From Spirochaetota bacterium (GTDB taxonomy: Bacteria; Spirochaetota; UBA4802; UBA5550): a stretch of 64,000 bases of DNA. The notes under the pieces are model-generated. The model was not told the origin of the DNA. It did not search any database and saw only the letters and a program-made list of their open reading frames with translations. The number at the start of each line of letters is the position of its first letter. The first letter of the stretch is position 1. Positions 1-64,000 of this stretch are shown one piece after another. The translations under genes were made by a program, and so were the position numbers. The stretch lies in assembly GCA_017999915.1 (NCBI GenBank), contig JAGNKX010000003.1:248001-312000 (forward strand). Reading direction: 5' to 3'.

Positions 1-112
1 TCCCTGGGGAAAGCGGTTGATCCGCTCCGCGAGGTTTTCGTATACTTGATTATTTCTTTTTATTTCCATAATTCTTACATTATTAACCGAAAGTCGGTCG
101 GCTTGTTTGCGA

Positions 113-154
113 GGGGGCCATAGCCCCGGGTTTAAACCCGGGGCTATGGCCCCC
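113..154. repeat. Perfect 42-bp palindrome
   Basis: Two 21-bp arms are exact reverse complements with no spacer. The outer ends are five G and five C, and the centre is tttaaa flanked by cccggg-type runs. It could extrude as a cruciform or be a dispersed repeat. It lies in a gene-free stretch (1-305) with no coding signal. It has no T-tract, so a terminator role is not supported. Confidence 0.85.
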
Positions 155-229
155 TTCGCGCTCCCCTCTCCGGGTCGCTCAGGCGCCGCGACCGGCTAGG
201 CTTTACTTAAGAAAAAACTTATCCTGCTC

Positions 230-286
230 GGCGTTCGTATGCGGCCTCCTGCGGACGAACGCCTCCCGCGGCATCCCTGCCGCGGG
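230..286. repeat. Two adjacent hairpins
   Basis: The first hairpin pairs 230-238 (ggcgttcgt) with 255-263. The second pairs 265-273 (cccgcggca) with 278-286 around a tccc loop. They lie just past the 3' end of the leftward acetyltransferase gene and might protect or end its transcript. Neither is followed by a clear T-run on that strand. Confidence 0.6.
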
Positions 287-305
287 TCTTAGCGGTGTAT
301 TATCC

Positions 306-779
306 TTAAAAAAAAATTTCCTGATAGTAATTATTTCCTTTAAATCCATTTTTCTCATACCATTCGTATGAATTTTCATTTGAAATCAGACTTGCTTTGC
401 TGACATTGTTTTCTTTAAAAAAATTTATTATTGCCTTAATTATTTGTGTTCCATATCCTTTTTTTCGGTATTCCTCCTTTGTGTTCATGTTGAATATATA
501 ACCTTCTAAACCAGGGTTGTCCAAGTTGACTGGTGGTTTATGTATTATTGCACCCATTCCAATCGATACTATTTCTAACGTTGATTGATTTTCATAAAAA
601 TAAATTATCATTGTATCTGATAGCAAATTACTTTCAAAGTAATTATAATTAATTTCAAACATTTTATTAAATTCATAGTCGGATTTAATTTTTCCAACTT
701 CTTTCCACAAGTTTAGCCGTAAATTAATAATTTTCGGCAAATCTTTAATTTCCGCTTTTTTAAAAAATAATTCATTCAT
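306..779 (-). CDS. GNAT-family N-acetyltransferase
   Basis: The 157-residue protein has the GNAT fold pattern. An N-terminal strand/helix region is followed by a core with the acetyl-CoA pyrophosphate-binding motif A, seen as RKKGYG near residue 107, and a C-terminal NSYEWYEKNGF segment typical of the family. Members transfer acetyl from acetyl-CoA to an amine; the substrate cannot be read here. The gene is visibly AT-rich, with Lys, Asn, Ile and Tyr codons dominating, unlike the GC-rich genes next to it. That suggests recent acquisition. No good ribosome-binding site precedes the ATG. It runs leftward and is separate from the lnt operon. Confidence 0.85.
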   Translation of the reverse strand: MNELFFKKAEIKDLPKIINLRLNLWKEVGKIKSDYEFNKMFEINYNYFESNLLSDTMIIYFYENQSTLEIVSIGMGAIIHKPPVNLDNPGLEGYIFNMNTKEEYRKKGYGTQIIKAIINFFKENNVSKASLISNENSYEWYEKNGFKGNNYYQEIFF

Positions 780-869
780 TTTGTTAAATGATTCCGGGCT
801 TGACTTGCGTCCAGTTAATATATGAGATCAGCATTATTGATTGTTGTTTTTTAATACATAATGTCAATG

Positions 870-2705
870 CTATTCTCTGCGTGCCGCCATTTTACAGATT
901 AACAGGAAAATCATCACCCCGACCGGAACAACCATCCACCAGTCCCCGAACCTGGTGTAGACCGTTAACATTTCACGGTTGATCGGCACGTCCAATACCT
1001 GGAATCCCTTCGTCTCCGGCGCGGTCATGACCGGGCCTGCGAGGGGAGTAACGTACGCGCCGGTCATGTCGATGAAGCCGGCCGCGCCGTTGTTCACTGA
1101 CCGCACCAGGGCCCTCCGGGTCTCGATGGCGCGGATCCGGGCCAGGGCGAAGTGCTGGTAAGTTTCGATGGTGTTCCCGTACCACCCGTCCTGGGTTATA
1201 TTGACGATGAAATCGGGATTTCGCTTGTCGGGGTTATTGAAGAAGGAGCGTACATGGTCCGGCAGGATCGATTCAAAGCAGATGAGGGGGAGAAAATATC
1301 CGTCCGGCGAAAAGGCGCGGCCTTCGGGGAATTTCTTCTCGAAATCGCGGGGGCTTGTGCCCCGTACTGATTCGTACCCGAGGATGTCCGCTGTTTGAAA
1401 GGGCTTATCCCTGTTCACGACGCTGTAGGCGATCAGGTTCGATACGGCCCCGCTGCTGAACCTCGACGCGCCGATGATCTCCTGCGCCGCTTTCTTAAGG
1501 CCCAGGTGCCGAAGCAGGCCCTCGCCCGGCATGTATTCGCCGAAGGCGAGAAGCCTTCTCTTCTGGTACGTGTCGCGGCGCTTCCCGTCCCTGGAATACA
1601 GTACCGAGGAATTGAACATGGCCATTTCCTTTCCGCCGCGCCCGTCCGGCACAAACCGGAAGGCGGCCTCGTTAAGGAAGATGTCCGCGTTCCAGTTGTA
1701 GGCGAGGAGCTGTGCCATGAGCTCCGCGTCGGGCGAATATTCTTTCATGCGCCTGCTCGCCTCCGTGTCCTCGGCGCACATGAAGGGAACGGCCGATTCC
1801 GGGAGCACGATCAGGTCCAGGCGCCCCCCGGAGGCCCGGGCAGCTTCAGCGACAAGGCCGGGAATGGTGTCGAACATGAGCTTGTTCAGGATTGCGGCGT
1901 TGACCAGTTTCTCGTCCTCGGGGGGGGCGTTGGGATTGATAATGGCGACCCGCACCGACGGCAGGGTCTTCTGTATCTCCGTCATGCGGTGTATCTGTAT
2001 GGCTCCGTAGGAAAGGCAGAGAACCAGGAGGAGGGGCATGGGCCAGAGGCGCTTGACGGCAAAGGGCCGTATTAGCGTCTTCAATGATGCGGGCGCGGAC
2101 TTTGTCCGGATCCCCTCCGAAAGGGCAAGGGCTGCCATGCGCGCCAGGCGGTACATGACATAGCTTATTCCGAAGAGTATCGGCGTGAGCCCGTATATTC
2201 CCACCAGGTCCGTCATCTGCGCCATCCACCGGTTCCCTGCGACGAAGTTGCCCCATGTGTAGGGGAAGAGACGGGGGACGCAGTAATCGGAGATCAGGGC
2301 CAGGAGCGCCGCCGTAAACCAGCGGGGACGCAGGTATGGCCTGAAACGCCTTCTGAGGGAAATTCCGAAGAGGAGGACAAAGGCCGGTATCTGCAGGTTG
2401 AAGAAAAATGCGAAGGGCACGAAGGCCGCCATGGAGGGCCCAAGGCCGAGCCCGGCGAAATTTCGGAAGAGATCTATGACCCAGTAAAAGGTGAACACGC
2501 AAAAGAAGAGGGAGCATGAGGCGCCGGCCAGGATAAGCCGGAAAGCCGATGACCGGTAGCGTCCGGCCAGGTAGAAAAAGGGCCACGGCATGAGCCACGC
2601 CGTGAGGGGAGCGTTGAAAGGCTCGAGGGACAGGGCAGTGAGAAGGCCCTGGATCAGGCCGAGCAAGGGAATGATCGCCAGGTCGTGCTCAATAAATCTC
2701 TTCAT
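870..2705 (-). CDS. lnt: Apolipoprotein N-acyltransferase
   Basis: Lnt adds the third acyl chain to the N-terminal diacylglyceryl-cysteine of lipoproteins in the inner membrane. The first 240 residues carry several hydrophobic helices. The rest is a carbon-nitrogen hydrolase domain with the expected triad: Glu303 in LPESAVPF, Lys382 in YQKRRLLAFGEYMP and Cys476 in LICFESI. The downstream NITQDGWYGNT block and the final hydrophobic helix also fit. At 611 residues it is longer than the E. coli enzyme (about 512), mostly through insertions in the hydrolase domain. Its start overlaps the end of arfB by 17 bases, so the two are probably translationally coupled. Several lipobox proteins in this window are likely substrates. 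Confidence 0.95.
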   Translation of the reverse strand: MKRFIEHDLAIIPLLGLIQGLLTALSLEPFNAPLTAWLMPWPFFYLAGRYRSSAFRLILAGASCSLFFCVFTFYWVIDLFRNFAGLGLGPSMAAFVPFAFFFNLQIPAFVLLFGISLRRRFRPYLRPRWFTAALLALISDYCVPRLFPYTWGNFVAGNRWMAQMTDLVGIYGLTPILFGISYVMYRLARMAALALSEGIRTKSAPASLKTLIRPFAVKRLWPMPLLLVLCLSYGAIQIHRMTEIQKTLPSVRVAIINPNAPPEDEKLVNAAILNKLMFDTIPGLVAEAARASGGRLDLIVLPESAVPFMCAEDTEASRRMKEYSPDAELMAQLLAYNWNADIFLNEAAFRFVPDGRGGKEMAMFNSSVLYSRDGKRRDTYQKRRLLAFGEYMPGEGLLRHLGLKKAAQEIIGASRFSSGAVSNLIAYSVVNRDKPFQTADILGYESVRGTSPRDFEKKFPEGRAFSPDGYFLPLICFESILPDHVRSFFNNPDKRNPDFIVNITQDGWYGNTIETYQHFALARIRAIETRRALVRSVNNGAAGFIDMTGAYVTPLAGPVMTAPETKGFQVLDVPINREMLTVYTRFGDWWMVVPVGVMIFLLICKMAARRE

Positions 2706-3108
2706 GGCTGCGGCTCTTCTTTTTCCTGCCCTGGATCTTTTTATCGTCGAGCCTCTTTTCCTTCTGGGCCCGGCTTACCCCGGTGGGAACGCGTTTTTTC
2801 GGCACAACCAGGGCCTTCCGTATAAGGGCCGCGAATTTTTCCAGAACCCGCTTCCTGTTCGCGGCCTGTGAGCGCTGCGATTCCTCATGAATCACGATGG
2901 AGCCGTCCCGTGTCATGGCGTTTTTCAATTTTTCCCTTATGCGGCTTTTCTGCTCCGCCGTGAGGCGGCCCGATCCATCCACGCTGAACCTGAGGGTCAC
3001 CTTGGTCGAAACCTTGTTCACGTTCTGGCCCCCGGGCCCGGAAGAGCGCGATGCGGTGATGGTTATCTCATCGTCGGGGATCGATAGGCGGCTGCTTATT
3101 CGTACCAT
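2689..3108 (-). CDS. arfB: Peptidyl-tRNA hydrolase ArfB (ribosome rescue)
   Basis: The protein (139 residues) is a short release-factor-like hydrolase that frees stalled ribosomes by cleaving peptidyl-tRNA. The catalytic GGQ sits in SGPGGQNVNK near residue 28. The C-terminal third is a Lys/Arg-rich tail that in ArfB threads into the empty mRNA channel. The length matches ArfB/YaeJ, and the codon-recognition domains of RF1/RF2 are absent. The gene overlaps lnt downstream by 17 bases. No clear Shine-Dalgarno sequence precedes the ATG. Confidence 0.93.
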   Translation of the reverse strand: MVRISSRLSIPDDEITITASRSSGPGGQNVNKVSTKVTLRFSVDGSGRLTAEQKSRIREKLKNAMTRDGSIVIHEESQRSQAANRKRVLEKFAALIRKALVVPKKRVPTGVSRAQKEKRLDDKKIQGRKKKSRSHEEIY

Positions 3109-3202
3109 GATGTAAACAAGTATATCCGCATTGAAAGGATGTCAAGCATGTTGCGATGGAACTGTTGGCCGGCGCCGGCTGATCGAATTTTTGCTCGGCG
3201 TG

Positions 3203-4345
3203 TCAGGCGTTCGGTTCGGCGGGCCCGGGATCGGGGTCTTTTTTCGCCAGCAGCTCTGACCTGGTCAGCTCGAACCCGATCTTGATGAAATCCGGGTAGA
3301 AAACCACCTTGAGCGGATCGTGATCCAGGGCGTAATTTCTTAAAATGCTCAGGATCAGGTTCAGTCCGAAACCGGCGCCCTCTGCGTAATCGGGCTCTTC
3401 GCCGAAGGAATCCTTGTTCTGGTAATCGCTCTTTTTGAGCTTTTTCAGGAGGGCCTGCTTCTCGATCAGCGATATGTTCTGGCTGTTGGTGACCCATATG
3501 GCGATGGAGTCCAGCGATGACTGGAACGTGATGTTGATGAAGCGGTCTTCCTGGCGGGCCAGCTCGATGAGGCGCCTGTTCCCGTGTTCCTCGATTTCCC
3601 CCTGGAACATGCGCAGGAAGTGGAAATAGTCCCTGTCCTGAGAGACGTTCTGCGGGCGGGCGATGTACTTCTCGAAGAGTATCTTGTAGTTGGCCTTGCT
3701 GGCGTTGATGGCCAGCTCCTTGAGGCAGGCGTAGAGCTCGTGCGTGTAGTTTTGTAAATTCTGTCTCGTCAGGAGCATGCCGAGGATCTTCCTGATGAGC
3801 TCCCCGATCTTAGGCTCGAGGTCGTAGAGGCGGATCGTGATGCGCCACTCGAGCTCCTTGACGCTCAGCTTCGAGCTCGCAGCCTGGATATCCTTGATGA
3901 TGCCGGGAATATCCACGTCGTGGCGAAGGTCCAGGATGCGTATCTTTTTCAGAAAATTGATCTCGCGTTCATAGAAGGGATCCAGGAGGAAGCGGTTGAC
4001 CTCCGGATCGTAAATCCATTTGTTCTTAAGGAGAAGGTTGATGAACTCCTGTTTTCCCCAAACTTTGAGGCGGTTGTTATAAAAACGATTTCCATCGTTT
4101 TCGAGCATGATGGTGAACAGGCGGACTATATTTTCTTCCGATTTGAAGTAGTTTATCAGGACTTCAGCCGCGGTCCTCCGGGGCAGTGGCGCGTTTTCGG
4201 GAAACCCGGACACCTGGTAGACATTGAATCTCTGGTCCAGGCGTTCTCCGAGGTAATTGGTCTGGCCGGTATCGAGGGAATTCGTCAATACCTTGAGAAA
4301 CAAGTGGTTGATTTCGATATTCATAACGGTCTCTATCGCGCGCAT
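3203..4345 (-). CDS. GHKL ATPase-domain protein without a histidine-kinase dimerisation domain
   Basis: This 380-residue protein ends in a GHKL (histidine-kinase-like) ATPase fold. An N-box-like segment has Glu then NASKAN near residues 212-222. A G-box segment EGAGFGLNL lies near residue 325, with a final beta-strand before a charged tail. No HisKA, sensor or membrane segment is visible. The first 170 residues are predicted helical and not recognised. The same NAxKAN and EGAGxG signatures occur in the GHKL-HDOD protein at 6200-7675, so the two are related. It may act as an anti-sigma-type or regulatory ATPase. An internal ATG at codon 8 is an alternative start, since neither start has a strong ribosome-binding site. 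Confidence 0.7.
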   Translation of the reverse strand: MRAIETVMNIEINHLFLKVLTNSLDTGQTNYLGERLDQRFNVYQVSGFPENAPLPRRTAAEVLINYFKSEENIVRLFTIMLENDGNRFYNNRLKVWGKQEFINLLLKNKWIYDPEVNRFLLDPFYEREINFLKKIRILDLRHDVDIPGIIKDIQAASSKLSVKELEWRITIRLYDLEPKIGELIRKILGMLLTRQNLQNYTHELYACLKELAINASKANYKILFEKYIARPQNVSQDRDYFHFLRMFQGEIEEHGNRRLIELARQEDRFINITFQSSLDSIAIWVTNSQNISLIEKQALLKKLKKSDYQNKDSFGEEPDYAEGAGFGLNLILSILRNYALDHDPLKVVFYPDFIKIGFELTRSELLAKKDPDPGPAEPNA

Positions 4346-4547
4346 CCATGATACGCGCTCTATATTTATTTTGTTTTGATAACCGAGAAATCCGGCGTCG
4401 TTATTATGAGATTAAAATAGCGTCACCCTGTATAATATTAATAATACCGCTCAATACGTTCAACAACATTTTTAATTGCCCTGCAAAATAGTCGTGATCG
4501 GCTCTTTTTAATGCAGCGTTATAATCGGATTTATGTTCCCCCGTAGC

Positions 4548-5504
4548 TTATATTTTTTTCCGGAGCTCCTCAGGCTCCCGGATGGTTATTTTGTGCTTTT
4601 TTAGAAATTCTTTGAAGCCATAGACCCTGGTGCCGAGGAAGTTCATTTCAACCGCCCCAACCGGGCAGTTGTTGACGCAGCCGATACAGGCGATGCAGGC
4701 CTTTGTGTTCACGGTATGGCCTGATATATCGATCGCCCCCACCGGACACTTTTCGACGCATATCCCGCATTTGGTGCATGTGTCCTTGTCGATGGTATGC
4801 CTGGTTATCATGGCCTTGGTGAATTTCACCTGGAAGGATCCCCTGAGGAATTCGCCGGCGTAGAATTCCTTCGTGATGGATGGGGCGGCTCCGCTCCGGA
4901 CTGTCGCCAGTACCTGTTTTGCGAATTCACGAACCTTGTCGTATATCTCCTCGTTGGGGCGGTCCCTGTACTTGAGTATTCTTTTTTCGTTCCCCATGGA
5001 CCAGGTGGGCGCGAAGGTGGACATATTCCCGAACGTCGCGATCCCGGCCGGTATGCCGCCTTTTCCCGCCAGCAGCTCCAGGAGGTACCATGCCGTGTTG
5101 TACTGGTTGTCGCCCGGTCCCCCGAAGGTTGAATAGGCCGCCACCGGGGTTCCCTCAATCGATGGGACCGACGCTAGCCATTCCCTCACATTTCCCGGGA
5201 CGTCGAGATAATATACGGGCGTCCCCATGATGATGAGATCAAAACGTCCCATCGTGGATTCGTCGCATTCGCGTATGTCAAGGGCAGTGACGGTCAACCC
5301 GAGCTTTTCCAGGGTCCTGGCGATGAGCCTGCCGTTCCGCTCGGTATGGCCGGCCTGGCTATACCATAGGACGAGGGCGGTTTTCGGCTTCGTGGTTTTC
5401 ATGGAGTTCCCCGGGGTCTTGATCGATTCTTTGGCGCATCCTGGCACGGCGATCAATGCCGCGGCGCCGGCGCTTTTCAGTAAGAAAGACCTTCTTGTAT
5501 CCAT
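4548..5504 (-). CDS. Exported flavodoxin / two-[4Fe-4S] ferredoxin protein (EFR1-like)
   Basis: The start at 5504 is chosen because AGGAG precedes it at good spacing and the protein (318 residues) then opens with a Tat-type RRSFLLK motif. A hydrophobic stretch follows, ending in VPGC, a possible lipobox. Next comes a flavodoxin fold whose phosphate loop is YSQAGHTE, binding FMN. Two C-terminal ferredoxin motifs follow: CTKCGICVEKCP and CIACIGCVNNCP, binding two [4Fe-4S] clusters. The combination matches the EFR1 flavo-ferredoxin family, usually cytoplasmic, so a Tat/lipoprotein signal is unusual. It probably shuttles electrons at the outer face of the inner membrane. The electron partner is not visible nearby. 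Confidence 0.85.
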   Translation of the reverse strand: MDTRRSFLLKSAGAAALIAVPGCAKESIKTPGNSMKTTKPKTALVLWYSQAGHTERNGRLIARTLEKLGLTVTALDIRECDESTMGRFDLIIMGTPVYYLDVPGNVREWLASVPSIEGTPVAAYSTFGGPGDNQYNTAWYLLELLAGKGGIPAGIATFGNMSTFAPTWSMGNEKRILKYRDRPNEEIYDKVREFAKQVLATVRSGAAPSITKEFYAGEFLRGSFQVKFTKAMITRHTIDKDTCTKCGICVEKCPVGAIDISGHTVNTKACIACIGCVNNCPVGAVEMNFLGTRVYGFKEFLKKHKITIREPEELRKKI

Positions 5505-5675
5505 GGTTTCGGCTCCTGTATGGGTATGCGTGATATTATCCAATCAGCGATTCCCCTGTCAATTGTTTATCGCAGGGAAGGAAAATCCCCATGCCTGTTC
5601 AATTGAATGAATGTCGGAGTTTTCTCAATGTGGATTGTGGGCCCATAATTACTTGAATAATAATTCTTATAATTC

Positions 5676-5705
5676 TTGACATGATCAAGGATTTTCATTT
5701 ACTAT
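5676..5705 (+). promoter_or_regulatory. Candidate sigma-70 promoter for the cNMP-binding protein operon
   Basis: TTGACA at 5676-5681 is followed after 18 bases by TACTAT at 5700-5705. This predicts a start near 5712 and a short leader of about 37 bases to the ATG at 5749. Called by eye. Confidence 0.45.
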
Positions 5706-5748
5706 TCTGGCAGGATGGCTGTATAGAATAATAATTACAGGAAGACCC

Positions 5749-6150
5749 ATGAACATATATGATTTCGTACATAATGTTCACACCCAGCAATTCAAGTCGG
5801 GCGATGTGATCTTTTCGCAGGGCGAGCAGTGCAATGGCAGTATGTATTTCATATTCACCGGGGAGGTCGCCATCATAAAAGGCCTCGACAAGGCCCAGCG
5901 CGAAGTTCGCCGGATGCGAAGCGGGGAGTTTTTCGGAGAAATGGCCCTCATCGGCTCAGAGCCCCGGGCGGCCACGGTGAAGGTCACGTCCCATGAAGCC
6001 AAGCTGGGCATAATCGACGAGCCCATATTCTATAAGCTTGCCAAGAACAGCCCGGAATTTCTTTTTGCCCTTCTCAAGGCCGCTATCACGCGGATGGTCG
6101 AACTGGATAACGCGCTTGATGAAGCCCGGAGGAACGAGCCGCAGGCATGA
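5749..6150 (+). CDS. Cyclic-nucleotide-binding domain protein
   Basis: This is a 133-residue single-domain protein of the cyclic-nucleotide-binding (CAP effector) fold. The beta-roll starts near residue 12 (FKSGDVIFSQGE). The phosphate-binding cassette is GEFFGEMALIGSEPRAATV near residues 64-82, with the Glu and Arg that contact the cyclic phosphate. A C-terminal helix follows. There is no DNA-binding helix-turn-helix, so it is not a full CRP/FNR regulator. AGGAAG precedes the ATG. The next gene encodes a GHKL-HDOD protein 49 bases downstream, so the two probably form a cNMP-responsive pair, with the class III cyclases in this window as possible cNMP sources. Confidence 0.88.
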   Translation: MNIYDFVHNVHTQQFKSGDVIFSQGEQCNGSMYFIFTGEVAIIKGLDKAQREVRRMRSGEFFGEMALIGSEPRAATVKVTSHEAKLGIIDEPIFYKLAKNSPEFLFALLKAAITRMVELDNALDEARRNEPQA

Positions 6151-6199
6151 GACGGTTTGCGATCGCGTCATATCGTACATTTCACAGATAAGAGGTCAT

Positions 6200-7675
6200 A
6201 TGGGCGGTATCGATAAAAAAGCAATTAACGATCTCATCAGGAAGCGGCAGCCTTTTTCCCTTTCCTTCAAGTTCGCCGATCTGAATACGATCATGACCAT
6301 CGACGGTATCTACGCGAAGATTCTAACGGCCCATGACCAGCTTTATCTTCTCAACTCGGTCATCTCCATCATGAGGGAGGTGACGGCCAACGCCCAGAAG
6401 GCCAACGCCAAGAGGGTATATTTCATCGGCACCGGCCTCAATATCAAGGATCCCGGCGATTACAATAAAGGAATGGAATCATTTAAAAGCCAGATCATGC
6501 AGAAACCCGATGAAATGAGCGCCCTTCTCAATAAGAGCGACTTTACGGTCACTTTCAATTTCGGCATTTCCGACAGAGGCATCAGGATAAGCGTCAAAAA
6601 CAACGCCGCGTTATTGCCCCGGGAGCTTGAGCGGATCAATCTCCGGCTTGAGGCGGCGCGCAAGTATCAAAACCTGATGGAGGCTTTTAACGATATCGAG
6701 GACCCGACCGAGGGGGCCGGGCTTGGAATAGCCCTTGTCGTGGTTACGTTGAAAAATATAGGGATCGACCCGGCTCTCTTTAAAATAGAGAGCGTGGCGC
6801 AGTCGACCGCCGTAACCCTGGAAATTCCGAGAGAGATCAAGCCGGGGGGCACCGTATCGGTCGTCAAGGATCGGATCCTCAAGGACATCACCGACCTGCC
6901 GCCGTTCCCGGCCAACATAGTCAGGATCATGGGGCTGTGCGACGACCAGGATTCCTCCCTTGACGTCATCGCGGAGGGCATCCTGTCGGATCCCGCCCTC
7001 ACCACGAGCATTCTGAAATTGTCCAATTCCGCGGCCTTTGTCACGGCGAAGCGCAATGAAACCGTGAACGAAGCCGTCAAGATCCTGGGAATAAAGAACA
7101 TCCGGTCCCTGATAATGGCGAGCGGCGCCCGCCGCATACTGGAAGAGCGCTACTCGATGTACGAGGAGATATGGGACCACTGCACAAAGGTCGCCTGTTA
7201 CGCCAGGCTCATCGCCCAAAAATTCCACGGCCAGGGCGCCGTTGAGCACGCTTCCCTGGCGGGTCTCCTCCACGATCTCGGCAAGATCATCCTGTTATCC
7301 ACGGACCCGGCGACGGCCAAGAGGATCGCCGAAGAAACAAAAAACAGGGAGCTGATCACGGAAACATTCATGGAGGAAATAGCCATCGGCATCAGCCATT
7401 CCACCATCGGCGGACTGGTGGCTGAAAAGTGGAATTTCCCCGGCTACCTGGCCGAGGCGATACAATGCCACCACGACCCTCTGAAAGCCTCCCCGGCTAA
7501 CGAGGCGGTCGTAAATTCCGTATACCTGGCGAACATGTTCTGCGGCATTGAGACGAGAAAATACGCCTTCCATTATATATACGGAAGCGTTCTGGAAAAA
7601 TACCAGCTTTCCGATGAAAAAGCCTTCAAAGAATACCATGAATTTTTAAAGAAATCCTACAGCTCCTATCAATAA
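6200..7675 (+). CDS. GHKL ATPase-HDOD signalling protein
   Basis: The start at 6200 has AGAGG four bases upstream. Longer upstream starts overlap the preceding gene and lack such a site. The 491-residue product has two parts. Residues 1-215 are a GHKL-type ATPase region with NAQKANAK and EGAGLGIAL boxes and no HisKA. Residues about 225-425 form an HDOD domain beginning ITDLPPFPANIVRIM and containing GLLHDLGKI. HDOD domains are degenerate HD hydrolase folds used in signal transduction. The likely partner is the cNMP-binding protein just upstream. It is paralogous in its N-terminal half to the protein at 3203-4345. Confidence 0.82.
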   Translation: MGGIDKKAINDLIRKRQPFSLSFKFADLNTIMTIDGIYAKILTAHDQLYLLNSVISIMREVTANAQKANAKRVYFIGTGLNIKDPGDYNKGMESFKSQIMQKPDEMSALLNKSDFTVTFNFGISDRGIRISVKNNAALLPRELERINLRLEAARKYQNLMEAFNDIEDPTEGAGLGIALVVVTLKNIGIDPALFKIESVAQSTAVTLEIPREIKPGGTVSVVKDRILKDITDLPPFPANIVRIMGLCDDQDSSLDVIAEGILSDPALTTSILKLSNSAAFVTAKRNETVNEAVKILGIKNIRSLIMASGARRILEERYSMYEEIWDHCTKVACYARLIAQKFHGQGAVEHASLAGLLHDLGKIILLSTDPATAKRIAEETKNRELITETFMEEIAIGISHSTIGGLVAEKWNFPGYLAEAIQCHHDPLKASPANEAVVNSVYLANMFCGIETRKYAFHYIYGSVLEKYQLSDEKAFKEYHEFLKKSYSSYQ

Positions 7676-7735
7676 TACGGGTGAAGCCCCCGGGATATGC
7701 GCTGAGGCAAATTATGACGTGAGAGAGAAACGCCC

Positions 7736-9007
7736 ATGGCGTTGGCAGCAAAAAAGAACCTTGAATTCGGCGGACCCGCGGGGAATGTCCTTATAATGAT
7801 AGGGCTTCCCGCATTGATCTATTATCTCTACTTTTGCGTCAGGTTCAACCATGGCGATGTCATTCCGGGGAGCGACATCGATTATCGCCCTTTTATTTCA
7901 TTCCTCGACAGTATCATTCCCACCTGGAAGGCCGCGCTTATTTTCGGCTCATGGCTGATATTCCAGGCGCTCCTCCAGGCATTCCTGCCGGGGAGGACAG
8001 TGCAGGGCGTGAAACTGGAAGACGGCAGCCGCCTTGCCTACAGGATGAACGGTCCGGCGTCCTTCATTATAACCATCGCAATCCTGGGAATCCTGGCCGC
8101 TACCGGCGTTGTATCCGCTGATATTGTCTATGATAATTTCGGCGCCCTGATAAGCGTGATCGTCGTATTCGTGTTTATTTTCAGCTTGTTCTTATTCCAC
8201 TATGGGAAAATGTCCGGGCAGGCGGGCAGGCCTTCCGGCAGCAGGATCCATGATTTCTTCATGGGGGTGTCCCTCAATCCGCGCATTCCGCCGGTAACCG
8301 GCTTTGACCTCAAGTTTTTCTGCGAGGCCAGGCCGGGCCTTATAGGTTGGCTCGCGGTGAGCGCATCCTTCATGGGCGTTCAGTTCACACGGAACGGCTT
8401 CGTCACCGAGGCCATGGCGCTGGTGGTGGCCTTTCAGTTCCTCTATATCGCCGATTATTTCCGGCACGAGGAGGCGATACTCACCACCACGGACATCGTC
8501 AATGACAGTTTCGGCTTCATGCTGTCCTTCGGCGACCTGGCCTGGGTGCCGCTGACCTATTCCCTGCAGGCCTTCTACCTCATTGAGCACACCCACGATC
8601 TGCCCGCCTGGGGGATCGCGCTGATGGTGATCCTGAACTGCGCCGGGTACTACCTCTTCCGAGCCGTGAACATCCAGAAGCACCGTTTCAGGACCGTGCC
8701 CGGGTACCGGATCTGGGGCAGGGAGCCGGAGTATATCCAGACGGGCCAGGGGAACAGGCTCCTCGTTTCCGGCTTCTGGGGATGGTCGCGGCACTTCAAT
8801 TACGTCGGCGACATCATGATGGCCCTGGCCTGGTGCCTGCCATGTCTGTTTGACTCCCCCTTGCCGTACTTCTATGTTATCTACTTCACGATCCTCCTGG
8901 TGCACCGCCAGCGAAGGGACGATACAAAGTGCGCGGCAAAGTACGGCAAGGATTGGGATGAATACCGGAAGCGGGTTCCCTGGCGCATACTGCCGGGGGT
9001 ATACTGA
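7736..9007 (+). CDS. ERG4/ERG24-family sterol reductase-like membrane protein
   Basis: The protein (423 residues, many hydrophobic helices) matches eukaryotic sterol C-14/C-24 reductases in their two diagnostic blocks. One is NPR...GFDLKFF...RPGL near residues 178-200. The other is the C-terminal LLVHRQRRDD..C..KYG..W..Y...VPWRILPG..Y. Family members use NADPH to reduce a sterol double bond in the membrane. The C-terminal block alone resembles isoprenylcysteine methyltransferases, but the first block favours the sterol reductase family. GAGAGA precedes the ATG. The next gene is an EXPERA-domain protein, another sterol-linked family, which strengthens the reading. No squalene epoxidase or oxidosqualene cyclase is in view, so the true substrate is open. 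Confidence 0.82.
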   Translation: MALAAKKNLEFGGPAGNVLIMIGLPALIYYLYFCVRFNHGDVIPGSDIDYRPFISFLDSIIPTWKAALIFGSWLIFQALLQAFLPGRTVQGVKLEDGSRLAYRMNGPASFIITIAILGILAATGVVSADIVYDNFGALISVIVVFVFIFSLFLFHYGKMSGQAGRPSGSRIHDFFMGVSLNPRIPPVTGFDLKFFCEARPGLIGWLAVSASFMGVQFTRNGFVTEAMALVVAFQFLYIADYFRHEEAILTTTDIVNDSFGFMLSFGDLAWVPLTYSLQAFYLIEHTHDLPAWGIALMVILNCAGYYLFRAVNIQKHRFRTVPGYRIWGREPEYIQTGQGNRLLVSGFWGWSRHFNYVGDIMMALAWCLPCLFDSPLPYFYVIYFTILLVHRQRRDDTKCAAKYGKDWDEYRKRVPWRILPGVY

Positions 9008-9009
9008 TT

Positions 9010-9123
9010 GCATAGGGCCGGGAGTTGCTTTCGCATACAGGGGACAGGATGTCCCCGCCCGCCATAGTACATGGATGTACTATTTTGGCGGGTAAGCGAA
9101 AGCGGCTCTCGGCCCTATCATGC
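9010..9123. repeat. Composite palindromic repeat with nested hairpins
   Basis: An outer imperfect inverted repeat (9010-9034 with 9096-9123) encloses two inner hairpins. One is ggggac/gtcccc at 9040-9056. The other is a long stem at 9058-9092 centred on tacatggatgta. The element begins immediately after the reductase stop codon and could act as a transcript end. A second element with the same centre lies at 45416-45571. No coding signal is seen. Confidence 0.75.
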
Positions 9124-9223
9124 ACTTACAATTGCCCATAACGAATTTACAACATAAAGGTGTAAAGATATATTACAAGGGGTAGATATAATAGTTCAAA
9201 CGTATCGTATAAAATGGCAGTAC

Positions 9224-9248
9224 GAAGGCGGGGTAAGCTGCCGCCTTC
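9224..9248 (+). terminator. GC hairpin with T-rich 3' side in the leader of the EXPERA gene
   Basis: Stem gaaggcgg (9224-9231) pairs exactly with ccgccttc (9241-9248) and is followed by tttaaat. It lies 36 bases before the ATG of the next gene and about 32 bases after a TATAAT at 9187-9192. It could be an attenuator, or a terminator of upstream transcription. The T-run is short. Confidence 0.45.
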
Positions 9249-9283
9249 TTTAAATACAAAATATACAAAACGGAGGATTTGCC

Positions 9284-9856
9284 ATGTCTGGTATCGATGT
9301 ACTTCCCCTGCGGGAACGCAAGGGGGACTGGATCTTCATTGTCTTTTTTTCCTTCTTCGTATTTTCATCCTTCGCCTCTGACCTGGTCAACGGCGTGATG
9401 ACCCCGTCGCCCCAGAGCGATTATTTCTGGGCCCGGGCCGTGTACAACCTCTACGCCGTCAACAATGATCCGCTCCTGATCGCCAACCCATCCTGGATGA
9501 GGGCCATGTGCTTTCTGTCGGCCTTCGTGTTCGGCCCCTTTTATGTGGTGCTGGTCTACTCGTTCATTAAGGGAAAGAACTGGGTCAGGCCCTTCGCCCT
9601 TGTGTACGCCGGGATGATCATTGAAAGCATGATCGTCATTCTCTTCGCGGAATTTGCCGGCGATGCGACCCTTTTCAGCCAGGTATGCCAGGGCGGGGTC
9701 AAGACGGCTGAGGAGCTGGCGAAGATCGGACTAAACCAGGACCTCAGGGTACAGGACCCCGTCAAGTTCCTGGCCTTCAATTTGCCTTACAAACTGGTCC
9801 CGTTGATGCTGGCGGTGCGGATGCGAAAGGAACATCCTTTCAGCCGTAAGTTCTGA
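9284..9856 (+). CDS. EXPERA-domain membrane protein (EBP/TMEM97-like)
   Basis: The 190-residue, four-helix protein follows the EXPERA pattern of sterol delta8-delta7 isomerase (EBP) and TMEM97. An Asp lies at the end of helix 1 (Asp33). The block NNDPLL has Asp62, followed by a Trp. Then come PFY...Y.FIKGKNWVRP..LVYAGM and a last helix NLPYKLVPLMLAVRM. The Glu that TMEM97 carries in helix 2 appears to be replaced (LSAFVFGPFY). EXPERA proteins bind or isomerise sterols in membranes. GGAGG lies eight bases before the ATG. The preceding gene is an ERG4/ERG24-like reductase on the same strand, although hairpins lie between them. Isomerase activity is inferred, not shown. Confidence 0.75.
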   Translation: MSGIDVLPLRERKGDWIFIVFFSFFVFSSFASDLVNGVMTPSPQSDYFWARAVYNLYAVNNDPLLIANPSWMRAMCFLSAFVFGPFYVVLVYSFIKGKNWVRPFALVYAGMIIESMIVILFAEFAGDATLFSQVCQGGVKTAEELAKIGLNQDLRVQDPVKFLAFNLPYKLVPLMLAVRMRKEHPFSRKF

Positions 9857-9924
9857 TCAGCCGGAATATATTCCCCGGCCGCGGCCTTCGGCCGCGACCA
9901 AAATAAGGATGAACATTGTGAGGC

Positions 9925-9956
9925 ACAATACCCCGCAGCTTGCTGCGGGGTATTGT
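9925..9956 (+). terminator. Rho-independent terminator after the EXPERA gene
   Basis: A perfect 15-bp stem, 9925-9939 with 9942-9956, has a two-base loop and runs into ttatttt. A smaller hairpin without a T-run lies at 9880-9896. The same core (ataccccg-agcttgct) recurs in degraded form at about 21508-21530, so it may also belong to a repeat family. Confidence 0.8.
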
Positions 9957-10119
9957 TTATTTTCCCGGGAAAAGGATTCTGTCGCATACGCATGCAATTA
10001 TGAATGAAATAAAAAAACAAGATTAATGGCTGTTTCTCCCAAATCATTGTTGATGATTTAATCCGGCATCGCTACAATGACTCACCGGCTTTTCATTCTA
10101 CTACTAAGAAGTGATGATC

Positions 10120-12036
10120 ATGGCAAAAAAGAAGAAGACTACCAGAGAGAAAGAAGCGAAAAAGCCTTTGCTTAAGGGAAGGTTCAGGTTCACCATAGGA
10201 TTCAAGATGATCACCATCATTTCGCTGATCATCGCCACCGCGCTCTTCGGCATATCCTACCTGGCCACCTATTTCTTCAGGCAGGATTACGAGCTCCGCA
10301 TCAAGGAGAACAGCCATGAGATCGCGCGAACCATAGCCCTCAAGGTGCGGTCCGATTTTACCGCCATAGTCAGGCAGGCCGATTACCTGGCTTCAGTCCT
10401 GGAGGAGAGGGGGAGCGGGGACCATGAAAAGGCGACCCTCAAGGAGCATACTTTCGGCGAAGACAACCGCATTGTCTTCGTCGCCCTGGTGTCGAGGAAC
10501 GGCGATGTCTTTTCGACGGATATCTACGCGTCCCACAAGAAATTCCTGGAGCAGAACAAGCTCACGGAAAACGATTTCTTCAATGCCATAAAGAACGATA
10601 AGAGCTCGCTGGTGAATGTCTTCAACGGCGACACCATCGTCAACAACGCTTCCCTGAACTTCAAGATTCCCATCATCAGCATCGGGGTGCCGTACCGCTA
10701 CAGCGCTCCCTCCAAGGCTTCGACGATACTGGTGGTATACGTGCCGATGACGCTGTTTCTTGAATCGGTCAAATCGACGGGGATCACCAAGAGCATGATC
10801 GTCAACGGGTTCGGCGACGTTCTGGCCCACCATGACAGCTCCCTCGTCAGGGCCAAGACCAATTTCGTCAGTCTCCCCATCGTCGACGGCATGCTCAAGA
10901 GCAAGGCGGACAACGGTCTCCTGCGGTATGCCGACGGCAGCGGCAGCTATTTCCTGGGGGCCTTCTACAAGACCGGCTTCGGCGATACCGGCATCATCTC
11001 CACGGCCCCGGAGGACAAGGCTTTCGAGGCTCTCTACCGAATACTATGGAGGAATGTCCTCATAACGCTCATAGTGCTCAACGGCGGCATCCTGATCGTG
11101 TATCTCTTCTCCAAGACCCTAACGCGGCCCATCAAGCGGCTGGTGACGGCCACCCAGGAGATAGAGAAGGGCAATTTCCACGTTGACATTAAACGCACCG
11201 GAAGCGACGAGGTGGGCGACCTGACCGATTCCTTCGTCAAGATGGGCGTCGGGCTGGGCGAGCGCGAGCGCATCAAGGACGCCTTCGGCAAGTTCGTCAA
11301 CAAGGAGCTCGCGGACAAGGTCCTGCGCGGCGAGCTCAAGCTCGGCGGCGAGAAGATCGTGGCGCCGGTGTTCTTTTCGGACATTCGGTCCTTCACGGCC
11401 ATCTCTGAGAAAATGGATCCGGAAGAGGTCGTCGAGTTCCTCAATGAATACATGACGAAAATGGTGGACTGCGTCAACCGGACCGGCGGCGTCGTGGACA
11501 AGTTCATCGGCGACGCCATCATGGCGATCTGGGGAACGCCCGTTTCATCGGGTAACGACACGGAAAACGCCGTCAATTGCGCCCTCATGATGCGCCAGAC
11601 CCTCATCGAACACAATATTGGACGCGGTGCCGCGAAAAAACCGATAATCCAGATCGGCTGCGGCATCAACACGGGACCGGTCATCGCGGGGCAGATAGGC
11701 TCTCACGAGCGGATGGAGTACACCGTCATCGGGGACACGGTAAACGTCGCTTCCCGCATCGAGACCCTCAACAAGCCCTTCGGCACCGACATCCTTATCT
11801 CCCAGGACTCGCACAAGCTGGTCGAGGGCATCTTCAACACCGTGTCAATGCAGAAGATCATGATCAAGGGAAAAAGCAAGCCCCAGCAAATATACGCGGT
11901 CCTTGGCAGAAAGGACGATCCGGCCGCGCCGAAGACGCTCCCGGCCCTGCGCAAACTGCTGGGCATCAAGGCACCGTCCATGAAAGAATTCGACCCGAAC
12001 CAGAAAGAAGAGAAATATGAAATTATTCAAGACTGA
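10120..12036 (+). CDS. Membrane class III adenylate/guanylate cyclase with periplasmic sensor and HAMP
   Basis: The ATG at 10120 is preferred: AAGAAG lies about eight bases upstream and the protein then begins MAKKKK. The 638-residue protein has a helix near residues 30-55, a periplasmic Cache-like sensor to about residue 305, a second helix near 307-330, and a HAMP linker. A class III cyclase domain follows (about 410-600). The two metal-binding Asp are Asp421 in FFSDIR and Asp465 in KFIGDAIM; Lys461 is the base-recognition Lys, and EYTVIGDTVNVASRIE completes the site. These favour ATP as substrate. Its 3' end overlaps the next gene by 20 bases, so output is tied to the FecR-type protein downstream. 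Confidence 0.92.
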   Translation: MAKKKKTTREKEAKKPLLKGRFRFTIGFKMITIISLIIATALFGISYLATYFFRQDYELRIKENSHEIARTIALKVRSDFTAIVRQADYLASVLEERGSGDHEKATLKEHTFGEDNRIVFVALVSRNGDVFSTDIYASHKKFLEQNKLTENDFFNAIKNDKSSLVNVFNGDTIVNNASLNFKIPIISIGVPYRYSAPSKASTILVVYVPMTLFLESVKSTGITKSMIVNGFGDVLAHHDSSLVRAKTNFVSLPIVDGMLKSKADNGLLRYADGSGSYFLGAFYKTGFGDTGIISTAPEDKAFEALYRILWRNVLITLIVLNGGILIVYLFSKTLTRPIKRLVTATQEIEKGNFHVDIKRTGSDEVGDLTDSFVKMGVGLGERERIKDAFGKFVNKELADKVLRGELKLGGEKIVAPVFFSDIRSFTAISEKMDPEEVVEFLNEYMTKMVDCVNRTGGVVDKFIGDAIMAIWGTPVSSGNDTENAVNCALMMRQTLIEHNIGRGAAKKPIIQIGCGINTGPVIAGQIGSHERMEYTVIGDTVNVASRIETLNKPFGTDILISQDSHKLVEGIFNTVSMQKIMIKGKSKPQQIYAVLGRKDDPAAPKTLPALRKLLGIKAPSMKEFDPNQKEEKYEIIQD

Positions 12037-14116
12037 CAGAATCGTACCCCTTGTAACGCTAAGCCTGATCGTTGTCTTTTCCTTCATGCTCTACGTCGAT
12101 TTCACCAGAACCTATACGAGGTCCAAGGCCGATGAGATCGGCGTCCTGACCTTCAAGCAACGCAGCGCCGAGCGACGCTTTGCCGAAGAGGTGCTGTGGG
12201 AAACCATCGAGCGCAACTCAAAGGTCTACAACTGCGACTACCTTCGGACCACCGAGGACTCGGGTGCCGTTGTCCGTCTCAAGGATAATTCAAACATTGA
12301 GATCGGCGAAAATACCCTCATCCTGGTCTGTTACTCCGACCAGGGCGTGCAGATCGGCCTGGACCAGGGCTCCATCGCGGCCCGGAGAACCTCGGGGAGC
12401 CGTGAAATGAAGATCACCTCCGGGAACGCCTCGGTCAAGATCAAGAAGGGCGTTCTCAGCATGAATAAATCTAAAGAGGGCATCGACCTGTCGGTCTCCT
12501 CCGGTAAGGCGGACCTGACCGTCGAAGGCAAAAAGGAAGAAGTTGATTCCGGCAGCGCGGCACGGGTGACCGGGAACAAGGCGACGATCGATAAGATCGG
12601 CGCGCGCCAGGTCGCTCCCGAGATCAACCAGTATTACGTCACGGCGGGAAAGGACCAGGCCGTGACCTTCACGTGGGAAACGGAAGGAGCGCAGCAGGTC
12701 CTTCTCCAGGTTTCAAAGGACAGGTCCTTCGCCACAATCGCCGGGAAAACCGGCGGCGCGGGCAAGAGCGCCGCCTTGAATCTCCCGGCCGGGACCTATT
12801 ACTGGCGTCTTATAGACGGGCAGGGGAAGGCAGGACCGGCGCGGAAATTCAGCATCGTGTCGGATCGCCCGGCGCTGGCGGTGTCCCCCGCCGCGGGCCA
12901 GCAGTTCCTGTACCGCGAGAAAAAGCCATATATCGTTTTTAAATGGAAGGAGTCGCCATCAGCGTCGTCCTACACCGTTGACATCGCCAAGGACCCGTCG
13001 TTCAAGGATACGGCCCTTTCCCTTCCCAGCGACAAGGACTCTATCGCGACGAACGCCCTGTCGTCCGGGACCTACTTCTGGCGCGTCCGCAGCCTGTACG
13101 GATTCAGCGCCGATGCGGCCCTTGTAAGCCAGCCGCAGCAGTTCATCATTTCCCCGGCCGGCGAGCTCAGCGCTCCCGAGCAGTTTCTCCCGGGGAACGG
13201 TGAAACGCCGTCTGACCTTTCTTTCGAATCCGGTACCGCCCTGTTCAACTGGCAGGAGGTGCGGGACTATGCTTCGTACGATTTCCGCATCGCCAGGGAC
13301 AGGGACTTCAAGGATGTCGTATATCAGAAGAAGGTGCCGGCCAATTACCATAAACCGAAACTATCCCTGCCGAAGGGCACCTATTACTGGTCGGTAAGCG
13401 GGGTGACGTCCTCCGGATCATCGTCTCCGCGTTCCGCGCCGCGGACCTTCACTGTCGTCAAGGCGCCGCCCCCGTCCCTCATCGGTCCCGATCAGGGCGC
13501 GGCCATCAATGCCATCGGTACGCGGGAAGTGGTTTTCCGCTGGAGCGGCGCCAACGGCGGCCAGCGCTACCGCTTTGAGCTGTCCAGGTACCGCGATTTC
13601 AAGTCTCTCCAGCGCGCCGACACGGTCACGGAGCTGACCCACGGCATCGCAATGCCCCCGACCGGCGTCTATTTCTGGCGCGTCAAGCTGCTGAATGGAA
13701 CAGGCGGAGTCGTATCGGCGAGCGAATCGCGTCAACTGATCGTGACGGAAGATCTTTCTCCTCCTGCGGGGATCTATCCTGCCAGGAATCAGGTCGTATC
13801 CATAGAGGACAGGAGCGGCCTCGTCTTCAAATGGGACAAGGTTGAAGGCGCCACGCACTACCGGTTCGTCCTCAAGCAGATAGCCGGCGGGAAGGAAAAG
13901 GCGCTGATGGGAGCCACGGTGGACACGACCAGGTACAAGCTTAAAAAGATAGAGCTCCTGGACGTCGGCTCCTTCGTGTGGGAGGTGTCGGCCCTCAGGC
14001 AGAAGGGTGAAGCGGTATCGGCCCGAAGCAAGACGGAAAGGAGCTACTTTTCCATAAAGCTCGGCAAGAAGCTCACGGCGCCCAAGATCAAATCTGATAT
14101 CATCTACGTAGAATAA
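12017..14116 (+). CDS. FecR-domain protein with fibronectin type III-like repeats
   Basis: The product is 699 residues. One N-terminal hydrophobic helix (about 12-30) anchors or exports it. A FecR-type beta domain follows (about 65-190), seen in the ENTLILVCYSDQGVQI and SGSREMKITSG segments. Four to five FN3-like units come next, each carrying a GTYYWR- or GVYFWR-type strand near residues 258, 350, 455 and 550. The protein is probably periplasmic or surface-exposed. It starts inside the cyclase gene with a good ribosome-binding site. The next gene, four bases away, encodes another exported protein with an FN3-like start. FecR domains often relay envelope signals. The same FecR-plus-cyclase pairing appears at 45596-48487. 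Confidence 0.82.
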   Translation: MKLFKTDRIVPLVTLSLIVVFSFMLYVDFTRTYTRSKADEIGVLTFKQRSAERRFAEEVLWETIERNSKVYNCDYLRTTEDSGAVVRLKDNSNIEIGENTLILVCYSDQGVQIGLDQGSIAARRTSGSREMKITSGNASVKIKKGVLSMNKSKEGIDLSVSSGKADLTVEGKKEEVDSGSAARVTGNKATIDKIGARQVAPEINQYYVTAGKDQAVTFTWETEGAQQVLLQVSKDRSFATIAGKTGGAGKSAALNLPAGTYYWRLIDGQGKAGPARKFSIVSDRPALAVSPAAGQQFLYREKKPYIVFKWKESPSASSYTVDIAKDPSFKDTALSLPSDKDSIATNALSSGTYFWRVRSLYGFSADAALVSQPQQFIISPAGELSAPEQFLPGNGETPSDLSFESGTALFNWQEVRDYASYDFRIARDRDFKDVVYQKKVPANYHKPKLSLPKGTYYWSVSGVTSSGSSSPRSAPRTFTVVKAPPPSLIGPDQGAAINAIGTREVVFRWSGANGGQRYRFELSRYRDFKSLQRADTVTELTHGIAMPPTGVYFWRVKLLNGTGGVVSASESRQLIVTEDLSPPAGIYPARNQVVSIEDRSGLVFKWDKVEGATHYRFVLKQIAGGKEKALMGATVDTTRYKLKKIELLDVGSFVWEVSALRQKGEAVSARSKTERSYFSIKLGKKLTAPKIKSDIIYVE

Positions 14117-14120
14117 GACC

Positions 14121-15134
14121 ATGAAAAAACGCACATTCCGAGAAGCGATAGTGATTATAATCATGACGGCGGTCCTTCCCCTCGCCGCCGAGGAGACACG
14201 GCAGGTACGGATCGAATGGGAGGCCGTCAAGGGCGCCCAGGGATATGTCGTGCAGGTGAAAGACGGCGAGGGCAGGGAGGTCGCGAAAAAAACCGTGACG
14301 CCCAGTTACGCGGTGATCGACCTCGCTCCCGGCTCGTACAAGATAAAAATATCAGCCCTGAACGTTTTCCTGAAGCCGGGCAGTAGCTCGGACTGGGCCG
14401 ATATAATCGTGAAAAAGAAGGAACAACCGAGGGATGATAGCGAGGGGGGCTCGTTGACCCAGATCGGCAAACTGGGTAAAGAGGCTCAGGATTCGTCAAA
14501 TGAAGAGGCTTTAAAAAAAGAAGAGGCCGTCAAAAAAGCGGAGGCCCTCAAAAAAGAGGAAGAGGCGCGCAGGAAGTCCGAAGGATATCCCCGCGGCGTG
14601 GCTGGCCTGGGGCCCCTTGATATAGCCTTCGGCGGCAGCTTTCATTTCCCGGTCACCGGCTGGAAAAAGTATCTGAACTATTCCCCGGGCGGCCATGCGA
14701 TGATATCGTACAGGCTGTCCGGCATTGAGGCGGTGAAGAATATTCCCGTGCTATCCAATTTCGGATTCGCCCTCACAATCGGCGTCGTACCCTTTGAAGG
14801 CAAAACCAGGGACCAGGCTAAGATGTCCCTGATGGCCATCTCTCCCGGAGCCGGTCTTTTCTATGATTTCAAGCTTGGCACCGTCAAATTGTGGGCCTTT
14901 GACCTGCGCCTGGCCGGTCTCGTGGGCGCCTCTTTCACGAACCTGAGCATACAGGGCATCTTCCCGAAAAATAAAATGATAACCAGGCTTTACTACGATC
15001 CCCAGCTTTCTTTCAGGTTCGCCTATGACGGCTATTTTTTCATGGAAGCGGGATGCGATTACCAATCGGTGCTCTTCAGCGGCGAGCCCCTGTCATCGGT
15101 CTATCCGTTCGTACGGTTTGGCTTCAGATTGTAG
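14121..15134 (+). CDS. Exported envelope protein: FN3-like domain, charged linker, putative beta-barrel
   Basis: The 337-residue protein starts with a signal peptide ending near residue 24 (LPLAAEE). An FN3-like unit with GAQGYVVQVKDGEG and APGSYKIKI follows (about 28-100). Next is an extended Glu/Lys/Ala-rich coiled-coil linker (about 115-155) built from KKEEA repeats. Then come about 180 residues of alternating hydrophobic strands ending FVRFGFRL, which suggests an outer-membrane barrel. It is the third gene of the cyclase operon and lies four bases after the FecR protein. The role is unknown; an outer-membrane partner of the FecR protein is a fair guess. Confidence 0.65.
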   Translation: MKKRTFREAIVIIIMTAVLPLAAEETRQVRIEWEAVKGAQGYVVQVKDGEGREVAKKTVTPSYAVIDLAPGSYKIKISALNVFLKPGSSSDWADIIVKKKEQPRDDSEGGSLTQIGKLGKEAQDSSNEEALKKEEAVKKAEALKKEEEARRKSEGYPRGVAGLGPLDIAFGGSFHFPVTGWKKYLNYSPGGHAMISYRLSGIEAVKNIPVLSNFGFALTIGVVPFEGKTRDQAKMSLMAISPGAGLFYDFKLGTVKLWAFDLRLAGLVGASFTNLSIQGIFPKNKMITRLYYDPQLSFRFAYDGYFFMEAGCDYQSVLFSGEPLSSVYPFVRFGFRL

Positions 15135-15178
15135 CGCGGGCCGGATGGAAATCGGTTCTATGGATCGGCGGTCTGAGG

Positions 15179-15586
15179 TTAGTTTGTTATGCAGGTCACT
15201 GTCACGTTGGTTATATTGACATTACGGATGGTGCCGTTCCCGTTTGTTGGGGTGCAGGTTTGAGTCGCCGGCTGTGAAAACACCGTGACGCTGTAGGTCA
15301 CGTTCCTGTGAAGGGGAGTGACGAATTGGAAGGTTCCATCCGATGTAATGGTGATGTCATCGGCGCCGTTGTTCTGCAGCACAAGAGTGCCTGTGAGGCC
15401 CGTCACCGTGCCGCCGATGGTGAAGGTTTTCAAGTAATCAAAGATCAACGCCATCAAAAACACCTTGCCCCTGGGCGTGTCGACCGTATCCCAGGCGTTA
15501 TCCCTGTCGCAGCCACCGGAAAACAGTATTCCCGCCAGCAGTGCCGCCGCCAGGAAAGCGCTTGTAATTTTATTGGTTGATTTCAT
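15179..15586 (-). CDS. Small lipoprotein with a repeat-like beta domain
   Basis: The protein (135 residues) has a signal peptide with lipobox FSGGC at residues 22-26. About 20 residues later comes one beta unit of the kind TIGGTVTGL.G..VLQNNG ... F.F.TPL ... Y.VTV..QP..QTC...NG.GT ... NV.VTC. This unit is common as tandem copies in surface proteins of diverse bacteria; here there is a single copy with two Cys that could form a disulfide. The gene stands alone on this strand between two rightward genes. Function is unknown. Confidence 0.75.
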   Translation of the reverse strand: MKSTNKITSAFLAAALLAGILFSGGCDRDNAWDTVDTPRGKVFLMALIFDYLKTFTIGGTVTGLTGTLVLQNNGADDITITSDGTFQFVTPLHRNVTYSVTVFSQPATQTCTPTNGNGTIRNVNITNVTVTCITN

Positions 15587-15715
15587 AGTGCTCAGGTAGA
15601 TTTTTTTATTTGGCCATTATGCGGTCACGCAATGCTGCGATCAGGCCTGTCATGGTGAATATGGTAAAAGAACCGCCAACAGGCATCAATTAAAATATAT
15701 CATGACGAGGGCGAT

Positions 15716-16285
15716 ATGGAATATAACGAGTTGCTGATGAAGAGACGGTCGGTTCGGGCATACCTGGATAAGCCGGTTCCCACTGAGCTGTTGAAGGAAA
15801 TCATAAAAGAGAGCACCTGCGCGCCCAGTTCGGGCAACAACCAGCCGTGGAGGTTCGTTATTGTGAACAATACGGCGAAGATGAAGCGTATCTCCGATGA
15901 AAGCAAGAAGAACCTGCTTTCGAGGATCGAGGCGGATCCGGCGATCTATATCAAGAGGTATGAACAAGCCCTGAGGAATGAGGATTACAACGTGTTTTAT
16001 AACGCGCCCTCCCTCATCATCCTGGCTGGCCCGAGGGATTACCGGAATCTCAAGGTGGACTGCGCCCTCTGCGCGGCCTATCTCATGAACGCAGCCGCGG
16101 CCCACGGATTGGGTACCTGCTGGGTAAACCTCGGGTCGGATATAAGGGACGCAAACCTTCTCGGGGAGCTCGGAATAACGCCGGACCTGGCGATCGTGGC
16201 GCCCATCATCGTAGGGTATCCCCAGGGCATTCCTCCCATGCCCAAGAGGGAGGAGCCCGTCTTTTTAGGGATAATCGAGAGCTAA
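15716..16285 (+). CDS. Nitroreductase-family FMN oxidoreductase
   Basis: At 189 residues this is a typical single-domain nitroreductase. The N-terminal RRSVRAYLDKPVP is the family opening with FMN phosphate-contacting Arg. APSSGNNQPWRFVIV near residues 37-51 is the FMN-binding loop. The C-terminal half holds AAAAHGLGTCWVN and a final IIVGYPQG. Such enzymes use NAD(P)H and FMN on nitro-compounds, quinones or other acceptors; the physiological substrate cannot be told. GAGGG precedes the ATG. It is not obviously part of an operon. Confidence 0.93.
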   Translation: MEYNELLMKRRSVRAYLDKPVPTELLKEIIKESTCAPSSGNNQPWRFVIVNNTAKMKRISDESKKNLLSRIEADPAIYIKRYEQALRNEDYNVFYNAPSLIILAGPRDYRNLKVDCALCAAYLMNAAAAHGLGTCWVNLGSDIRDANLLGELGITPDLAIVAPIIVGYPQGIPPMPKREEPVFLGIIES

Positions 16286-16334
16286 TCAGGCGATTGCCAT
16301 TCCTCCAAGGCGCTGTTTGAACCGTATCATTGGA

Positions 16335-17135
16335 TCACTCCCTGAAATCACGGGGCGCCGGGGCGAAACCGTTGGCGGCGGGCCAGAACCTGTTTTCCCT
16401 TTCACAGGAAGCGATGCCTTTTCGGCAGAGCTCCTGGCGCCATTCATATTTCATGATGACCTTGTCGGTCATGGTCTGTTCGGGCTCGAAGGGGACCTCC
16501 CGGGCGGGGGAGTAGGTGGTTTCGCCGAAGCCGGTCCCGGCTTCACTTTCGGCGCTTGCCCCCTTCTGCTTTTCGGAATAGTTCCTCTTGCGGTCGCTCC
16601 GCGACCCTGACCGGTAATCATCGCGGTACGGTGTGACCGGCGTCACGTTGCACTGCTTCTCACGGTATACTCCCACGGCGATAGTGCCCATGGCGGAGCC
16701 GTCCGCGAAAGCCCTCTCCGCGTATGAATCCGACTGCTCGGTGAAATAGAACCGGTTCGTCCGCTCCATGGAGGTGCGCCAGCCATTGAAGGTGTTCGAT
16801 GAATAGGGCTCGATGATGTACATCCGCTCGCTGTTCCGGAGGTATGATTTTACGCCGCTTATGATGTTCCTCCCGTCCACGGCGATGACCACGGCGATGC
16901 GACGACCCGTCCTGTTCGTCACCTCGATGGAATAGCGATCGCCCTTCACGGCCTCCATGTAGTAGTAGGCGCCGGCCCCGCACGTCCGGGGAAAGGCGCG
17001 ATATCGCGGTAAAACTCCGCCACTGTCAGATATGACGCGCACGTCAATTGCTTCCTGAGCCGGCCTGGGGGAATATCCTGCAGCGGGCGCGATTATCATG
17101 ATCGATAGAACAATGCACATTAATAGCTGTTTCAT
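16335..17135 (-). CDS. Secreted protein of unknown function
   Basis: The start at 17135 has AGGAGA at good distance and gives a clean signal peptide (MKQLLMCIVLSIMIIAPAAG). The 266-residue product has an N-terminal beta-rich domain holding VTNRTGRRIAVVIAVDGRN, IISG, NSERMYIIEPYSS, GWRTSMERTNRFYFT and a DGSAMGTIAVGVYRE block. I believe this block recurs in uncharacterised secreted proteins of other bacteria, from memory only. A Ser/Lys/Glu-rich, probably flexible C-terminal part follows, ending in helical segments. The next gene upstream on the same strand is a small Cys-rich protein with its own terminator, so the two are separate units. Confidence 0.65.
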   Translation of the reverse strand: MKQLLMCIVLSIMIIAPAAGYSPRPAQEAIDVRVISDSGGVLPRYRAFPRTCGAGAYYYMEAVKGDRYSIEVTNRTGRRIAVVIAVDGRNIISGVKSYLRNSERMYIIEPYSSNTFNGWRTSMERTNRFYFTEQSDSYAERAFADGSAMGTIAVGVYREKQCNVTPVTPYRDDYRSGSRSDRKRNYSEKQKGASAESEAGTGFGETTYSPAREVPFEPEQTMTDKVIMKYEWRQELCRKGIASCERENRFWPAANGFAPAPRDFRE

Positions 17136-17216
17136 GATTGCCGTCTCCTGTACCTTTTCTTTGAGAGTATGACAGTCGAAACAGCGGGGAAGTTCTCTGT
17201 AAAGTAGCGGATCAAT

Positions 17217-17246
17217 AAAAAAAGGGGCCTTTTCTGAAGCCCCTTT
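17217..17246 (-). terminator. Rho-independent terminator of the small Cys-rich gene
   Basis: On the minus strand, aaaggggc (17246-17239) pairs with gccccttt (17228-17221), followed by a run of seven T. It lies 25 bases beyond the stop codon of the gene at 17271-17516. Confidence 0.8.
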
Positions 17247-17270
17247 CATTTTAAGGAAGTATGATACCGG

Positions 17271-17516
17271 TTAGCACTTTTTCACGTTTGCCGCTGTGGA
17301 GCAGGACGATGTGCCGGTGATCTTGCATCCTCTGTTTTCGCAGGTTTTCCTGTCGGCCGAGGTGTCTTTTCCTGAGGGTGACGCGCACTGCTGGCAGGAG
17401 CTGCCGGAACCGCAGTTGAAGCAGAGGCCCGAGTCGGCAGTCACTTGCACCGGGGACGTGGAAATCATAAAAGCGGAAAGAATGACGAGCGAGGCGAATA
17501 CGACGATCTTTTTCAT
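17271..17516 (-). CDS. Small secreted cysteine-rich protein
   Basis: The protein has 81 residues. The first 27 form a signal peptide (ending VQVTADS). The mature part of about 54 residues has eight Cys arranged CxxC, CxxC, C, C, C, C, including SCQQCAS, TCENRGC, a central SCSTA and a final KKC. Such spacing suits disulfides or a metal site. GGAGG stands nine bases before the ATG and a strong terminator follows, so it is a well-defined single-gene unit. Function is not recognised. Confidence 0.75.
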   Translation of the reverse strand: MKKIVVFASLVILSAFMISTSPVQVTADSGLCFNCGSGSSCQQCASPSGKDTSADRKTCENRGCKITGTSSCSTAANVKKC

Positions 17517-17543
17517 GCTGTGTACCTCCGTTGATTTTTGATG

Positions 17544-17572
17544 ACTATTGCGGATAAATCCGGAATTGTCAA
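17544..17572 (-). promoter_or_regulatory. Candidate promoter of the small Cys-rich gene
   Basis: On the minus strand TTGACA (17572-17567) is followed after 17 bases by AATAGT (17549-17544), upstream of the GGAGG and ATG of the gene ending at 17516. The -35 is good, the -10 poor. Confidence 0.35.
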
Positions 17573-17617
17573 TAGTAAATTATTATGTCTTGATCAAAAA
17601 GAACCGGCAGGGAGGCC

Positions 17618-20149
17618 TCATACCTTGAAATAATCCACCGCCTGCTTCAGCGCCTCGGCCATGGAGGCCAGGTTTTCCGACGTGCCGGAAAGCTCCTCGG
17701 AACCGGACGCGTTGGCCTGGGTGAGCTCGTTGATGTTGGTCACGGATTTTACGATCTCGTTGACTGCATTTTTCTGCTCCTCTGTGGCGACACGGATATC
17801 GTTGGAGAGGCTTCCGGCGTATTCGGCCTTTTTGTTAACGTTTTGATTTATCTCGGTTTGGGCCCGCATGAATTCCGTGATGGAGCTCATCATCGACCGC
17901 ATGGTGGTGACGCCCTCGATGATCATGCTGATGGTCTCCACGGTTTTCTGGGAATTGGTGATGCCGCGGGCCGTTTCCTCCGCGTTGTTCTTGATATGGC
18001 GGTCGATATCCTTGATCGAGGTGGCGGTCTGGTCGGCAAGCTTGGAAACCTCGTCCGCGACGACCGCGAAGCCGCGTCCCGCTTCACCGGCCCGGGCTGC
18101 CTCGATGGAGGCGTTCAGGGAGAGGAGGTTGATCTGCTCGGATATCCCGGTTATGATGCCGAGGATGTTGGTCATCTCGTTGGAGCTTTCGATGATCTTG
18201 GACATGCTCACGCTCATCTCTTTCAGGAGCTGTTCCCCGTCATGGGCCTTGCCGGCCACCCTGTCCGCAATGGAAAAGGCGTTCTGTATCTTCACGTTCA
18301 TCTCGTCGATCTTGCCGGACAGGTCCGCCAGCTGCTTGCCGAGGGTGTCCATGCTCTCGTATTGTATGAGGGCGCCGTTGGTTACGCTGTCCATGCCGGC
18401 GGCCATCTCCTCGACGGTAGCGGTCACTTCTTCCGCTGACGAGGCCTGGTTCTGGGCGTTGTCCGAGAAGGTCATGACGGTGGCCGACATCTCCGTGGAT
18501 GACGACGCCAGCTCGTCGGAAATGTTCTTGATGTTCCGCAGTGCGTGGCGGAGGCGCCGCATGAAGGAAATGAGCTTGATCGACATCCTTCCCACCTCGT
18601 CGTCGGAGAGCACCGTCAGCCGCTGGTTCAGGTCGCCCTGGGCGATATTTTCGATGACGCGGGAGTATGACTCCAGGGGCTCGAGCTTCTTGTTGATGAG
18701 AATGAACATAGATATCCCGACGGCCACAAGGCCGAGGATGGATATCAGAATCATCACGATGCCGGAACCCAGGATCCTGCCGTCTATGTCCGAGAGGTAT
18801 ATCGTTGCCAGGGTGTTGAAACCATACCGTTCGCTTTTTTTATTGAGCTGGATTTTGTGTTTTCCCTCCCATACATATTCAAGGATCGATCCGCTGGGGA
18901 GTTTTACCAGTTTTTTGCCCCAGTCGAATTTTTTCGCGTCTGTCATGAGAATCTTGCTCTGGGGATGGGCCATACACAGAAAGTCCCGGTCGACAATGTA
19001 GGTATAACCGGTGTCGCCTATTTTCTCCTGGCCTATGAGGCGCTTGGTCGCGGCGGCAAGGTCAAATGAGAGACCCATGACACATGTCGTCACCTTGCCA
19101 TCCTTGATGGGGACGCACATGACCATTGCAGGCTTGCCGTTCACGGGCGACAGGTGGGCCCCGCTCAGGGTCGTCTCGCCCTTTTGGGACCGGGTGATGC
19201 AATCGGCTATTTCGGTTTGCGTTATCCGGCCGCCGGCCAGGGCGGGCGTGGAACCGCTGAGTATGGCCGGTGCCGCCCCGGCAGTGGCTATGAAGGCGTA
19301 TTCGTAGTAATCGCTCTGGCTTACAAGCTTTTTAAGAAGGGCGCCATGGTTCCCGGCGCCCCGGGCGCGGCCGATCCCGGCGTCGGCGGCCAGGAGCTTC
19401 ATTTCAGCCGCTTTCTCGTCAATGAGGGTTTCCACGTTCTTTTCTATCGTGGACGAGCTCTTCCGCATCTCCTCTATGAACATGTTCTTTATCAGGTTGT
19501 GGCTCAGGTTTAAGATCGCGCCTGATATGAATATCAGCATGAGCACGATATACGATATGACGATGTAGGTGAGGGGCAGCGATAGGCGTTTTTTCTTTTC
19601 TTTTGATGTATCTATGTCGCGGTTAAGGGCCCCCAGGTCGGCGATAGACTCGATGAACCGTTCCGACATGCGGTAATAGAGAATGGCGCTGAGGACCGTA
19701 TTGAACAGCAGCAGCGCCACCATGTTAAAGAATTGCACGCCTGACACATCGGTGAGGAGATGGACAAAGATTATGAAGGCGGGCATGATGAGACACCATC
19801 GCAGGACCGCCATGAAGCTGTGCATGAAGGGAAAAGCGAAAAATGCCTTGCGCGAGGCTCGATATTCTTCTTCCTCTACCTGAATTCCGTTAACCCATTT
19901 TATGAACGTTTCCTTGAATCCCCCAATGGTGCGCCTGTTTATTATTACGGACGAAATCAGCGCCGCAACGGTCCCAACGGCAAGGGCGCCGATGAAGATA
20001 AGGTTTTTCTGAATTCCCATGTTGAGCTGGTACAGTAAGATCGCCGTTGTTACAGGGACCAGAATGCAATAACTGATACCTTCGGAATAGATCAACATCC
20101 GTTTCATGGCGGTGTTGAAGGAGGCCATTTTTATTTCTGATTCGTTCAT
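17618..20149 (-). CDS. Methyl-accepting chemotaxis protein with multi-helix N-terminus and Cache sensor
   Basis: The ATG at 20149 has GGAG six bases upstream; a TTG seven codons earlier is less likely. The protein (843 residues) is unusual for its N-terminal set of about five hydrophobic helices (residues 15-210) before a periplasmic Cache-like sensor (about 215-460, with [18 protein letters not shown]). Then come one more helix (about 470-490), HAMP, and a signalling coiled coil whose tip is [28 protein letters not shown]. It would control CheA from the membrane. There is no C-terminal pentapeptide tether. No che genes are adjacent. Confidence 0.93.
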
Positions 20150-20170
20150 TGAATTCTCCATTATATTCAA

Positions 20171-20569
20171 CGTGATCTCTTGGGTATAGGTTATGAAGGG
20201 CTTGCTATACGGTTATCGTCATTGTATCAAGATAGTACAAGCCTGGCCGGAATAATAGTATTATTTGTAGCATATACTCAAATCTTACTATTTTATCGTT
20301 AATCGTCAAACTCTTTTTTTCTCATCATTACCGCTCACCTTGTTCCGGAACCGGGTGAAAATTTTTTACCGATGCCGGGGCATGATGATTATATATTTAT
20401 TTGAAAGAATTTCAGGGTTTTTGTATCATTGGTTGTATCCGGTCCTTTTGAACGCATGGTTACCCTGGTTTGAGACGGCCCGTATCCACAAGAAGGCAGC
20501 CGGTGAGTAGAGCAATAAGCAAGGTCCATGATTGTATGATCTGATGATCTGATGCCATGAGGGAGAATA
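20171..20569. other. Divergent intergenic region, no gene seen
   Basis: This stretch of about 400 bases lies between the divergent chemotaxis receptor and MORN lipoprotein genes and presumably holds both promoters. It is AT-rich at 20250-20330 and has a short direct repeat (atgatctg-type) at about 20535-20553. No convincing promoter pair, terminator or small gene was found. Confidence 0.4.
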
Positions 20570-21466
20570 ATGGAAAAGAAATTTCTATCAATAGCGGTAC
20601 TCGCCGTATTTATTTCAGGCTGCTCCACCGGCGTTATAGAAGACGGCAGGAACAGCGGCGCTGACCGTTGCGTAAAGGGAAATTGCGTGAACGGCACCGG
20701 GACCTTTCATTATTCCGATGGGAAAATATATGAAGGGCAGTGGAAAGAGGGGAGCCCCGACGGGAAAGGCGTGATAACCCTTTCCGACGGCTCCAGGTAC
20801 GCGGGGATGTGGAAAAACGGTTTCAAGAACGGCCAGGGGACCCTGACCAATCCCAATGATGACAGACTGTCCGGTATCTGGAAAGACGATAAGCTTCTCC
20901 TGGGCTATGTGGTCATCACCTTCCCGGACGGGACCCGTTATGAAGGCCAATGGAGGAACAGGGGGATCGGCGGCAGGGGTGTCATGGACTATCCCGACGG
21001 CGGCAGGTACGAGGGAGAGTGGAAGGATGGCAAGCGAGACGGTACGGGAACCTTCACGACCCGGGCCGGATTCAGCTATTCCGGGCAGTGGAAGGACGAC
21101 CGGTGTCATGGAAAGGGAACCATGGAATCCGGGGACGGCAGCGTCTATTCAGGCCAGTGGCTGAACGGCGTGTTCAACGGGGAGGGGACCATGACCTATC
21201 CCGACGGGAGCAGGTACAGGGGCGGCTGGAAGGATGGGAAGTATGACGGTATCGGCGCCTTCACCAGTCCCCTCGGGGAAAGGCACACGGGGCAATGGAA
21301 GGACGGCAAACCCCATGGGAAGGGGACCCACATGCAGCATACGGGAAGGATGTACAAGGGTGATTGGAAGGACGGCAAGCCCCATGGATGGGGGGCTTCA
21401 TATGACGCCAAAGGCAGGCTGGAATTCGAGGGACGATGGGTTAACGGCGAATTCGTGGGTAAATGA
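20570..21466 (+). CDS. MORN-repeat lipoprotein
   Basis: The signal peptide ends in lipobox FISGC (Cys18), so the 298-residue protein is lipid-anchored. From about residue 40 to the end it is an almost unbroken series of about eleven MORN repeats of the form YEGQWKDG-x-x-HGKGTxTxPDGSR. MORN repeats form elongated beta structures that bind lipids or proteins, or act as rulers. Most characterised examples are cytoplasmic, so a lipoprotein made only of MORN repeats points to an envelope scaffold. GGGAG precedes the ATG. A degraded hairpin lies about 45 bases downstream. Confidence 0.92.
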   Translation: MEKKFLSIAVLAVFISGCSTGVIEDGRNSGADRCVKGNCVNGTGTFHYSDGKIYEGQWKEGSPDGKGVITLSDGSRYAGMWKNGFKNGQGTLTNPNDDRLSGIWKDDKLLLGYVVITFPDGTRYEGQWRNRGIGGRGVMDYPDGGRYEGEWKDGKRDGTGTFTTRAGFSYSGQWKDDRCHGKGTMESGDGSVYSGQWLNGVFNGEGTMTYPDGSRYRGGWKDGKYDGIGAFTSPLGERHTGQWKDGKPHGKGTHMQHTGRMYKGDWKDGKPHGWGASYDAKGRLEFEGRWVNGEFVGK

Positions 21467-21584
21467 TTTTTTTATCGAACGCTGGCAAAACATTATTCGA
21501 CAAAATACCCCGTAGCTTGCTGGGGGGATTTTATCGTGCTTGACTTTTTCATAAAATATACGAAGCTATCAACATGAGGTTGCC

Positions 21585-22610
21585 ATGGTAAAGAACTGTC
21601 TGTATAGATGCAGGGCCTTGTCTTTCTGTGCCATCATCTGTTTTGTTGCCGTTGCCGGATCGGGGCCGGGTACGGCTATGGGAGCCGCGGCCCGGCAGAG
21701 CGGGCCAGAGCCGCAGAACATAGCCTTCGATTTCCTGGACATGGAAAAGTCCTTTGGCGCCGGTCCCATCCACTTCGAGCGTATCAACGATATCATCGCG
21801 AAGGCGAAAGCGAGGCTTCCGCTCAAGTCCGCGTACACCAGGGACGAAGCCCTTGCGGTATTGAAGGGCATCGATTCCCTCCTAAAGGGTGAAGGCTTTG
21901 TGTTCAGAGATAACTTTCTCCTGTGCAAGGGCCTTGATAAAAAAACCATTGACTGTGACAACTACTGCACCGTCTACACGGCCATCGCGGAAGTGCTGAA
22001 AATCCCCATCGTGCCGGTCTATGCGCCCAATCACAGCTTTGTCCGCTTCTATCTCGATGACGGCGCCTATGTCAACTGGGAGACGACAAAGTCGGCGACT
22101 TATGATGATAACTATTACATCAGGATCCTGAAAATTTCCGATGTTTCCCTCAAGAAAGGCGTGTACCTGAAAACCCTCGGAAGGAACGAATTCATCGGCG
22201 TGGAGTTCAATAACATCGGCGCATACCTGATGTCGTCGAAGAAATTTCTCGAGGCGGTTCCCTATTTCAATTCGGCGCTGCGGCACTACCCGAAATTCTC
22301 ATCAGCCTATCATAACCGCGGGACTGCCCTGTACGCGTTGGGCCGCACAAAGAACGCCCTCAATGACCTTTCGGCGGCCCGCGTCCTGGACCCGAACAGG
22401 GCCAGCACCCGCATCACCCTCGGCGATATTTACCTTGACCTGAAGGAGTATGCCCGGGCCGAGGAGGAGTACCTGGCTGCCGTCAATCTCGATCCGGGCA
22501 ACTACATTCCCTATAACAACCTGGCCCTGATCATGAAGGAAACGGGCAGGGAGGAAGAATCGCGCCGATGGTTCAAGAAGAGCCTTGAGGTCAAGGGGCG
22601 CAAGAGATAA
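21585..22610 (+). CDS. Secreted transglutaminase-like/TPR protein
   Basis: The 341-residue product has an N-terminal signal peptide (to about residue 32). A central region resembles a transglutaminase-like core: DCDNYCTVYTAIA near residue 125, then APNHSFVRF and VNWETT, supplying possible Cys, His and acidic residues. It is followed by three to four tetratricopeptide repeats (about 210-335, for example AYHNRGTALYALGRTKNALNDL). The catalytic assignment is tentative, while the TPRs are clear. The DinB-like gene starts 24 bases downstream, so they may be co-transcribed. Confidence 0.72.
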   Translation: MVKNCLYRCRALSFCAIICFVAVAGSGPGTAMGAAARQSGPEPQNIAFDFLDMEKSFGAGPIHFERINDIIAKAKARLPLKSAYTRDEALAVLKGIDSLLKGEGFVFRDNFLLCKGLDKKTIDCDNYCTVYTAIAEVLKIPIVPVYAPNHSFVRFYLDDGAYVNWETTKSATYDDNYYIRILKISDVSLKKGVYLKTLGRNEFIGVEFNNIGAYLMSSKKFLEAVPYFNSALRHYPKFSSAYHNRGTALYALGRTKNALNDLSAARVLDPNRASTRITLGDIYLDLKEYARAEEEYLAAVNLDPGNYIPYNNLALIMKETGREEESRRWFKKSLEVKGRKR

Positions 22611-22634
22611 AACCAGGCCACAGGAGGAGGCTCC

Positions 22635-23156
22635 ATGAGAAACATTTTCCATACCCTGGCGATGTATAACCGGAGCGTCAATGAAGCCATGATGGAGCTG
22701 CTGAACGGCCTCTCCCGCGAACAGATCATGGCGGACACGAAGGCCTTCTTCCATTCGATCTTCGAGACATTCATGCATAACATCGCCACCGACCTTGTGT
22801 GGCTGCGGAGATTCCAGGCGATATATCCTGACACCAAATGCCTTAAGGATAACGCGCTTCTCTCCCTGGACGATCACCAGATCAGGGAAAAAACCAAAGG
22901 AGACCTCCGGTACATATTTGAGCTCCGGAAGCAGGTCGACGCCCTGATCGAGGAATTCATCCATGAGATAAACGACCAGGATTTCATCCGCGGCATCCAG
23001 TATAAGAACATCAGGGGGGAGCAGATGGACAAGCTCCTCTGGCAGGTCCTGCTGCACTGGTTCGTGCACCAGACCCATCACCGGGGCAATATTTCGGTAA
23101 TGCTCGATATGATCGGCGTGAACAATGACTTCTCGTCATTGATCTCAAGGGTGTAG
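22635..23156 (+). CDS. DinB-family metal-binding protein
   Basis: The protein (173 residues) is a four-helix bundle of the DinB/YfiT type. The expected three metal-binding His are visible: His48 in FETFMHNIATD and the pair in HWFVHQTHHRG near residue 145. Family members include thiol transferases and uncharacterised stress proteins; no activity can be assigned. AGGAGGAGG precedes the ATG. A bidirectional terminator separates it from the convergent gene downstream. Confidence 0.85.
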   Translation: MRNIFHTLAMYNRSVNEAMMELLNGLSREQIMADTKAFFHSIFETFMHNIATDLVWLRRFQAIYPDTKCLKDNALLSLDDHQIREKTKGDLRYIFELRKQVDALIEEFIHEINDQDFIRGIQYKNIRGEQMDKLLWQVLLHWFVHQTHHRGNISVMLDMIGVNNDFSSLISRV

Positions 23157-23164
23157 TGCATCAT

Positions 23165-23238
23165 AAAAAAGCGTCGAGGCCGCGGGGCAGGGTCCTGATC
23201 ATTAAAGCAGGTCCACCCGCCGGCCTCCCGGCTTTTTT
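23165..23238. terminator. Bidirectional terminator between convergent genes
   Basis: An A-run and stem at 23165-23182 pair with 23221-23238, which ends in a T-run, so hairpin plus T-tract forms on either strand. The inner part also contains cagg/cct pairings. It serves the DinB-like gene (+) and the gene at 23262-23690 (-). Confidence 0.7.
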
Positions 23239-23261
23239 GCTGAATGACGGCGAATCCTATC

Positions 23262-23690
23262 CTATTTTTTTCGGTCTTCCATGCTGTACCGCAGTATAAT
23301 CCGCCCCCAGCCCCCGCATTTTACGCCCACATCGAAACATCCGGCATGGTTGAACTTGATCCGGTTTGGATCGACGCCGTTGTACATGAGTTCATTGCTG
23401 GCGAAAATAACGGGCAGCATGGCCTGCAGCGCATAAATACAGACCTTTTTAGGGTTCAGTGCCGTGATGAGATTTCCGGCCCCATCGAAGTAAAATCTGT
23501 CACCGACCTTGTGATGGCTGTTGCATCCGTTGGATTCGATGACCTCGAAGACTATCGTTTTATTCATCAATTCGGGCGCCGTGGCAAGAACGGCTTCGTT
23601 GGCGGGATTCTTTTTGAACAGGACCATCTCCTCGTCAGTATAACCGAGATGTTTCTGCATTACCTCATACATTTTTTCGGGCGCATTCAT
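23262..23690 (-). CDS. Uncharacterised Cys-containing protein (TIGR04076-like), MarR-controlled
   Basis: The protein (142 residues) has a helical first third, then a compact domain with Cys and His in NGCNSHHKVGDRFYF, a second Cys near KKVCIYAL, and the block NHAGCFDVGVKCGGWGRI. This pattern recalls the TIGR04076 family, whose function is unknown; the assignment is from memory. A strong AAAGGAGG precedes the ATG. A MarR-type operator, GTTTGA-TG-TCAAAC, lies 23 bases upstream and matches the operator at the adjacent marR gene, so this is probably the regulator's main target. Confidence 0.62.
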   Translation of the reverse strand: MNAPEKMYEVMQKHLGYTDEEMVLFKKNPANEAVLATAPELMNKTIVFEVIESNGCNSHHKVGDRFYFDGAGNLITALNPKKVCIYALQAMLPVIFASNELMYNGVDPNRIKFNHAGCFDVGVKCGGWGRIILRYSMEDRKK

Positions 23691-23712
23691 GGTGCAACCT
23701 CCTTTGTGATTA

Positions 23713-23726
23713 GTTTGACATCAAAC
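23713..23726. promoter_or_regulatory. MarR-type operator copy 1
   Basis: The near-perfect dyad gtttgacatcaaac (one asymmetric base pair) lies upstream of the gene ending at 23690. It differs by one base from the perfect dyad at 24183-24196 in front of the MarR gene. Confidence 0.75.
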
Positions 23727-23742
23727 AATATGCCACGAGGCA

Positions 23743-24171
23743 TTACGCCTCCATTGTTGAGTTAATCTTGGACAAAAGCGTTACCAGTGTCTCCTTCTCC
23801 CTTTCGCTGATGTTTTCATAGGCCTTTTTTCTCAGGGTCCGCGATATTTCCATGATGTCCGGCTTCAGCGCGTTCCCCTTGTCGGTGAGGCCGATCCAGG
23901 TAACGCGGTTGTCATCAGCGTCCTTTCTTTTTTTTACATAACCGAGTCGAACGAGCTTGTTGACCAGGGCAGTGATCGTTGATTTGTCCTTGTCGATATG
24001 GGCGGTGAGGCCCGTCATCTGGATCTCCCCGTGAAGTATGAGAGCGCCGATTATCTCGCCGTGGGACGGGGCCAGTCCCCTGATCCCGTGCTTTTTAAGC
24101 TCTGACTGCAGCAGGCGGTTGGCCTTGTAATTGATCCTTCCAATGAGGAATATGATATGATCCTTGTTCAT
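23743..24171 (-). CDS. MarR-family transcriptional regulator
   Basis: The 142-residue protein is a standard MarR winged-helix regulator. A dimerisation helix comes first, then LILHGEIQMTGLTAHIDKDKSTITALVNKLVRLGYV carrying the recognition helix. The wing is KKRKDADDNRVTWIGLTDKG, and C-terminal dimer helices close the protein. The ATG at 24171 is chosen over a TTG nine codons earlier because that TTG lies inside the predicted promoter and operator. No Shine-Dalgarno sequence precedes the ATG, and the predicted transcript start falls on it. It probably represses itself and the gene at 23262-23690; the ligand is unknown. Confidence 0.88.
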   Translation of the reverse strand: MNKDHIIFLIGRINYKANRLLQSELKKHGIRGLAPSHGEIIGALILHGEIQMTGLTAHIDKDKSTITALVNKLVRLGYVKKRKDADDNRVTWIGLTDKGNALKPDIMEISRTLRKKAYENISEREKETLVTLLSKINSTMEA

Positions 24172-24176
24172 GGATG

Positions 24177-24206
24177 CATTTAGTTTGATATCAAACAAAT
24201 TGTCAA
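24177..24206 (-). promoter_or_regulatory. marR promoter with embedded perfect operator
   Basis: On the minus strand TTGACA (24206-24201) and a TAAAT-type -10 (about 24183-24177) are 17-18 bases apart. The perfect dyad GTTTGATATCAAAC at 24183-24196 fills the spacer. Binding there would block polymerase, giving autorepression. The predicted start lies at about 24170, on the ATG, which implies a leaderless message. Confidence 0.65.
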
Positions 24207-24467
24207 GTGTTTTTCATGATTCAAGCCTGTCCGGGCTTTTCCATGTTGATATGGAACTGGATGGAAATCAAAAAATTCTTTGTTATCATATATTTTATTG
24301 ACAATACATTTTTTAAATGTTTATTGCATCAAGACAGCGGTTGATTCATTACGTATCATGGACCCTGAAGGCACGGTGGCGGATTATTTCTACCGATGAA
24401 ATAAAGCCACGGAGTGACACATTTCTGTTACAATGGTGTTGTAGTAATCATAGAAACGGGTGCGCAT

Positions 24468-25238
24468 ATGAACATAATTGAAATGAAAAACATCAAGAAA
24501 GATTATCCCCTCGGTGAAACAGTGGTCCATGCCCTGCGGGGCATCGATCTTTCCGTCGAGGAGGGCGGCTTCATTTCCATAGTGGGCCCTTCCGGGAGCG
24601 GCAAAACTACGTTGCTGAATCTCATTGGATGCATTGACACCCCCACGGTAGGAAGCGTGAAGATCGGGGGTGAAGAGATAACGACGCTTGACGATAAGGC
24701 CCTCACCAATATACGGCTTTTCAAGGTGGGATTCATCTTCCAGACGTTTAACCTTATTCCCGTGCTTAATCTTCTTGAAAACGTGGAGTTTCCCCTCCTG
24801 CTCATGAAGGAGCAGAAGCTGTCCAAGGAGGAGATACGGGAGCGCGCGACAAAGTGCATCGAAGAGGTGGGCCTGAAGGAATACATCGAGCACCGGCCGG
24901 CGGAGCTTTCCGGCGGGCAGCGCCAGCGCGTGGCCATTGCCCGGGCCCTGGTCACGAAGCCCCAGATCGTCCTGGCCGATGAGCCGACGGCCAACCTTGA
25001 CTCCGAGACCGGGGCCGCCATCCTTACCCTGATGAAGCAGCTGAACAAAATAGAGAAAACCACCTTTATTTTCTCCACCCATGATCCGGATGTCCTCCAG
25101 TACGCGACGGACGTGGTGAAAATACGGGATGGGCTTATCGTCGACAGGACAAAAAGTTCGAAATTCCTTAAACAGGACGGTGTCAAAAAGAAAGCTCTCG
25201 CCAGGAGCGGCGGTTCTTCGCCGAAGAGGAAAAAATAG
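24468..25238 (+). CDS. ABC transporter ATPase (LolD/MacB type)
   Basis: The 256-residue protein has all ABC motifs. Walker A is GPSGSGKTT (about 39-47). The Q-loop is FQTFNL, the signature LSGGQRQRVAIARAL. Walker B is IVLADEPTANLD and the H-loop FSTHDPD. The sequence type is that of LolD/MacB/FtsE ATPases, which power FtsX-fold permeases by mechanotransmission rather than classical import. A short basic tail (KKKALARSGGSSPKRKK) follows. It is directly joined to two FtsX-like permeases, a LolA-like protein and a barrel protein. An upstream GTG at 24414 is a weaker start. A 15-bp dyad (acattt-ttt-aaatgt) lies at 24306-24320. Confidence 0.95.
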   Translation: MNIIEMKNIKKDYPLGETVVHALRGIDLSVEEGGFISIVGPSGSGKTTLLNLIGCIDTPTVGSVKIGGEEITTLDDKALTNIRLFKVGFIFQTFNLIPVLNLLENVEFPLLLMKEQKLSKEEIRERATKCIEEVGLKEYIEHRPAELSGGQRQRVAIARALVTKPQIVLADEPTANLDSETGAAILTLMKQLNKIEKTTFIFSTHDPDVLQYATDVVKIRDGLIVDRTKSSKFLKQDGVKKKALARSGGSSPKRKK

Positions 25239-26756
25239 ATGGACCTCATCTTTAAAATAGCCTGGCGCAACATCCAGCGCCACCGCGGGAAGAGCATGGT
25301 TGTCGGGATCATCCTGTTCCTGGGAGCCACGGTCATGACCATCGGCAACGGCGTAATTTCGGCCATGGAGAAGGGGCTCAGGGAAAACATCATGAACCGC
25401 TTCACGGGCCAGATCGTCATCATGTCGGACAAGCAGGAACAGGACAACGTCATCTTCACGCCCCTGGGAAAGGACGTGGAGATCATAACCGGCTATGACA
25501 AGGTGAAAAAGGTCCTCTCGTCCCAGAATTACATCCAGCGGTACCTGCCGGTGGGCAAGGGACTCACCCTGATATTGAACGACAACGGCGACGTCGGATA
25601 CGCCCTGGTCCTGGGCGTCAGGTTCGAAGACTACCAGAAGATGTTCATGAATAACGTGAAGCTCGTTGAGGGACGGTTCCTCAAGAACGACGAGCGAGGG
25701 ATCCTGGTGTCATCCGGCAGCAGGAAACGGGTCTACGAGGAGCAGGATTTCTGGCTTCAGCCCGAAGGGGTCCCCCTGTCTGATAAGAACCTCACGCCGG
25801 AGGCACTGGCCGACAAGAAGCGCCTGGACGTGAGGAACGGCATCGTAATGATGGGAACGAGCTCGGAAAACACCACCATGGACATCAAGATGGACGTCAC
25901 GGGCATTGTCAGGTACGCTTACCTGGACGAGTTCTGGAAGAATTTCAACATCATGGACATCGAGTCGTTCCGGGAGGTGTTCAATTACGTGACCGCTGCG
26001 GACGCGGTGACGCAGGTGCCGCAGGAGAAGCGGAAGCTCCTGGAGCAGGACAACTTCGATAACCTCTTTGGCGACACCGTGGTGCAGAAAGTGGATACCG
26101 GAACAACACGGTACGACGTGACAAAGCTGATCGGGAAAAAGGCGGCCCGAAGGAAGGCCAATGTCGATTCAGGCGCCTACAATCTTGTTTTCGTCAAGCT
26201 CAAGGATATCGGCGCCATCGACAGGTCGGTGGACAGGCTCAACGGCGCCTTCAAGGCCGCCGGCGCCGAGGCGCGCGCCGTGTCGTGGAAGAAGGCCATC
26301 GGGCAGCTCGCGGACATGGCCATGATCATGCGGGGCGCCACCGTCGGTTTCGTCATGCTGATCTTTTTCGTGGCCATTATCATCATCATGAACACCCTGA
26401 GCATGGCGGCCCTGGAGCGGGTGAGCGAGATAGGCATGATGCGGGCCGTGGGGGCCCAGAAGTCCTTCATAGCCGGCATGTTTTTCGCGGAAACCACGAT
26501 CATATCCTTTGTTTCAGGCGGAGCGGGCATTATCGCAGGCGCCATAATCGTCGCGATCCTGAACTCCCTTAATATAACGTCGGATAACCATATCCTGCAG
26601 CTCCTGTTCGGCGGCGACGTGTTCAAGCCGGCCCTTGACGCCCTTGATATCCTCATCGGGGTGATCGAGCTTTCCCTGGTGACGGTCCTGGCCGTCGTGT
26701 ATCCCCTGAAGGTGGCGCGGAGGATAACCCCCCTTGACGCCATCATGAGGGACTAG
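25239..26756 (+). CDS. FtsX/LolC-type permease 1
   Basis: The 505-residue protein starts at the base after the ATPase stop codon. The N-terminal cytoplasmic helix and first membrane segment (about 18-38) precede a large periplasmic domain (about 40-360). Three further helices (about 365-390, 415-440, 465-490) form the FtsX fold, with NTLSMAALERVSEIGMMRAVGAQ-type coupling residues. The arrangement is that of LolC/LolE and MacB membrane parts. With the second permease it would form the heteromeric core of an exporter moving lipids or lipoproteins out of the inner membrane. Confidence 0.92.
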   Translation: MDLIFKIAWRNIQRHRGKSMVVGIILFLGATVMTIGNGVISAMEKGLRENIMNRFTGQIVIMSDKQEQDNVIFTPLGKDVEIITGYDKVKKVLSSQNYIQRYLPVGKGLTLILNDNGDVGYALVLGVRFEDYQKMFMNNVKLVEGRFLKNDERGILVSSGSRKRVYEEQDFWLQPEGVPLSDKNLTPEALADKKRLDVRNGIVMMGTSSENTTMDIKMDVTGIVRYAYLDEFWKNFNIMDIESFREVFNYVTAADAVTQVPQEKRKLLEQDNFDNLFGDTVVQKVDTGTTRYDVTKLIGKKAARRKANVDSGAYNLVFVKLKDIGAIDRSVDRLNGAFKAAGAEARAVSWKKAIGQLADMAMIMRGATVGFVMLIFFVAIIIIMNTLSMAALERVSEIGMMRAVGAQKSFIAGMFFAETTIISFVSGGAGIIAGAIIVAILNSLNITSDNHILQLLFGGDVFKPALDALDILIGVIELSLVTVLAVVYPLKVARRITPLDAIMRD

Positions 26757-26765
26757 GAGATTCCC

Positions 26766-28517
26766 ATGAAACTGATACTGTCATTGAGCCTGAGAAACCT
26801 GCTGCGCCAGAAGAGGCGGAATTTTTTTCTCGGCACCGCCATCGGTTTCGGCATGATGATCCTCGTCATGGCCAACGCCTTTTCCTACGGCATTTCTGAC
26901 ACGCTCTTCAACAGGCTCATCGTGTTCATGGTGGGCCACATGAACATCACCGCCATGGAGGACAGCAACCGTCAGAAGCGCGTCATAAGAGACAAGGATC
27001 GTTATATCAAGCTCATAAAGAACAATATAGACGGCATCGACAAGATTTTCGAGGCCATAGGCGTTTTTTCGAGGGTCATCGGCAACGCCAAGGGGGACAA
27101 CGCCATCATCGTCAATGCCGAGATCGACAAGGAGTTTTACGATTATTTCGGACAGAACGTTGTCGAGGGCAGCCTCAAGGACTTCGCCGGCGACAGGTAT
27201 GAAAACCCGGTGATCGTCTATTCATCCAAGGCGAAAACCCTGGGGGTGAAATGCGGCGACACCATCAAGGCGCGGATGAGCACGGTTTCGGGACAGCAGC
27301 AGAGCGCCCGGCTCACCGTGGCTGCCATCATCAGGTCGAGCAACATGTTCGAGGAAATGGTGATGTTCCTCAGGCACAAGGATATCAAGAACCTCCTTGG
27401 CTACAGGGACCATGAAACAGGGGCGCTCTACATTAATTTCAAGAAGCTCAACAATCCCGCGGTGGTGATCAGGGCGGCGGACAAGCTCCATGCGCTGATG
27501 AAGCCGGGGACCGCCGTGATATTCGGGGACGCCGCCTCCGGAAAAAAGAGCGCCCCCGCCACGGCCCTCGGCTATTCTCGGGGAACCGAAGCGGCCCCGA
27601 TCATGGACAAACACGTGACAATACTGTCCGGCGCGCTGCCGGAAGAGAAGAGCGAGAAGGGGGTCCTGGTCGGCAAGGGCCTCGCCGCATCCCTCGGCAT
27701 AAAAAAAGGCGATGCCCTGACCTACAGGTATAAAAACAAGTTCGGCGGCGCCGTGACCGAGAACGGCTATGTCGTTTCAGGCGTCTTCGACTCCGGAGTT
27801 CTGCCGGAGAAGAATATCATGCTTCTGAACGAAAAGACGTTCTATAAGACATACCTGGAGAACCTTCCCGCGGATCCCCGGGGCATGAAGGACGCGTACA
27901 TCCCTGGCGCGAAATCCGCGCTGGCGAAGGTTTTTGCCCCCGAGTGGAAGCTCCTCCCCAGGACCGCCACCCAGGAGGAGATGAAGAAAAAGCTTTCGTA
28001 TATGACCAAGACCAGGTGGAAGGGGCCTTCCTTCGACATCAACACCATGTACGAGACCGCCGATGACATTCTCAAGCTCGAGGCCGCCCTTAACCTGGTG
28101 GCCGTTGTCGCCGGTCTTATCCTGTTTTTTATCATACTGATCGGGGTCTTGAACACGCTGCGGATGACCATCCGGGAAAGGACCAGGGAAATAGGCACCG
28201 TCCGCGCCATCGGCATGCAGAGGGTCGACGTGAAATACCTTTTTATCACCGAGATCGTGCTCCTTACCTCAATGGCGTGCATTGCAGGCATCATCATGGC
28301 CTTCATCATGATGTGGATACTGGGGCTTTTCACTATCAATACCGACAGCGTTCTTTCGATACTGCTGGTGAACCATCACCTTTATTTTTACCCGACGGCG
28401 AAATCGATCATCGGCAGCTTCACGCTGATAATCGTCATGGCCGCCCTGACGGCCTATTTCCCGGCCAGGAAGGCCTCCAATCTTTCGGCGGTAGACGCAT
28501 TGGGACATTTCGAATAG
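26766..28517 (+). CDS. FtsX/LolE-type permease 2
   Basis: At 583 residues it is the larger partner of the preceding permease. The first helix (about 18-40) is followed by a long periplasmic region (about 45-440). The C-terminal three-helix FtsX core has LNTLRMTIRERTREIGTVRAIGMQ. TAGGAG precedes the ATG, nine bases after the upstream stop. The periplasmic part is longer than in LolC/E, which may reflect a different cargo. Confidence 0.92.
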   Translation: MKLILSLSLRNLLRQKRRNFFLGTAIGFGMMILVMANAFSYGISDTLFNRLIVFMVGHMNITAMEDSNRQKRVIRDKDRYIKLIKNNIDGIDKIFEAIGVFSRVIGNAKGDNAIIVNAEIDKEFYDYFGQNVVEGSLKDFAGDRYENPVIVYSSKAKTLGVKCGDTIKARMSTVSGQQQSARLTVAAIIRSSNMFEEMVMFLRHKDIKNLLGYRDHETGALYINFKKLNNPAVVIRAADKLHALMKPGTAVIFGDAASGKKSAPATALGYSRGTEAAPIMDKHVTILSGALPEEKSEKGVLVGKGLAASLGIKKGDALTYRYKNKFGGAVTENGYVVSGVFDSGVLPEKNIMLLNEKTFYKTYLENLPADPRGMKDAYIPGAKSALAKVFAPEWKLLPRTATQEEMKKKLSYMTKTRWKGPSFDINTMYETADDILKLEAALNLVAVVAGLILFFIILIGVLNTLRMTIRERTREIGTVRAIGMQRVDVKYLFITEIVLLTSMACIAGIIMAFIMMWILGLFTINTDSVLSILLVNHHLYFYPTAKSIIGSFTLIIVMAALTAYFPARKASNLSAVDALGHFE

Positions 28518-28534
28518 CGTACATGGAGAGGATC

Positions 28535-29302
28535 ATGAGAAAAATCGTTATCATCCTGCTGGCTGCCCTGTTCCTTGCGGGGCCCTCAGTCCAGGCCGCG
28601 CTGAGGGCCAGCGAGATCATGAAAAAGATGGACGACATGATGGAGCAGATCGGCGACATATCGGTCAAGGCGACCATCGTGCAGAACAAGGCGCGGCAGG
28701 GCATCAAGAATTACGCCTTCCTTTACTTCAGGCGGGACATCACCGACGAATTCCTCATCGTCGCCCTGGAGCCGGACACCGAGAAGGGGAACGGCTACCT
28801 CAGGGTCGGCGAGAACTTCTGGATGTACCGGCAGAACACGCGCACCTTCCAGCACATCAGCCGCGACGAGAGCATCATGGGGACCGACGCCAAGGGCGGC
28901 GACTTCGAGAAGCGGAAGCTGGTCGACCTGTACCGGCCCCTGACCGGCTCCGGCGGCGCGGAGATCGTCGAGGAGGAGATGCTCGGCAAGAAGCCGGTAT
29001 ACAAGTTCACCCTCCTGGCCAAGGTAAACGATGTCACCTATCCGAAGCAGGTTTACTGGGTCCAGTGGGACAATTTTCTCATGCTCAAGGTGCAGTCCTA
29101 TTCCCTGTCAGGGACCCTGATGCAGACGGCCTATTATCCGAAGTGGACCCAGATCGACGGGAAATATATCCCGATCCAGCACATATATATCGATGAGTTC
29201 GAGAAGGGAAATAAAAGCATAGTCGAGCTTTCCGGCATTTCCACGAACAAGCTTGACCCGAGGATTTTCACCAAGGCATATCTCGAAAACCTGAGCAGGT
29301 AA
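28535..29302 (+). CDS. LolA-like outer-membrane lipoprotein-sorting protein
   Basis: The ATG at 28535 follows GGAGAGG closely. The 255-residue protein has a signal peptide ending VQAALRASE. It then adopts the pattern of the LolA-like sorting family, with IMKKMDDMMEQIGDISVKATIV, FWMYRQNTRTFQHIS and a long series of beta strands including VTYPKQVYWVQWDNFLMLKVQ. LolA-like proteins carry lipoproteins or lipids across the periplasm in a hydrophobic half-barrel. Its place after the ABC/FtsX genes and before a barrel protein suggests a dedicated trans-periplasmic relay. Confidence 0.85.
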   Translation: MRKIVIILLAALFLAGPSVQAALRASEIMKKMDDMMEQIGDISVKATIVQNKARQGIKNYAFLYFRRDITDEFLIVALEPDTEKGNGYLRVGENFWMYRQNTRTFQHISRDESIMGTDAKGGDFEKRKLVDLYRPLTGSGGAEIVEEEMLGKKPVYKFTLLAKVNDVTYPKQVYWVQWDNFLMLKVQSYSLSGTLMQTAYYPKWTQIDGKYIPIQHIYIDEFEKGNKSIVELSGISTNKLDPRIFTKAYLENLSR

Positions 29303-29316
29303 GGGGCGATAGGGGC

Positions 29317-30846
29317 ATGGATGGACGAAAACGTGCTGTAGGGGCGCTCATGGCGGTTTTGCTCTGCGGGATGGCGGCAGCGGCGGGCCGTCATGCCCGG
29401 GCGACCATGGTCGATAATGAATATTTTTCCCAGTCGGTGAAAGAGGACGCCCCGCAGAAAATCTCGAAAGAACAGGATGGCACTAAAAGCTCAGAAGATG
29501 ATATATTCGGCGGCGGCGACACTGTCACGCCGAGCGAAAAGGTCAAGGATGACACCCTGTCAGACACGATGGAGAAGAAATCCGTCACCCTTACCGGCTT
29601 TCTCAACGCGAGGACCAGCGTCAACTACAAGAGGGCCAGCATCCTCCGGGATATCGATATCATTGACGGCAGCAATTTCCTTTCCTACTTCCAGGGCAAT
29701 TTCGGCCTCGACGTGCGGCTTCTCAAGGGTATACGGGGCTACTTCAACCTCTCCGCCGACTACTATCCGGCGGGCCTGCCGCAATCCCGCGTATTCCAGG
29801 TTCCCCTGGCGTACCTGGGGATCCCCGCCTACTTCACCAAGGCGGACCTGATGGTTGCGGAAAAGGTCAACGCCGTGTTTTCGATAAACGAGATATTTCT
29901 CGATGTGAACATCGCCCGGCGCGTCTACTTCCGCCTGGGCAAGCAGGTGGTCAAGTGGGGCGTCGGGTACCTGTGGACGCCGACCGACCTGGTCAACATC
30001 GAAAAGAAGAATATCCTTGACTCGTCGCAGGTCCGCCAGGGCACCTACGGTCTCAAGATACACGTGCCCTTCGGCACCAGGGCCAACATCTATTCGTTCA
30101 TTAACATGAATACCGCCCGCCACCTGAGCGACATCAGCATGGCCAACAAGGTGGAGGTCCTCTTCCTGAATACCGAGATGGCGCTGTCGGTGCTGCTCAA
30201 GAACAAGAACGTGCCGGTTTACGGCTTCGATTTCACCTCACGGATCCTTACCCTGGACATCCACGGCGAGGCGAGCCTCTCCTACGGCGACAATACCAGG
30301 CGCCTCAGGAATTATCCCTGGTACGTGATCGGCGTGTTCCCGTCAATGCCCGTGGAATGGCTCTACCTGTTTCCCCGCAAGTCCGATCTGATGGATTACC
30401 GGGTCCGGGGCAGGTGGATACCGAAGGCGAGCCTCGGCTTCGGCCGGGGCTTCGAGGTCCTTGACGTCAAGGACCGGATACGCTTTGACGTGGAGGCATT
30501 TTACAACCATGCCGGGTACGACCGGAACGTATTCGAAAAGGACTTCTTCACGTCGAGCTATTTCCTCTCAAGCGGTCTCTACACGCCGAACTACTACGGG
30601 AAGTGGTACGCTGGCCTCTTCATCACCATACGGCAGATGTTCGTGGAGGAGCTTTCGGCCATGATCAATGGAGTGGTCAACATCCAGGACCAGTCCTCGA
30701 TCGTGTCCGGCATGATCACCTACGCGCCCTTTTACGACCTCTCCCTCACCCTGATGGTCAACGGCTTTGTCGGCAAGACCAACCGGGAATACACAGTCTA
30801 CGGGAATTACTTCACATCGGAGCTGTCGATAAAGCTGGTGTTTTAG
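29317..30846 (+). CDS. Putative outer-membrane beta-barrel protein of the export operon
   Basis: The protein (509 residues) has a signal peptide (about 1-28) and a short polar, probably disordered segment. From residue 90 onward it is a long run of amphipathic strands with aromatic girdle residues, ending in SIKLVF. A terminal Phe is typical of barrel proteins recognised by the Bam machinery. A KQVVKWGVGYLWTPTDLVN segment recalls barrels of the DUF1302/porin kind, without certainty. As the last gene of the five-gene operon it is the candidate outer-membrane exit or acceptor. Confidence 0.7.
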   Translation: MDGRKRAVGALMAVLLCGMAAAAGRHARATMVDNEYFSQSVKEDAPQKISKEQDGTKSSEDDIFGGGDTVTPSEKVKDDTLSDTMEKKSVTLTGFLNARTSVNYKRASILRDIDIIDGSNFLSYFQGNFGLDVRLLKGIRGYFNLSADYYPAGLPQSRVFQVPLAYLGIPAYFTKADLMVAEKVNAVFSINEIFLDVNIARRVYFRLGKQVVKWGVGYLWTPTDLVNIEKKNILDSSQVRQGTYGLKIHVPFGTRANIYSFINMNTARHLSDISMANKVEVLFLNTEMALSVLLKNKNVPVYGFDFTSRILTLDIHGEASLSYGDNTRRLRNYPWYVIGVFPSMPVEWLYLFPRKSDLMDYRVRGRWIPKASLGFGRGFEVLDVKDRIRFDVEAFYNHAGYDRNVFEKDFFTSSYFLSSGLYTPNYYGKWYAGLFITIRQMFVEELSAMINGVVNIQDQSSIVSGMITYAPFYDLSLTLMVNGFVGKTNREYTVYGNYFTSELSIKLVF

Positions 30847-30872
30847 ATATATTCCTTTTCATTCTTTCATAT

Positions 30873-31092
30873 GCCCTCATCCCCCGTCCCCTTCTCCCAT
30901 GAAAAATTGAAGAAAGGAGAAGGGGAGTGTTGATAAAGACCATTAATGCGGAAACCCTCTCCTTTTTTCAGAGCTAAATGGGAGAGGCTCCCGACAGGAG
31001 GTCGCAGTGCCGAGCGCGGCCAGGATGGCCGAAAAACGCTCGGCGTGCCCCGGCTTGTCCCGAGCGTCGTCGAGGGAAGGGGCGGGTGAGGG
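30873..31092. repeat. Palindromic repeat family I, copy A (with extra insert)
   Basis: The ends are inverted: ccctcatcccccgtcc at the left and gggcgggtgaggg at the right. Inside, the ctcccat...ggagaaggg and accctctcctttttt...atgggagagg segments form further hairpins. Compared with copy B at 33592-33720 it carries about 85 extra bases holding their own stems (gccgagcg with cgctcggc; ggcc-aggat-ggcc). It separates the export operon from the polyamine-type genes and has no coding signal. Confidence 0.75.
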
Positions 31093-31175
31093 TAAAAGAA
31101 AGGATACAGCGAGAGGCACTCCCGGCCTGTAAAATAACGGCCTTCCTTTTTCAATATCTAGTCATCCTTATGTTC

Positions 31176-31204
31176 TTGACACTAAATCGGGCATTTAATA
31201 GAAA
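31176..31204 (+). promoter_or_regulatory. Candidate promoter of the deoxyhypusine-synthase-like gene
   Basis: TTGACA at 31176-31181 and TAGAAA at 31199-31204 are separated by 17 bases. This places transcription start near 31211, about 33 bases before the ATG, just downstream of repeat copy A. Confidence 0.5.
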
Positions 31205-31243
31205 GAACGTCTGTTTTGTTGATATTATTGATTGAGGATGCTG

Positions 31244-32431
31244 ATGATGAAACACGACAAGAACAGCTGTCCGGGCAAGGAGCGCTATCTATCTGGAAAA
31301 CGGATCCTCCCCAAATCGATATCCAAAGATACGGACATCGTAACGCTGATTGACAATATGGACGCCTACAACGGCGGGCGCCTTCGGGCGGCCTGCCAGC
31401 TCTTAAAAGATCGCTATTCCCACGAGGACGTTACCGTGGGCATGAGCCTTGCCGGCGCCCTGACGCCGGCTGGCCTGGGGCCGTCGGCCATCATCCCCCT
31501 CATGAACCACGGCTATGTCGACTGGATCGTGGCCACCGGCGCCAACATGTACCATGACCTGCATTTTGCCTTCAACCTGCCCATGTTCCGGGGAAGCCAT
31601 ACCGTCGACGATACGGACCTGCGCGACAAGGGCGTCACCCGGATCTACGATATCCTCTTCGATTACGAGGACGTCCTCATGGAGACGGACCGTATCCTGA
31701 GAAGGATCATGGTGCGGCCCGAGTTCCAGAAAGAGATGGGCACCAGGGAATTCTACCATCACCTGGGCAAGATCTTGAACGAGCACGAGCAGAAGAACGG
31801 GCTGGGCGAGGTGAGCATCCTCGCGGCCGCCTACCGGAACGGCATCCCCGTGTTCACCTCGTCGCCGGGCGACTCCACCATCGGCATGAACGTGGCGGGG
31901 CTCGAGCTTCTCGCCGAGGCGGCCGGACTTGCTGATAAATTCAAGCTGAAGATCAACCCGACCATCGACGTCAACGATTCCACCGCCATCATCCTGAACG
32001 CCAAGAATTACGAGAAGGGAAAGACCGGGGTTATTCTCATCGGCGGCGGCAGCCCGAAGAACTTCATGCTCCAGACTGAGCCGCAGATACAGGAAGTGCT
32101 GATGATCCCGGAAGTGGGGCAGGACTACGATATCAACATCACCGACGCGCGCCCCGACACCGGCGGGCTTTCCGGCGCGCCCCCCAGCGAGGCCGCCAGC
32201 TGGGGCAAGATCGATCCTACCAAGCTGGACGAGACCGTGACCGCCTATCTCGACGTGACCGTGGCGGTCCCCCTCATGGTCGCCTACGTGCGACAGGCGG
32301 CGAAGCCGAAGAAGCTGAAGCGCCTCTACGACCGGGGACAGGAGCTTCATGAAAAGCTCATCAAGTCCTACCTGGAGAACAACAGGGAAGTGGAGGATCT
32401 GAAGAAGCTCATGGCCGCGCTCCAGGCATAA
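31244..32431 (+). CDS. Deoxyhypusine synthase-family protein
   Basis: The start at 31244 has GAGG six bases upstream; the next codon is also ATG. The 395-residue protein has the NAD-dependent deoxyhypusine synthase fold. Recognisable blocks are AGALTPAGLG, VDWIVATGANMYHD, PVFTSSPGDSTIG and ILIGGGSPKNF. The C-terminal SGAPPSEAASWGKID carries the catalytic Lys (about Lys322). In eukaryotes the enzyme moves an aminobutyl group from spermidine to eIF5A. Bacteria lack eIF5A, and bacterial homologues are thought to act on small polyamines, for example in homospermidine formation. The ornithine-decarboxylase-like gene 25 bases downstream supports polyamine synthesis. Confidence 0.9.
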   Translation: MMKHDKNSCPGKERYLSGKRILPKSISKDTDIVTLIDNMDAYNGGRLRAACQLLKDRYSHEDVTVGMSLAGALTPAGLGPSAIIPLMNHGYVDWIVATGANMYHDLHFAFNLPMFRGSHTVDDTDLRDKGVTRIYDILFDYEDVLMETDRILRRIMVRPEFQKEMGTREFYHHLGKILNEHEQKNGLGEVSILAAAYRNGIPVFTSSPGDSTIGMNVAGLELLAEAAGLADKFKLKINPTIDVNDSTAIILNAKNYEKGKTGVILIGGGSPKNFMLQTEPQIQEVLMIPEVGQDYDINITDARPDTGGLSGAPPSEAASWGKIDPTKLDETVTAYLDVTVAVPLMVAYVRQAAKPKKLKRLYDRGQELHEKLIKSYLENNREVEDLKKLMAALQA

Positions 32432-32456
32432 ATGATATAAAAAGGAACAGGGACAG

Positions 32457-33587
32457 ATGAAAAAAGACATACTTCCCCTCGTAAGGAAGCACGGCACCCC
32501 TCTATTCATCCTCGACCATGGGAAGATACGGGAGAACTACCGCGCCTTTAAGAAGAACCTGCCCCGGGTGCAGTGCTACTACGCGGTCAAGGCGAACTCA
32601 AACCAGGAGATCATCAAGACCCTCTTCAACGAGGGGTCGAGCTTCGATGTCGCTTCCTATAACGAGTTCATGCAGGTGTACGAGTACATCAAGAATTTCA
32701 ATAAGAAAGATAAGCATTTCTATATCTGGGACAAGATCATTTTCTCCAACACCATCAAGGACCGGGACACCCTGCGGAAGATCAAGCGGTACCGGCCCCT
32801 GGTCACCTTCGACAATATCGATGAAGTGAAGAAGATACGGGACCACTGCGAGACCGCCGGCCTGGTGCTGCGGCTCAAGGTGCCCGACATAGGCTCCCAG
32901 GTGGAGATGAGCTCCAAGTTCGGCGCGGAGCCGGGGGAGGCCCTGGGCCTGATCCGCCGCGCCGCGGATATGGGCCTGGATGTGGAGGGCCTGAGCTTCC
33001 ACGTGGGGAGCCAGTGCGTCAACTTCGACAACTACACGGCCGCATTGGAGATCACCTCCGGGATCTTTCATGACGCCAGGAAAAAGGGACACCGTCTGAA
33101 CATCGTCGATATCGGCGGCGGGTTCCCCGTCCCCTACGACGCCCACGCGCCGCGCTTCGAGAACCTGGCGAAGGTGCTGAACGCCGAGTTCGGGCGGCTT
33201 TTCCCGGACGACATCGAGATCCTGGCGGAACCGGGGCGGTTCATGGTGGCCACGGCCGCGACCCTGGTGACCGAGATAATAGGAAAGGCCCGCAGGGACG
33301 GCAAGCTCTTCTATCACATCAACGACGGCGTATACCATACCTTTTCCGGCGTCGTGTACGATCACTGGATCCCCAATTTCGAGTCGCTCAAGCGGGGCAA
33401 GCGCGAGGTCTGCGCCGTGGTCGGCCCCACCTGCGACAGCTTCGACAAGATATCCCTGTCGGTGCACCTGCCGGGGAACCTGGAGATCGGCGACTATCTT
33501 TACACGACCAACATCGGCGCCTACAGCACCGCCTCTTCGACGAAGTTCAACGGCTTCGACGGCGCGAAGATCATCCATGTTAAGTGA
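32457..33587 (+). CDS. PLP-dependent ornithine/lysine decarboxylase-like enzyme (fold III)
   Basis: The 376-residue protein is an alanine-racemase-fold decarboxylase. The PLP Lys is Lys45 in YYAVKANSN. HVGSQC, DIGGGFP and EPGRF form the cofactor pocket. GPTCDSFD holds the catalytic Cys326 and the substrate-binding Asp typical of ornithine or lysine decarboxylases. It would make putrescine or cadaverine. Length and motifs match eukaryotic-type ODC rather than the larger arginine or diaminopimelate enzymes. It is the second gene after the deoxyhypusine-synthase-like gene. Together they could supply and then join aminobutyl units. Confidence 0.9.
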   Translation: MKKDILPLVRKHGTPLFILDHGKIRENYRAFKKNLPRVQCYYAVKANSNQEIIKTLFNEGSSFDVASYNEFMQVYEYIKNFNKKDKHFYIWDKIIFSNTIKDRDTLRKIKRYRPLVTFDNIDEVKKIRDHCETAGLVLRLKVPDIGSQVEMSSKFGAEPGEALGLIRRAADMGLDVEGLSFHVGSQCVNFDNYTAALEITSGIFHDARKKGHRLNIVDIGGGFPVPYDAHAPRFENLAKVLNAEFGRLFPDDIEILAEPGRFMVATAATLVTEIIGKARRDGKLFYHINDGVYHTFSGVVYDHWIPNFESLKRGKREVCAVVGPTCDSFDKISLSVHLPGNLEIGDYLYTTNIGAYSTASSTKFNGFDGAKIIHVK

Positions 33588-33591
33588 AGAA

Positions 33592-33720
33592 CCCCCTCAC
33601 CCCCAACCCCTCTCCCATTAAGAATTGAAAAAAGGAGAGGGGAGCGAAATTCATTATAACAGAAACCCTCTCCTTTTTTCCAAGCTACATGGGAGAGGGT
33701 GCGCAGAGCGCGGGTGAGGG
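33592..33720. repeat. Palindromic repeat family I, copy B
   Basis: It starts four bases after the decarboxylase stop codon. Ends ccccctcaccccc and gggtgaggg are inverted. Inner stems pair ctctcccat near 33610 with atgggagag near 33690, and aaggagaggg with ccctctcctt. It is clearly related to copy A at 30873-31092 and more distantly to copy C at 59873-59959. It may double as a transcript end. Confidence 0.78.
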
Positions 33721-33731
33721 ATATCTCTGTG

Positions 33732-34286
33732 TTACTTGGTTGCAAACGAACGGTCGAAGAGTTCCTCGATGGCCTTTTTAGCGTCGTCGGTGAGGTTCCG
33801 AGTGCCGGTGCCGCAGAAGGTCTTGTGGGAGATCACCGGCGTGTCCTTCACCCAGGCGCTGTCGGTCCAGGTGAACCATGATTTCTTTTCCTGATCGTAT
33901 ACGCTCACGGGACGGTTGAAGAGCTTCGCCAGCTCCACGCCCCAGCCGGTGCCGCCTTTCACGGTATTGTCCTCGTTGATATGGCCCACGGAAAAAACCT
34001 GGAATCCCCTGTTGACCATGTGAAAGATCGACTGGATGACCTTCCGGATCATATCAACCTCGGAGAAGTTACGGCCCATCCGCATGGAAACGATTTCCAT
34101 GCTCACGTTGCCTTCGGCGAGCTCCTTCGGGCCCAGGACCTGGATGCCCCTGTTGCGCTCCATCTTGTGGCCTTCAAAGGAGAAATTGACTTCCCTGAGG
34201 CCGTATTTCTCGGCCTGCCTGCCGAATTCAGCCTCGGTCCCCCTGTGACCGCCGCTGTACAAAATAAATTCAGATACGTCTGCCAT
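33732..34286 (-). CDS. SLOG-like Rossmannoid protein of unknown function
   Basis: The ATG at 34286 has AGGAG six bases upstream. The 184-residue protein begins FILYSGGHRGTEAEFGRQAE, a glycine-rich nucleotide-binding turn of the SLOG/LOG type. It continues with EVNFSFEGH, a central VFSVGHI...GGTGWGVELAK segment and a C-terminal TFCGTGTRNLT. These fit a Rossmann-like fold that binds a nucleotide or nucleotide-derived ligand. No catalytic activity can be assigned. It converges with the decarboxylase gene across repeat copy B. Confidence 0.6.
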   Translation of the reverse strand: MADVSEFILYSGGHRGTEAEFGRQAEKYGLREVNFSFEGHKMERNRGIQVLGPKELAEGNVSMEIVSMRMGRNFSEVDMIRKVIQSIFHMVNRGFQVFSVGHINEDNTVKGGTGWGVELAKLFNRPVSVYDQEKKSWFTWTDSAWVKDTPVISHKTFCGTGTRNLTDDAKKAIEELFDRSFATK

Positions 34287-34615
34287 TTGCAACTCCTGTT
34301 TGTTCTTTAAATGTAAGCTTGGAAATGCCGCTTTGCCTGAAAATAATGACCTTTCACCGCCGAAGACAACGGCCCGTTATACCTGCCAATATTCAAGACA
34401 ATAAGCACTCTGCTATAGTGTGGTTATTCGAGGTATGCTGCCGCATGGATCCCATGAAAATGTCCACTGTTCCGGACACAGGGGATGGAATGACGTTTTT
34501 TGTCAAATAAATAATTGGCGGCTCTAAAAATTAGATTTTTCAATTCAGGATCATTATCCGGGGGTTGCCCCGTGGGCACAGGGAAAAAAAGTTGAAGATT
34601 CGCCGGAATTATAGT
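34287..34615. other. Intergenic stretch, no gene seen
   Basis: About 330 bases between divergent genes. It must hold the promoter of the leftward SLOG-like gene and of the rightward small membrane protein. No convincing -35/-10 pair, hairpin with T-run or small reading frame with a ribosome-binding site was found. Confidence 0.35.
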
Positions 34616-34903
34616 ATGATAGTAATACGTATGAAGGTCCTGATACAACAAGTAATCCGCAAGCACAAGGCTTTGATACTCCATGAAGCGTCCCTTATCC
34701 ATGGCTTTCTGAGGCTGTTGATGAAACAGATCAATACCAATGAAAAGTGGACCAGGGAGGAAAGACTGGAATTGAGGCATCATATCAAGCATCTTTCACT
34801 ATACATCCCGGCGCTGATCATCTTCTGCCTGCCCTTCGGCATGCTCCTTGTCCCTGTCCTTGCGGAAACGCTTGACAGGCGGTCGGTGCGGCGTCCCCGG
34901 TAG
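34616..34903 (+). CDS. Small LETM1-like membrane protein
   Basis: With a start at 34616 the protein has 95 residues. It has an amphipathic helical first part (LIHGFLRLLMKQINTN), a charged EERLELRHHIKHLS helix, then a hydrophobic segment PALIIFCLPFGMLLVPVLAETL and a basic end. The last third resembles the C-terminal helix block of LETM1-like proteins found as small bacterial membrane proteins. No start has a good ribosome-binding site; a TTG at 34565 or an ATG at 34631 is possible. Function is unknown. Confidence 0.5.
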   Translation: MIVIRMKVLIQQVIRKHKALILHEASLIHGFLRLLMKQINTNEKWTREERLELRHHIKHLSLYIPALIIFCLPFGMLLVPVLAETLDRRSVRRPR

Positions 34904-34933
34904 ATTATATTAAACAAATGGAAGTATAAATCA

Positions 34934-35509
34934 ATGCAGAAAGTGAAGAAACAAATGCTTCCCTTCCTGGCAGGGGTAATGGCGCTCTGTTCCTGCGCTA
35001 CTTCGGGCTGGCTGTTTTCCGCCACAAAATATGATTTTCGGACAGCGCGGATCACAACCCGGGGATATGCGGCGAAACGGCCGGTTAGAACGACCCTGGC
35101 CATTGAATGCGCTCCCGGCAAGGATGGCGCGGTAACTTTGAACTATACGGTCTTCGGTGCGGGCAAAATTGAAGGATTTGACTTTGACGCTTTCGAGTGC
35201 CCCTATGCGCCGGCATCCCTTGTGAAACTGGCTGATATAGACGTGGTGACGCAATCGGGAACGGCAAAATACCAGACGGCCATTGCGGGATCATATACCG
35301 GCGCGGATGATTTCAGTTTTTCAGTGAGTGCCATGAACAAGGACAGGAGCGTTGTCAGGACAATTGCCGAAACCCTTGCCGCCGGGGCTGACAGGATCGT
35401 CATTACGGTACATGACATGAAGAACCGGTCCGCCACAGTCAGGACCGAGTTCCCCGCCGGGGACGCTGGCGCCGCCGTTGGCAAAGCAATTCGGGGCTGC
35501 TGCAGGTAA
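34934..35509 (+). CDS. Probable lipoprotein of unknown function
   Basis: The 191-residue product has a signal peptide with LCSC near residues 18-21, usable as a lipobox. The mature part has alternating beta strands (TTLAIECAPGKDGAVTLNYTVFG, FSFSVSAMNKD) and a Cys pair at the very end. No family is recognised. It stands alone between the LETM1-like gene and a convergent radical SAM gene. Confidence 0.6.
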   Translation: MQKVKKQMLPFLAGVMALCSCATSGWLFSATKYDFRTARITTRGYAAKRPVRTTLAIECAPGKDGAVTLNYTVFGAGKIEGFDFDAFECPYAPASLVKLADIDVVTQSGTAKYQTAIAGSYTGADDFSFSVSAMNKDRSVVRTIAETLAAGADRIVITVHDMKNRSATVRTEFPAGDAGAAVGKAIRGCCR

Positions 35510-35540
35510 TCGTGATGCCGTCAGGCGCCGTTCCCTTGAC

Positions 35541-36761
35541 TCAGGCGTCGGCCTTCCATTTAAGGTAATTGGGGACACCGCTGTGGTGAATATAGCAGGC
35601 GGGATCCTCGCCGAGGGGATCGCCCGTCGCGGCGTAGGCCTTGCCGCGGCAGCCGCCGCAGATCTCCCTGTTCTCGCACTCCCCGCATTTTCCCTTGAGG
35701 CGGTCCCTGTCGGAAAGGCTTGTGAAGATCTCGCTTTTTGACCAGATATCGCTGATTCTCATCTCGCGCACGTTGCCGCCGCTTACCGGGACAAAGGGGC
35801 AGGGCCACACGTCGCCGTTCGGCTTGATATAGATGAGTCCCCATCCAGCGGCGCAGCCGTGGAAGACGGGCCCCCGGGCCTTCGGCTTACTGTCGCTGTT
35901 GTCGCGCCCGAGGAGGTGCGGCCAGTACTGGGGCGCGGCCACCGGCTCGATGATGGTCATGGAATTCTTCTGGAGCTTCTTGACCGTCTTCACAAGGCTC
36001 AGGCTGTCCTCCGGCGAAAGGACCGAATCAAGGATCGCGCTGCCCCGGCCCATGGGCACCAGCTGGTAGCAGAGCATGATGTCGGCGCGGATGTCGTGGC
36101 AGAAACGGATGACGTCCGGCAGGGTGGCGATGTTTTCCTGCATGGCGGTGAAGTTTATCTGGATGACCATGCCGGCGGACCTGCACGCCTCGATGCCCCG
36201 GAGGGCCCGCTCGAAGGCTGTCGTGTTCTGCCTGATATGGTTATGGATCGCGCTGTCGGTGGAGTCGAAGCTCACCGCAATCCCCTTGACCCCCAGCTTT
36301 TTCAGCTCCCGCGCCCGGGCGCCGTCTATGAGGGTGCCGTTGGTCGCTATGACGTTGACGAGTCCGAGCTTCCTGCTGCGGGCCAGGAGCCGGTCGATAT
36401 CTGGACGCACCAGGGGCTCGCCCCCGGAGTAGGCCAGCATCCTGAAGCGCTTCATCGACGCGAGCTGTGCCAGCATGGCGTATCCTTCCTCCGTGGAAAG
36501 CTCGTCCGGACCCGCCACGGATGACGTGGCGTGGCAGTGGCGGCAGCGAAGGTTGCACGCCTCGGTCACCTCCCACACGGCGTGGTATCCGAAGCCGATG
36601 CACCCCATGCCGACGGCGCCGGCCGATACCGGTATCGATTTGAAGGAAGACGTTCCAAGCCACTGGAGGAAACTGCTCCATCCGGTCGTCCTGCGCAGCA
36701 GCAGGGCGGCACGAAATTGCTTCAATAGGTTGCCGGCGGCCAGGTAGTGTTTCAGCGCCAT
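35541..36761 (-). CDS. Radical SAM/SPASM-domain protein
   Basis: The protein (406 residues) has the radical SAM motif CNLRCRHC (Cys69, Cys73, Cys76). AYSGGEPLVRPD and ATNGTLIDG are the usual SAM-binding strands. A C-terminal SPASM region holds Cys in HGCAAGWG, WPCPFVP and CGECENREICGGCRG, able to bind auxiliary [4Fe-4S] clusters. Such enzymes modify peptides, cofactors or haem precursors. Its start overlaps the end of the UbiA-type gene by ten bases, so both are made from one message and probably serve one pathway, perhaps a prenylated or quinone-like cofactor. No precursor peptide gene was seen nearby. Confidence 0.88.
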   Translation of the reverse strand: MALKHYLAAGNLLKQFRAALLLRRTTGWSSFLQWLGTSSFKSIPVSAGAVGMGCIGFGYHAVWEVTEACNLRCRHCHATSSVAGPDELSTEEGYAMLAQLASMKRFRMLAYSGGEPLVRPDIDRLLARSRKLGLVNVIATNGTLIDGARARELKKLGVKGIAVSFDSTDSAIHNHIRQNTTAFERALRGIEACRSAGMVIQINFTAMQENIATLPDVIRFCHDIRADIMLCYQLVPMGRGSAILDSVLSPEDSLSLVKTVKKLQKNSMTIIEPVAAPQYWPHLLGRDNSDSKPKARGPVFHGCAAGWGLIYIKPNGDVWPCPFVPVSGGNVREMRISDIWSKSEIFTSLSDRDRLKGKCGECENREICGGCRGKAYAATGDPLGEDPACYIHHSGVPNYLKWKADA

Positions 36762-37696
36762 ATCGCGAGCACTCCCACGGTGATGGATGAGAGATGGTTC
36801 AGCACGATGGTGAGGCCGCAGATCGGCTCCAGCGTTTCGAGGCTCCGCCAGCGTCGGCGCACGGCCACATTGACCGCCAGGACCAGGCCGAGAATGGCGG
36901 CGGGAGCCGCCGCGAGAAGGTGCGCCGGGGACCAGCTCCTGAACAGGGCCCAGAGGACGATGATTGAAATAGATGTCAGGACCGCAATGACGGAATAGAG
37001 GACCGCGCCTGCGTTCTTTCCGATGCGGACCAGGAGGTTGAGCTTGCCGGAATCGCGGTCCGCCTCGTAATCAGGAAATTCATTGATAAGGATGACATTG
37101 AAAATGGTCAGGGCCACGGGTATGCTGAAGTAATAGCTGTACGGCGGTATGGAGCCGGAGGCGCAGAGGTGCCCGGTGACCAGGGTGAGCCAGCCGTAGC
37201 AAAAGGCGATGAAGAGCTCGCCGACGCCGCGCATCACCAGGCGTACCGGCGGCATGGAATAGAGCACCGCGCTGCCGATGCCGAAGGCCCCCAGGGCGAG
37301 CAGCAACAGGCTGCCGTGAATTGCGTATATGGCCAGGCCCATTAGGGCGGCGGATGCGAAGAGCGATATGGCCAGGAACATAACCGATCGTTCGGAGAGG
37401 GTCCCGCTGGCCACCATCAGGGTACCGCCGGAGAATTTCGTCCGCCCGTACAGGGCCGTTTTGGAATCCTCCTGCTGGTCATAGATTTCACCGATAAGAT
37501 AGCAGCCGATGCAGATAAACAGAACGGCCATGATTCCGAGCAGGGCCGAAAGCCATGAAACAGGACGGCCATGGGCATAGGCCAGGTACACGCCGACCCC
37601 GAAGGGGACAACGGCGACCGTGGTGAAGGGAAGCCTCATGACGTTGGCCCAGTTCTTGACTGTTGCAAATCGTTTATCGTTTATTGCCTGTTGCAT
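36752..37696 (-). CDS. UbiA-family prenyltransferase
   Basis: The ATG at 37696 has AAGGA nine bases upstream; a TTG further out is less likely. The 314-residue protein has about eight to nine membrane helices. Its two acidic motifs are YDQQEDSK near residue 78 and FPDYEADRDSGK near residue 205, which bind Mg-diphosphate of a prenyl donor. The overall type is nearest MenA/UbiA enzymes that prenylate aromatic rings. The first motif departs from the usual NDxxDxxxD, so the acceptor is uncertain. It is coupled to the radical SAM gene downstream. Confidence 0.88.
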   Translation of the reverse strand: MQQAINDKRFATVKNWANVMRLPFTTVAVVPFGVGVYLAYAHGRPVSWLSALLGIMAVLFICIGCYLIGEIYDQQEDSKTALYGRTKFSGGTLMVASGTLSERSVMFLAISLFASAALMGLAIYAIHGSLLLLALGAFGIGSAVLYSMPPVRLVMRGVGELFIAFCYGWLTLVTGHLCASGSIPPYSYYFSIPVALTIFNVILINEFPDYEADRDSGKLNLLVRIGKNAGAVLYSVIAVLTSISIIVLWALFRSWSPAHLLAAAPAAILGLVLAVNVAVRRRWRSLETLEPICGLTIVLNHLSSITVGVLAIWR

Positions 37697-38145
37697 TTGG
37701 ATTTTCCTTATCTGGAAATATTTTGCCAAAATTGGCGACTTTGCCGGTTAATGCAATTACATTTTTCATGATCCTGGTTATTATCATTAACTGGGACGAT
37801 GTCATGGACCTCGGCAGGCCCTTTGCATCGGGAACGGCGCTGAAGAACCGGTATTGCCGGATTTTTTATAAAATAATTGATTTACTTTTTTATGCAATTG
37901 AGTTACTTTAATCATATGCACGGTGATACCGTATTTATGCTTGGAATGAATATTATCGCTGCCGTAGCACTTTCCTTCATTTATGGCGAGGGGATCCGCC
38001 TCGATCGATGCTTTAAATGCGTCAATGCCGCTTTTTCTTTTTCTCGGCCGCCTTATAATGCACAATCTTCATGGTAACTGTCTGGATTTTATTACTGTAT
38101 TAGGTGATACATAGTTTTTATCCATATCTTCGTTAGCAAGGATAT
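37697..38145. other. Intergenic region of about 450 bases, no gene supported
   Basis: It separates the divergent UbiA and hybrid-kinase genes. The middle (about 37860-37920) is AT-rich, as expected for promoters. Two overlapping short reading frames exist but lack ribosome-binding sites and have unconvincing composition. No hairpin with T-run or repeat was found. Confidence 0.35.
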
Positions 38146-41100
38146 ATGACAGCACAGGAAAACAAAACAATTCTTCTTGTTGAAGATGATCCGATTTCGG
38201 CAATGGCCGAATCGGAATCGATCAGTCGTTTCGGATACAATGTCCTTGTTGCCGGAAACGGCAATGAAGCGGTCCGGATAACCACGGGCCCGGCCATTGT
38301 GGATCTGGTGCTCATGGATATCGACCTCGGCAAGGGGATGGACGGAACAGAGGCTGCGAAGCGGATACTTGAAAAGAGGAATATCCCCATCGTGTTCCTC
38401 ACGGCCCACGGGGAGCGGGAAATGGTGGAGCGCGTCCAGGGAATAACACGGTACGGCTATGTGATCAAGAATTCCGGAGATTTTGTTCTGCAGTCGTCCA
38501 TCGAGATGGCCCTGGAGTTGTTCGATGCCCATCAAAAAATCAGCGAGAGCGAGGCCCGTCAGCGCACCCTTGTGCAGACCATTCCGGACCTGGTCTGGCT
38601 CAAGGACGCGGACGGCGTGTACCTGGCCTGCAATCCCCGCTTCGAGGATTTTTTCGGCGCGCGGGAATCGGAAATTGTGGGTAAAACCGACTACGACTTT
38701 CTGAATAAGGAGCTGGCAGATTTTTTTCGCGACCATGACCGCAGGGCCATGGCAGCGGGAAAACCCACCGTGAACGAGGAATGGATACGCTTTGCCAGCG
38801 ACGGCCGCAGGGCCCTGCTGGAAACCATCAAGACGCCGATGTTCGGAAAGGATGGGAAGCTTATCGGGGTCCTGGGCATCGGACGGGACATTACGGAGCG
38901 CAAGAACGCCGAAGAGGCCCTTCGATCCAGCGAGAGGAGGATGAAGGCTATCGTTGACGGGTCTCCCATTCCGCAGTTTGTTGTCGATAAGGACCACCGC
39001 GTCACCCACTGGAACAGGGCACTGGAGGAGTACAGCAAGATCAGAGCTGAAGATGTGATCGGCACAAGCGATCAATGGAGGGCTTTCTACAGCAAAAAGC
39101 GTCCCTGCCTGGCCGATTTGATAGTGGATGGGAAAGTCGATATGATACCCGGCTTGTATATGGATAATTATCGAAAGTCTCAATTGGTCGATAATGCCTA
39201 TGAAGCCATAGATTTTTTTCCCGCCATGAAGGGAGGTTTGTGGCTGCAATACACGGCGGCGCCCATCATTGATGATGACGGCGAGGTCGTAGGAGCGGTG
39301 GAGACCCTTAATGATATAACCGAAAGCAAGCGCGCCGAGGAATCCTTGCGTAGGAGCGAATCAAATTACCGCAGTGTCATCGAGAATATACAGGACGTCT
39401 TTTACCGGAGCGATGCGAAGGGCAACCTGATCATGGCAAGCCCCAGCTGGGCGCATCTTCTCGGATATGAAACCCTTGAGGAATGTCTTGGGAAGCCCAT
39501 TGCGGGAACATTTTATTATATTCCCGAGAAACGCGCCGAGTTCCTCCAATGCCTGCGTGAAAGCGGGAGCGTCATGAATTACGAGGTAGTGTTAAAAAAG
39601 AAGGACGGCATGCCGGTAACAGTGGAAACGAGCAGTCATTTTTATTATGATAGCGACGGCCGGATAGCCGGTGTTGAAGGCATTTTCAGGGACATTACCC
39701 TGCGCAGGCAGGCGGAGGATGCCTTGAGGATCAATGAGCTCCGTTTGAAGCGGGCCCAGGAAATAGCCCATGTCGGCAACTGGGAGTATAACATTCAAAC
39801 AGGGGATTTCTGGGGATCCGATGAAGCAAAGAGGATTTATGGATTTGAAATCGGACAGCACGCTTTTTCAACTGATGAAGTCGAAAATTGCATTCCGGAA
39901 AAGGGAAGGGTCCATCAGGCCCTGGTTGACCTGGTCGAATCGGGAAAGGAATACAATCTGGAATTTGAGATATATCCCCTCAATTCCTCAAAGCCCAGGA
40001 TCATTACATCTATAGCCGAATTGCAGCCGGATGAACAGAGCGGTCAATTGAAGGTTGTCGGGGTTATCCAGGACATAACCGATCGCAAGCGGGCTGAAGA
40101 GGCGCTTCGCTTCAGCGAGAATCACCTGAAGGCTATTGTCGACGGTTCACCCATTCCGCAATTTGTCATAGACAGGGAACACCGCATCACCCACTGGAAC
40201 CGGGCCCTCGAAGAATACAGCGGCATCAGGTCCGAGGATGTAATCGGCACAAACCAGCAGTGGCGGGCGTTCTATCCCTATGAGCGACCCTGCATGGCCG
40301 ACCTGCTGGTGGATGGCCTTACGAACAGGATATCCCAGTGGTACGCAAGCAAATACAGCCATTCAAAGCTTATCAAGGAAGCTTTCGAGGCAACCGATTT
40401 CTTCCCTGCCATGAGAGGCGGCACATGGCTCTTTTTTACCGCTGCGCCGATATATGGTCCTGACGGCGCAGTCATTGGGGCGGTGGAAACGCTTTCCGAT
40501 GTAACGGACCGCATGCGCGCCGAGGATGCGCTCAAGCTCAATAACCTAAGGCTGGATACATTGCTTAAAGTCAACCAGATGACCGATGCGCCCGTCGAGG
40601 ATATCATGAAATACGTGTTCGAAGAAGCGGTCAGGCTCACGAAAAGCGAGATCGGGTATATGGGACGCATGAACGACGATGAAACGGAAATGGAAGTCCT
40701 GGCCTGGTCCCGCAATGTGATGCCCGAGTGCCGCACGGGGGAGAAAACCCTCCTGTTCCCGGTCGCGTCCGCCGGACTATGGGCAGAAGCCGTGCGCCAG
40801 CACAGGCCCATCGTCACCAATGATTTTGCTGCTCCCAATCCCTGGAAGAAGGGCTATCCGGAAGGCCATATCGTTCTGAAACGGCACATGAATGTCCCGG
40901 TGATGACAGGTTCAAAGATCGCGTTACTGGTGGGTGTCAGCAACAAGGCCGAGGATTATGATGAGACCGATGTCCGGCAGCTGACGCTCTTGATGGATGG
41001 AATGCTGCGCATCATCGAGCGCAAGAAGGCGGAGGATTCTCTTCGCGATTCCCTGGCGGAAAAGGACGTGATATTGAAAGAGCTGTACCACCGGACAAAG

Positions 41101-41682
41101 AACAACATGCAGGTCATATGCAGCATGCTGAACCTGAGGGCTTCGGATATCAAGGATGCGGCGGCCCAGGATATCTACCGTGATATACAGTCCAAGATAC
41201 AGACAATGGCCCTGGTGCACCAGAAGCTGTATGATTCACAGGAACTGTCGAACCTCAATCTGAAAGAGTATGCCGACGGTATCGTCGATCTGATGCTGTC
41301 GAACAATGAACTGTCGCCCGGCGTGGTGAAAATACACCGGTCCGTCGACGCAATCCCGATTTCAATCGACACGGCAATGCCGCTGGGTCTCGTGTTGAAT
41401 GAGCTGATATCCAATTCGATGAAGCACGCCTTCCCGGATAATCGTGATGGTGAAATCTGGATCGATATGCGTTCCACCGATGACGGGATCAAGCTCGAGT
41501 ACCGGGATAACGGTATCGGCCTTCCTCTCGGGTACGATCCCGCCAAGGCTCAGACCCTGGGGATGAATATAATCAGGAACCTGTCGAGAATGCAGCTTGG
41601 CGGGGACCTGCATTTCATGGATGACAGGGGATTCGGCTGCACCATCACCATGGGGACCAAACTCTATCGAAGGCGAATGTGA
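38146..41682 (+). CDS. REC-multi-PAS-GAF HisKA_2 sensor kinase
   Basis: The 1178-residue protein has no membrane helix. It opens with a receiver domain (about 1-125) with acidic pocket VEDD, phospho-Asp in LVLMDID and Lys in VIKNS. PAS units follow at about 140-265, 268-410, 415-535, 540-655 and 660-805. A GAF domain covers about 815-980. A HisKA_2/HATPase core (about 985-1175) has the phospho-His in ELYHRTKNNMQ, the N-box LNELISNSMKHAF and GLPLGYD. The second and fifth PAS units are near copies, both with IVDGSPIPQFV and RITHWNRALEEYS-like text. AAGGA precedes the ATG. The response regulator begins three bases after its stop. Confidence 0.93.
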   Translation: MTAQENKTILLVEDDPISAMAESESISRFGYNVLVAGNGNEAVRITTGPAIVDLVLMDIDLGKGMDGTEAAKRILEKRNIPIVFLTAHGEREMVERVQGITRYGYVIKNSGDFVLQSSIEMALELFDAHQKISESEARQRTLVQTIPDLVWLKDADGVYLACNPRFEDFFGARESEIVGKTDYDFLNKELADFFRDHDRRAMAAGKPTVNEEWIRFASDGRRALLETIKTPMFGKDGKLIGVLGIGRDITERKNAEEALRSSERRMKAIVDGSPIPQFVVDKDHRVTHWNRALEEYSKIRAEDVIGTSDQWRAFYSKKRPCLADLIVDGKVDMIPGLYMDNYRKSQLVDNAYEAIDFFPAMKGGLWLQYTAAPIIDDDGEVVGAVETLNDITESKRAEESLRRSESNYRSVIENIQDVFYRSDAKGNLIMASPSWAHLLGYETLEECLGKPIAGTFYYIPEKRAEFLQCLRESGSVMNYEVVLKKKDGMPVTVETSSHFYYDSDGRIAGVEGIFRDITLRRQAEDALRINELRLKRAQEIAHVGNWEYNIQTGDFWGSDEAKRIYGFEIGQHAFSTDEVENCIPEKGRVHQALVDLVESGKEYNLEFEIYPLNSSKPRIITSIAELQPDEQSGQLKVVGVIQDITDRKRAEEALRFSENHLKAIVDGSPIPQFVIDREHRITHWNRALEEYSGIRSEDVIGTNQQWRAFYPYERPCMADLLVDGLTNRISQWYASKYSHSKLIKEAFEATDFFPAMRGGTWLFFTAAPIYGPDGAVIGAVETLSDVTDRMRAEDALKLNNLRLDTLLKVNQMTDAPVEDIMKYVFEEAVRLTKSEIGYMGRMNDDETEMEVLAWSRNVMPECRTGEKTLLFPVASAGLWAEAVRQHRPIVTNDFAAPNPWKKGYPEGHIVLKRHMNVPVMTGSKIALLVGVSNKAEDYDETDVRQLTLLMDGMLRIIERKKAEDSLRDSLAEKDVILKELYHRTKNNMQVICSMLNLRASDIKDAAAQDIYRDIQSKIQTMALVHQKLYDSQELSNLNLKEYADGIVDLMLSNNELSPGVVKIHRSVDAIPISIDTAMPLGLVLNELISNSMKHAFPDNRDGEIWIDMRSTDDGIKLEYRDNGIGLPLGYDPAKAQTLGMNIIRNLSRMQLGGDLHFMDDRGFGCTITMGTKLYRRRM

Positions 41683-41685
41683 TTT

Positions 41686-42069
41686 ATGAAAATGAAATTG
41701 CTACTTGTCGAGGACGAGGCCATCACGGCCATGAGCATGAGGAAGGACCTGGAGCTGATGGGCTACGAGGTGAGCGATCCCATCGGGACCGGAGAGGAAG
41801 CCATTCGGAAGGCCTTGATCGAGCATCCCTCGGTGATACTGATGGATATCAACATCATCGGGGACATGGACGGAATCGAAACGGTTGAAAAAATCCATGA
41901 CCTGGTGCAAATCCCTGTCATCTATATGACCGGCTATTCCAACCAGGAGATCAAGGATCGCGCCATAAAGACAGGGCCCCTTGCGTACCTTGAGAAGCCG
42001 GTCAATGTCAGGGAAATCAGGCATATACTGGAACTCACCGGCGCCCACGATCAAAACGGCGGCAATTAA
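41686..42069 (+). CDS. Single-domain response regulator
   Basis: The 127-residue protein is a stand-alone receiver. The acidic pair is in LLVEDEA, the phospho-Asp in VILMDINI near residue 54, the switch Thr in IYMTGYS and the Lys in YLEKPVN. There is no output domain, so it acts by protein contact or as a phosphorelay step. It directly follows the multi-PAS kinase, almost certainly its partner. The next gene, 140 bases on, encodes the TPR-CHAT protein. Confidence 0.92.
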   Translation: MKMKLLLVEDEAITAMSMRKDLELMGYEVSDPIGTGEEAIRKALIEHPSVILMDINIIGDMDGIETVEKIHDLVQIPVIYMTGYSNQEIKDRAIKTGPLAYLEKPVNVREIRHILELTGAHDQNGGN

Positions 42070-42209
42070 CGAAAATGAGCTCCCATAAACATGCGGGTAT
42101 CGACCGGTGCGTTGCATCGATGATCCCGCGCTGTACGGGCCACATGTTTTCCGACATGCGACTGAAATGAGTTTGACTCTTATCCTGACACGATATTAAA
42201 TGTATACCT

Positions 42210-45200
42210 ATGCTGATTACCGGATTATCTTCATCCGCCCAAAGGTTCGCCGCGGCGTTGTTCCTGCTGATGGCGTTTTCCCTGCCGGTACAATCCGCCG
42301 TCGATGACGGCCGCGGCGATGGTCTGCCGGGAAAAACGGGCCGTGAAGCCGGCGCCGGCATTATTCCCAAAAAGAAATATGACGAGCTTCTGCGCCATGA
42401 TCGCGCCGGCACCGAGGCGTACAACAGGAATGATTTTAAGACTGCGCAGAGGGAATTTCAGTCCTCGATTGTTCTTGCCGCGGAGATCTTCGGGGAAAAC
42501 AGCGCCCAGACGGCGCAGCGTTATAACAGCCTCGGACTCTCCTGCTATCATCAGGGAGACTATGACCGGGCCATCGACGCCTATGAAAGAGCATTGGGCA
42601 TATATATCGCCGTGGCAGGTGAAAATGATTACCGTGTGGCGTTTTGCCGCCATGGGTTGGGGCAATGCCACCAGTTCAAGGGAGACTATGACCGGGCCAT
42701 TAGATTATATGAAAAGTCCCTCGCCATTTATCTGAAAGACAGTGAGAAGTACCTTACCCACATAGGGACCTGTTATTACGATACCGGAGTGGCGTTCCAG
42801 TACAAGGGGGAGTACGGCAGGGCCGAGGATTATTTCAACAAGGCCCTCGGCATATGCCTGAAGGCCTTCGGGCCGGACCATGCCTACCTGGCGACGATCT
42901 ATTACGCCCTCGGCGAGATAGTAAAATTCAAGGGCGATTTCAACACGGCCCTGGAGCAGTATCGGAAAGCCCAGGACATATACCGGAAATCCTACGGCGA
43001 GAACCATCCCTACGTGGGCACCGCCTATTACGCCATGGCTTTCGCCCACGAGAACAGGGGCGAGTTCGGCAAGGCCGTCGCCTACTACGAGCGGGCCCGC
43101 GCGATCTACACTGGAACCTATGGCGAGAGGCACCCCCATGTGGCGATTTCCTACCATGGCCTCGGAAATGTCCATAATGCCATGGGCGAGTATGAAAAGG
43201 CAATCGCGAATTATGAAAAGGCCATTGAGATAAACAGGGCCGTGTTCGGCGAGAACCATATCAATACGGCGGCCTCCCTCCACGGGCTGGGCAACTCCTA
43301 CATGTCCATCGGCCAGTATGACAGGGCCCTTGCATATTTTGAACGGGTCCTGGCCATCCATCGGGCCGTCCTGGGGGAGACCCATCCCGAGATCGGCCAT
43401 TGCTATGCCGGCATTGCCATGGCGCTGGCGAGGAAGGGCGATTATGACGGGGCGATCCGGAATTTTGAAAAAGCGATGGCCGTCTTTGCCGGCGTCCTCG
43501 GGGACCGCCATCCCAGCGTATCCAATGCCCTTCTCCAGATCGGCAGGATCCACTACACCAGGAACGACATCGTAAAGGGGCGGGAATTTGCCGAAAAGGC
43601 CCTGTCCCGGTACCGGGAAACGTCCCTGCACCCGCAGATCATATTCGCGTCGAACATTCTCGGCATCATGCACCTGAACGCGGGGGATTTCCGTAAGGCC
43701 CGGCCCTATTTCGAGGAGTCCATCGGCCAGATAGAAAAGGCCAGGATCGAGGCCGGCGCGGAAAAGGTCGAATTCATGAGGCGGTATATCGAAAGCTACT
43801 ATTATTCCCTGAAGACGAGCGCGCTGATGAATGACCTGGAGGCCGTGTTCGCCACTGCGGAGGCCATGAGGGCCCGGGGGTTCCTTGACCGCATGTCCCT
43901 CGCCACGGCGCTCTCTGTGGACGGCATCGGCAAGAATGACCGGGAGCGGCTGATCGCCCTGAACGATGAAATAGAGAACCTGGCGTCGCGGAGGAACGCG
44001 GAGATACAGAAGCCCGCAGCCGGGCAGGATGCCTCCGCCCTTGTCCGCATCTCCATGGACCTCGAGCGTAAGGAGAAAGCCTTCCAGGACCTTGACGCTA
44101 AGCTGATGGAGAACGAGAAGTACCGGGGCCTGAGAAAGCCCCACATGGCCACACTGGCCGAGGCGCGCGCCCTCTGCGGGACCGATTCCGCCATCCTCGA
44201 GTACGTAATATGGGAGGAAAAGGACAAGGATTCGGACGCGTGGACCCACAAGCAGTCGTTCTGCCTCGTGGTGACGGGAAAAGGGGAGAAGCTTGTGCCC
44301 CTGGATAAAGACTTCGACTACACCGGCACCATCGCCAGGTACCGCGATTCCATAATCGATCAGAATAAAAAGAAGGACCGCGACGCCCTGGCCGTGCTTC
44401 TCCATGAAAAGCTGGTGACGCCGGTGGAGAATGAGCTCGGGGGCATCAGGAACATTATCATCATCCCTGACGGGTCCCTGGCCTTCCTGCCCTTTGACGC
44501 CCTGCGGAAAAAAAGCGACGGCCCCTACCTGTGCGAATCCTATTCGATCACGCTGAGCCCGTCGGTGTCGGTGATGCTCATGGTGCAGAAGCGCCGCTAC
44601 GGCTCGGAGAGAAAGTCTTTCCTCGCCTTCGGCGGTGCAGTCTATTCTTCCGGGACCGGGGAAAAACGGGGTAAACATCATTTGGCGCAGGACAAGGATG
44701 TCACCGTGAAATCAAAGGAATATTTTTCAGAAGAGGGAAGCCGCGGCAGGCCCCTGTACTACCGGAACCTGGGGCTGCAGTGGGACAATATCCCCGGGAC
44801 CCTCGATGAGATCAACGAGATCGATAAGGACGTATACAACAAGGAAAAGACCAGGGTCATAAAGGGCGCGGCCGTGTCGGAGTCGAAGATCAAGGAGCTG
44901 TCGCGGCAGAACGAGCTTATGCGCTACAAGTCGGTGCATTTCGCGTGCCATGGGTATTTTGACGCGGACCTGCCGTCATATTCGGCGGTGGTGATGTCCG
45001 AGGTTTCCGGCACGGTGAAATCCCCGGAGGACGGGTACCTGTCGGTGCCGGAGGTGGCGTTGATGAAGCTCCAGGCTGACATCGTGAACCTCTCCGCCTG
45101 CGAGACCGGCCTCGGGAAGGTGGTTCAGGGAGACGGCGTTATCGGACTGGCCCGGGCCTTCCAGGAGGCGGGCGCGAACCGGGTCGGCGTCACCCTGTGG

Positions 45201-45371
45201 GAGGTGGCCGACGAGCCCACCAAGAACTTCATGGTGGCGGTGTACCGCAGGGTGGTGCGGAAGAAGATCTCCTTCGGCGACGCGTTTTCCGAGACAAAGC
45301 GCGAGTTCATCAGGTCGCCGGAGTTCGGCGATCCCTATTTCTGGAGCGCCTTTGTGCTCTACGGCCGGTAG
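42210..45371 (+). CDS. Exported TPR-CHAT protein (caspase-like peptidase fold)
   Basis: The product has 1053 residues. A signal peptide (about 1-30, ending VQSAVDD) points to the periplasm or beyond. Residues 60-470 are about nine tetratricopeptide repeats of the kinesin-light-chain type, each close to YDRAIxxYEKALxIxxxxxGExHPxVA. A helical linker follows, then a CHAT domain (about 720-1053). The caspase-type dyad is present: His914 in HFACHG and Cys964 in LSACETG, followed by QGDGVIGLARAF. CHAT peptidases cut specific partners when TPRs receive a signal. The two-component pair lies upstream and a FecR/CHASE2-cyclase pair downstream. No clear ribosome-binding site precedes the ATG. Confidence 0.92.
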   Translation: MLITGLSSSAQRFAAALFLLMAFSLPVQSAVDDGRGDGLPGKTGREAGAGIIPKKKYDELLRHDRAGTEAYNRNDFKTAQREFQSSIVLAAEIFGENSAQTAQRYNSLGLSCYHQGDYDRAIDAYERALGIYIAVAGENDYRVAFCRHGLGQCHQFKGDYDRAIRLYEKSLAIYLKDSEKYLTHIGTCYYDTGVAFQYKGEYGRAEDYFNKALGICLKAFGPDHAYLATIYYALGEIVKFKGDFNTALEQYRKAQDIYRKSYGENHPYVGTAYYAMAFAHENRGEFGKAVAYYERARAIYTGTYGERHPHVAISYHGLGNVHNAMGEYEKAIANYEKAIEINRAVFGENHINTAASLHGLGNSYMSIGQYDRALAYFERVLAIHRAVLGETHPEIGHCYAGIAMALARKGDYDGAIRNFEKAMAVFAGVLGDRHPSVSNALLQIGRIHYTRNDIVKGREFAEKALSRYRETSLHPQIIFASNILGIMHLNAGDFRKARPYFEESIGQIEKARIEAGAEKVEFMRRYIESYYYSLKTSALMNDLEAVFATAEAMRARGFLDRMSLATALSVDGIGKNDRERLIALNDEIENLASRRNAEIQKPAAGQDASALVRISMDLERKEKAFQDLDAKLMENEKYRGLRKPHMATLAEARALCGTDSAILEYVIWEEKDKDSDAWTHKQSFCLVVTGKGEKLVPLDKDFDYTGTIARYRDSIIDQNKKKDRDALAVLLHEKLVTPVENELGGIRNIIIIPDGSLAFLPFDALRKKSDGPYLCESYSITLSPSVSVMLMVQKRRYGSERKSFLAFGGAVYSSGTGEKRGKHHLAQDKDVTVKSKEYFSEEGSRGRPLYYRNLGLQWDNIPGTLDEINEIDKDVYNKEKTRVIKGAAVSESKIKELSRQNELMRYKSVHFACHGYFDADLPSYSAVVMSEVSGTVKSPEDGYLSVPEVALMKLQADIVNLSACETGLGKVVQGDGVIGLARAFQEAGANRVGVTLWEVADEPTKNFMVAVYRRVVRKKISFGDAFSETKREFIRSPEFGDPYFWSAFVLYGR

Positions 45372-45415
45372 GAACCGGCCGGGACCGTCGGATTGATAAG
45401 CCGCCGGAATTATAT

Positions 45416-45571
45416 TAGCAGTTTGCTGAAAAACAGCAAACTGCTAAGCGATACATGGATGTATCGCCTTTTTTCGAGGCGTTAGCCGAGAAAAATGTGA
45501 GGTTTTACGAATTCACTTCGTAAAACCGACCCTGAAAAACTCCAAGGAAGGAGTTTTTCGGGAAACTGTTA
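45416..45571. repeat. Composite palindromic repeat with four hairpins
   Basis: Outer ends tagcagttt and aaactgtta are imperfect inverted repeats. Inside lie four hairpins in a row. agcagtttgctg pairs with its complement (45417-45445). gcgatacat pairs with atgtatcgc. ggttttacga pairs with tcgtaaaacc. A stem near 45529-45562 contains gaaaaactcc and ggagtttttc. The second hairpin shares its tacatggatgta centre with the element at 9010-9123. The element lies between the CHAT gene and the FecR gene. Confidence 0.75.
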
Positions 45572-45595
45572 GAACTATCATTGAGGAGAAGTGTT

Positions 45596-46576
45596 ATGGA
45601 ATCCCTGCACAGGTTGACATGTATCGTGGCGGTTGTTCTGGCCGGTTTCATTCTTGTGATGCCGGCCCAGGGGCATGATGCCGCGCCTTCCGCGGCAGGC
45701 TTCGTGGCCGGGATCCAGGGAAAAGGATATATCCTCCGCAACAAGGATAAAATCATGATATCCGGTATGGACCTCCTGTTCAGGGGCGATTTGGTGCAAT
45801 TGGCAGAGGGCGCGAAGGCGAGGATAAGCATCTGCGGCGCCAGGGGCTATGAAATCCGGGGCAGCGCCATTTTCACCATTGGCGGATCTGGCATAACCTT
45901 TAAAAAAGGAAAATCCTCAAAGACCTACGCCGTTGACAGGAAGGCCTGCGCCGCGGCCCTCGAGGTGTTCTTGAAGAATGAAAAGAAGATACCGGAAATG
46001 GTCACGGGGGAGAGAAAAGGGACCCTCATCCTCAGGTTCAGGAAAAAAGGGGAGCGCCGCGGGGTTTACGTTGTGCGCGGCAAAAAGCAGGCGCCGCGGA
46101 TCGAGCTTTACAGCGAAAAGCTGCTGCCGCAAAAGCCGCTGATCCTCTGGTCGCCGGTTAAGGGAAGGGCCTCGTACCGGGTCGTGATCAAGGACGGCGG
46201 CGAGACCCTCTGGAGCTCCGCGGTTGAGAAGAACAGCTGCCGGTATCCTGAAAGCGCTCCCGCCATGGCCGAGGGCAGGGATTATGATATTCTGATAGAA
46301 GCGGTTGGAGCGCAGGGGGAAGTGCTGGCCGGCGTCAGCGGCACCATTTCTCTCTTCGGCGCTGCTGATCGCGAGTCGCTTCGCAAGGACGAGGCTTCCA
46401 TTAAAGAAATGACGGCTGAAACTTCCCCGGACAGGCATATCCTTTTGGGAAAACTCTACGAGGCCCACGGACAGATTGCCGACGCACTGGCCTCCTACGA
46501 GAAGGCCCTGTCTCTGGACAGCGGCAATGCCGGACTGAAGGAGCGCGTCGCGCTTTTAAAGAACATGATGGAATAG
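45596..46576 (+). CDS. FecR-type protein with C-terminal TPR-like helices
   Basis: The ATG at 45596 has GAGGAG at good spacing. The 326-residue protein has a signal peptide (to about residue 28, MPAQGHDA) and a FecR-like beta domain with KIMISGMDLLFRGDLVQLAEGAKARI (about 45-115). A beta unit of FN3 type follows (about 185-265, with LWSPVKGRASYRVVIKDGG), then a TPR-like helix pair at the end (DALASYEKALSLD). It is probably periplasmic. The CHASE2 cyclase starts six bases downstream, repeating in reverse order the cyclase/FecR pairing of 10120-14116. Confidence 0.82.
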   Translation: MESLHRLTCIVAVVLAGFILVMPAQGHDAAPSAAGFVAGIQGKGYILRNKDKIMISGMDLLFRGDLVQLAEGAKARISICGARGYEIRGSAIFTIGGSGITFKKGKSSKTYAVDRKACAAALEVFLKNEKKIPEMVTGERKGTLILRFRKKGERRGVYVVRGKKQAPRIELYSEKLLPQKPLILWSPVKGRASYRVVIKDGGETLWSSAVEKNSCRYPESAPAMAEGRDYDILIEAVGAQGEVLAGVSGTISLFGAADRESLRKDEASIKEMTAETSPDRHILLGKLYEAHGQIADALASYEKALSLDSGNAGLKERVALLKNMME

Positions 46577-46582
46577 GGGCCC

Positions 46583-48487
46583 ATGGTAAAAAAAAGAATT
46601 CAGACAGCGGGCAGGGCGGGGGTGCTCCTCGCCTGTTTTGCCCTGATAGCCCTGTTCAGCCGCACGGCCCTGCATGGGTATTTGGAGAACAAGGTTTTTG
46701 ACAGCTTCTTTCATTTCAGGGACTCCCTTGCCGCATCCCCGGCCGGCGCTTCACCGATAACTATCGTCGGTATAGACAGGAAGACTCTGGGGGCCTACAA
46801 GGCCCCGGTCATATTCTGGGACCGTGAATTCGCCGATACGATCAGGACGATCGCATCGGCCCGGCCCAGGGCCATCGGTTTTGATATCCTCCACCTGGCC
46901 CAGACTGATACAGACCGGTACAAGGCGAAAAAGGATCGCCTTAAAGAAGTTCTCTTAAGAACAGGAAACCTGGTTCTGCCCTATTCGTCCGAAACGGGCG
47001 ATATCCCCATTTATATCGCCCGGCACCTGGAAGAGTTGCTGGGCCTAGGCGATGACATGAGCCCCGGGGACAGGATCAGGATGCTTCCGGTCGCGGAGAA
47101 GACCACCGGCGTAAGCTTCGGCTTCGTGGAGCTATCCGAGGACGATGACGGCATAATAAGGCGCGCCGTCCTGGCCGATGGCGGCGACGGGACCAGGGCA
47201 AGTTTCCCCCTCAAGATATTCATGCGTTACCACGGGATAACAGATGAAAAAGTGATCCTGAAGGATGGACGGCTCCAGGCGGGAAATCGGGCGATTCCAC
47301 TCGATCAGGGCGCCCTTATAATAAATTACGCCGGCCCGCCGGAAACCTTCAGGGCGGTGCCGATGATCGATGTGAACAGGAAAAAAAACGATCCGACCTT
47401 CCTGGCGCGGCATTTCAGGGACCGCGTCGTCCTCATCGGCGTGTGGGACCGGATGCTGATGGACATACACAATACTCCCTATGTTTCTTCGTTAAATAGA
47501 TCCTCCCGCACCATGTACGGCGTAGAGATCATCGCCAATATCCTCGACACCATGCTGCGCCAGAGATATATCCGAAAGAGCGGTACCGCGATAGCCATGG
47601 CCCTCTGCTTCCTTTTTGCCCTGGGCGGCATCATGCTCACCAGGCTTTCAACTGCCAGGGGCATCGCGGTCGTGGCCGCGTCCGAGGCGGCATACCTGGC
47701 CGCCGCCTTCGGCCTCTTCGCAGTCTGCCGTTATGAGCTTTCGATTTTACCGCCGCTCCTGGCCCTTCCCCTGGGCTTCAGCTCGGGCTATCTTTTCGAG
47801 CACTACATCCTCGGCAGGGACAGCATATTATTGAAGAGCGTGCTCGGGAGCTATCTCGATCCCCGCGTGGTGGAACGTGTCGTGAAAAGCGGCGATACTG
47901 GCATCCTCAAGGGACAGCGACGGGAGATCACCGTGCTCTTCTCGGATATACGGAATTTTACCGCTCTCTCGGAAAGGATGAGCAGGCCTGAGGACGTGGT
48001 GGATATTCTCAACGTGTATCTGCCGGAGATGTGCGGCCTCATCCTGGCCTCGGAAGGGTGCGTGGACAAGTTCATCGGCGACGGCATCATGGCGTTCTGG
48101 AACGCGCCCAACGACGTGGAGCGCCACGCGGAAAAGGCGGTGCGGTGCGCCATGGCGATGCAGGAGCGCATGGCCGCGGTGAACGAGAAGCTGCGCATGA
48201 AAGGCCTGGTGAACGAGGGCCTCCGGATCGGCATCGGCATCCACACCGGCTCCGCCGTGGTGGGCAACATCGGCGGCGAGGCGAAGAACGACTATACCGC
48301 CATCGGCGACACCGTGAACCTGGCGTCGCGCCTCGAGGGAAAGACCAAGGACTATGAATGCAATATCATCATCAGCGCTGCGGTGCGCAACGAGATCAGG
48401 GATATGGGACTCGCATTGAAGCCCATCGGAAAGATCGAGGTGAAAGGAAAGAAAAACAAGGTCCAGGTGTACGGGATTAAGGACTGA
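46583..48487 (+). CDS. CHASE2-domain class III adenylate cyclase
   Basis: The 634-residue protein has one N-terminal helix and a periplasmic CHASE2 sensor (about 35-325, with PITIVGIDRKTLG, RAIGFDILH and VVLIGVWDRML). Three closely spaced helices (about 335-410) follow, then a class III cyclase domain (about 440-630). Metal-binding Asp455 is in LFSDIR and Asp500 in KFIGDGIM; DYTAIGDTVNLASRLE completes the active site. CHASE2 domains sense unknown extracytoplasmic signals. AGGGG precedes the ATG. It closes the locus formed by kinase, regulator, CHAT and FecR genes, so cAMP may be one of its outputs. Confidence 0.94.
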   Translation: MVKKRIQTAGRAGVLLACFALIALFSRTALHGYLENKVFDSFFHFRDSLAASPAGASPITIVGIDRKTLGAYKAPVIFWDREFADTIRTIASARPRAIGFDILHLAQTDTDRYKAKKDRLKEVLLRTGNLVLPYSSETGDIPIYIARHLEELLGLGDDMSPGDRIRMLPVAEKTTGVSFGFVELSEDDDGIIRRAVLADGGDGTRASFPLKIFMRYHGITDEKVILKDGRLQAGNRAIPLDQGALIINYAGPPETFRAVPMIDVNRKKNDPTFLARHFRDRVVLIGVWDRMLMDIHNTPYVSSLNRSSRTMYGVEIIANILDTMLRQRYIRKSGTAIAMALCFLFALGGIMLTRLSTARGIAVVAASEAAYLAAAFGLFAVCRYELSILPPLLALPLGFSSGYLFEHYILGRDSILLKSVLGSYLDPRVVERVVKSGDTGILKGQRREITVLFSDIRNFTALSERMSRPEDVVDILNVYLPEMCGLILASEGCVDKFIGDGIMAFWNAPNDVERHAEKAVRCAMAMQERMAAVNEKLRMKGLVNEGLRIGIGIHTGSAVVGNIGGEAKNDYTAIGDTVNLASRLEGKTKDYECNIIISAAVRNEIRDMGLALKPIGKIEVKGKKNKVQVYGIKD

Positions 48488-48583
48488 CGGCAGATTGTAT
48501 GTTTTATCTGAGAGGGAAAGGGTCAGCCTGAAAATGATCTATTACATGGGCTCTACCATCTGCTGGTAATCGGGTAACTATTA

Positions 48584-50092
48584 TCAAATAAATATATCGA
48601 ATAATTTCCGCAAGTTAAATGCATAAAATCCGGCTGCAAAGATAAATGAACAGCCAATCGCTAATGAAATAATAATGCGTTTTTTTATCTTTTTTGCCGA
48701 AGCGAATCCTGATGCTACTAGTAGTGCAATCAGCACCCCCCACGCATAGTTGGGGGTGTACCTGTATGCCCAGTTAGTGCAGTAAAATGCAGGAAACCAT
48801 TTTTGGATCGGGTGGTAAAACAACGAATAACTATCAAGCATCGTTAAGGGAGGCTTGTTGTATAAATCCAGATGGCAAAGCGCATAGTTGAAAAAAAAGT
48901 AGGCTTGCAATAATACAGTAATCGCAATTATAGTCTTAAACAATTTACTACTGTATTCATCAATCCTGGCAAGTCCCAATGCCGTGGGAAGGAAAAAAAC
49001 AACTGCTGCCGACCATCCGAATCTTCCAGAAAAACTCGTGCCACCATACCAGTTGAGAAGAAAAGCGTTTGGAATTAATAGTGATGCATAAACAAATAGC
49101 CAGATTATAGCAGTTGCTCTATCCCTTCTGTATAAACCACCTATCGATCCGAGGCCTATTAGTAAAATTAGATTCTGCATTAAAAAACCTTGATTCTGAT
49201 CGGCATGAAGACCGAATAGTACCATTATTGATGTTCCACTGAACTCAAATGTTCCTGTTGGATACGGCCCTGAAAGCCTATTGAAAGCATAATAATTATA
49301 TGCAAAAAGAATAAAAGAAGACAACACGGAGAGAACGGCGAGTATTGATATTCCTTTCATGTCCTTGAATAGTATAAATTTTTTGATCATCAAGGCGATA
49401 ATCAACAGGGCGCATGCCATTGAAAATTTGATGTGCAGCCATGGCAGAAAAACTATTGCCGCGGCCCAAATAAATTCCTGGAAGATGGGACGTTTCCTAT
49501 CCAATGTCATGAACCAATATAATCCGCTCAATGAAACAATGCCAGCAGGTAAATCGGGATAAATTTGATTGGAGGCAGGGAGTAACGGGAGGGCAATGCA
49601 TAAGGCGAGTGTTGATAAAAACCTGATTTTTGTATTGGCGCTAAATATACCTGTTATGTTCCATGTAAACAGTATGGCGGTAACGCCTATTAATACCATG
49701 AATATCTTGGCGCCGGCTACTCCTCCAAACTTGTATGGCAAAGAAATGATTATCGGGAGACCTATATTGTGTATATTATATAAACCATGGGGGCCAAGTA
49801 CGGCCTGTGTGTTCTCAGGTGAAGGATTTGAATCTTGTGGAGCAAGGCCTTTTTTGAAAATGCTTCTCTTTGAAAATTCATCTTTGTATGGCCTGGTTTG
49901 TTCAAACGATCCATAAGTAACAATACCGTGTGCCATCACCAGGTAATGGGGTTCATCTCCATTGACTGAGTTTATATCGTTCTTGTGCCAGGCAATGAGT
50001 ATTACTGCCCATAGTAATAAATAAATACCAATTAATATAAAAATAGGATAAAATCTCTTCATCTGGTATAATATCCAGGTCGTCCAATGCAT
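48584..50092 (-). CDS. GT-C-like polytopic membrane protein (putative glycosyltransferase)
   Basis: The protein (502 residues) has about eleven to twelve hydrophobic helices. An early loop contains VNGDEPHYL, an acidic motif like the catalytic Asp-Glu of GT-C transferases that use polyprenyl-phosphate sugars. The periplasmic loops are short apart from the one after helix 1. The gene is AT-rich against its surroundings and sits next to a tRNA gene, both signs of acquisition. An ATG ten codons inside (50062) is an alternative start. It would glycosylate lipid or protein at the outer face of the inner membrane; no acceptor is evident and no other glycosyltransferase is adjacent. Confidence 0.65.
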   Translation of the reverse strand: MHWTTWILYQMKRFYPIFILIGIYLLLWAVILIAWHKNDINSVNGDEPHYLVMAHGIVTYGSFEQTRPYKDEFSKRSIFKKGLAPQDSNPSPENTQAVLGPHGLYNIHNIGLPIIISLPYKFGGVAGAKIFMVLIGVTAILFTWNITGIFSANTKIRFLSTLALCIALPLLPASNQIYPDLPAGIVSLSGLYWFMTLDRKRPIFQEFIWAAAIVFLPWLHIKFSMACALLIIALMIKKFILFKDMKGISILAVLSVLSSFILFAYNYYAFNRLSGPYPTGTFEFSGTSIMVLFGLHADQNQGFLMQNLILLIGLGSIGGLYRRDRATAIIWLFVYASLLIPNAFLLNWYGGTSFSGRFGWSAAVVFFLPTALGLARIDEYSSKLFKTIIAITVLLQAYFFFNYALCHLDLYNKPPLTMLDSYSLFYHPIQKWFPAFYCTNWAYRYTPNYAWGVLIALLVASGFASAKKIKKRIIISLAIGCSFIFAAGFYAFNLRKLFDIFI

Positions 50093-50317
50093 TTATTCTT
50101 TATCATGGGGATTATTGATGCGATGACAGTTAGATAATCAAGAAAAAAATATTTATATTATTCAAAGAAAAAGTCCAGCAGACAGCTGTACACTAATTGC
50201 TAATAATGGTTAGTTTTATTGAGAGTGACAATATAAGATTATTAAAAAAATAATTCAACCCCCATAAAAACTTGACAGTTTTGGCTATAGTCAGCATCGT
50301 TAACAACTGATTTTACC

Positions 50318-50390
50318 GCCAGCATAGCTCAGTCGGTAGAGCACGTCACTCGTAATGACGGGGTCACCAGTTCGACTCTGGTTGCTGGCT
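50318..50390 (+). tRNA. tRNA-Thr (anticodon CGT)
   Basis: The 73-base cloverleaf is complete. The acceptor GCCAGCA pairs with TGCTGGC at 50383-50389, with T as discriminator. The D stem is GCTC/GAGC. The anticodon stem CGTCA/TGACG encloses loop CTCGTAA, giving anticodon CGT for ACG. The T arm is ACCAG-TTCGACT-CTGGT. CCA is not encoded. A TTGACA at 50272-50277 lies upstream without a good -10. A terminator follows at once. Confidence 0.95.
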
Positions 50391-50393
50391 AAA

Positions 50394-50422
50394 GAAAACC
50401 CCTGAGGCATTCAGGGGTTTTC
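50394..50422 (+). terminator. Rho-independent terminator of tRNA-Thr
   Basis: gaaaacccctga (50394-50405) pairs exactly with tcaggggttttc (50411-50422) around a five-base loop, followed by tgtttta. It starts three bases after the tRNA. Confidence 0.88.
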
Positions 50423-50592
50423 TGTTTTAGAACGCGGATTCATTCCTTTGCGTTACAAAGTTCTTCCGATGGCGATACCTGCGTACACTTGAAACGGCGT
50501 TCAACGGCCTCGCGGTGCGGCAAAAAGTATTGGACAGATTTGAACTTTGCCGGTATGTGTATCAAACGAATCATAGGATAGGAGCCCGGCAC

Positions 50593-51069
50593 ATGAAACG
50601 AACCTATAAGCTTAAAAGCCTTCCCATGGTCCCCGATCCCGGCGGTGACGCGAAGAAATTCTCCTATGACATGAACGGCGTGCGTGACCACGCGATGGAA
50701 GTTGACACGAAGAAATTCATGCTCTGTCCAGCGTGGATACCCAATTTTTTCCTCGCCCTCATGGCGGTCGCCCTGGTCTTCGCCCTGGCCTATGGACTCC
50801 TGGTCATCGCCATGAAAGTTGACCTGAGCGGCGGCCTCGGGAGGAACATCTTCATACTGTCGGCGGTGGCGCTTTTTTTTATCCTCTGGATTGTCATTGG
50901 CAGGCCCGCAGTGATCCGCAGGCTGAAGAACGATTTTATCAACCAGGAGCGCGGCAAGGGGAGTTGGAAGGTCCTCGATGAGGGCGAATGGGACCGTTTC
51001 CGCCGGATGCGGCAGCTTGAGCAGGAGCGCCTCAAGAAAGAGGAGGAATACAGGAAGGCGGGACGTTAA
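50593..51069 (+). CDS. Small two-helix membrane protein of unknown function
   Basis: The ATG at 50593 has GGATAGGAG at good distance. The 158-residue protein has a cytoplasmic start, two hydrophobic helices (about 55-80 and 90-112) and a charged Glu/Arg/Lys-rich C-terminal helix. No family is recognised. It is 18 bases before the PlsC-type gene and so heads the operon running to 56752. Confidence 0.6.
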   Translation: MKRTYKLKSLPMVPDPGGDAKKFSYDMNGVRDHAMEVDTKKFMLCPAWIPNFFLALMAVALVFALAYGLLVIAMKVDLSGGLGRNIFILSAVALFFILWIVIGRPAVIRRLKNDFINQERGKGSWKVLDEGEWDRFRRMRQLEQERLKKEEEYRKAGR

Positions 51070-51087
51070 TCGCGGAGGGAACAATTT

Positions 51088-51816
51088 ATGGATTTTATCG
51101 TGCGTTGTGCGAAAATATTCTGGATCTACTTATGGGCGGTCATCATGACCCTGATCCTGTTCGTGCCGATGATAGTGGCGTCCCTGCTCAATTCCACGGG
51201 AAACCTGGCCTTTTCCATGTCCAAGATATGGGCCCGTGTCATGCTCCTGATAACCGCGACCCGCGTCGAAATCAAGGGGAGGGAGAAGATCGAGAAGGGG
51301 AGGTCCTACGTGATCATCTCGAACCACCAGTCGGTTTTCGACATCCTGGCCATTGTCACCTCCCTCGGCATACAGTACCGGTGGACCATAAAGATAGAAG
51401 CCTTGAAGATACCGTTGTTCGGCCACGCCCTGTACGCGTCGCGGAACATCTTCATCGACCGGAGCAACACGGAGCGGGCCCGCGAGAGCATCCGCAAGGG
51501 CCTGGACCGGCTACCGGCGGGCGCAAGCGTTATGTTCTTCGCAGAGGGGACCCGCTCCGCCGACGGAAAACTCCGTGAATTCAAAAAGGGAGGTTTCGTC
51601 GTAGCGCTGGAGAGGAGCTATCCCATTCTTCCCATAACCGTCAATGGAAGCATGTACGTGCTTCCCAAGGGAAGCATTGTCTTCAGGCCGGGCCGCATCA
51701 CGGTGACGGTGGGCGAACCGATCGATACGCATGGCTACACCCAGGAGACCATGGACAAGCTGATGGCGAAAACCCGCGAGGTCATCCAGTCGAACCTGGT
51801 TCTTGAAAACAATTAA
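51088..51816 (+). CDS. 1-acyl-glycerol-3-phosphate acyltransferase-like protein (PlsC family)
   Basis: The protein (242 residues) has one or two N-terminal helices and the PlsC acyltransferase motifs. The catalytic NHQSVFD (HX4D) is near residue 77, then IFIDRSN. FFAEGTRSADGKL is motif III, and PILPITVNGS comes near the end. It would add a second acyl chain to lysophosphatidate or a similar lipid at the inner membrane. GGAGG precedes the ATG. Next to an MMPL-family transporter it may instead acylate a special lipid made for export, as in some polyene and glycolipid clusters. Confidence 0.93.
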   Translation: MDFIVRCAKIFWIYLWAVIMTLILFVPMIVASLLNSTGNLAFSMSKIWARVMLLITATRVEIKGREKIEKGRSYVIISNHQSVFDILAIVTSLGIQYRWTIKIEALKIPLFGHALYASRNIFIDRSNTERARESIRKGLDRLPAGASVMFFAEGTRSADGKLREFKKGGFVVALERSYPILPITVNGSMYVLPKGSIVFRPGRITVTVGEPIDTHGYTQETMDKLMAKTREVIQSNLVLENN

Positions 51817-51840
51817 TAATCCCGCAGCAAGAGGTAAACC

Positions 51841-52191
51841 ATGAAAAAACGAATATCGGCGATAGCGCTGTTCCTTGTGCTGTTTGCGTCCGGGACCATC
51901 CTCGGCCAGACCGCCGACTGCCGCAAAAAGTGCCAGGACCGGAAGACCCAGTGCCTCAACCAGTGCATGGTCATGGCCGCCGATAATACCGGCTGCGCCG
52001 AGCGGTGCGAGACGGAAAGCGCCCGGTGTCTTGGAGCCTGCAAGGAAGTCAAGGCCGATACGGCCGAAGGCGTCGACGATGACGATGCCGAATACGAAGA
52101 TACCGAGGATGACGACGGTGACGACGATTTCGACAAGGAAGATGATCTGGACAATGATGAAGACTTTAAAGACATGGAAGATGATATCTGA
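51841..52191 (+). CDS. Small secreted protein with Cys-rich N-half and acidic C-half
   Basis: The 116-residue protein has a signal peptide (to about residue 23, TILGQ). A helical region follows with CX3C pairs: CRKKC, CLNQC, CAERC and CLGAC. Such spacing suits a two-disulfide helical hairpin or metal binding. The last 45 residues are almost entirely Asp and Glu. This tail could bind divalent cations or a basic partner. Its stop codon overlaps the ATG of the MMPL fusion gene (TGATG), so the two are tightly coupled. Confidence 0.72.
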   Translation: MKKRISAIALFLVLFASGTILGQTADCRKKCQDRKTQCLNQCMVMAADNTGCAERCETESARCLGACKEVKADTAEGVDDDDAEYEDTEDDDGDDDFDKEDDLDNDEDFKDMEDDI

Positions 52192-55100
52192 TGAGCAGTA
52201 TGAAAGGAATGATACGTAAGCATATCAGGCTGCCCTATATCATCCTGATAGTCATCGCGGCTGCGGCCATGTCCTACCTGGGCAAATCGCGTCTTGCCGT
52301 CGATATGGACATCACCAAATCGCTGCCGGTCAATGACCGGGTCATCGCCGACGCCGAGTACGTCATGACGCACCACCCGGTCAAGGACCGGATCGTCATC
52401 GACCTGGGCTGCGCCAGGGCCGATACTGACTCGCTCGTCGCCGGGGCCGCCCTGATCGAGGGCAGATTCGCGGAGAGCGGCCTCTTCCGGAGCGTCGGCC
52501 TCGATGAATACCAGACCATTTTTCCCGAGCTCATATCGTACATCATGGACAACCTGCCGGTCTTGTTCACCGCGGAAGAGCTTGACCGAAAGGTGAGACC
52601 CCTCCTGGCGCCGGACAGGGTGAAGGAGACCTTTGCCGATAACTATTCCCAGCTCCTCAACCTGGAAGGGATCGGCCAGGGGAACATGATGGCGTCGGAC
52701 CCCCTGGGCCTGAAAAACCTGGTGCTGGCGCGGATGGCCCACCTGGCGCCGTCGCGGAACGTCCAGATCGTGCAGGGCCGTCTCCTTTCCGCCGACGGCA
52801 GGCATGTCCTCATAACCGCGGAGCCCAGGGGATCCGCCACCGATACCGCCGTTGCGCGGAAGATCGATTCACTGATCCGGGCCTGCGCGGCCGACCTGGA
52901 TAAAAAATACAAGCCCAGGGGCATTGCCCTCACGGTAACGCCGGTGGGCGCTTTCAGGGCTGCCCTCGATAACGAGGACACGGCCAGGAGGGACACGGAG
53001 AAGGCCGTCCTGTTCGCGACGATCGGGATAATCATACTCCTCCTGGTGGGATTCCCCCGGCCCTTCATGGGAGTGCTGGCCCTGGTGCCGGCGGTCCTGG
53101 GCACCATCGCCGCCGCCTTCGTGTTCTCCCTCTTTTCAAGGGAGATCTCGATCCTCGCCATCGGCTTCGGCGGCACCATCATATCCTTCACCGTTGATTA
53201 CGGCATCGCCTACCTTCTGTTCCTCGACCGTCCCCATGAGACGCGGGGCATGGAGGCGACCAGGGAGGTCTGGGGGCTCGGGCTCCTGTCGATGCTTACC
53301 ACCGCGATAAGCTTCGCTTTTCTTTTTATAAGCGGCTTTTCCGCCCTGGCGCAGATAGGATTTTTCACGTCCCTGGGGGTCGTGTTCACCTATATCTTCG
53401 TGCATACGCTGTTCCCGGTGGTCTTTCCGGTCATGCCCCCGGCCCGCCGAAAGGGCCTTGTGCCCCTACAGAGGTTCGTCGATCTTCTCATGGGATCGGG
53501 GCCCCTCTTCAAGGTCTATGGGGCCGCGGCCTTCTGCGCGTTCATGCTCCTCTTCGCGAGGCCCGATTTCAAGGTGGATCTCGCGTCCATGAACACGGTG
53601 AGCAGGAGCACCCTCAAGGCCGAGGCGCTGGTGACGAAGACCTGGGGCAACGTTCTCTCCAATCTCTATCTCATGACCGAGGGGAGAAGCGTCGATGATC
53701 TCCAGCGCCTGGGCGACCGCGCGGCCGGGGAGCTCGATAAGGATATGGCCTCCGGCGTCCTGTCCGCCGCCTTCGTGCCGTCGATGATTTTCCCAGGAAA
53801 AGACCGCATGAAGGAAAACCTCGCCGCCTGGAGGGCCTTCTGGACGCCGGCCCGCGTGGCGTCGCTGAAGCGAGCCGTGAAAGACGCGTCCAGGGAAACC
53901 GGATTCGCTCCCGATGCCTTCGATACATTTTTCAAAACCGTGGGCCGCAGGGATTTCGAGCCCCGTCCCATACCGGAAAAATATCTTTCCGTGCTGGGAA
54001 TTCATCCCATGAAGGAAAGCACGGGGTGGGCGCAGTTTTCCGTGCTGAAGCCCGGTCCCTCGTACCGGGCCGACCGTTTTTACGAACGGGTCTCCGCGGG
54101 CGGAAATACCAGGCTCTTTGACCCGTCCTATTTTGCCGACCGGCTCGGCGGGATTATCCTGTCGAGCTTCATAAAAATGGCCCTCATCGTTGGCGCCATA
54201 ACTGCGGCGGTGGCGCTCCTGTATCTCCTGGACCTCAAGCTGACCGCCATATCCCTGGCGCCGACCCTGTTTTCGCTCATATGCACCCTCGGAACCATGA
54301 AGCTCCTGGGCCAGCAGCCGGGCATCCCCACGATCATCGTCACGGTCATCGTCATAGGCATGGGCACGGATTACGCCCTGTACCTGGTGCGGGCCCACCA
54401 GCGCTACATGGATGAGGCGCACCCGTCTGTGGGATTGATACGCCTGACGGTGGCCCTTTCAGCCGCGTCGACCATGATCGGCTTCGGCGTCCTCAGCGTT
54501 GCGGAGCACGCCCTCCTGAGAAACGCGGGAATCACGCTGCTCCTCGGTATAGGATATTCCTTCGCGGGCACGGTCCTGATCGTCCCGCCGCTGCTGAAAA
54601 GGGTCCTGGTCCCCGGAGAGCTTCCGGCCACGCCCTTTGAGGCCGCCTCGAAGGAGCACGCCGCGCGGGTCCAGTACCGTTACCGGGGCATGGAGCCATA
54701 TCCGAGGCTCTTCGCCCGTTTCAAGATGAGGTTCGATCCGATGTTCGGCGAGCTCCACCGGATGGCGGGATCGCCTGAAACGATCGTGGATATAGGCACC
54801 GGCTACGGCGTTCCGGCAATATGGCTCCTGGAGCTTTTCCCCGGCTCCCGACTCTATGGCATCGAGCCGGACGTGAAGAGGGCCCGGGCGGCCTCCTGGG
54901 CCATCGGCGGCCGCGGTTCTGTTACGGTCGGAAAGGCCCCGGACATACCGGATTTCCCGGGGAAAGCCGACACGGTGACGGCCATCGACATGATCCACTA
55001 TCTCGATGATCACGACCTGGGCCTTCTCCTGGACCGCCTCCGTGTGCGAATGTTGCCGAAGGGTACCCTTATAATCCGGGGGACCGTGCCGTCACGGAAG

Positions 55101-55292
55101 CGCGCCCCTCTCAGGATGATAGAGATGGCATGGATCAGGGTCAGGGGACTCCCGATGCACTATCGTTCCGAAGAGGATATCGTACGCATTATGAAAGGCC
55201 ATGGGTTCGCGGTCACCGTCGGCGAATCGTCATTGAAGAGCCGCGAGGAAAAATGGTTCCTGGGGACCATGAAGAAGGGCAGGAAAAGGTAA
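52191..55292 (+). CDS. MMPL/RND transporter fused to a SAM methyltransferase
   Basis: The 1033-residue protein joins two parts. Residues 1-820 form an MMPL-type RND transporter: one helix, a periplasmic domain (about 30-255), a helix bundle (about 265-415), a helix, a second periplasmic domain (about 455-650) and a second bundle (about 655-805). The bundles carry sterol-sensing-like text such as FGGTIISFTVDYGIAYLLF and VIVIGMGTDYALYLV. After a linker, residues about 845-1030 look like a class I methyltransferase: IVDIGTGYGVPAIWLLE (motif I), LYGIEPD and TVTAIDMIHYLDD. Such a fusion could modify a lipid as it is exported. It overlaps both neighbouring genes by a few bases. Confidence 0.88.
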   Translation: MSSMKGMIRKHIRLPYIILIVIAAAAMSYLGKSRLAVDMDITKSLPVNDRVIADAEYVMTHHPVKDRIVIDLGCARADTDSLVAGAALIEGRFAESGLFRSVGLDEYQTIFPELISYIMDNLPVLFTAEELDRKVRPLLAPDRVKETFADNYSQLLNLEGIGQGNMMASDPLGLKNLVLARMAHLAPSRNVQIVQGRLLSADGRHVLITAEPRGSATDTAVARKIDSLIRACAADLDKKYKPRGIALTVTPVGAFRAALDNEDTARRDTEKAVLFATIGIIILLLVGFPRPFMGVLALVPAVLGTIAAAFVFSLFSREISILAIGFGGTIISFTVDYGIAYLLFLDRPHETRGMEATREVWGLGLLSMLTTAISFAFLFISGFSALAQIGFFTSLGVVFTYIFVHTLFPVVFPVMPPARRKGLVPLQRFVDLLMGSGPLFKVYGAAAFCAFMLLFARPDFKVDLASMNTVSRSTLKAEALVTKTWGNVLSNLYLMTEGRSVDDLQRLGDRAAGELDKDMASGVLSAAFVPSMIFPGKDRMKENLAAWRAFWTPARVASLKRAVKDASRETGFAPDAFDTFFKTVGRRDFEPRPIPEKYLSVLGIHPMKESTGWAQFSVLKPGPSYRADRFYERVSAGGNTRLFDPSYFADRLGGIILSSFIKMALIVGAITAAVALLYLLDLKLTAISLAPTLFSLICTLGTMKLLGQQPGIPTIIVTVIVIGMGTDYALYLVRAHQRYMDEAHPSVGLIRLTVALSAASTMIGFGVLSVAEHALLRNAGITLLLGIGYSFAGTVLIVPPLLKRVLVPGELPATPFEAASKEHAARVQYRYRGMEPYPRLFARFKMRFDPMFGELHRMAGSPETIVDIGTGYGVPAIWLLELFPGSRLYGIEPDVKRARAASWAIGGRGSVTVGKAPDIPDFPGKADTVTAIDMIHYLDDHDLGLLLDRLRVRMLPKGTLIIRGTVPSRKRAPLRMIEMAWIRVRGLPMHYRSEEDIVRIMKGHGFAVTVGESSLKSREEKWFLGTMKKGRKR

Positions 55293-56752
55293 TGCCTTCT
55301 TTGGAGGCGCGATCGTATCTAACCCTTATAATTCCCATGTTCATCATGGCGCTGGGATTCACCGTTTTTTTTCATAACCGGAGGAGCAGGGCCAACCGCT
55401 TCTTTTCCATCTTTATGATCTCTGTGTCGCTGTGGCTCTTCGCCGGCATTGTATATTTCACCCATTGCGGCGCCGCGGTCCTGCTGCTCCCGCTCCAGAT
55501 TTGCATCGGCTCCTTTTTTGGCGTGCTATTTTATTTTTTTTCGCGAGCCTTTATCGACGAGCATTTTCGGGTAAACCCCCTGGAATCGCTGCTTGTCGTC
55601 CCTGCCGTGTGCGTGGCCCTCTACTACGCAATGGTCCTCCTCTGGCCCGGGCCGCTCCCGGGATTTGAGAGGGATTTTACCATCGTTGACGGCCGCGTTC
55701 ACCGGGAGCCGACCCGGATGTACTTTCTATATTCGATAAACATGCTGGCCGGCATCGCGGCCGCCGTGGTTGTTTTGATACAGGGGTATCGCCGGGAGCT
55801 AGACGCGTCCCGCCGTCGCAGGATCCTTATCATCCTCGTTTCGATCATTCTCGGCGCTTCCGGCATCTATATCCTGAGCAATATCCTGACCCTGGCCGGC
55901 CTGAGCGGATACGAGCACTTTTCTTTGATACCGCATCTGGCGAGCATTGTCATTGTTTCATTTACGATCCTGGGCGACCGGGCGTGGACCATCGAGCACC
56001 TTCTTGATATCATCAAGAGGCGCAACCTTGAGATCGAAAGCGAGCTTGAAACGGCGCGCCTCCTCCAGATGAGGCTGTTGCCCGAAGAGGGCCGCACCAC
56101 GGCCGGTTGCGAAGTTCATTCGGCCTACATCCCGGTGGACAAGGTGGGAGGGGATTTTTTCGATTACGGTGAATGGAACGGCGTCCCGGCATTCTTCATA
56201 GCTGACGTTTCCGGGCACGGGTTGCCGGGGGCCTTCCTGGCAACGGTGACGAAGATGGCCCTCGATGGGATCGGCGACCGGTCGGAGACCGGCGCGGTGC
56301 TCATGGAGTTGAACAAGGTGATCTGCCGCGCCACGGTGCGGCAGAACTTCGTGACGGCTTTTTACTGCGTGATCGACCGCGACCGGGGCCGCATGAGATA
56401 CTCCAGCGCAGGACATCCGACCCAGATCCTCTGCCGCAGGCGCGGCGGGGAATGCGTAGAGCTAGACGCCATGGGCTCCCCCCTGGGGTGGTTCACCGAT
56501 CTCAGTATCGGGGAGAACGAGGTCGCGGTGGAAGCGGGGGACCGGCTGGTCCTGTATACGGACGGCGTCGTTGAATGCAGGAACGGGGAGGGCGATATGT
56601 TCGGCGAGGGGCGTTTCCTGGATTTTATCGCCAGCCACGTCAATGATCCTCCCCGGTCGTTTCTTGAAGCCCTCCTGAATGAGATACGGATTCATTCAGG
56701 CGCGGAAGCTTTCGGGGACGATATTACCTGCCTTGTCGTAGATATCCAGTGA
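55292..56752 (+). CDS. 7TM-sensor SpoIIE-type serine phosphatase
   Basis: The start overlaps the stop of the fusion gene (TAATG) with AGGAAAAGG just upstream. The 486-residue protein has about seven N-terminal helices (to about residue 230) like the 7TM module of sensor kinases. A short coiled coil (IIKRRNLEIESELETARLLQ region) leads to a PP2C/SpoIIE domain (about 260-485). Metal-binding Asp are seen in VGGDFFDY and FIADVSGHGLPGA, and a late one in GDDITCLVV. It would dephosphorylate an anti-sigma antagonist-type protein; no such partner is adjacent. It ends the operon that begins at 50593. Confidence 0.9.
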   Translation: MPSLEARSYLTLIIPMFIMALGFTVFFHNRRSRANRFFSIFMISVSLWLFAGIVYFTHCGAAVLLLPLQICIGSFFGVLFYFFSRAFIDEHFRVNPLESLLVVPAVCVALYYAMVLLWPGPLPGFERDFTIVDGRVHREPTRMYFLYSINMLAGIAAAVVVLIQGYRRELDASRRRRILIILVSIILGASGIYILSNILTLAGLSGYEHFSLIPHLASIVIVSFTILGDRAWTIEHLLDIIKRRNLEIESELETARLLQMRLLPEEGRTTAGCEVHSAYIPVDKVGGDFFDYGEWNGVPAFFIADVSGHGLPGAFLATVTKMALDGIGDRSETGAVLMELNKVICRATVRQNFVTAFYCVIDRDRGRMRYSSAGHPTQILCRRRGGECVELDAMGSPLGWFTDLSIGENEVAVEAGDRLVLYTDGVVECRNGEGDMFGEGRFLDFIASHVNDPPRSFLEALLNEIRIHSGAEAFGDDITCLVVDIQ

Positions 56753-56775
56753 CACGGGGCCTCCAAAGCCGCGGA

Positions 56776-58986
56776 TCAGCTCTTGCTGAATATAACGGTG
56801 TATTTCGTTCCTTCCTCCCGGTCGACCGTGACCGTTCCCCTGATCTGATCGGCCAGGAGATAAATGAGGGAGAGGCCCAGGGTCTTCTTCATCTCGGGCT
56901 CCACCGTCGGCGGCAGACCGACACCGTTGTCGCTCACGACGAGCTTGATCGTGTCGCCGCCGTGCTCATGGAAGGAGATGCGCACCGTTGCCCGTCCCTC
57001 GAAGGTCGGCGGGAAGGCGTACTTGAAGCTGTTCGATATGATTTCGTTGAGCATCAGGCCGCACGGTATGGCCTTGACGATGTCAAGCTCGATGTGGTCC
57101 GTATCGTATTCCACGACGCAGTCGCCGTAATAGAGCCGGTAGGTGTTCTGCAGATCAACGGTGATGATCATGATGTACTCGGCAAAGTCGATACGGGCGA
57201 AGTCGCCGGTCTGGTACAGGTGCTCGTGTATCAGGGACATCGCCCTGATCCTGCTGTTAAGGTCCTCGTAAAGCATGAGCACCTCTTTGTCAGATATCTT
57301 GCCCGACTGCAGGGAAATGAGGCTGCTGATGATCTGCAGGTTATTCTTGACCCGGTGATGTATCTCCATGAGGAGAACGTCCTTCTCGCGGAGCGAAGCC
57401 TGGAGGTTGTCCATGACCGTCTTGCGGTATGTGTAATCCCGGCAGATGGTGAGGATCCGCCTTCCTTCCTTGCTGTCGATTACCGTGGCGTTGATCTCTA
57501 TCGGAACAATTGCGCCGTTCCCATGGACATATTCGATCTCCAGGTTCCTGATAAATCCGTCCCGCATGCACGCTTCCACCGCGGCGGCGTTCTTTTCCCT
57601 GTCGGCGGGAGATGTCCATTCCGTGACGTTCTTGCCGAGAATGTCATCGAGGGTCAGGCGGCCGGTGAGACGCACATATTCCGAATTGGCGTCCAGGACC
57701 CTGCCCGATTCATCGATGATGACATAGCCGGTATCCGTCGTTTCGATGAGGGCCCTGTATTTTTCCTCGGCTTCCCTGGTGGCCTCAAGGGCCTGCTCCC
57801 GCTCCCGGCGAAACACGTTGATCTTGTCCGCGATGCCGAGAGAAAGAAGCGTCACAAGCAGAGCCGCGCCGATATCGGTGCCCCAGGTGACCAGAAAGCT
57901 TTCGGGTATCACGCCGAAGGAGTTGAGAACCCGTACGAAAGCCCCTAGCAACATGCAGAGCCAGGCTGTCATGTAGAATCTGGCCGGACGCGATCCCTTG
58001 GCAAGCAGGTACGCTCCGGAGACGAGATATAAAACAAGGAGGACGCCGGTGTTGAACGTCACCACCGGGGCCGCGGTACGGTATTCGATAAACGGCATGA
58101 AGAGGAACGTGGCCATGATAGATAGAAAAGCAAGAAGCATAAGCCTGTCAAATCTCGGCATGTGAAGACGGGTTTCAAGAAAGCTCCGGGTGAATAAAAG
58201 CGAAAAAACACAGACAAAATTGTTGAATACAAGGTTGGCCATGTTGCCCCATTCAGGCAGGTTCGGCCACAGGTATTGGAATCCGACGCCGTTGAAAGAA
58301 AGGGTGTGGAGCGTGTTGCTGACGGCGAACAGCGACAGGTAGAGATAATTCAATTCTCGAATGGAGAGGAATATAAAAAGATTGTAGATGATGAGCGCGA
58401 TCATTATCCCGTAAAACATCCAGATAAAAATCGATTCATGTAAGGCGCGTTTCATGAAGGATGATTCGCGCCAGGCGGTTAAAGATATTATCATGGAACC
58501 GCCGGAGGCGAGTCTGACGTAGCATGTCGATTCGCCGGCGGGCGAAGCGACCGGGAAAACAAAGGAACGGTGGTTGATGGGTCTTGTGCTGTATGGCTTT
58601 CTGTCCCCGGTGCAGTGTGATGCATGGTCTTTTTTATACGGTTGATAGAAGCAGATGTCATCGATGAGGGGATATCCGAAATCGAGAAGCCATGGAACAA
58701 CATGGTCGGTTTTATTCTCAACGATTACCCTCAGCCATATGACGGCTTTTGTGAATCCGAAACTGTTTTTTGCTTCCGGCAGGCTGCGGAATTTTTCCTG
58801 GAACGCAGTTGAAGAGATGTCCGTTATGGATAACTTCCCCGAGGTGTCGACAAAATAATCAAGGTACGAACCCATAACCTGCTTTGTGATGCTGTCGCTG
58901 ATAACAAAGGGCTTGGAGAAAAGCGGCGGGGTAACTATCATTATAAGCAGGGTCATCAGGGATGTAGCGCGGCTGATGAAAACCAT
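56776..58986 (-). CDS. 7TMR-DISM sensor histidine kinase with PAS domain
   Basis: The ATG at 58986 follows AGGAGAGG. The 736-residue protein has a signal-like start and a periplasmic DISMED2-type beta domain (about 30-170, with AVIWLRVIVENKTD). Seven helices of the 7TMR-DISM module follow (about 180-390), then a PAS domain (about 405-525) and a HisKA_2 kinase core with phospho-His in MEIHHRVKNNLQ. The ATPase N-box is LMLNEIISNSFKYAF and the D-box VSDNGVGLPP. It converges with the SpoIIE phosphatase gene. No response regulator is adjacent. Confidence 0.93.
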   Translation of the reverse strand: MVFISRATSLMTLLIMIVTPPLFSKPFVISDSITKQVMGSYLDYFVDTSGKLSITDISSTAFQEKFRSLPEAKNSFGFTKAVIWLRVIVENKTDHVVPWLLDFGYPLIDDICFYQPYKKDHASHCTGDRKPYSTRPINHRSFVFPVASPAGESTCYVRLASGGSMIISLTAWRESSFMKRALHESIFIWMFYGIMIALIIYNLFIFLSIRELNYLYLSLFAVSNTLHTLSFNGVGFQYLWPNLPEWGNMANLVFNNFVCVFSLLFTRSFLETRLHMPRFDRLMLLAFLSIMATFLFMPFIEYRTAAPVVTFNTGVLLVLYLVSGAYLLAKGSRPARFYMTAWLCMLLGAFVRVLNSFGVIPESFLVTWGTDIGAALLVTLLSLGIADKINVFRREREQALEATREAEEKYRALIETTDTGYVIIDESGRVLDANSEYVRLTGRLTLDDILGKNVTEWTSPADREKNAAAVEACMRDGFIRNLEIEYVHGNGAIVPIEINATVIDSKEGRRILTICRDYTYRKTVMDNLQASLREKDVLLMEIHHRVKNNLQIISSLISLQSGKISDKEVLMLYEDLNSRIRAMSLIHEHLYQTGDFARIDFAEYIMIITVDLQNTYRLYYGDCVVEYDTDHIELDIVKAIPCGLMLNEIISNSFKYAFPPTFEGRATVRISFHEHGGDTIKLVVSDNGVGLPPTVEPEMKKTLGLSLIYLLADQIRGTVTVDREEGTKYTVIFSKS

Positions 58987-59052
58987 TGGCCTCTCCTGTT
59001 GCAATATCACTATAACCAGATTTGGCCCCGCTCGTCAAGGTTTTAATTATGA

Positions 59053-59853
59053 TCAGTTGCCGGTGAATTTCGGTTTTCGTTTGTCAAGGAAAGCCCTGAC
59101 AGCCTCGGCATGGTCCTTCGTCCTCGATGCGGCGAACTGATAATGGACCCCGATGTCGGTGGACAGCTCCAGGGGCTGGCCGCCGATCTGGTTCATGGCT
59201 TTTTTTATGATCCCGACCGCAGCGGGTCCCCGCGCCAGCCGACGGGCCAGCTTTTCCGATTCGGGCAGTAGCTGGTCCGCGGTCACCACCTTCTCGACCA
59301 GGCCGATACGGTAGGCCTCCTGGGCGTTTATAAGCTCGCCGGTATAGCAGAGATAGCGCGCCATGCCGGGACCCACTATTTTAGGCAGGAGGCACATGCC
59401 CACTTCCGGGACAAGACCCATGCGGACGAAGAACTCGCCCAGCTGGGCGGTATCAGCGGCGATGCGGAAGTCGCAGAGCAGGGTCATCTCGAAGCCGGCT
59501 CCCAGGGCGAAACCTTTCACCGCGGCGATAGTGATCTTGTCCAGGTTATAGAGGTCCATGTAGAGCTCGACCAGGGGATCGAAGTATTCCTTGAATTCCT
59601 TGTGGCTGAGATTTTTGAGGGGCTCGATGTCAAGAGCGACGTCGCCCCCGGCGGAAAAGTGGTCCCCGGCGCCGGTGAAGATAAGGGCCCGTATCGTCTT
59701 ATCCTTCTTGGCATCGGCGTATGCTTTTTGAATTCCCTCGAAAAGATCGGGGCTGAAGGCGTTAAGCTTATCCGGCCTGTTGAAGGTCACGATGGCGTAA
59801 TTATCCTTCACGGTTACAAAACAGCTTCCGTATTCCCGTATTTCTTCTTCCAT
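59053..59853 (-). CDS. Enoyl-CoA hydratase/isomerase family protein
   Basis: The ATG at 59853 has GGAGG seven bases upstream. The 266-residue crotonase-fold protein has the two oxyanion-hole loops FTGAGDHFSAGGDV and VKGFALGAGFEM, and a Glu in LVPEVGMCLLPKIVG at the second catalytic position. It probably hydrates or isomerises an unsaturated acyl-CoA. The thiolase gene lies upstream on the same strand, separated only by repeat copy C, so both likely act in acyl-CoA beta-oxidation or its reversal. Confidence 0.92.
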   Translation of the reverse strand: MEEEIREYGSCFVTVKDNYAIVTFNRPDKLNAFSPDLFEGIQKAYADAKKDKTIRALIFTGAGDHFSAGGDVALDIEPLKNLSHKEFKEYFDPLVELYMDLYNLDKITIAAVKGFALGAGFEMTLLCDFRIAADTAQLGEFFVRMGLVPEVGMCLLPKIVGPGMARYLCYTGELINAQEAYRIGLVEKVVTADQLLPESEKLARRLARGPAAVGIIKKAMNQIGGQPLELSTDIGVHYQFAASRTKDHAEAVRAFLDKRKPKFTGN

Positions 59854-59872
59854 GGGCCGCCTCCTTGAGGTT

Positions 59873-59959
59873 CCTCCCCCTTGATGGGGGAGGGAAGGTG
59901 GGGGTGATGATAAGGACGGTTTCACCCTCCCCGGCCCCTCCCATCAAGGGAGGGGTGAC
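59873..59959. repeat. Palindromic repeat, copy C, inside the thiolase/enoyl-CoA hydratase operon
   Basis: Left half cctcccccttgatgggggag (59873-59892) and right half ccctcccatcaagggagggg (about 59936-59955) are each hairpins and are also inverted relative to each other, with ggtgggggtga and tcaccctcc between them. It resembles copies A and B (30873, 33592) in its ctccca and ggtga motifs. It falls between two genes that otherwise look co-transcribed. Confidence 0.7.
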
Positions 59960-59962
59960 GCT

Positions 59963-61135
59963 TTATACCCTCTCAAATATCGTCGCCGGCGCCTGGCCGC
60001 CGCCCGTGCAGAGCGTGACCAATGCGTATCTTCCTTTGCGGCGGATCAATTCATGAATGGCGGTAACGGAAAGGCGGCAGCCGCTGTTCCCCACAGGGTG
60101 GCCCAGCGCGAGAGCGCCGCCATTGACATTCAGCCTGTCCATGTCAGCACCGAGCTCCTTCGCCCAGGCCAGCGGTATCGGCGCAAAGGCCTCGTTGACC
60201 TCGAAAATGTCTATATCTGACAGTTTCAGTCCCGCCTTTGCCAGCACCTTCGGTGTGGCGGTTATGGGTCCGGTGAGCATCAATATGGGATCCGAGCCGA
60301 CCACCGCATTGGCAACGATCCGCGCCAGAGGCTTTAAACCGAGCTCCTTTACTTTGTCACCGGACATCACCATTACGGCTGATGCGCCGTCCGTGACGGT
60401 GCTTGACAGGCCCGCGGTCATCCACTCCGTCCCGGGGAGAATCTTGAGGGCATTGAGGCCTTCCCTGGTCACGCCGGAGCGGACCGGCTCATCGGTTTCG
60501 CAGACAAAGGCGTTGCCCTCCTTGTCCAGGCCCCTGGTCGGCAGGATCTCTTTCTTGAAATATCCCTCCCCGGCGGCCCTGGCGGCCTTTTCATGGCTCG
60601 CAATGGCGAAGTCCTGGCATTCTTCTTTGGTGATTTTCCACCGGTTCGCAATGGCCTGTGCGGAGCCCATCTGGTTCGGTATTCCGTACTTTTCCATGTA
60701 GCCTTTGCTGATGGGATGGCCCGCGCTCTGACCGTTTGAAAGAGTGCAGTTCAAGTCTGATGCTATGCCGTACTTTGACATGACTTCGCAGCCTGACGCG
60801 ATGATCATATCCATCTGGCCTGAAGCGATCATCCCATATGCAATCTGGATCGCGGAGAGACCGCTCCCGCACTGGCGGTTCAGGGTGATGCCGCCGATAG
60901 TTATCGGCAATTTTGATTCGAGGACCGCCATGCGGGCCAGGTTGAATCCCTGCTCGCCGACCTGGTAAACGCAGCCGGTGATCACATCGTCTACCATGGC
61001 TGCGTCTATCCCGGCGCGGTCTATAGTTTCATTCAGGATAACGGCAAGAAGCTGCGGAGCCGAATATTCCCTGAGGTACCCTTTCTGTTTCCCGACCGGC
61101 GTTCTGACTGCGCTTGTAATATAAACATCTTTCAT
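59963..61135 (-). CDS. Thiolase (acetyl-CoA acyltransferase family)
   Basis: The ATG at 61135 follows AGGTGG; a GTG three codons earlier is less likely. The 390-residue protein carries all thiolase active-site features: nucleophilic Cys in NRQCGSGLSAIQ (about residue 86), His in GGALALGHPVGNSG, and the second Cys in VTLCTGGGQA. FEVNEAFAPIPLAW is also typical. It catalyses thiolytic cleavage of 3-ketoacyl-CoA or the reverse condensation. The downstream enoyl-CoA hydratase suggests beta-oxidation. An operator-like palindrome lies about 26 bases upstream. Confidence 0.94.
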   Translation of the reverse strand: MKDVYITSAVRTPVGKQKGYLREYSAPQLLAVILNETIDRAGIDAAMVDDVITGCVYQVGEQGFNLARMAVLESKLPITIGGITLNRQCGSGLSAIQIAYGMIASGQMDMIIASGCEVMSKYGIASDLNCTLSNGQSAGHPISKGYMEKYGIPNQMGSAQAIANRWKITKEECQDFAIASHEKAARAAGEGYFKKEILPTRGLDKEGNAFVCETDEPVRSGVTREGLNALKILPGTEWMTAGLSSTVTDGASAVMVMSGDKVKELGLKPLARIVANAVVGSDPILMLTGPITATPKVLAKAGLKLSDIDIFEVNEAFAPIPLAWAKELGADMDRLNVNGGALALGHPVGNSGCRLSVTAIHELIRRKGRYALVTLCTGGGQAPATIFERV

Positions 61136-61160
61136 GGGGACCACCTCCCAATATTTTTAG

Positions 61161-61187
61161 TTGACATATTGTAATACAATAAGTCAA
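61161..61187. promoter_or_regulatory. Candidate operator upstream of the thiolase gene
   Basis: The 27-bp dyad ttgacatattgt-aat-acaataagtcaa has one mismatched pair. On the minus strand it overlaps the region downstream of a TTGACA (61202-61197), so a bound repressor could block the thiolase operon. The regulator is not identified. Confidence 0.55.
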
Positions 61188-61248
61188 TAATTAATTTGTC
61201 AACAGCCCAATAATAATCACTCTTTCCGGTTTTATGTCGCATTTCTGC

Positions 61249-61276
61249 TTGACATTTATAAGCCGGAATTTATAAT
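61249..61276 (+). promoter_or_regulatory. Consensus sigma-70 promoter
   Basis: TTGACA at 61249-61254 and TATAAT at 61271-61276 both match consensus exactly, with a 16-base spacer. Transcription should start near 61283 and run toward the YkgJ-type gene, whose ATG is about 254 bases away. Confidence 0.75.
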
Positions 61277-61282
61277 ACGGCG

Positions 61283-61536
61283 CAATAATTGAGATGTAAC
61301 CAACGCAATTTTGGATGCACCTATTATTAGCGCCGCCGCTGAAGGGTCGGCAAACTCGGGGGAGTTACAAATGGGCAGCTCAACGCCAGATGACTATCAC
61401 CAATGTCATCACCATGGCCAGTCAATCTTACCTATACGATCACGTCTTAACCTTAGCCGCGATTCTCTAATAGTACTTGTAACGTGTTGCATGCGCCGAT
61501 ATGAGCGCGTGCCAGTGATATAAAAAGGGGGGAGTC
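61283..61536 (+). other. Long leader between a consensus promoter and the YkgJ-type gene
   Basis: About 254 bases would be transcribed before the ATG at 61537. A reading frame from a TTG at about 61312 encodes roughly 70 residues with a CHHH cluster, but no usable ribosome-binding site was found. Short stems occur (for example atgac with gtcat near 61390-61410). No known riboswitch core was recognised. The stretch may be a structured leader, a small RNA or a short gene. Confidence 0.35.
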
Positions 61537-62136
61537 ATGTCTAATTATTGTCTTGAATGCTCGAAACAGGGAATGGATTGCTGCAGGGAGTCTCACGCCA
61601 AGTTTCTTACACTAAAGGACGCCCAGCGGATAGCCGCATACCTGGGAGAGGAGATTAATTCGTTCGCCCTCTATGGCGAATTAAATGAAAAAGATAAAGA
61701 GGAATACATCTACATACACAAGCACCAGAGCTACTACTACGACCTGACCCTGGAGGACGAACGGCTACTGCAGCTTAAGGAAAAGGCCGACGGCTCGTGC
61801 TTTTTCCAGGCGGATGACGGACAGTGCAGGATATACCCGGCGCGGCCCCTCATATGCCGCACCTATCCTTTCTGGCTGTCCGATAACGGTGAGTTGATCT
61901 TCGACGGATGCAGTTCCGACTGCCGGATCGTGTGCGCCATCACCGGCAATGACGATCCCGAGGATGTCACCAAGCTTGAGGATCCGGACGGGACCTGCCG
62001 CAGCCGGGCGCTGGCGTATATTGGCCAGAGCGGGGACTCGATGAAAGAAGTGCTGGGACAGATGATGAATGAAATCGAAGATTACAAGATGAACATAAAA
62101 TCCTTTGTGGCTGTCAATGCCGTTCCGGTGCCATGA
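61537..62136 (+). CDS. YkgJ-type cysteine-cluster protein
   Basis: The 199-residue protein belongs to the Zn/Fe-chelating YkgJ/UPF0153 type. The N-terminal CLECSKQGMDCCRES, then CFFQADDGQCRIYPARPLICRTYPFW, and a last Cys set CSSDCRIVC give eight or more Cys that could hold a metal or Fe-S centre. Function in the family is unsettled. GGGGAG precedes the ATG. Expression probably comes from the consensus promoter at 61249. Confidence 0.88.
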   Translation: MSNYCLECSKQGMDCCRESHAKFLTLKDAQRIAAYLGEEINSFALYGELNEKDKEEYIYIHKHQSYYYDLTLEDERLLQLKEKADGSCFFQADDGQCRIYPARPLICRTYPFWLSDNGELIFDGCSSDCRIVCAITGNDDPEDVTKLEDPDGTCRSRALAYIGQSGDSMKEVLGQMMNEIEDYKMNIKSFVAVNAVPVP

Positions 62137-62320
62137 CGGGGCTAGTCCACTGCAAGGAACGCTATACTTTTAATCCAGACATCCGATAACACGGATACAC
62201 AAAAGCATTATGTGCGAATCGTAAAGCGATCGCCCCTGTCCCTGCCACGCCTCAACAGTAATTACCTTGACATTTCGATTTGCCCGTATGATCGTATTTG
62301 AGTAAGGGTACGGATGACCC

Positions 62321-64000
62321 ATGGTGTGGTTATATAACATCTATTTTCTCTCAAACATAATCGCCTTTACCGTAATGGCGGTTGTGATATATTTCGCGTT
62401 CAAGAACAGGGCCATAATAGGAGCAAAGGCCTTTATAGCCCTGGCCCTGCTGCTGGAAACGGGTATCCTCGTTGACGCCATGGCCATGATCAGCGCCGGC
62501 GAAGAGATGGCCCTGTTCTGGTACTCCCTGAGGTTTATCGCCCTGGCGGGCGTCCCGCCGGTATGGCTGGTGTTCACGCTCCATTACACGGGCCGCAGCC
62601 ATCGTCTCACGCCGGTGCGCTATGCGATGCTCTTCGCGATTCCTGTTTTGACGCAGATAATTCTCTGGACCAACGGTATCCATGGTCTCTGGGTTATCCA
62701 TGATGTTGATTTTTTACGCGCAGGGCCGTTCATGATCGCGAATGTCGGCGCGCGGGTCCAGGGTCCCTGGTTCATGGTCCACTCCGTTTTCGGTTATTGC
62801 TGCCTGCTCTTCGGTATTACGCTTATTTTCCAGTGGTCCTATCACATGTCACGGCTTTACCGGTCCCAGGCCATGGCGCTCTGGCTGGGCATGATAATCA
62901 TGACTGCCGGGTCGGCAATTCCCACGTTCAATCTTATCCCCGGACTAATAGTGAATCCGATCATCCTGGGGCTCGCGGTGAGCGCGCTCTTCTTCGCCTG
63001 GGCAATATTCCGCCACCGTTTTCTCGACATGGTGCCGATTGCCAGGGATAGATTGATCGACAGCATGGAAGACTGCATGTTCGTCATAGACCGGATGAAC
63101 AGGATCGTTGATATCAACGAACCCATGCAAAGGCTCGTCGCGGAGGCCTTCCTGGAAATCCACAGCGAGGTGCCGGAGTTGCTGATCGGTCAGCCAATAA
63201 CGTCTTTGATTCTGCCCTGGCGCGACCTGGCGATGCAATTCAAGGACACGATGGATATCAAGACGGAAATAGTTTTGGCGCTTGGCGGGACGGACCATTA
63301 TTACGACCTCAAGATTTCGCCCGTCATGGATAAAGTCGGGCAGCAGATCGGAAGGATTATCGTGCTTAGAGATGTCACCGGTCACAGGCTGATAGAGGAT
63401 GAACGCAGGCTCAGCGAGGCCCGCCTGGACGCGCTGTACAAGCTGAGCCAGACCGACTTCCCCACTGAGAAGCAAACCGTCGACTACGCCCTGGAAGAGG
63501 CGGTGCGGCTCACGGGCAGTGAAATCGGCTATTTCCATCTTGTCAGCGAGGATAAGGTGAGCCTTGAGCTTTTCACATGGTCCAGGAAGGTCATGAAAAA
63601 CTGCACAGCGTCAAAGGACCGCCATTACCCCCTGTCCATGGCCGGAGTATGGGCGGATTGCGCCCGCACAATGCGTCCGGTCGTCCACAACGATTACCAG
63701 AACCTGCCCGGCCGCAAGGGCTATCCTGAGGGCCATTCCCATATCGTGCGGCACATGAGTGTTCCCGTGGTCCGCAACGGCAGGGTCGAGGCCATTTCTG
63801 GCGTGGCCAACAAGGGCGAGCTTTATAATGATACGGATATCCGCCAGCTGCAGCTCTTCATGGATGGTCTGTGGAAGATCATCGAGCGAAAAAGGGGACA
63901 GGAGGAGCTGGCGCAGGCCTTCAAGGAGAAGGAAAAGCTGTTGGCCGACCTCCAGATCAGCGAAAAGCTGCTCCGGGAGCGGAATGAAAAGATGGAGGAG
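62321..64000 (+). CDS. 7TM-PAS-GAF sensor protein, cut by the window end
   Basis: An open frame runs from ATG 62321 to the last base (560 codons, no stop), so the C-terminus lies outside. Residues 1-225 hold about seven helices of the histidine-kinase N-terminal 7TM module. A PAS-like domain (about 232-345) follows, then a GAF domain (about 350-525) with EAVRLTGSEIGYF, MAGVWADCART, KGYPEGH and a WKIIERKR end. A coiled coil begins at about 530. The GAF domain matches that of the kinase at 38146-41682 in the same landmarks. A histidine-kinase core probably follows; a cyclase, GGDEF or phosphatase domain cannot be excluded. Confidence 0.85.
   Translation, partial: MVWLYNIYFLSNIIAFTVMAVVIYFAFKNRAIIGAKAFIALALLLETGILVDAMAMISAGEEMALFWYSLRFIALAGVPPVWLVFTLHYTGRSHRLTPVRYAMLFAIPVLTQIILWTNGIHGLWVIHDVDFLRAGPFMIANVGARVQGPWFMVHSVFGYCCLLFGITLIFQWSYHMSRLYRSQAMALWLGMIIMTAGSAIPTFNLIPGLIVNPIILGLAVSALFFAWAIFRHRFLDMVPIARDRLIDSMEDCMFVIDRMNRIVDINEPMQRLVAEAFLEIHSEVPELLIGQPITSLILPWRDLAMQFKDTMDIKTEIVLALGGTDHYYDLKISPVMDKVGQQIGRIIVLRDVTGHRLIEDERRLSEARLDALYKLSQTDFPTEKQTVDYALEEAVRLTGSEIGYFHLVSEDKVSLELFTWSRKVMKNCTASKDRHYPLSMAGVWADCARTMRPVVHNDYQNLPGRKGYPEGHSHIVRHMSVPVVRNGRVEAISGVANKGELYNDTDIRQLQLFMDGLWKIIERKRGQEELAQAFKEKEKLLADLQISEKLLRERNEKMEE

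Follow-up and report, generated by a model that had tools for sequence, protein, structure and literature searches.

A gene for a sterol C-14 reductase and a gene for a relative of TMEM97 and EBP stand side by side in a spirochaete in which profile searches found no sterol synthesis, an arrangement that suggests the re-working of foreign sterols. On balance we favour the view that the two genes form a small remodelling module for sterols or sterol intermediates from other organisms, in which isomerisation is the most likely role of the EXPERA protein. Two aspects appear to be new, the presence of the pair in a sterol non-producer and an exchange, across phyla, of the gene that accompanies the reductase gene; neither was found in a limited search of the open-access literature.

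The window, a stretch of 64,000 nucleotides, comes from a Spirochaetota assembly of 5.46 Mb that is 99.2% complete. The two adjacent, same-strand reading frames described in an earlier sequence-only reading were recovered at exactly the same coordinates, and the locus is organised as follows:

6038..7675, plus strand, HDOD/HD-domain protein upstream of the pair; synteny conserved, no sterol link known
7736..9007, plus strand, ERG4/ERG24-type (sterol C-14) reductase of 423 aa, assigned from PF01222, the match to MaSR1, mapped residues and dN/dS
9012..9118, palindromic element between the two genes, with 27-nt arms that are 85% complementary
9284..9856, plus strand, EXPERA-domain membrane protein of 190 aa, TMEM97/sigma-2-like, with D33, D62, N166 and Y169; assigned from PF05241, a structural model and dN/dS
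10111..12036, plus strand, Cache-HAMP-adenylate/guanylate cyclase downstream of the pair; synteny conserved, no sterol link known

The gap that separates the two genes and holds the palindrome spans 276 bases in the window and about 82 bases in a sister species of the same genus (G097), where synteny with the window extends over the pair and the genes around it. The palindrome has one exact and one similar place in the window's genome (G000) and is not an abundant repeat. Hairpin-rich palindromes at 9012-9118 and 45440-45475 of the window have TACATGGATGTA in common, and a similar sequence occurs at G000:C6:39831. Elsewhere in the window we noticed by eye a UbiA-like prenyltransferase (36752-37729) and a large membrane protein of RND/MMPL-like appearance (52191-55292), the latter encoded downstream of a gene that resembles an acyltransferase.

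The reductase and its EXPERA neighbour

The first protein is unambiguously a member of the ERG4/ERG24 family. It matches the PF01222 profile over its full length (positions 3-432 of 432) with 435 bits (E=3e-130), far above the gathering cut-off of 27 bits, and the alternative identities considered for it, DUF1295 and ICMT-type methyltransferase, were dropped with 20.8 and 17 bits, respectively. A solved bacterial counterpart is MaSR1 of Methylotuvimicrobium alcaliphilum (PDB 4quv; E=2.8e-143), to which the window protein is 52% identical over the aligned length, and the only solved structures that match it are C-14 reductases. Alignment placed Y237 and D359 at the predicted catalytic residues Tyr241 and Asp363 of MaSR1 (PMC12489058), and N355 and R391 at its NADPH residues Asn359 and Arg395 (PMC4951196). 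The protein falls within the C-14 reductase clade and its delta-14 specificity is predicted. Unlike the spirochaete, M. alcaliphilum produces sterols, and in the Methylococcales that we examined the MaSR1-type gene adjoins ERG2 and not EXPERA. A second PF01222 match in the window's genome (C2:284047, 20 bits, below the cut-off) was set aside; it resembles the methyltransferase-like end common to many membrane proteins.

The second gene had been read as coding for an EXPERA protein with conserved Asp33 and Asp62, and this reading stands. The protein matches PF05241 (EBP/EXPERA) with 63 bits (E=4e-17) and, by profile, the sigma-2 receptor TMEM97 (E=9e-17); both family matches of the pair are far beyond chance. 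An AlphaFold2 model built with 27 bacterial relatives (pLDDT 85.1, pTM 0.80) predicted the four-helix EXPERA fold, with Z scores of 15.2 against TMEM97 (PDB 7m93, 7mfi), 13.9 against the sterol delta-8,delta-7 isomerase EBP (PDB 6oht, 8w0r) and 9.4 against the next unrelated chain. TMEM97 is therefore the closest solved relative by both sequence and fold, and one of its structures carries bound cholesterol. The window protein differs from TMEM97 in that it is bacterial, has a shorter C-terminus, contains an insert modelled with low confidence (about residues 125-155) and is encoded next to a sterol reductase gene.

Individual residues refine this picture. Acids at positions 80 and 108 of EBP, the latter corresponding to D56 of TMEM97, mark the EXPERA superfamily (PMC4263179). 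D33 and D62 of the window protein occupy these positions in the sequence alignment (EBP D108 one column off, TMEM97 D56 and the D56-P57 position exact); among 37 aligned bacterial EXPERA proteins the Asp33 column holds Asp or Glu in 35 and the Asp62 column holds Asp in 35. N166 and Y169, which are also conserved, align with Asn193 and Trp196 of EBP, so that an aromatic residue is retained at the latter position, and EBP Thr125 aligns with Ser79. Structure prediction and residue alignment, both of which had been suggested as checks, hence recovered the fold and did not reveal a loss of all ligand residues. The catalytic triad proposed for EBP, His76-Glu80-Glu122 (PMC6549186), is however incomplete in the window protein. 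Glu122 aligns with Cys76, and His76 falls on Ser29, a position outside the aligned fragment that was placed by counting from Glu80, four residues before D33. Judged by its residues, the protein is a TMEM97-like member of the EXPERA family and no EBP ortholog. The proposal of an EBP-like partner therefore survives as to family and fold, but the label of EBP isomerase is overstated, because the protein is nearer to TMEM97/sigma-2 and lacks the equivalents of His76 and Glu122.

A firm isomerase call is weakened by this resemblance, by the two missing residues and by a TMEM97 knock-out study in which EBP-step activity was unsupported (PMC13382799). The same study reported that loss of TMEM97 in human cells leads to a build-up of FF-MAS, the C-14-reductase substrate, and that TMEM97 did not bind TM7SF2. 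Instead of being an isomerase, the EXPERA protein could be a partner of the reductase that binds, senses or hands over sterols, a role that TMEM97 seems to have in animals. We regard this as somewhat unlikely. The cholesterol-bound sigma-2 receptor, the absent EBP residues and the FF-MAS phenotype speak for it; the conservation of the two superfamily acids and of N166 and Y169, together with the failure to find TMEM97-TM7SF2 binding, speaks against it, as does the gene context described below.

Distribution in Spirochaetota and the origin of the substrate

Among 392 Spirochaetota genomes, 8 hold EXPERA and 3 hold a full-length ERG24 (those of the window, of G097 and of G102, a spirochaete of the same family), and all three of the latter also hold EXPERA. 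A second ERG24-like copy in G102 (253 bits) and a copy in G350 (138 bits) were not counted as C-14 reductases; both are divergent and replace Asp359 with Glu, and the G350 copy in addition replaces Tyr237 with Phe. A distribution this patchy could be left by horizontal transfer or by the loss of a sterol pathway, with the pair as a functionless remnant, but we consider this highly improbable. Between the window and G097 the dN/dS ratio is about 0.14 in ERG24 and about 0.09 in EXPERA, which places both genes under strong purifying selection; the catalytic residues are intact and the synteny has been kept.

In the genome of the window, a full-length ERG24 and an EXPERA gene each occur once. Profile searches of this genome gave no match for squalene/phytoene synthase, squalene epoxidase, hopene or oxidosqualene cyclase, or P450 (CYP51); ERG2/sigma-1 (PF04622) was likewise missing from it and from G097 but present in G102. 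A scan of the genome_contigs collection with the window EXPERA as sole query gave no match. Within the limits of profile searches, de novo synthesis of sterols or hopanoids is ruled out, the home-made hopanoid because the cyclase is missing. The suggestion that the pair might act on a home-made sterol or hopanoid-like lipid consequently fell, the genome-wide search proposed along with it having returned neither squalene epoxidase nor either cyclase. Since squalene synthase, epoxidase, cyclase and P450 were not detected in a genome that is 99% complete, any sterol would come from outside. A scavenged substrate is the sterol reading that is left once a home-made one is excluded; we infer both the scavenging and the sterol nature of the substrate.

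There is precedent for such an arrangement. Coxiella burnetii has 'orphan' eukaryote-like sterol reductases (CBU1206/Stmp1 and CBU1158) without the remaining pathway, and activity in yeast was shown for one (PMC8787468). They are described as delta-24 and delta-7 reductase homologs of an intracellular pathogen, with no EXPERA partner reported, and in these respects they differ from the pair described here. Homologs of both EBP and ERG24 have already been noted in sterol-making myxobacteria (PMC10152446), but there the pathways are complete and the window's genome has none. In our trees the spirochaete ERG24 clade was sister to Myxococcota enzymes, several of them from genomes that combine squalene synthase and squalene epoxidase with oxidosqualene cyclase and P450; the fine placement of long-branched rows is not trusted in either tree.

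The sister species encodes a 666-aa OSC-type cyclase with a TDCTAE motif (G097 L165:10206-12203), whose neighbours are a U32-family protein and a DXS/prenyl-synthase/DXR/IspF/IspE cluster, and profile searches found neither squalene synthase nor P450 in that genome. The product of such a cyclase, or another polycyclic isoprenoid, might be what the pair acts on in place of a scavenged sterol. The location of this cyclase in an isoprenoid gene cluster would fit, but the window's own genome lacks such a cyclase and the relationship of its ERG24 to enzymes from genomes with sterol-synthesis clusters argues the other way; we think this improbable.

Gene partners of ERG24 in other bacteria

A search for ERG24 across 84,980 species genomes recovered 36 loci. 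In 11 bacterial genomes from four phyla a homolog of ERG2 and the sigma-1 receptor lies directly upstream of ERG24, mostly with a gap of about 20 bases; these comprise 8 Methylococcales, the spirochaete G102, one Myxococcales and one Acidobacteriota. In the genus of the window it is EXPERA that stands beside ERG24, on the downstream side. A third arrangement was found in an Elusimicrobiota genome (nzgw214, L166:10126-17461), where a fusion of squalene epoxidase and oxidosqualene cyclase (1,096 aa) is followed by an EBP-type EXPERA gene and then by ERG24, with almost no gaps between genes and a P450 nearby. The best match of this EXPERA protein is human EBP (E=2.5e-8), so that it, unlike the window protein, is of the EBP type; judged by its genes, the locus is a compact bacterial sterol cluster. 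We know of no earlier link between Elusimicrobiota and sterols.

Adjacency of EXPERA and ERG24 was seen only in three genomes, two of one genus and one of Elusimicrobiota; most Myxococcales carry the two genes apart. Genomes with a full-length ERG24 held ERG2, EXPERA or both in 32 of 37 cases (ERG2 in 16, EXPERA in 22, both in 6), a count that has no background rate and hence no P-value.

The same sterol isomerisation step is carried out by ERG2 in fungi and by EBP in animals. The isomerase partner of ERG24 appears to have been swapped between unrelated folds in bacteria, as it has between fungi and animals, and for this reason the swap is good guilt-by-association evidence, though no proof of catalysis, that EXPERA works on the product or substrate of the reductase. 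It also strengthens the earlier proposal that the two proteins take consecutive sterol steps. That EXPERA fills a slot held elsewhere by ERG2, a true isomerase family, weighs further against a purely non-catalytic partner.

Other gene neighbourhoods were also observed. A second EXPERA subfamily with an ITYIVDxEQ motif (L006-L010, L108-L125) often directly adjoins a short-chain dehydrogenase gene in Spirochaetota and Myxococcota, and three Myxococcales EXPERA genes (L131, L133, L134) adjoin a WS/DGAT acyltransferase or P450. Related ERG24 or EXPERA genes next to short-chain dehydrogenases could hint that the pair begins steroid catabolism instead of remodelling. This is quite unlikely, given that short-chain dehydrogenases are very common and that no catabolic cluster adjoins the pair at the window's locus.

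A possible route for foreign sterols

Under the remodelling hypothesis that we favour, a sterol or sterol intermediate would be obtained from other organisms, and ERG24, as an NADPH-dependent multi-pass membrane reductase, would saturate a ring double bond of this imported molecule. The EXPERA protein would bind the same class of lipid in its membrane cavity and most likely shift the remaining ring double bond, in an isomerisation of the C-8/C-7 type, or else present it. In other bacteria this job would fall to ERG2, a protein of unrelated fold that is encoded beside ERG24.

A broader and more tentative proposal, which we consider possible, is that ERG2/sigma-1 and EXPERA/sigma-2 proteins are interchangeable operon partners of ERG24, much like the split between fungi and animals, and that a spirochaete free of sterol synthesis kept the sigma-2 version for use on foreign sterols. 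If true, this version would provide a bacterial model in which to study TMEM97, a drug-binding protein whose native function is debated. A TMEM97-like gene next to the gene for a C-14 reductase, in a place that the sigma-1-like ERG2 fills in other bacteria, would offer an argument from genetics as well as a bacterial system simple enough for tests of what the family does. The pair would also add to Spirochaetota the remodelling of sterols without their synthesis, earlier known from intracellular pathogens.

What the first reader, a model, noticed from the sequence alone, without database searches (positions are those of the whole stretch)
38146..48487. Candidate envelope-to-cAMP signalling locus built around an exported CHAT peptidase
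Sequence: five consecutive rightward genes encode a REC/multi-PAS/GAF kinase, a lone response regulator, a TPR-CHAT protein with signal peptide and intact His914/Cys964, a FecR-type exported protein and a CHASE2 adenylate cyclase. Known: CHAT is a caspase-like fold gated by TPRs; CHASE2 is an extracytoplasmic sensor domain; CHAT and CHASE2 occur fused in some cyanobacterial proteins. Inference: the CHAT protein may cleave the FecR-type or CHASE2 protein in the periplasm and so switch cAMP production, with the two-component pair controlling expression. I know of no described system with this order.
Basis: partly seen in the sequence, partly recalled or inferred. Interest (0 to 1): 0.75.

Follow-up and report, generated by a model that had tools for sequence, protein, structure and literature searches.

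The report
Envelope-sensing cAMP genes beside exported caspase-like protein
A spirochaete carries a two-gene envelope sensor (an exported helper protein plus a membrane cAMP-making enzyme) next to an exported caspase-like protein; the sensor pair is of a published kind, while the repeated company of the caspase-like gene, seen also in cyanobacteria, appears undescribed and is testable.

Summary
The five open reading frames are real. The catalytic His914/Cys964 of the TPR-CHAT protein and the CHASE2 adenylate cyclase are confirmed. Three corrections. (1) It is not one five-gene unit: four strong hairpins, one a textbook terminator, separate CHAT from the FecR-like/CHASE2 pair, and kinase plus receiver form a third unit. 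(2) The 'FecR-type' protein fails the FecR family model. Its layout (signal peptide, beta domain, FN3-like domain, TPR) matches MtxA of magnetotactic bacteria, a gene also followed by a CHASE2 cyclase. (3) The lone response regulator has no output domain, so 'controls expression' is unsupported. Linkage is absent from the five congeners searched, but recurs elsewhere: CHAT–FecR-like–CHASE2 is a tight operon in another spirochaete family, CHAT–FecR-like pairs occur in two more genomes, and in cyanobacteria 31 of 40 DUF928 genes lie near CHASE2 and 17 of 40 near CHAT (2.9 expected). FecR-like protein plus CHASE2 cyclase clusters are already published. I found no paper on the CHAT association in the open-access library. 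Most likely: an envelope-to-cAMP sensor pair with an accessory periplasmic TPR-CHAT protein. Cleavage of the partners by CHAT is possible but unshown. New variant of a known kind; interest 0.42.

The parts
38146..41682 (+). Cytoplasmic REC - four PAS - GAF - HisKA_2 - HATPase sensor kinase (1178 aa), no transmembrane segment; own unit with the next gene (3-bp gap). Probably a neighbour, not part of the cAMP module
41686..42069 (+). Stand-alone receiver (REC only, 127 aa), no DNA-binding or other output domain
42210..45371 (+). Exported TPR-CHAT protein (1053 aa): signal peptide about residues 1-30, TPR repeats about 60-515, CHAT 728-1053
   Evidence: model m35b8809d6979, pLDDT 84, matches Craspase TPR-CHAT and separase
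44949..44951 (+). Codon of catalytic His914 (HFACHG motif)
   Evidence: His in 32 of 32 aligned sequences
45099..45101 (+). Codon of catalytic Cys964 (LSACETG motif)
   Evidence: Cys in 30 of 32 aligned sequences
45415..45562 (+). Four consecutive perfect hairpins, the second (45448-45467) followed by CTTTTTT: predicted terminator block separating CHAT from the downstream pair
   Evidence: (z -7.6 and -6.3)
45596..46576 (+). Exported 'FecR-like' protein (326 aa; upstream TTG at 45581 less likely): signal peptide, beta-rich N-terminal domain with conserved Cys pair, FN3-like domain (about 46133-46357), TPR hairpin (about 46433-46528)
   Evidence: relatives in G005 (51%), G010 and G016
46583..48487 (+). 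CHASE2 class III adenylate cyclase (634 aa): TM 8-26, CHASE2 18-346, TMs at 334-352 and 361-379 (and probably about 385-405), cyclase 446-632; 6 bp after the FecR-like gene

Best explanation
The core is a two-gene envelope-to-cAMP sensor. The exported FecR-like/FN3/TPR protein (45596-46576) is the periplasmic partner of the CHASE2 adenylate cyclase (46583-48487). It is inferred to relay an envelope or outer-membrane state to the CHASE2 ectodomain, which normally restrains the cytoplasmic cyclase, so that cAMP rises and acts through CRP-type receptors. The TPR-CHAT protein (42210-45371), transcribed separately, is an exported caspase/separase-fold protein with intact His/Cys. It is probably an accessory of this kind of module: its TPRs bind a partner and the CHAT domain either senses or clips it. 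The kinase-receiver pair is most likely an unrelated neighbour. Shown: gene anatomy, predicted export signals, catalytic residues, the predicted unit boundary, recurrence of the linkages. Inferred: physical partnership of genes 4 and 5, direction of control, any role of CHAT.
For: Genes 4 and 5 are 6 bp apart, behind a terminator block. Layout of gene 4 (signal peptide, beta domain, FN3-like, TPR) equals that of MtxA, whose gene is followed by a CHASE2 cyclase (PMC4439547). [quoted passage not shown] In this phylum many CHASE2 cyclase genes have an exported (lipo)protein gene next to them, e.g. FecR plus barrel-like protein, or M48-peptidase lipoprotein. Functional precedent: CHASE2 cyclases of S. 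meliloti raise cAMP on a signal relayed by outer-membrane NsrA (PMC13001267, PMC7529298), and CyaD1 without CHASE2 makes cAMP constitutively (PMC5498481). CHAT linkage: tight operon CHAT - FecR-like - CHASE2 in G144 (L068); CHAT - FecR-like pairs in G016 and G010, the G010 protein matching gene 4 at E 5e-4; cyanobacterial DUF928 loci with CHASE2 in 31 of 40, CHAT in 17 of 40 against 2.9 expected.
Against: No congener searched carries the cluster; in G005 the gene-4 relative stands alone. Only 2 of 29 strong CHAT genes in the phylum sample have CHASE2 close by. CHAT and genes 4-5 are separated by terminators. Homology of gene 4 to MtxA or DUF928 is not established by sequence. The model of gene 4 is poor (mean pLDDT 46). 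No biochemical evidence for any step.
Confidence: 0.6

Rival explanations
1. One reading: CHAT is a periplasmic protease that cleaves the FecR-like protein or the CHASE2 ectodomain and thereby switches cAMP synthesis on (or off).
For: Intact His/Cys and a confident caspase/separase-type fold, also matching the transmembrane anti-sigma factor DdvA; exported; linked to CHASE2 in two lineages, and fused to it in cyanobacteria; loss of CHASE2 gives a constitutive cyclase in S. meliloti (PMC5498481).
Against: No substrate evidence. CHAT is in a separate unit here and has no CHASE2 neighbour in most genomes of the phylum. CHAT-CHASE2 fusions argue as well for a binding or sensing role. Some CHATs have lost the Cys (Scalindua).
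Confidence: 0.17
2. CHAT sits here by chance or shared strand only; the functional unit is the FecR-like/CHASE2-cyclase pair alone, an ordinary member of the known class.
For: Terminator block between CHAT and the pair; no close relative of this CHAT gene in congeners; most CHAT genes in the phylum are not near CHASE2; closest CHAT relatives (G008, G007) have other neighbours.
Against: Recurrence of CHAT - FecR-like - CHASE2 in the same order in G144, and CHAT - FecR-like in G010 and G016; strong cyanobacterial association.
Confidence: 0.35
3. An anti-phage or cell-death system: a cyclic-nucleotide cyclase plus caspase-like effector (Pycsar- or Craspase-like).
For: PADLOC PycC models hit the cyclase domain (8.7e-31); CHAT is the effector fold of Craspase and SAVED-CHAT.
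Against: The hits are to the generic class III cyclase domain; the cyclase is a CHASE2 membrane receptor; CHAT is exported; no other Pycsar or Cas component model matched among the five proteins.
Confidence: 0.03
4. All five genes form one regulated pathway in which kinase and receiver control the cAMP module.
For: Same strand, 10 kb, bounded by leftward genes.
Against: The receiver has no output domain, the kinase no envelope part; 140-bp and 224-bp gaps, the latter with terminators; no such kinase-receiver pair noticed beside CHAT or CHASE2 at the relative loci I inspected (by eye, not by a kinase search).
Confidence: 0.07

Closest known systems
MtxA and the CHASE2 adenylate cyclase gene after it (magnetotactic bacteria; PMC4439547, PDB 4Z29)
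   Same: Signal peptide, N-terminal domain, FN3/Ig-like domain, C-terminal TPR; similar size (about 35 kDa); gene followed by a CHASE2 cyclase
   Different: No sequence match found; MtxA loci not reported with CHAT; mtxA deletion has no known phenotype
Campylobacterota CHASE2-cyclase / FecR outer-membrane protein / TPR protein / cAMP phosphodiesterase cluster (PMC9239204)
   Same: CHASE2 cyclase clustered with a FecR-type envelope protein and a TPR protein
   Different: Phosphodiesterase present there; no CHAT reported; window protein fails the FecR model
Cyanobacterial DUF928 - CHASE2(-cyclase) - TPR-CHAT loci (seen here: L118, L128, L136, L148 and others)
   Same: Small exported protein next to CHASE2 cyclase, TPR-CHAT in the neighbourhood; C-terminal half of similar layout
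   Different: DUF928 in place of the FecR-like protein; gene order differs; many CHASE2 genes there carry no cyclase
Sinorhizobium meliloti NsrA - CyaK/CyaD1/CyaD2 (PMC7529298, PMC13001267)
   Same: Envelope protein relays a signal to CHASE2 cyclases
   Different: NsrA is an outer-membrane barrel; no CHAT reported
Burkholderia BiofilmReg operon (PMC5192318)
   Same: LysM/FecR periplasmic protein next to a CHASE2 receptor
   Different: CHASE2 histidine kinase instead of cyclase, with a DNA-binding response regulator
Craspase TPR-CHAT/Csx29, separase, and DdvA (transmembrane anti-sigma factor, 8ROT)
   Same: Fold of the CHAT region (Z 28.5 over 344 residues, 25.3 over 300, 22.9 over 291)
   Different: Csx29 works in the cytoplasm with a CRISPR effector; DdvA is a membrane anti-sigma factor

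Membership tests
CHAT peptidases (PF12770) | CHAT domain over the curated cut-off | tested here: met
   189 bits against a cut-off of 24
CHAT peptidases (PF12770) | Catalytic His/Cys dyad | tested here: met
   H914, C964
CHAT peptidases (PF12770) | Proteolytic activity | not testable with these tools
   needs purified protein
CHASE2 adenylate cyclases | CHASE2 between transmembrane segments plus class III cyclase domain | tested here: met
CHASE2 adenylate cyclases | Metal, adenine-Lys and Asn/Arg residues of the cyclase | tested here: met
   D455, K496, D500, N579, R583 conserved with CyaB 3R5G
FecR (PF04773) | FecR domain over the cut-off / VRGTxF motif | tested here: not met
   the relative in G010 keeps only a partial TAVRG motif
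MtxA-type periplasmic partner | Signal peptide + N-domain + FN3-like + TPR, gene directly before a CHASE2 cyclase gene | tested here: met
   (weak model; region 182-259 to FN3 folds, Z up to 7.6), gene order
MtxA-type periplasmic partner | Sequence homology to MtxA | tested here: inconclusive
   PDB searches up to E=10 did not show 4Z29 among the rows listed
DUF928 (PF06051) | Pfam DUF928 match | tested here: not met
   none up to E=1
DUF928 (PF06051) | Remote profile similarity | tested here: inconclusive
   132 collinear columns but probability 8%, p 0.004
Craspase / Pycsar defence | Cas7-11 or a Pycsar effector encoded alongside | tested here: not met
   PADLOC scan of the five proteins: only generic TPR, receiver and cyclase matches

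The most novel reading that the evidence does not exclude
A caspase-fold protease working in the periplasm gates transmembrane cAMP synthesis by clipping or clamping a small exported partner of a CHASE2 receptor, in a recurrent CHAT - exported partner - CHASE2 arrangement shared by spirochaetes and cyanobacteria.
Probability: 0.15. Interest if true: 0.8.

Novelty: new variant of a known kind. Interest (0 to 1): 0.42.

Why it matters
What CHASE2 receptors sense, and what the very numerous exported TPR-CHAT proteins do, are both open. Their recurrent company, with a small exported partner protein, gives a concrete and cheap test of whether caspase-fold proteins regulate second-messenger receptors from the periplasm.

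Tried and rejected
FecR membership of gene 4: rejected by Pfam, by the absence of this gene among the listed own-genome FecR matches, and by profile comparison. One five-gene operon: rejected on the hairpin block. Defence system: rejected. Orthologues of gene 4 or of the three-gene set in congeners: none but the lone G005 gene; one search scored only six candidates per genome because TPRs flood the search, so the CHAT family search was used instead. Search for the G144 FecR-like protein in its family found only itself. AlphaFold of gene 4 with two sequences failed (pLDDT 46), and its fold matches are only suggestive. Sequence search of the PDB with the CHAT profile found nothing; only fold comparison did. 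MtxA could not be compared directly because its sequence was not obtained. The hairpin block is not repeated within the window; the whole genome was not available as a file. DdvA paper not held. Plasmid collection search for the cyclase gave only partial matches.
Full report
What is there. The window lies in a 5.46-Mb genome. Relatives whose contigs have the same lengths as titled records are spirochaetes (G007:C43, 21134 bases, equals JALOTL010000040.1 'Spirochaetes bacterium'; G302:C18, 61311 bases, equals a Treponema record), so the host is inferred to be a member of Spirochaetota. Five rightward ORFs occupy 38146-48487 between leftward genes: a sensor kinase, a receiver, TPR-CHAT, an exported 'FecR-like' protein and a CHASE2 cyclase. 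Pfam confirms the domains of four of them.

Units. Kinase and receiver are 3 bp apart. Receiver and CHAT are 140 bp apart with no strong structure. CHAT and gene 4 are separated by 224 bp containing four perfect hairpins, two pairs folding at -31.7 and -33.8 kcal/mol (z -7.6 and -6.3), the second hairpin followed by CTTTTTT. Gene 4 starts best at ATG 45596 after AGGAG, and ends 6 bp before the cyclase gene. I therefore read three transcription units: kinase-receiver; CHAT; gene 4 plus cyclase. This is prediction, not transcript data.

The proteins. TPR-CHAT: N-terminal hydrophobic stretch followed by QSA, TPRs of kinesin-light-chain type, CHAT with H914 and C964. A model of residues 554-1053 on an alignment of 32 sequences (pLDDT 84, pTM 0.83) matches Craspase TPR-CHAT (Z 28.5, 344 residues), separase (Z 25.3, 300 residues), the transmembrane anti-sigma factor DdvA (Z 22.9, 291 residues) and gingipain (Z about 18). 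Two of the 32 sequences, both Scalindua, have Phe in place of the Cys. Gene 4: signal peptide, beta-rich domain with two conserved cysteines, a region that aligns to FN3 folds (Z up to 7.6, about 75 residues, on a poor model), and a TPR hairpin. Gene 5: one N-terminal transmembrane segment, CHASE2, further transmembrane segments, and a class III cyclase with the catalytic residues of CyaB.

Conservation. In the 59 genomes searched (own genome included) gene 4 has one relative, in G005 (51%), and there it stands without CHAT or CHASE2 neighbours. The best cyclase match in those genomes other than itself is 38% identical over 65% of the query. CHAT domains occur in 63 of 296 genomes of the phylum; among 29 strong ones only this one and G144 lie near CHASE2. 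So the set is not conserved in close kin. But G144, of another family, has CHAT - small exported FecR-like protein with a helical tail - CHASE2 in the same order with junctions of a few bases (L068). A rough estimate of two such adjacencies by chance is 1e-4 (with gene counts that I assumed). G016 and G010, in the same family as the window genome, have CHAT followed by a FecR-like protein gene (3 bp apart in G016, about 220 bp in G010); the G010 protein matches gene 4 at E 5e-4 and reciprocally 7e-4. G066 has a small exported protein with a TPR directly before a CHASE2 gene.

Wider. A scan of the genome-contig collection with CHAT as bait returned cyanobacterial loci in which a DUF928 protein, a CHASE2 cyclase and TPR-CHAT are adjacent. 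Turned round, 40 DUF928 genes from cyanobacterial genomes have CHASE2 within about 8 kb in 31 cases and TPR-CHAT in 17, against 2.9 expected from CHAT density (the genomes are related, were reached through a CHAT search, and CHAT genes cluster, so the p-value of 1.6e-8 is optimistic). CHAT-CHASE2 fusions exist there (L196). Gene 4 aligns weakly with DUF928 over its C-terminal half (p 0.004, probability 8%): a lead, not a result. In the phylum itself CHASE2 cyclases often have an exported gene next to them: true FecR proteins plus barrel-like proteins, or M48-peptidase lipoproteins. A general rule, exported partner next to CHASE2 receptor, fits all of these.

What is known. Campylobacterota CHASE2 cyclases cluster with a FecR outer-membrane protein, a TPR protein and a cAMP phosphodiesterase (PMC9239204). 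MtxA has the layout of gene 4 and is followed by a CHASE2 cyclase gene (PMC4439547). A LysM/FecR protein precedes a CHASE2 kinase in the Burkholderia BiofilmReg operon (PMC5192318). S. meliloti relays a signal from outer-membrane NsrA to CHASE2 cyclases (PMC7529298, PMC13001267), and CyaD1 lacking CHASE2 is constitutive (PMC5498481). No paper in the open-access library holds both 'CHAT domain' and 'CHASE2' (the near misses do not describe the association). Subscription papers are not covered.

Mechanism. Most likely the exported partner relays an envelope state to CHASE2, releasing the cyclase. CHAT is a probable accessory. Proteolysis of the partners is the most novel reading not excluded (0.15). 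The anatomy, recurrence and catalytic residues are shown; partnership, direction of control and any cleavage are inferred.

Verdict. New variant of a known kind; the CHAT association lifts it above routine, the lack of conservation in close kin and the published FecR/MtxA-CHASE2 precedents hold it down. Interest 0.42.

Noticed in passing
L196-L235 (cyanobacteria): 31 of 40 DUF928 genes lie within about 8 kb of a CHASE2 gene, and 17 of 40 near TPR-CHAT, some also near filamentous-haemagglutinin-type exported proteins; DUF928 looks like the partner protein of CHASE2 receptors there.
   Followed up: partly
L239, L245-L247, L249, L252, L253, L269, L270: CHASE2 adenylate cyclases of spirochaetes lie beside, and often overlap, a gene for an M48-peptidase-like exported protein or lipoprotein (Pfam-tested in L246, L249, L252, L253, L270), often with an SH3-like exported protein: possibly a peptidase-linked cAMP sensor.
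   Followed up: partly
L040:3777-9432; L257-L262: A second type of envelope-cAMP set in the same genome and order: FecR protein, 450-510-aa exported barrel-like (alginate-export-like) protein, long CHASE2 cyclase. In L040 the upstream end of the FecR ORF is interrupted by an in-frame stop codon.
   Followed up: partly
window 45415-45562: Four perfect hairpins in tandem in one intergenic gap, each of different sequence, not repeated elsewhere in the window.
   Followed up: partly
L099, L102 (Candidatus Scalindua): TPR-CHAT proteins in which the catalytic Cys is Phe (LSAFDTGLG / LSAFDIGLG): probable non-proteolytic CHATs.
   Followed up: no
L090, L094, L076: Exported proteins that by eye resemble LPP20 lipoproteins, next to TPR-CHAT genes in several phyla.
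   Followed up: no
L038:2462-6732: The lone gene-4 relative in G005 lies about 2.7 kb from a cyclic-nucleotide-binding (CRP-like) regulator gene (Pfam cNMP_binding).
   Followed up: no
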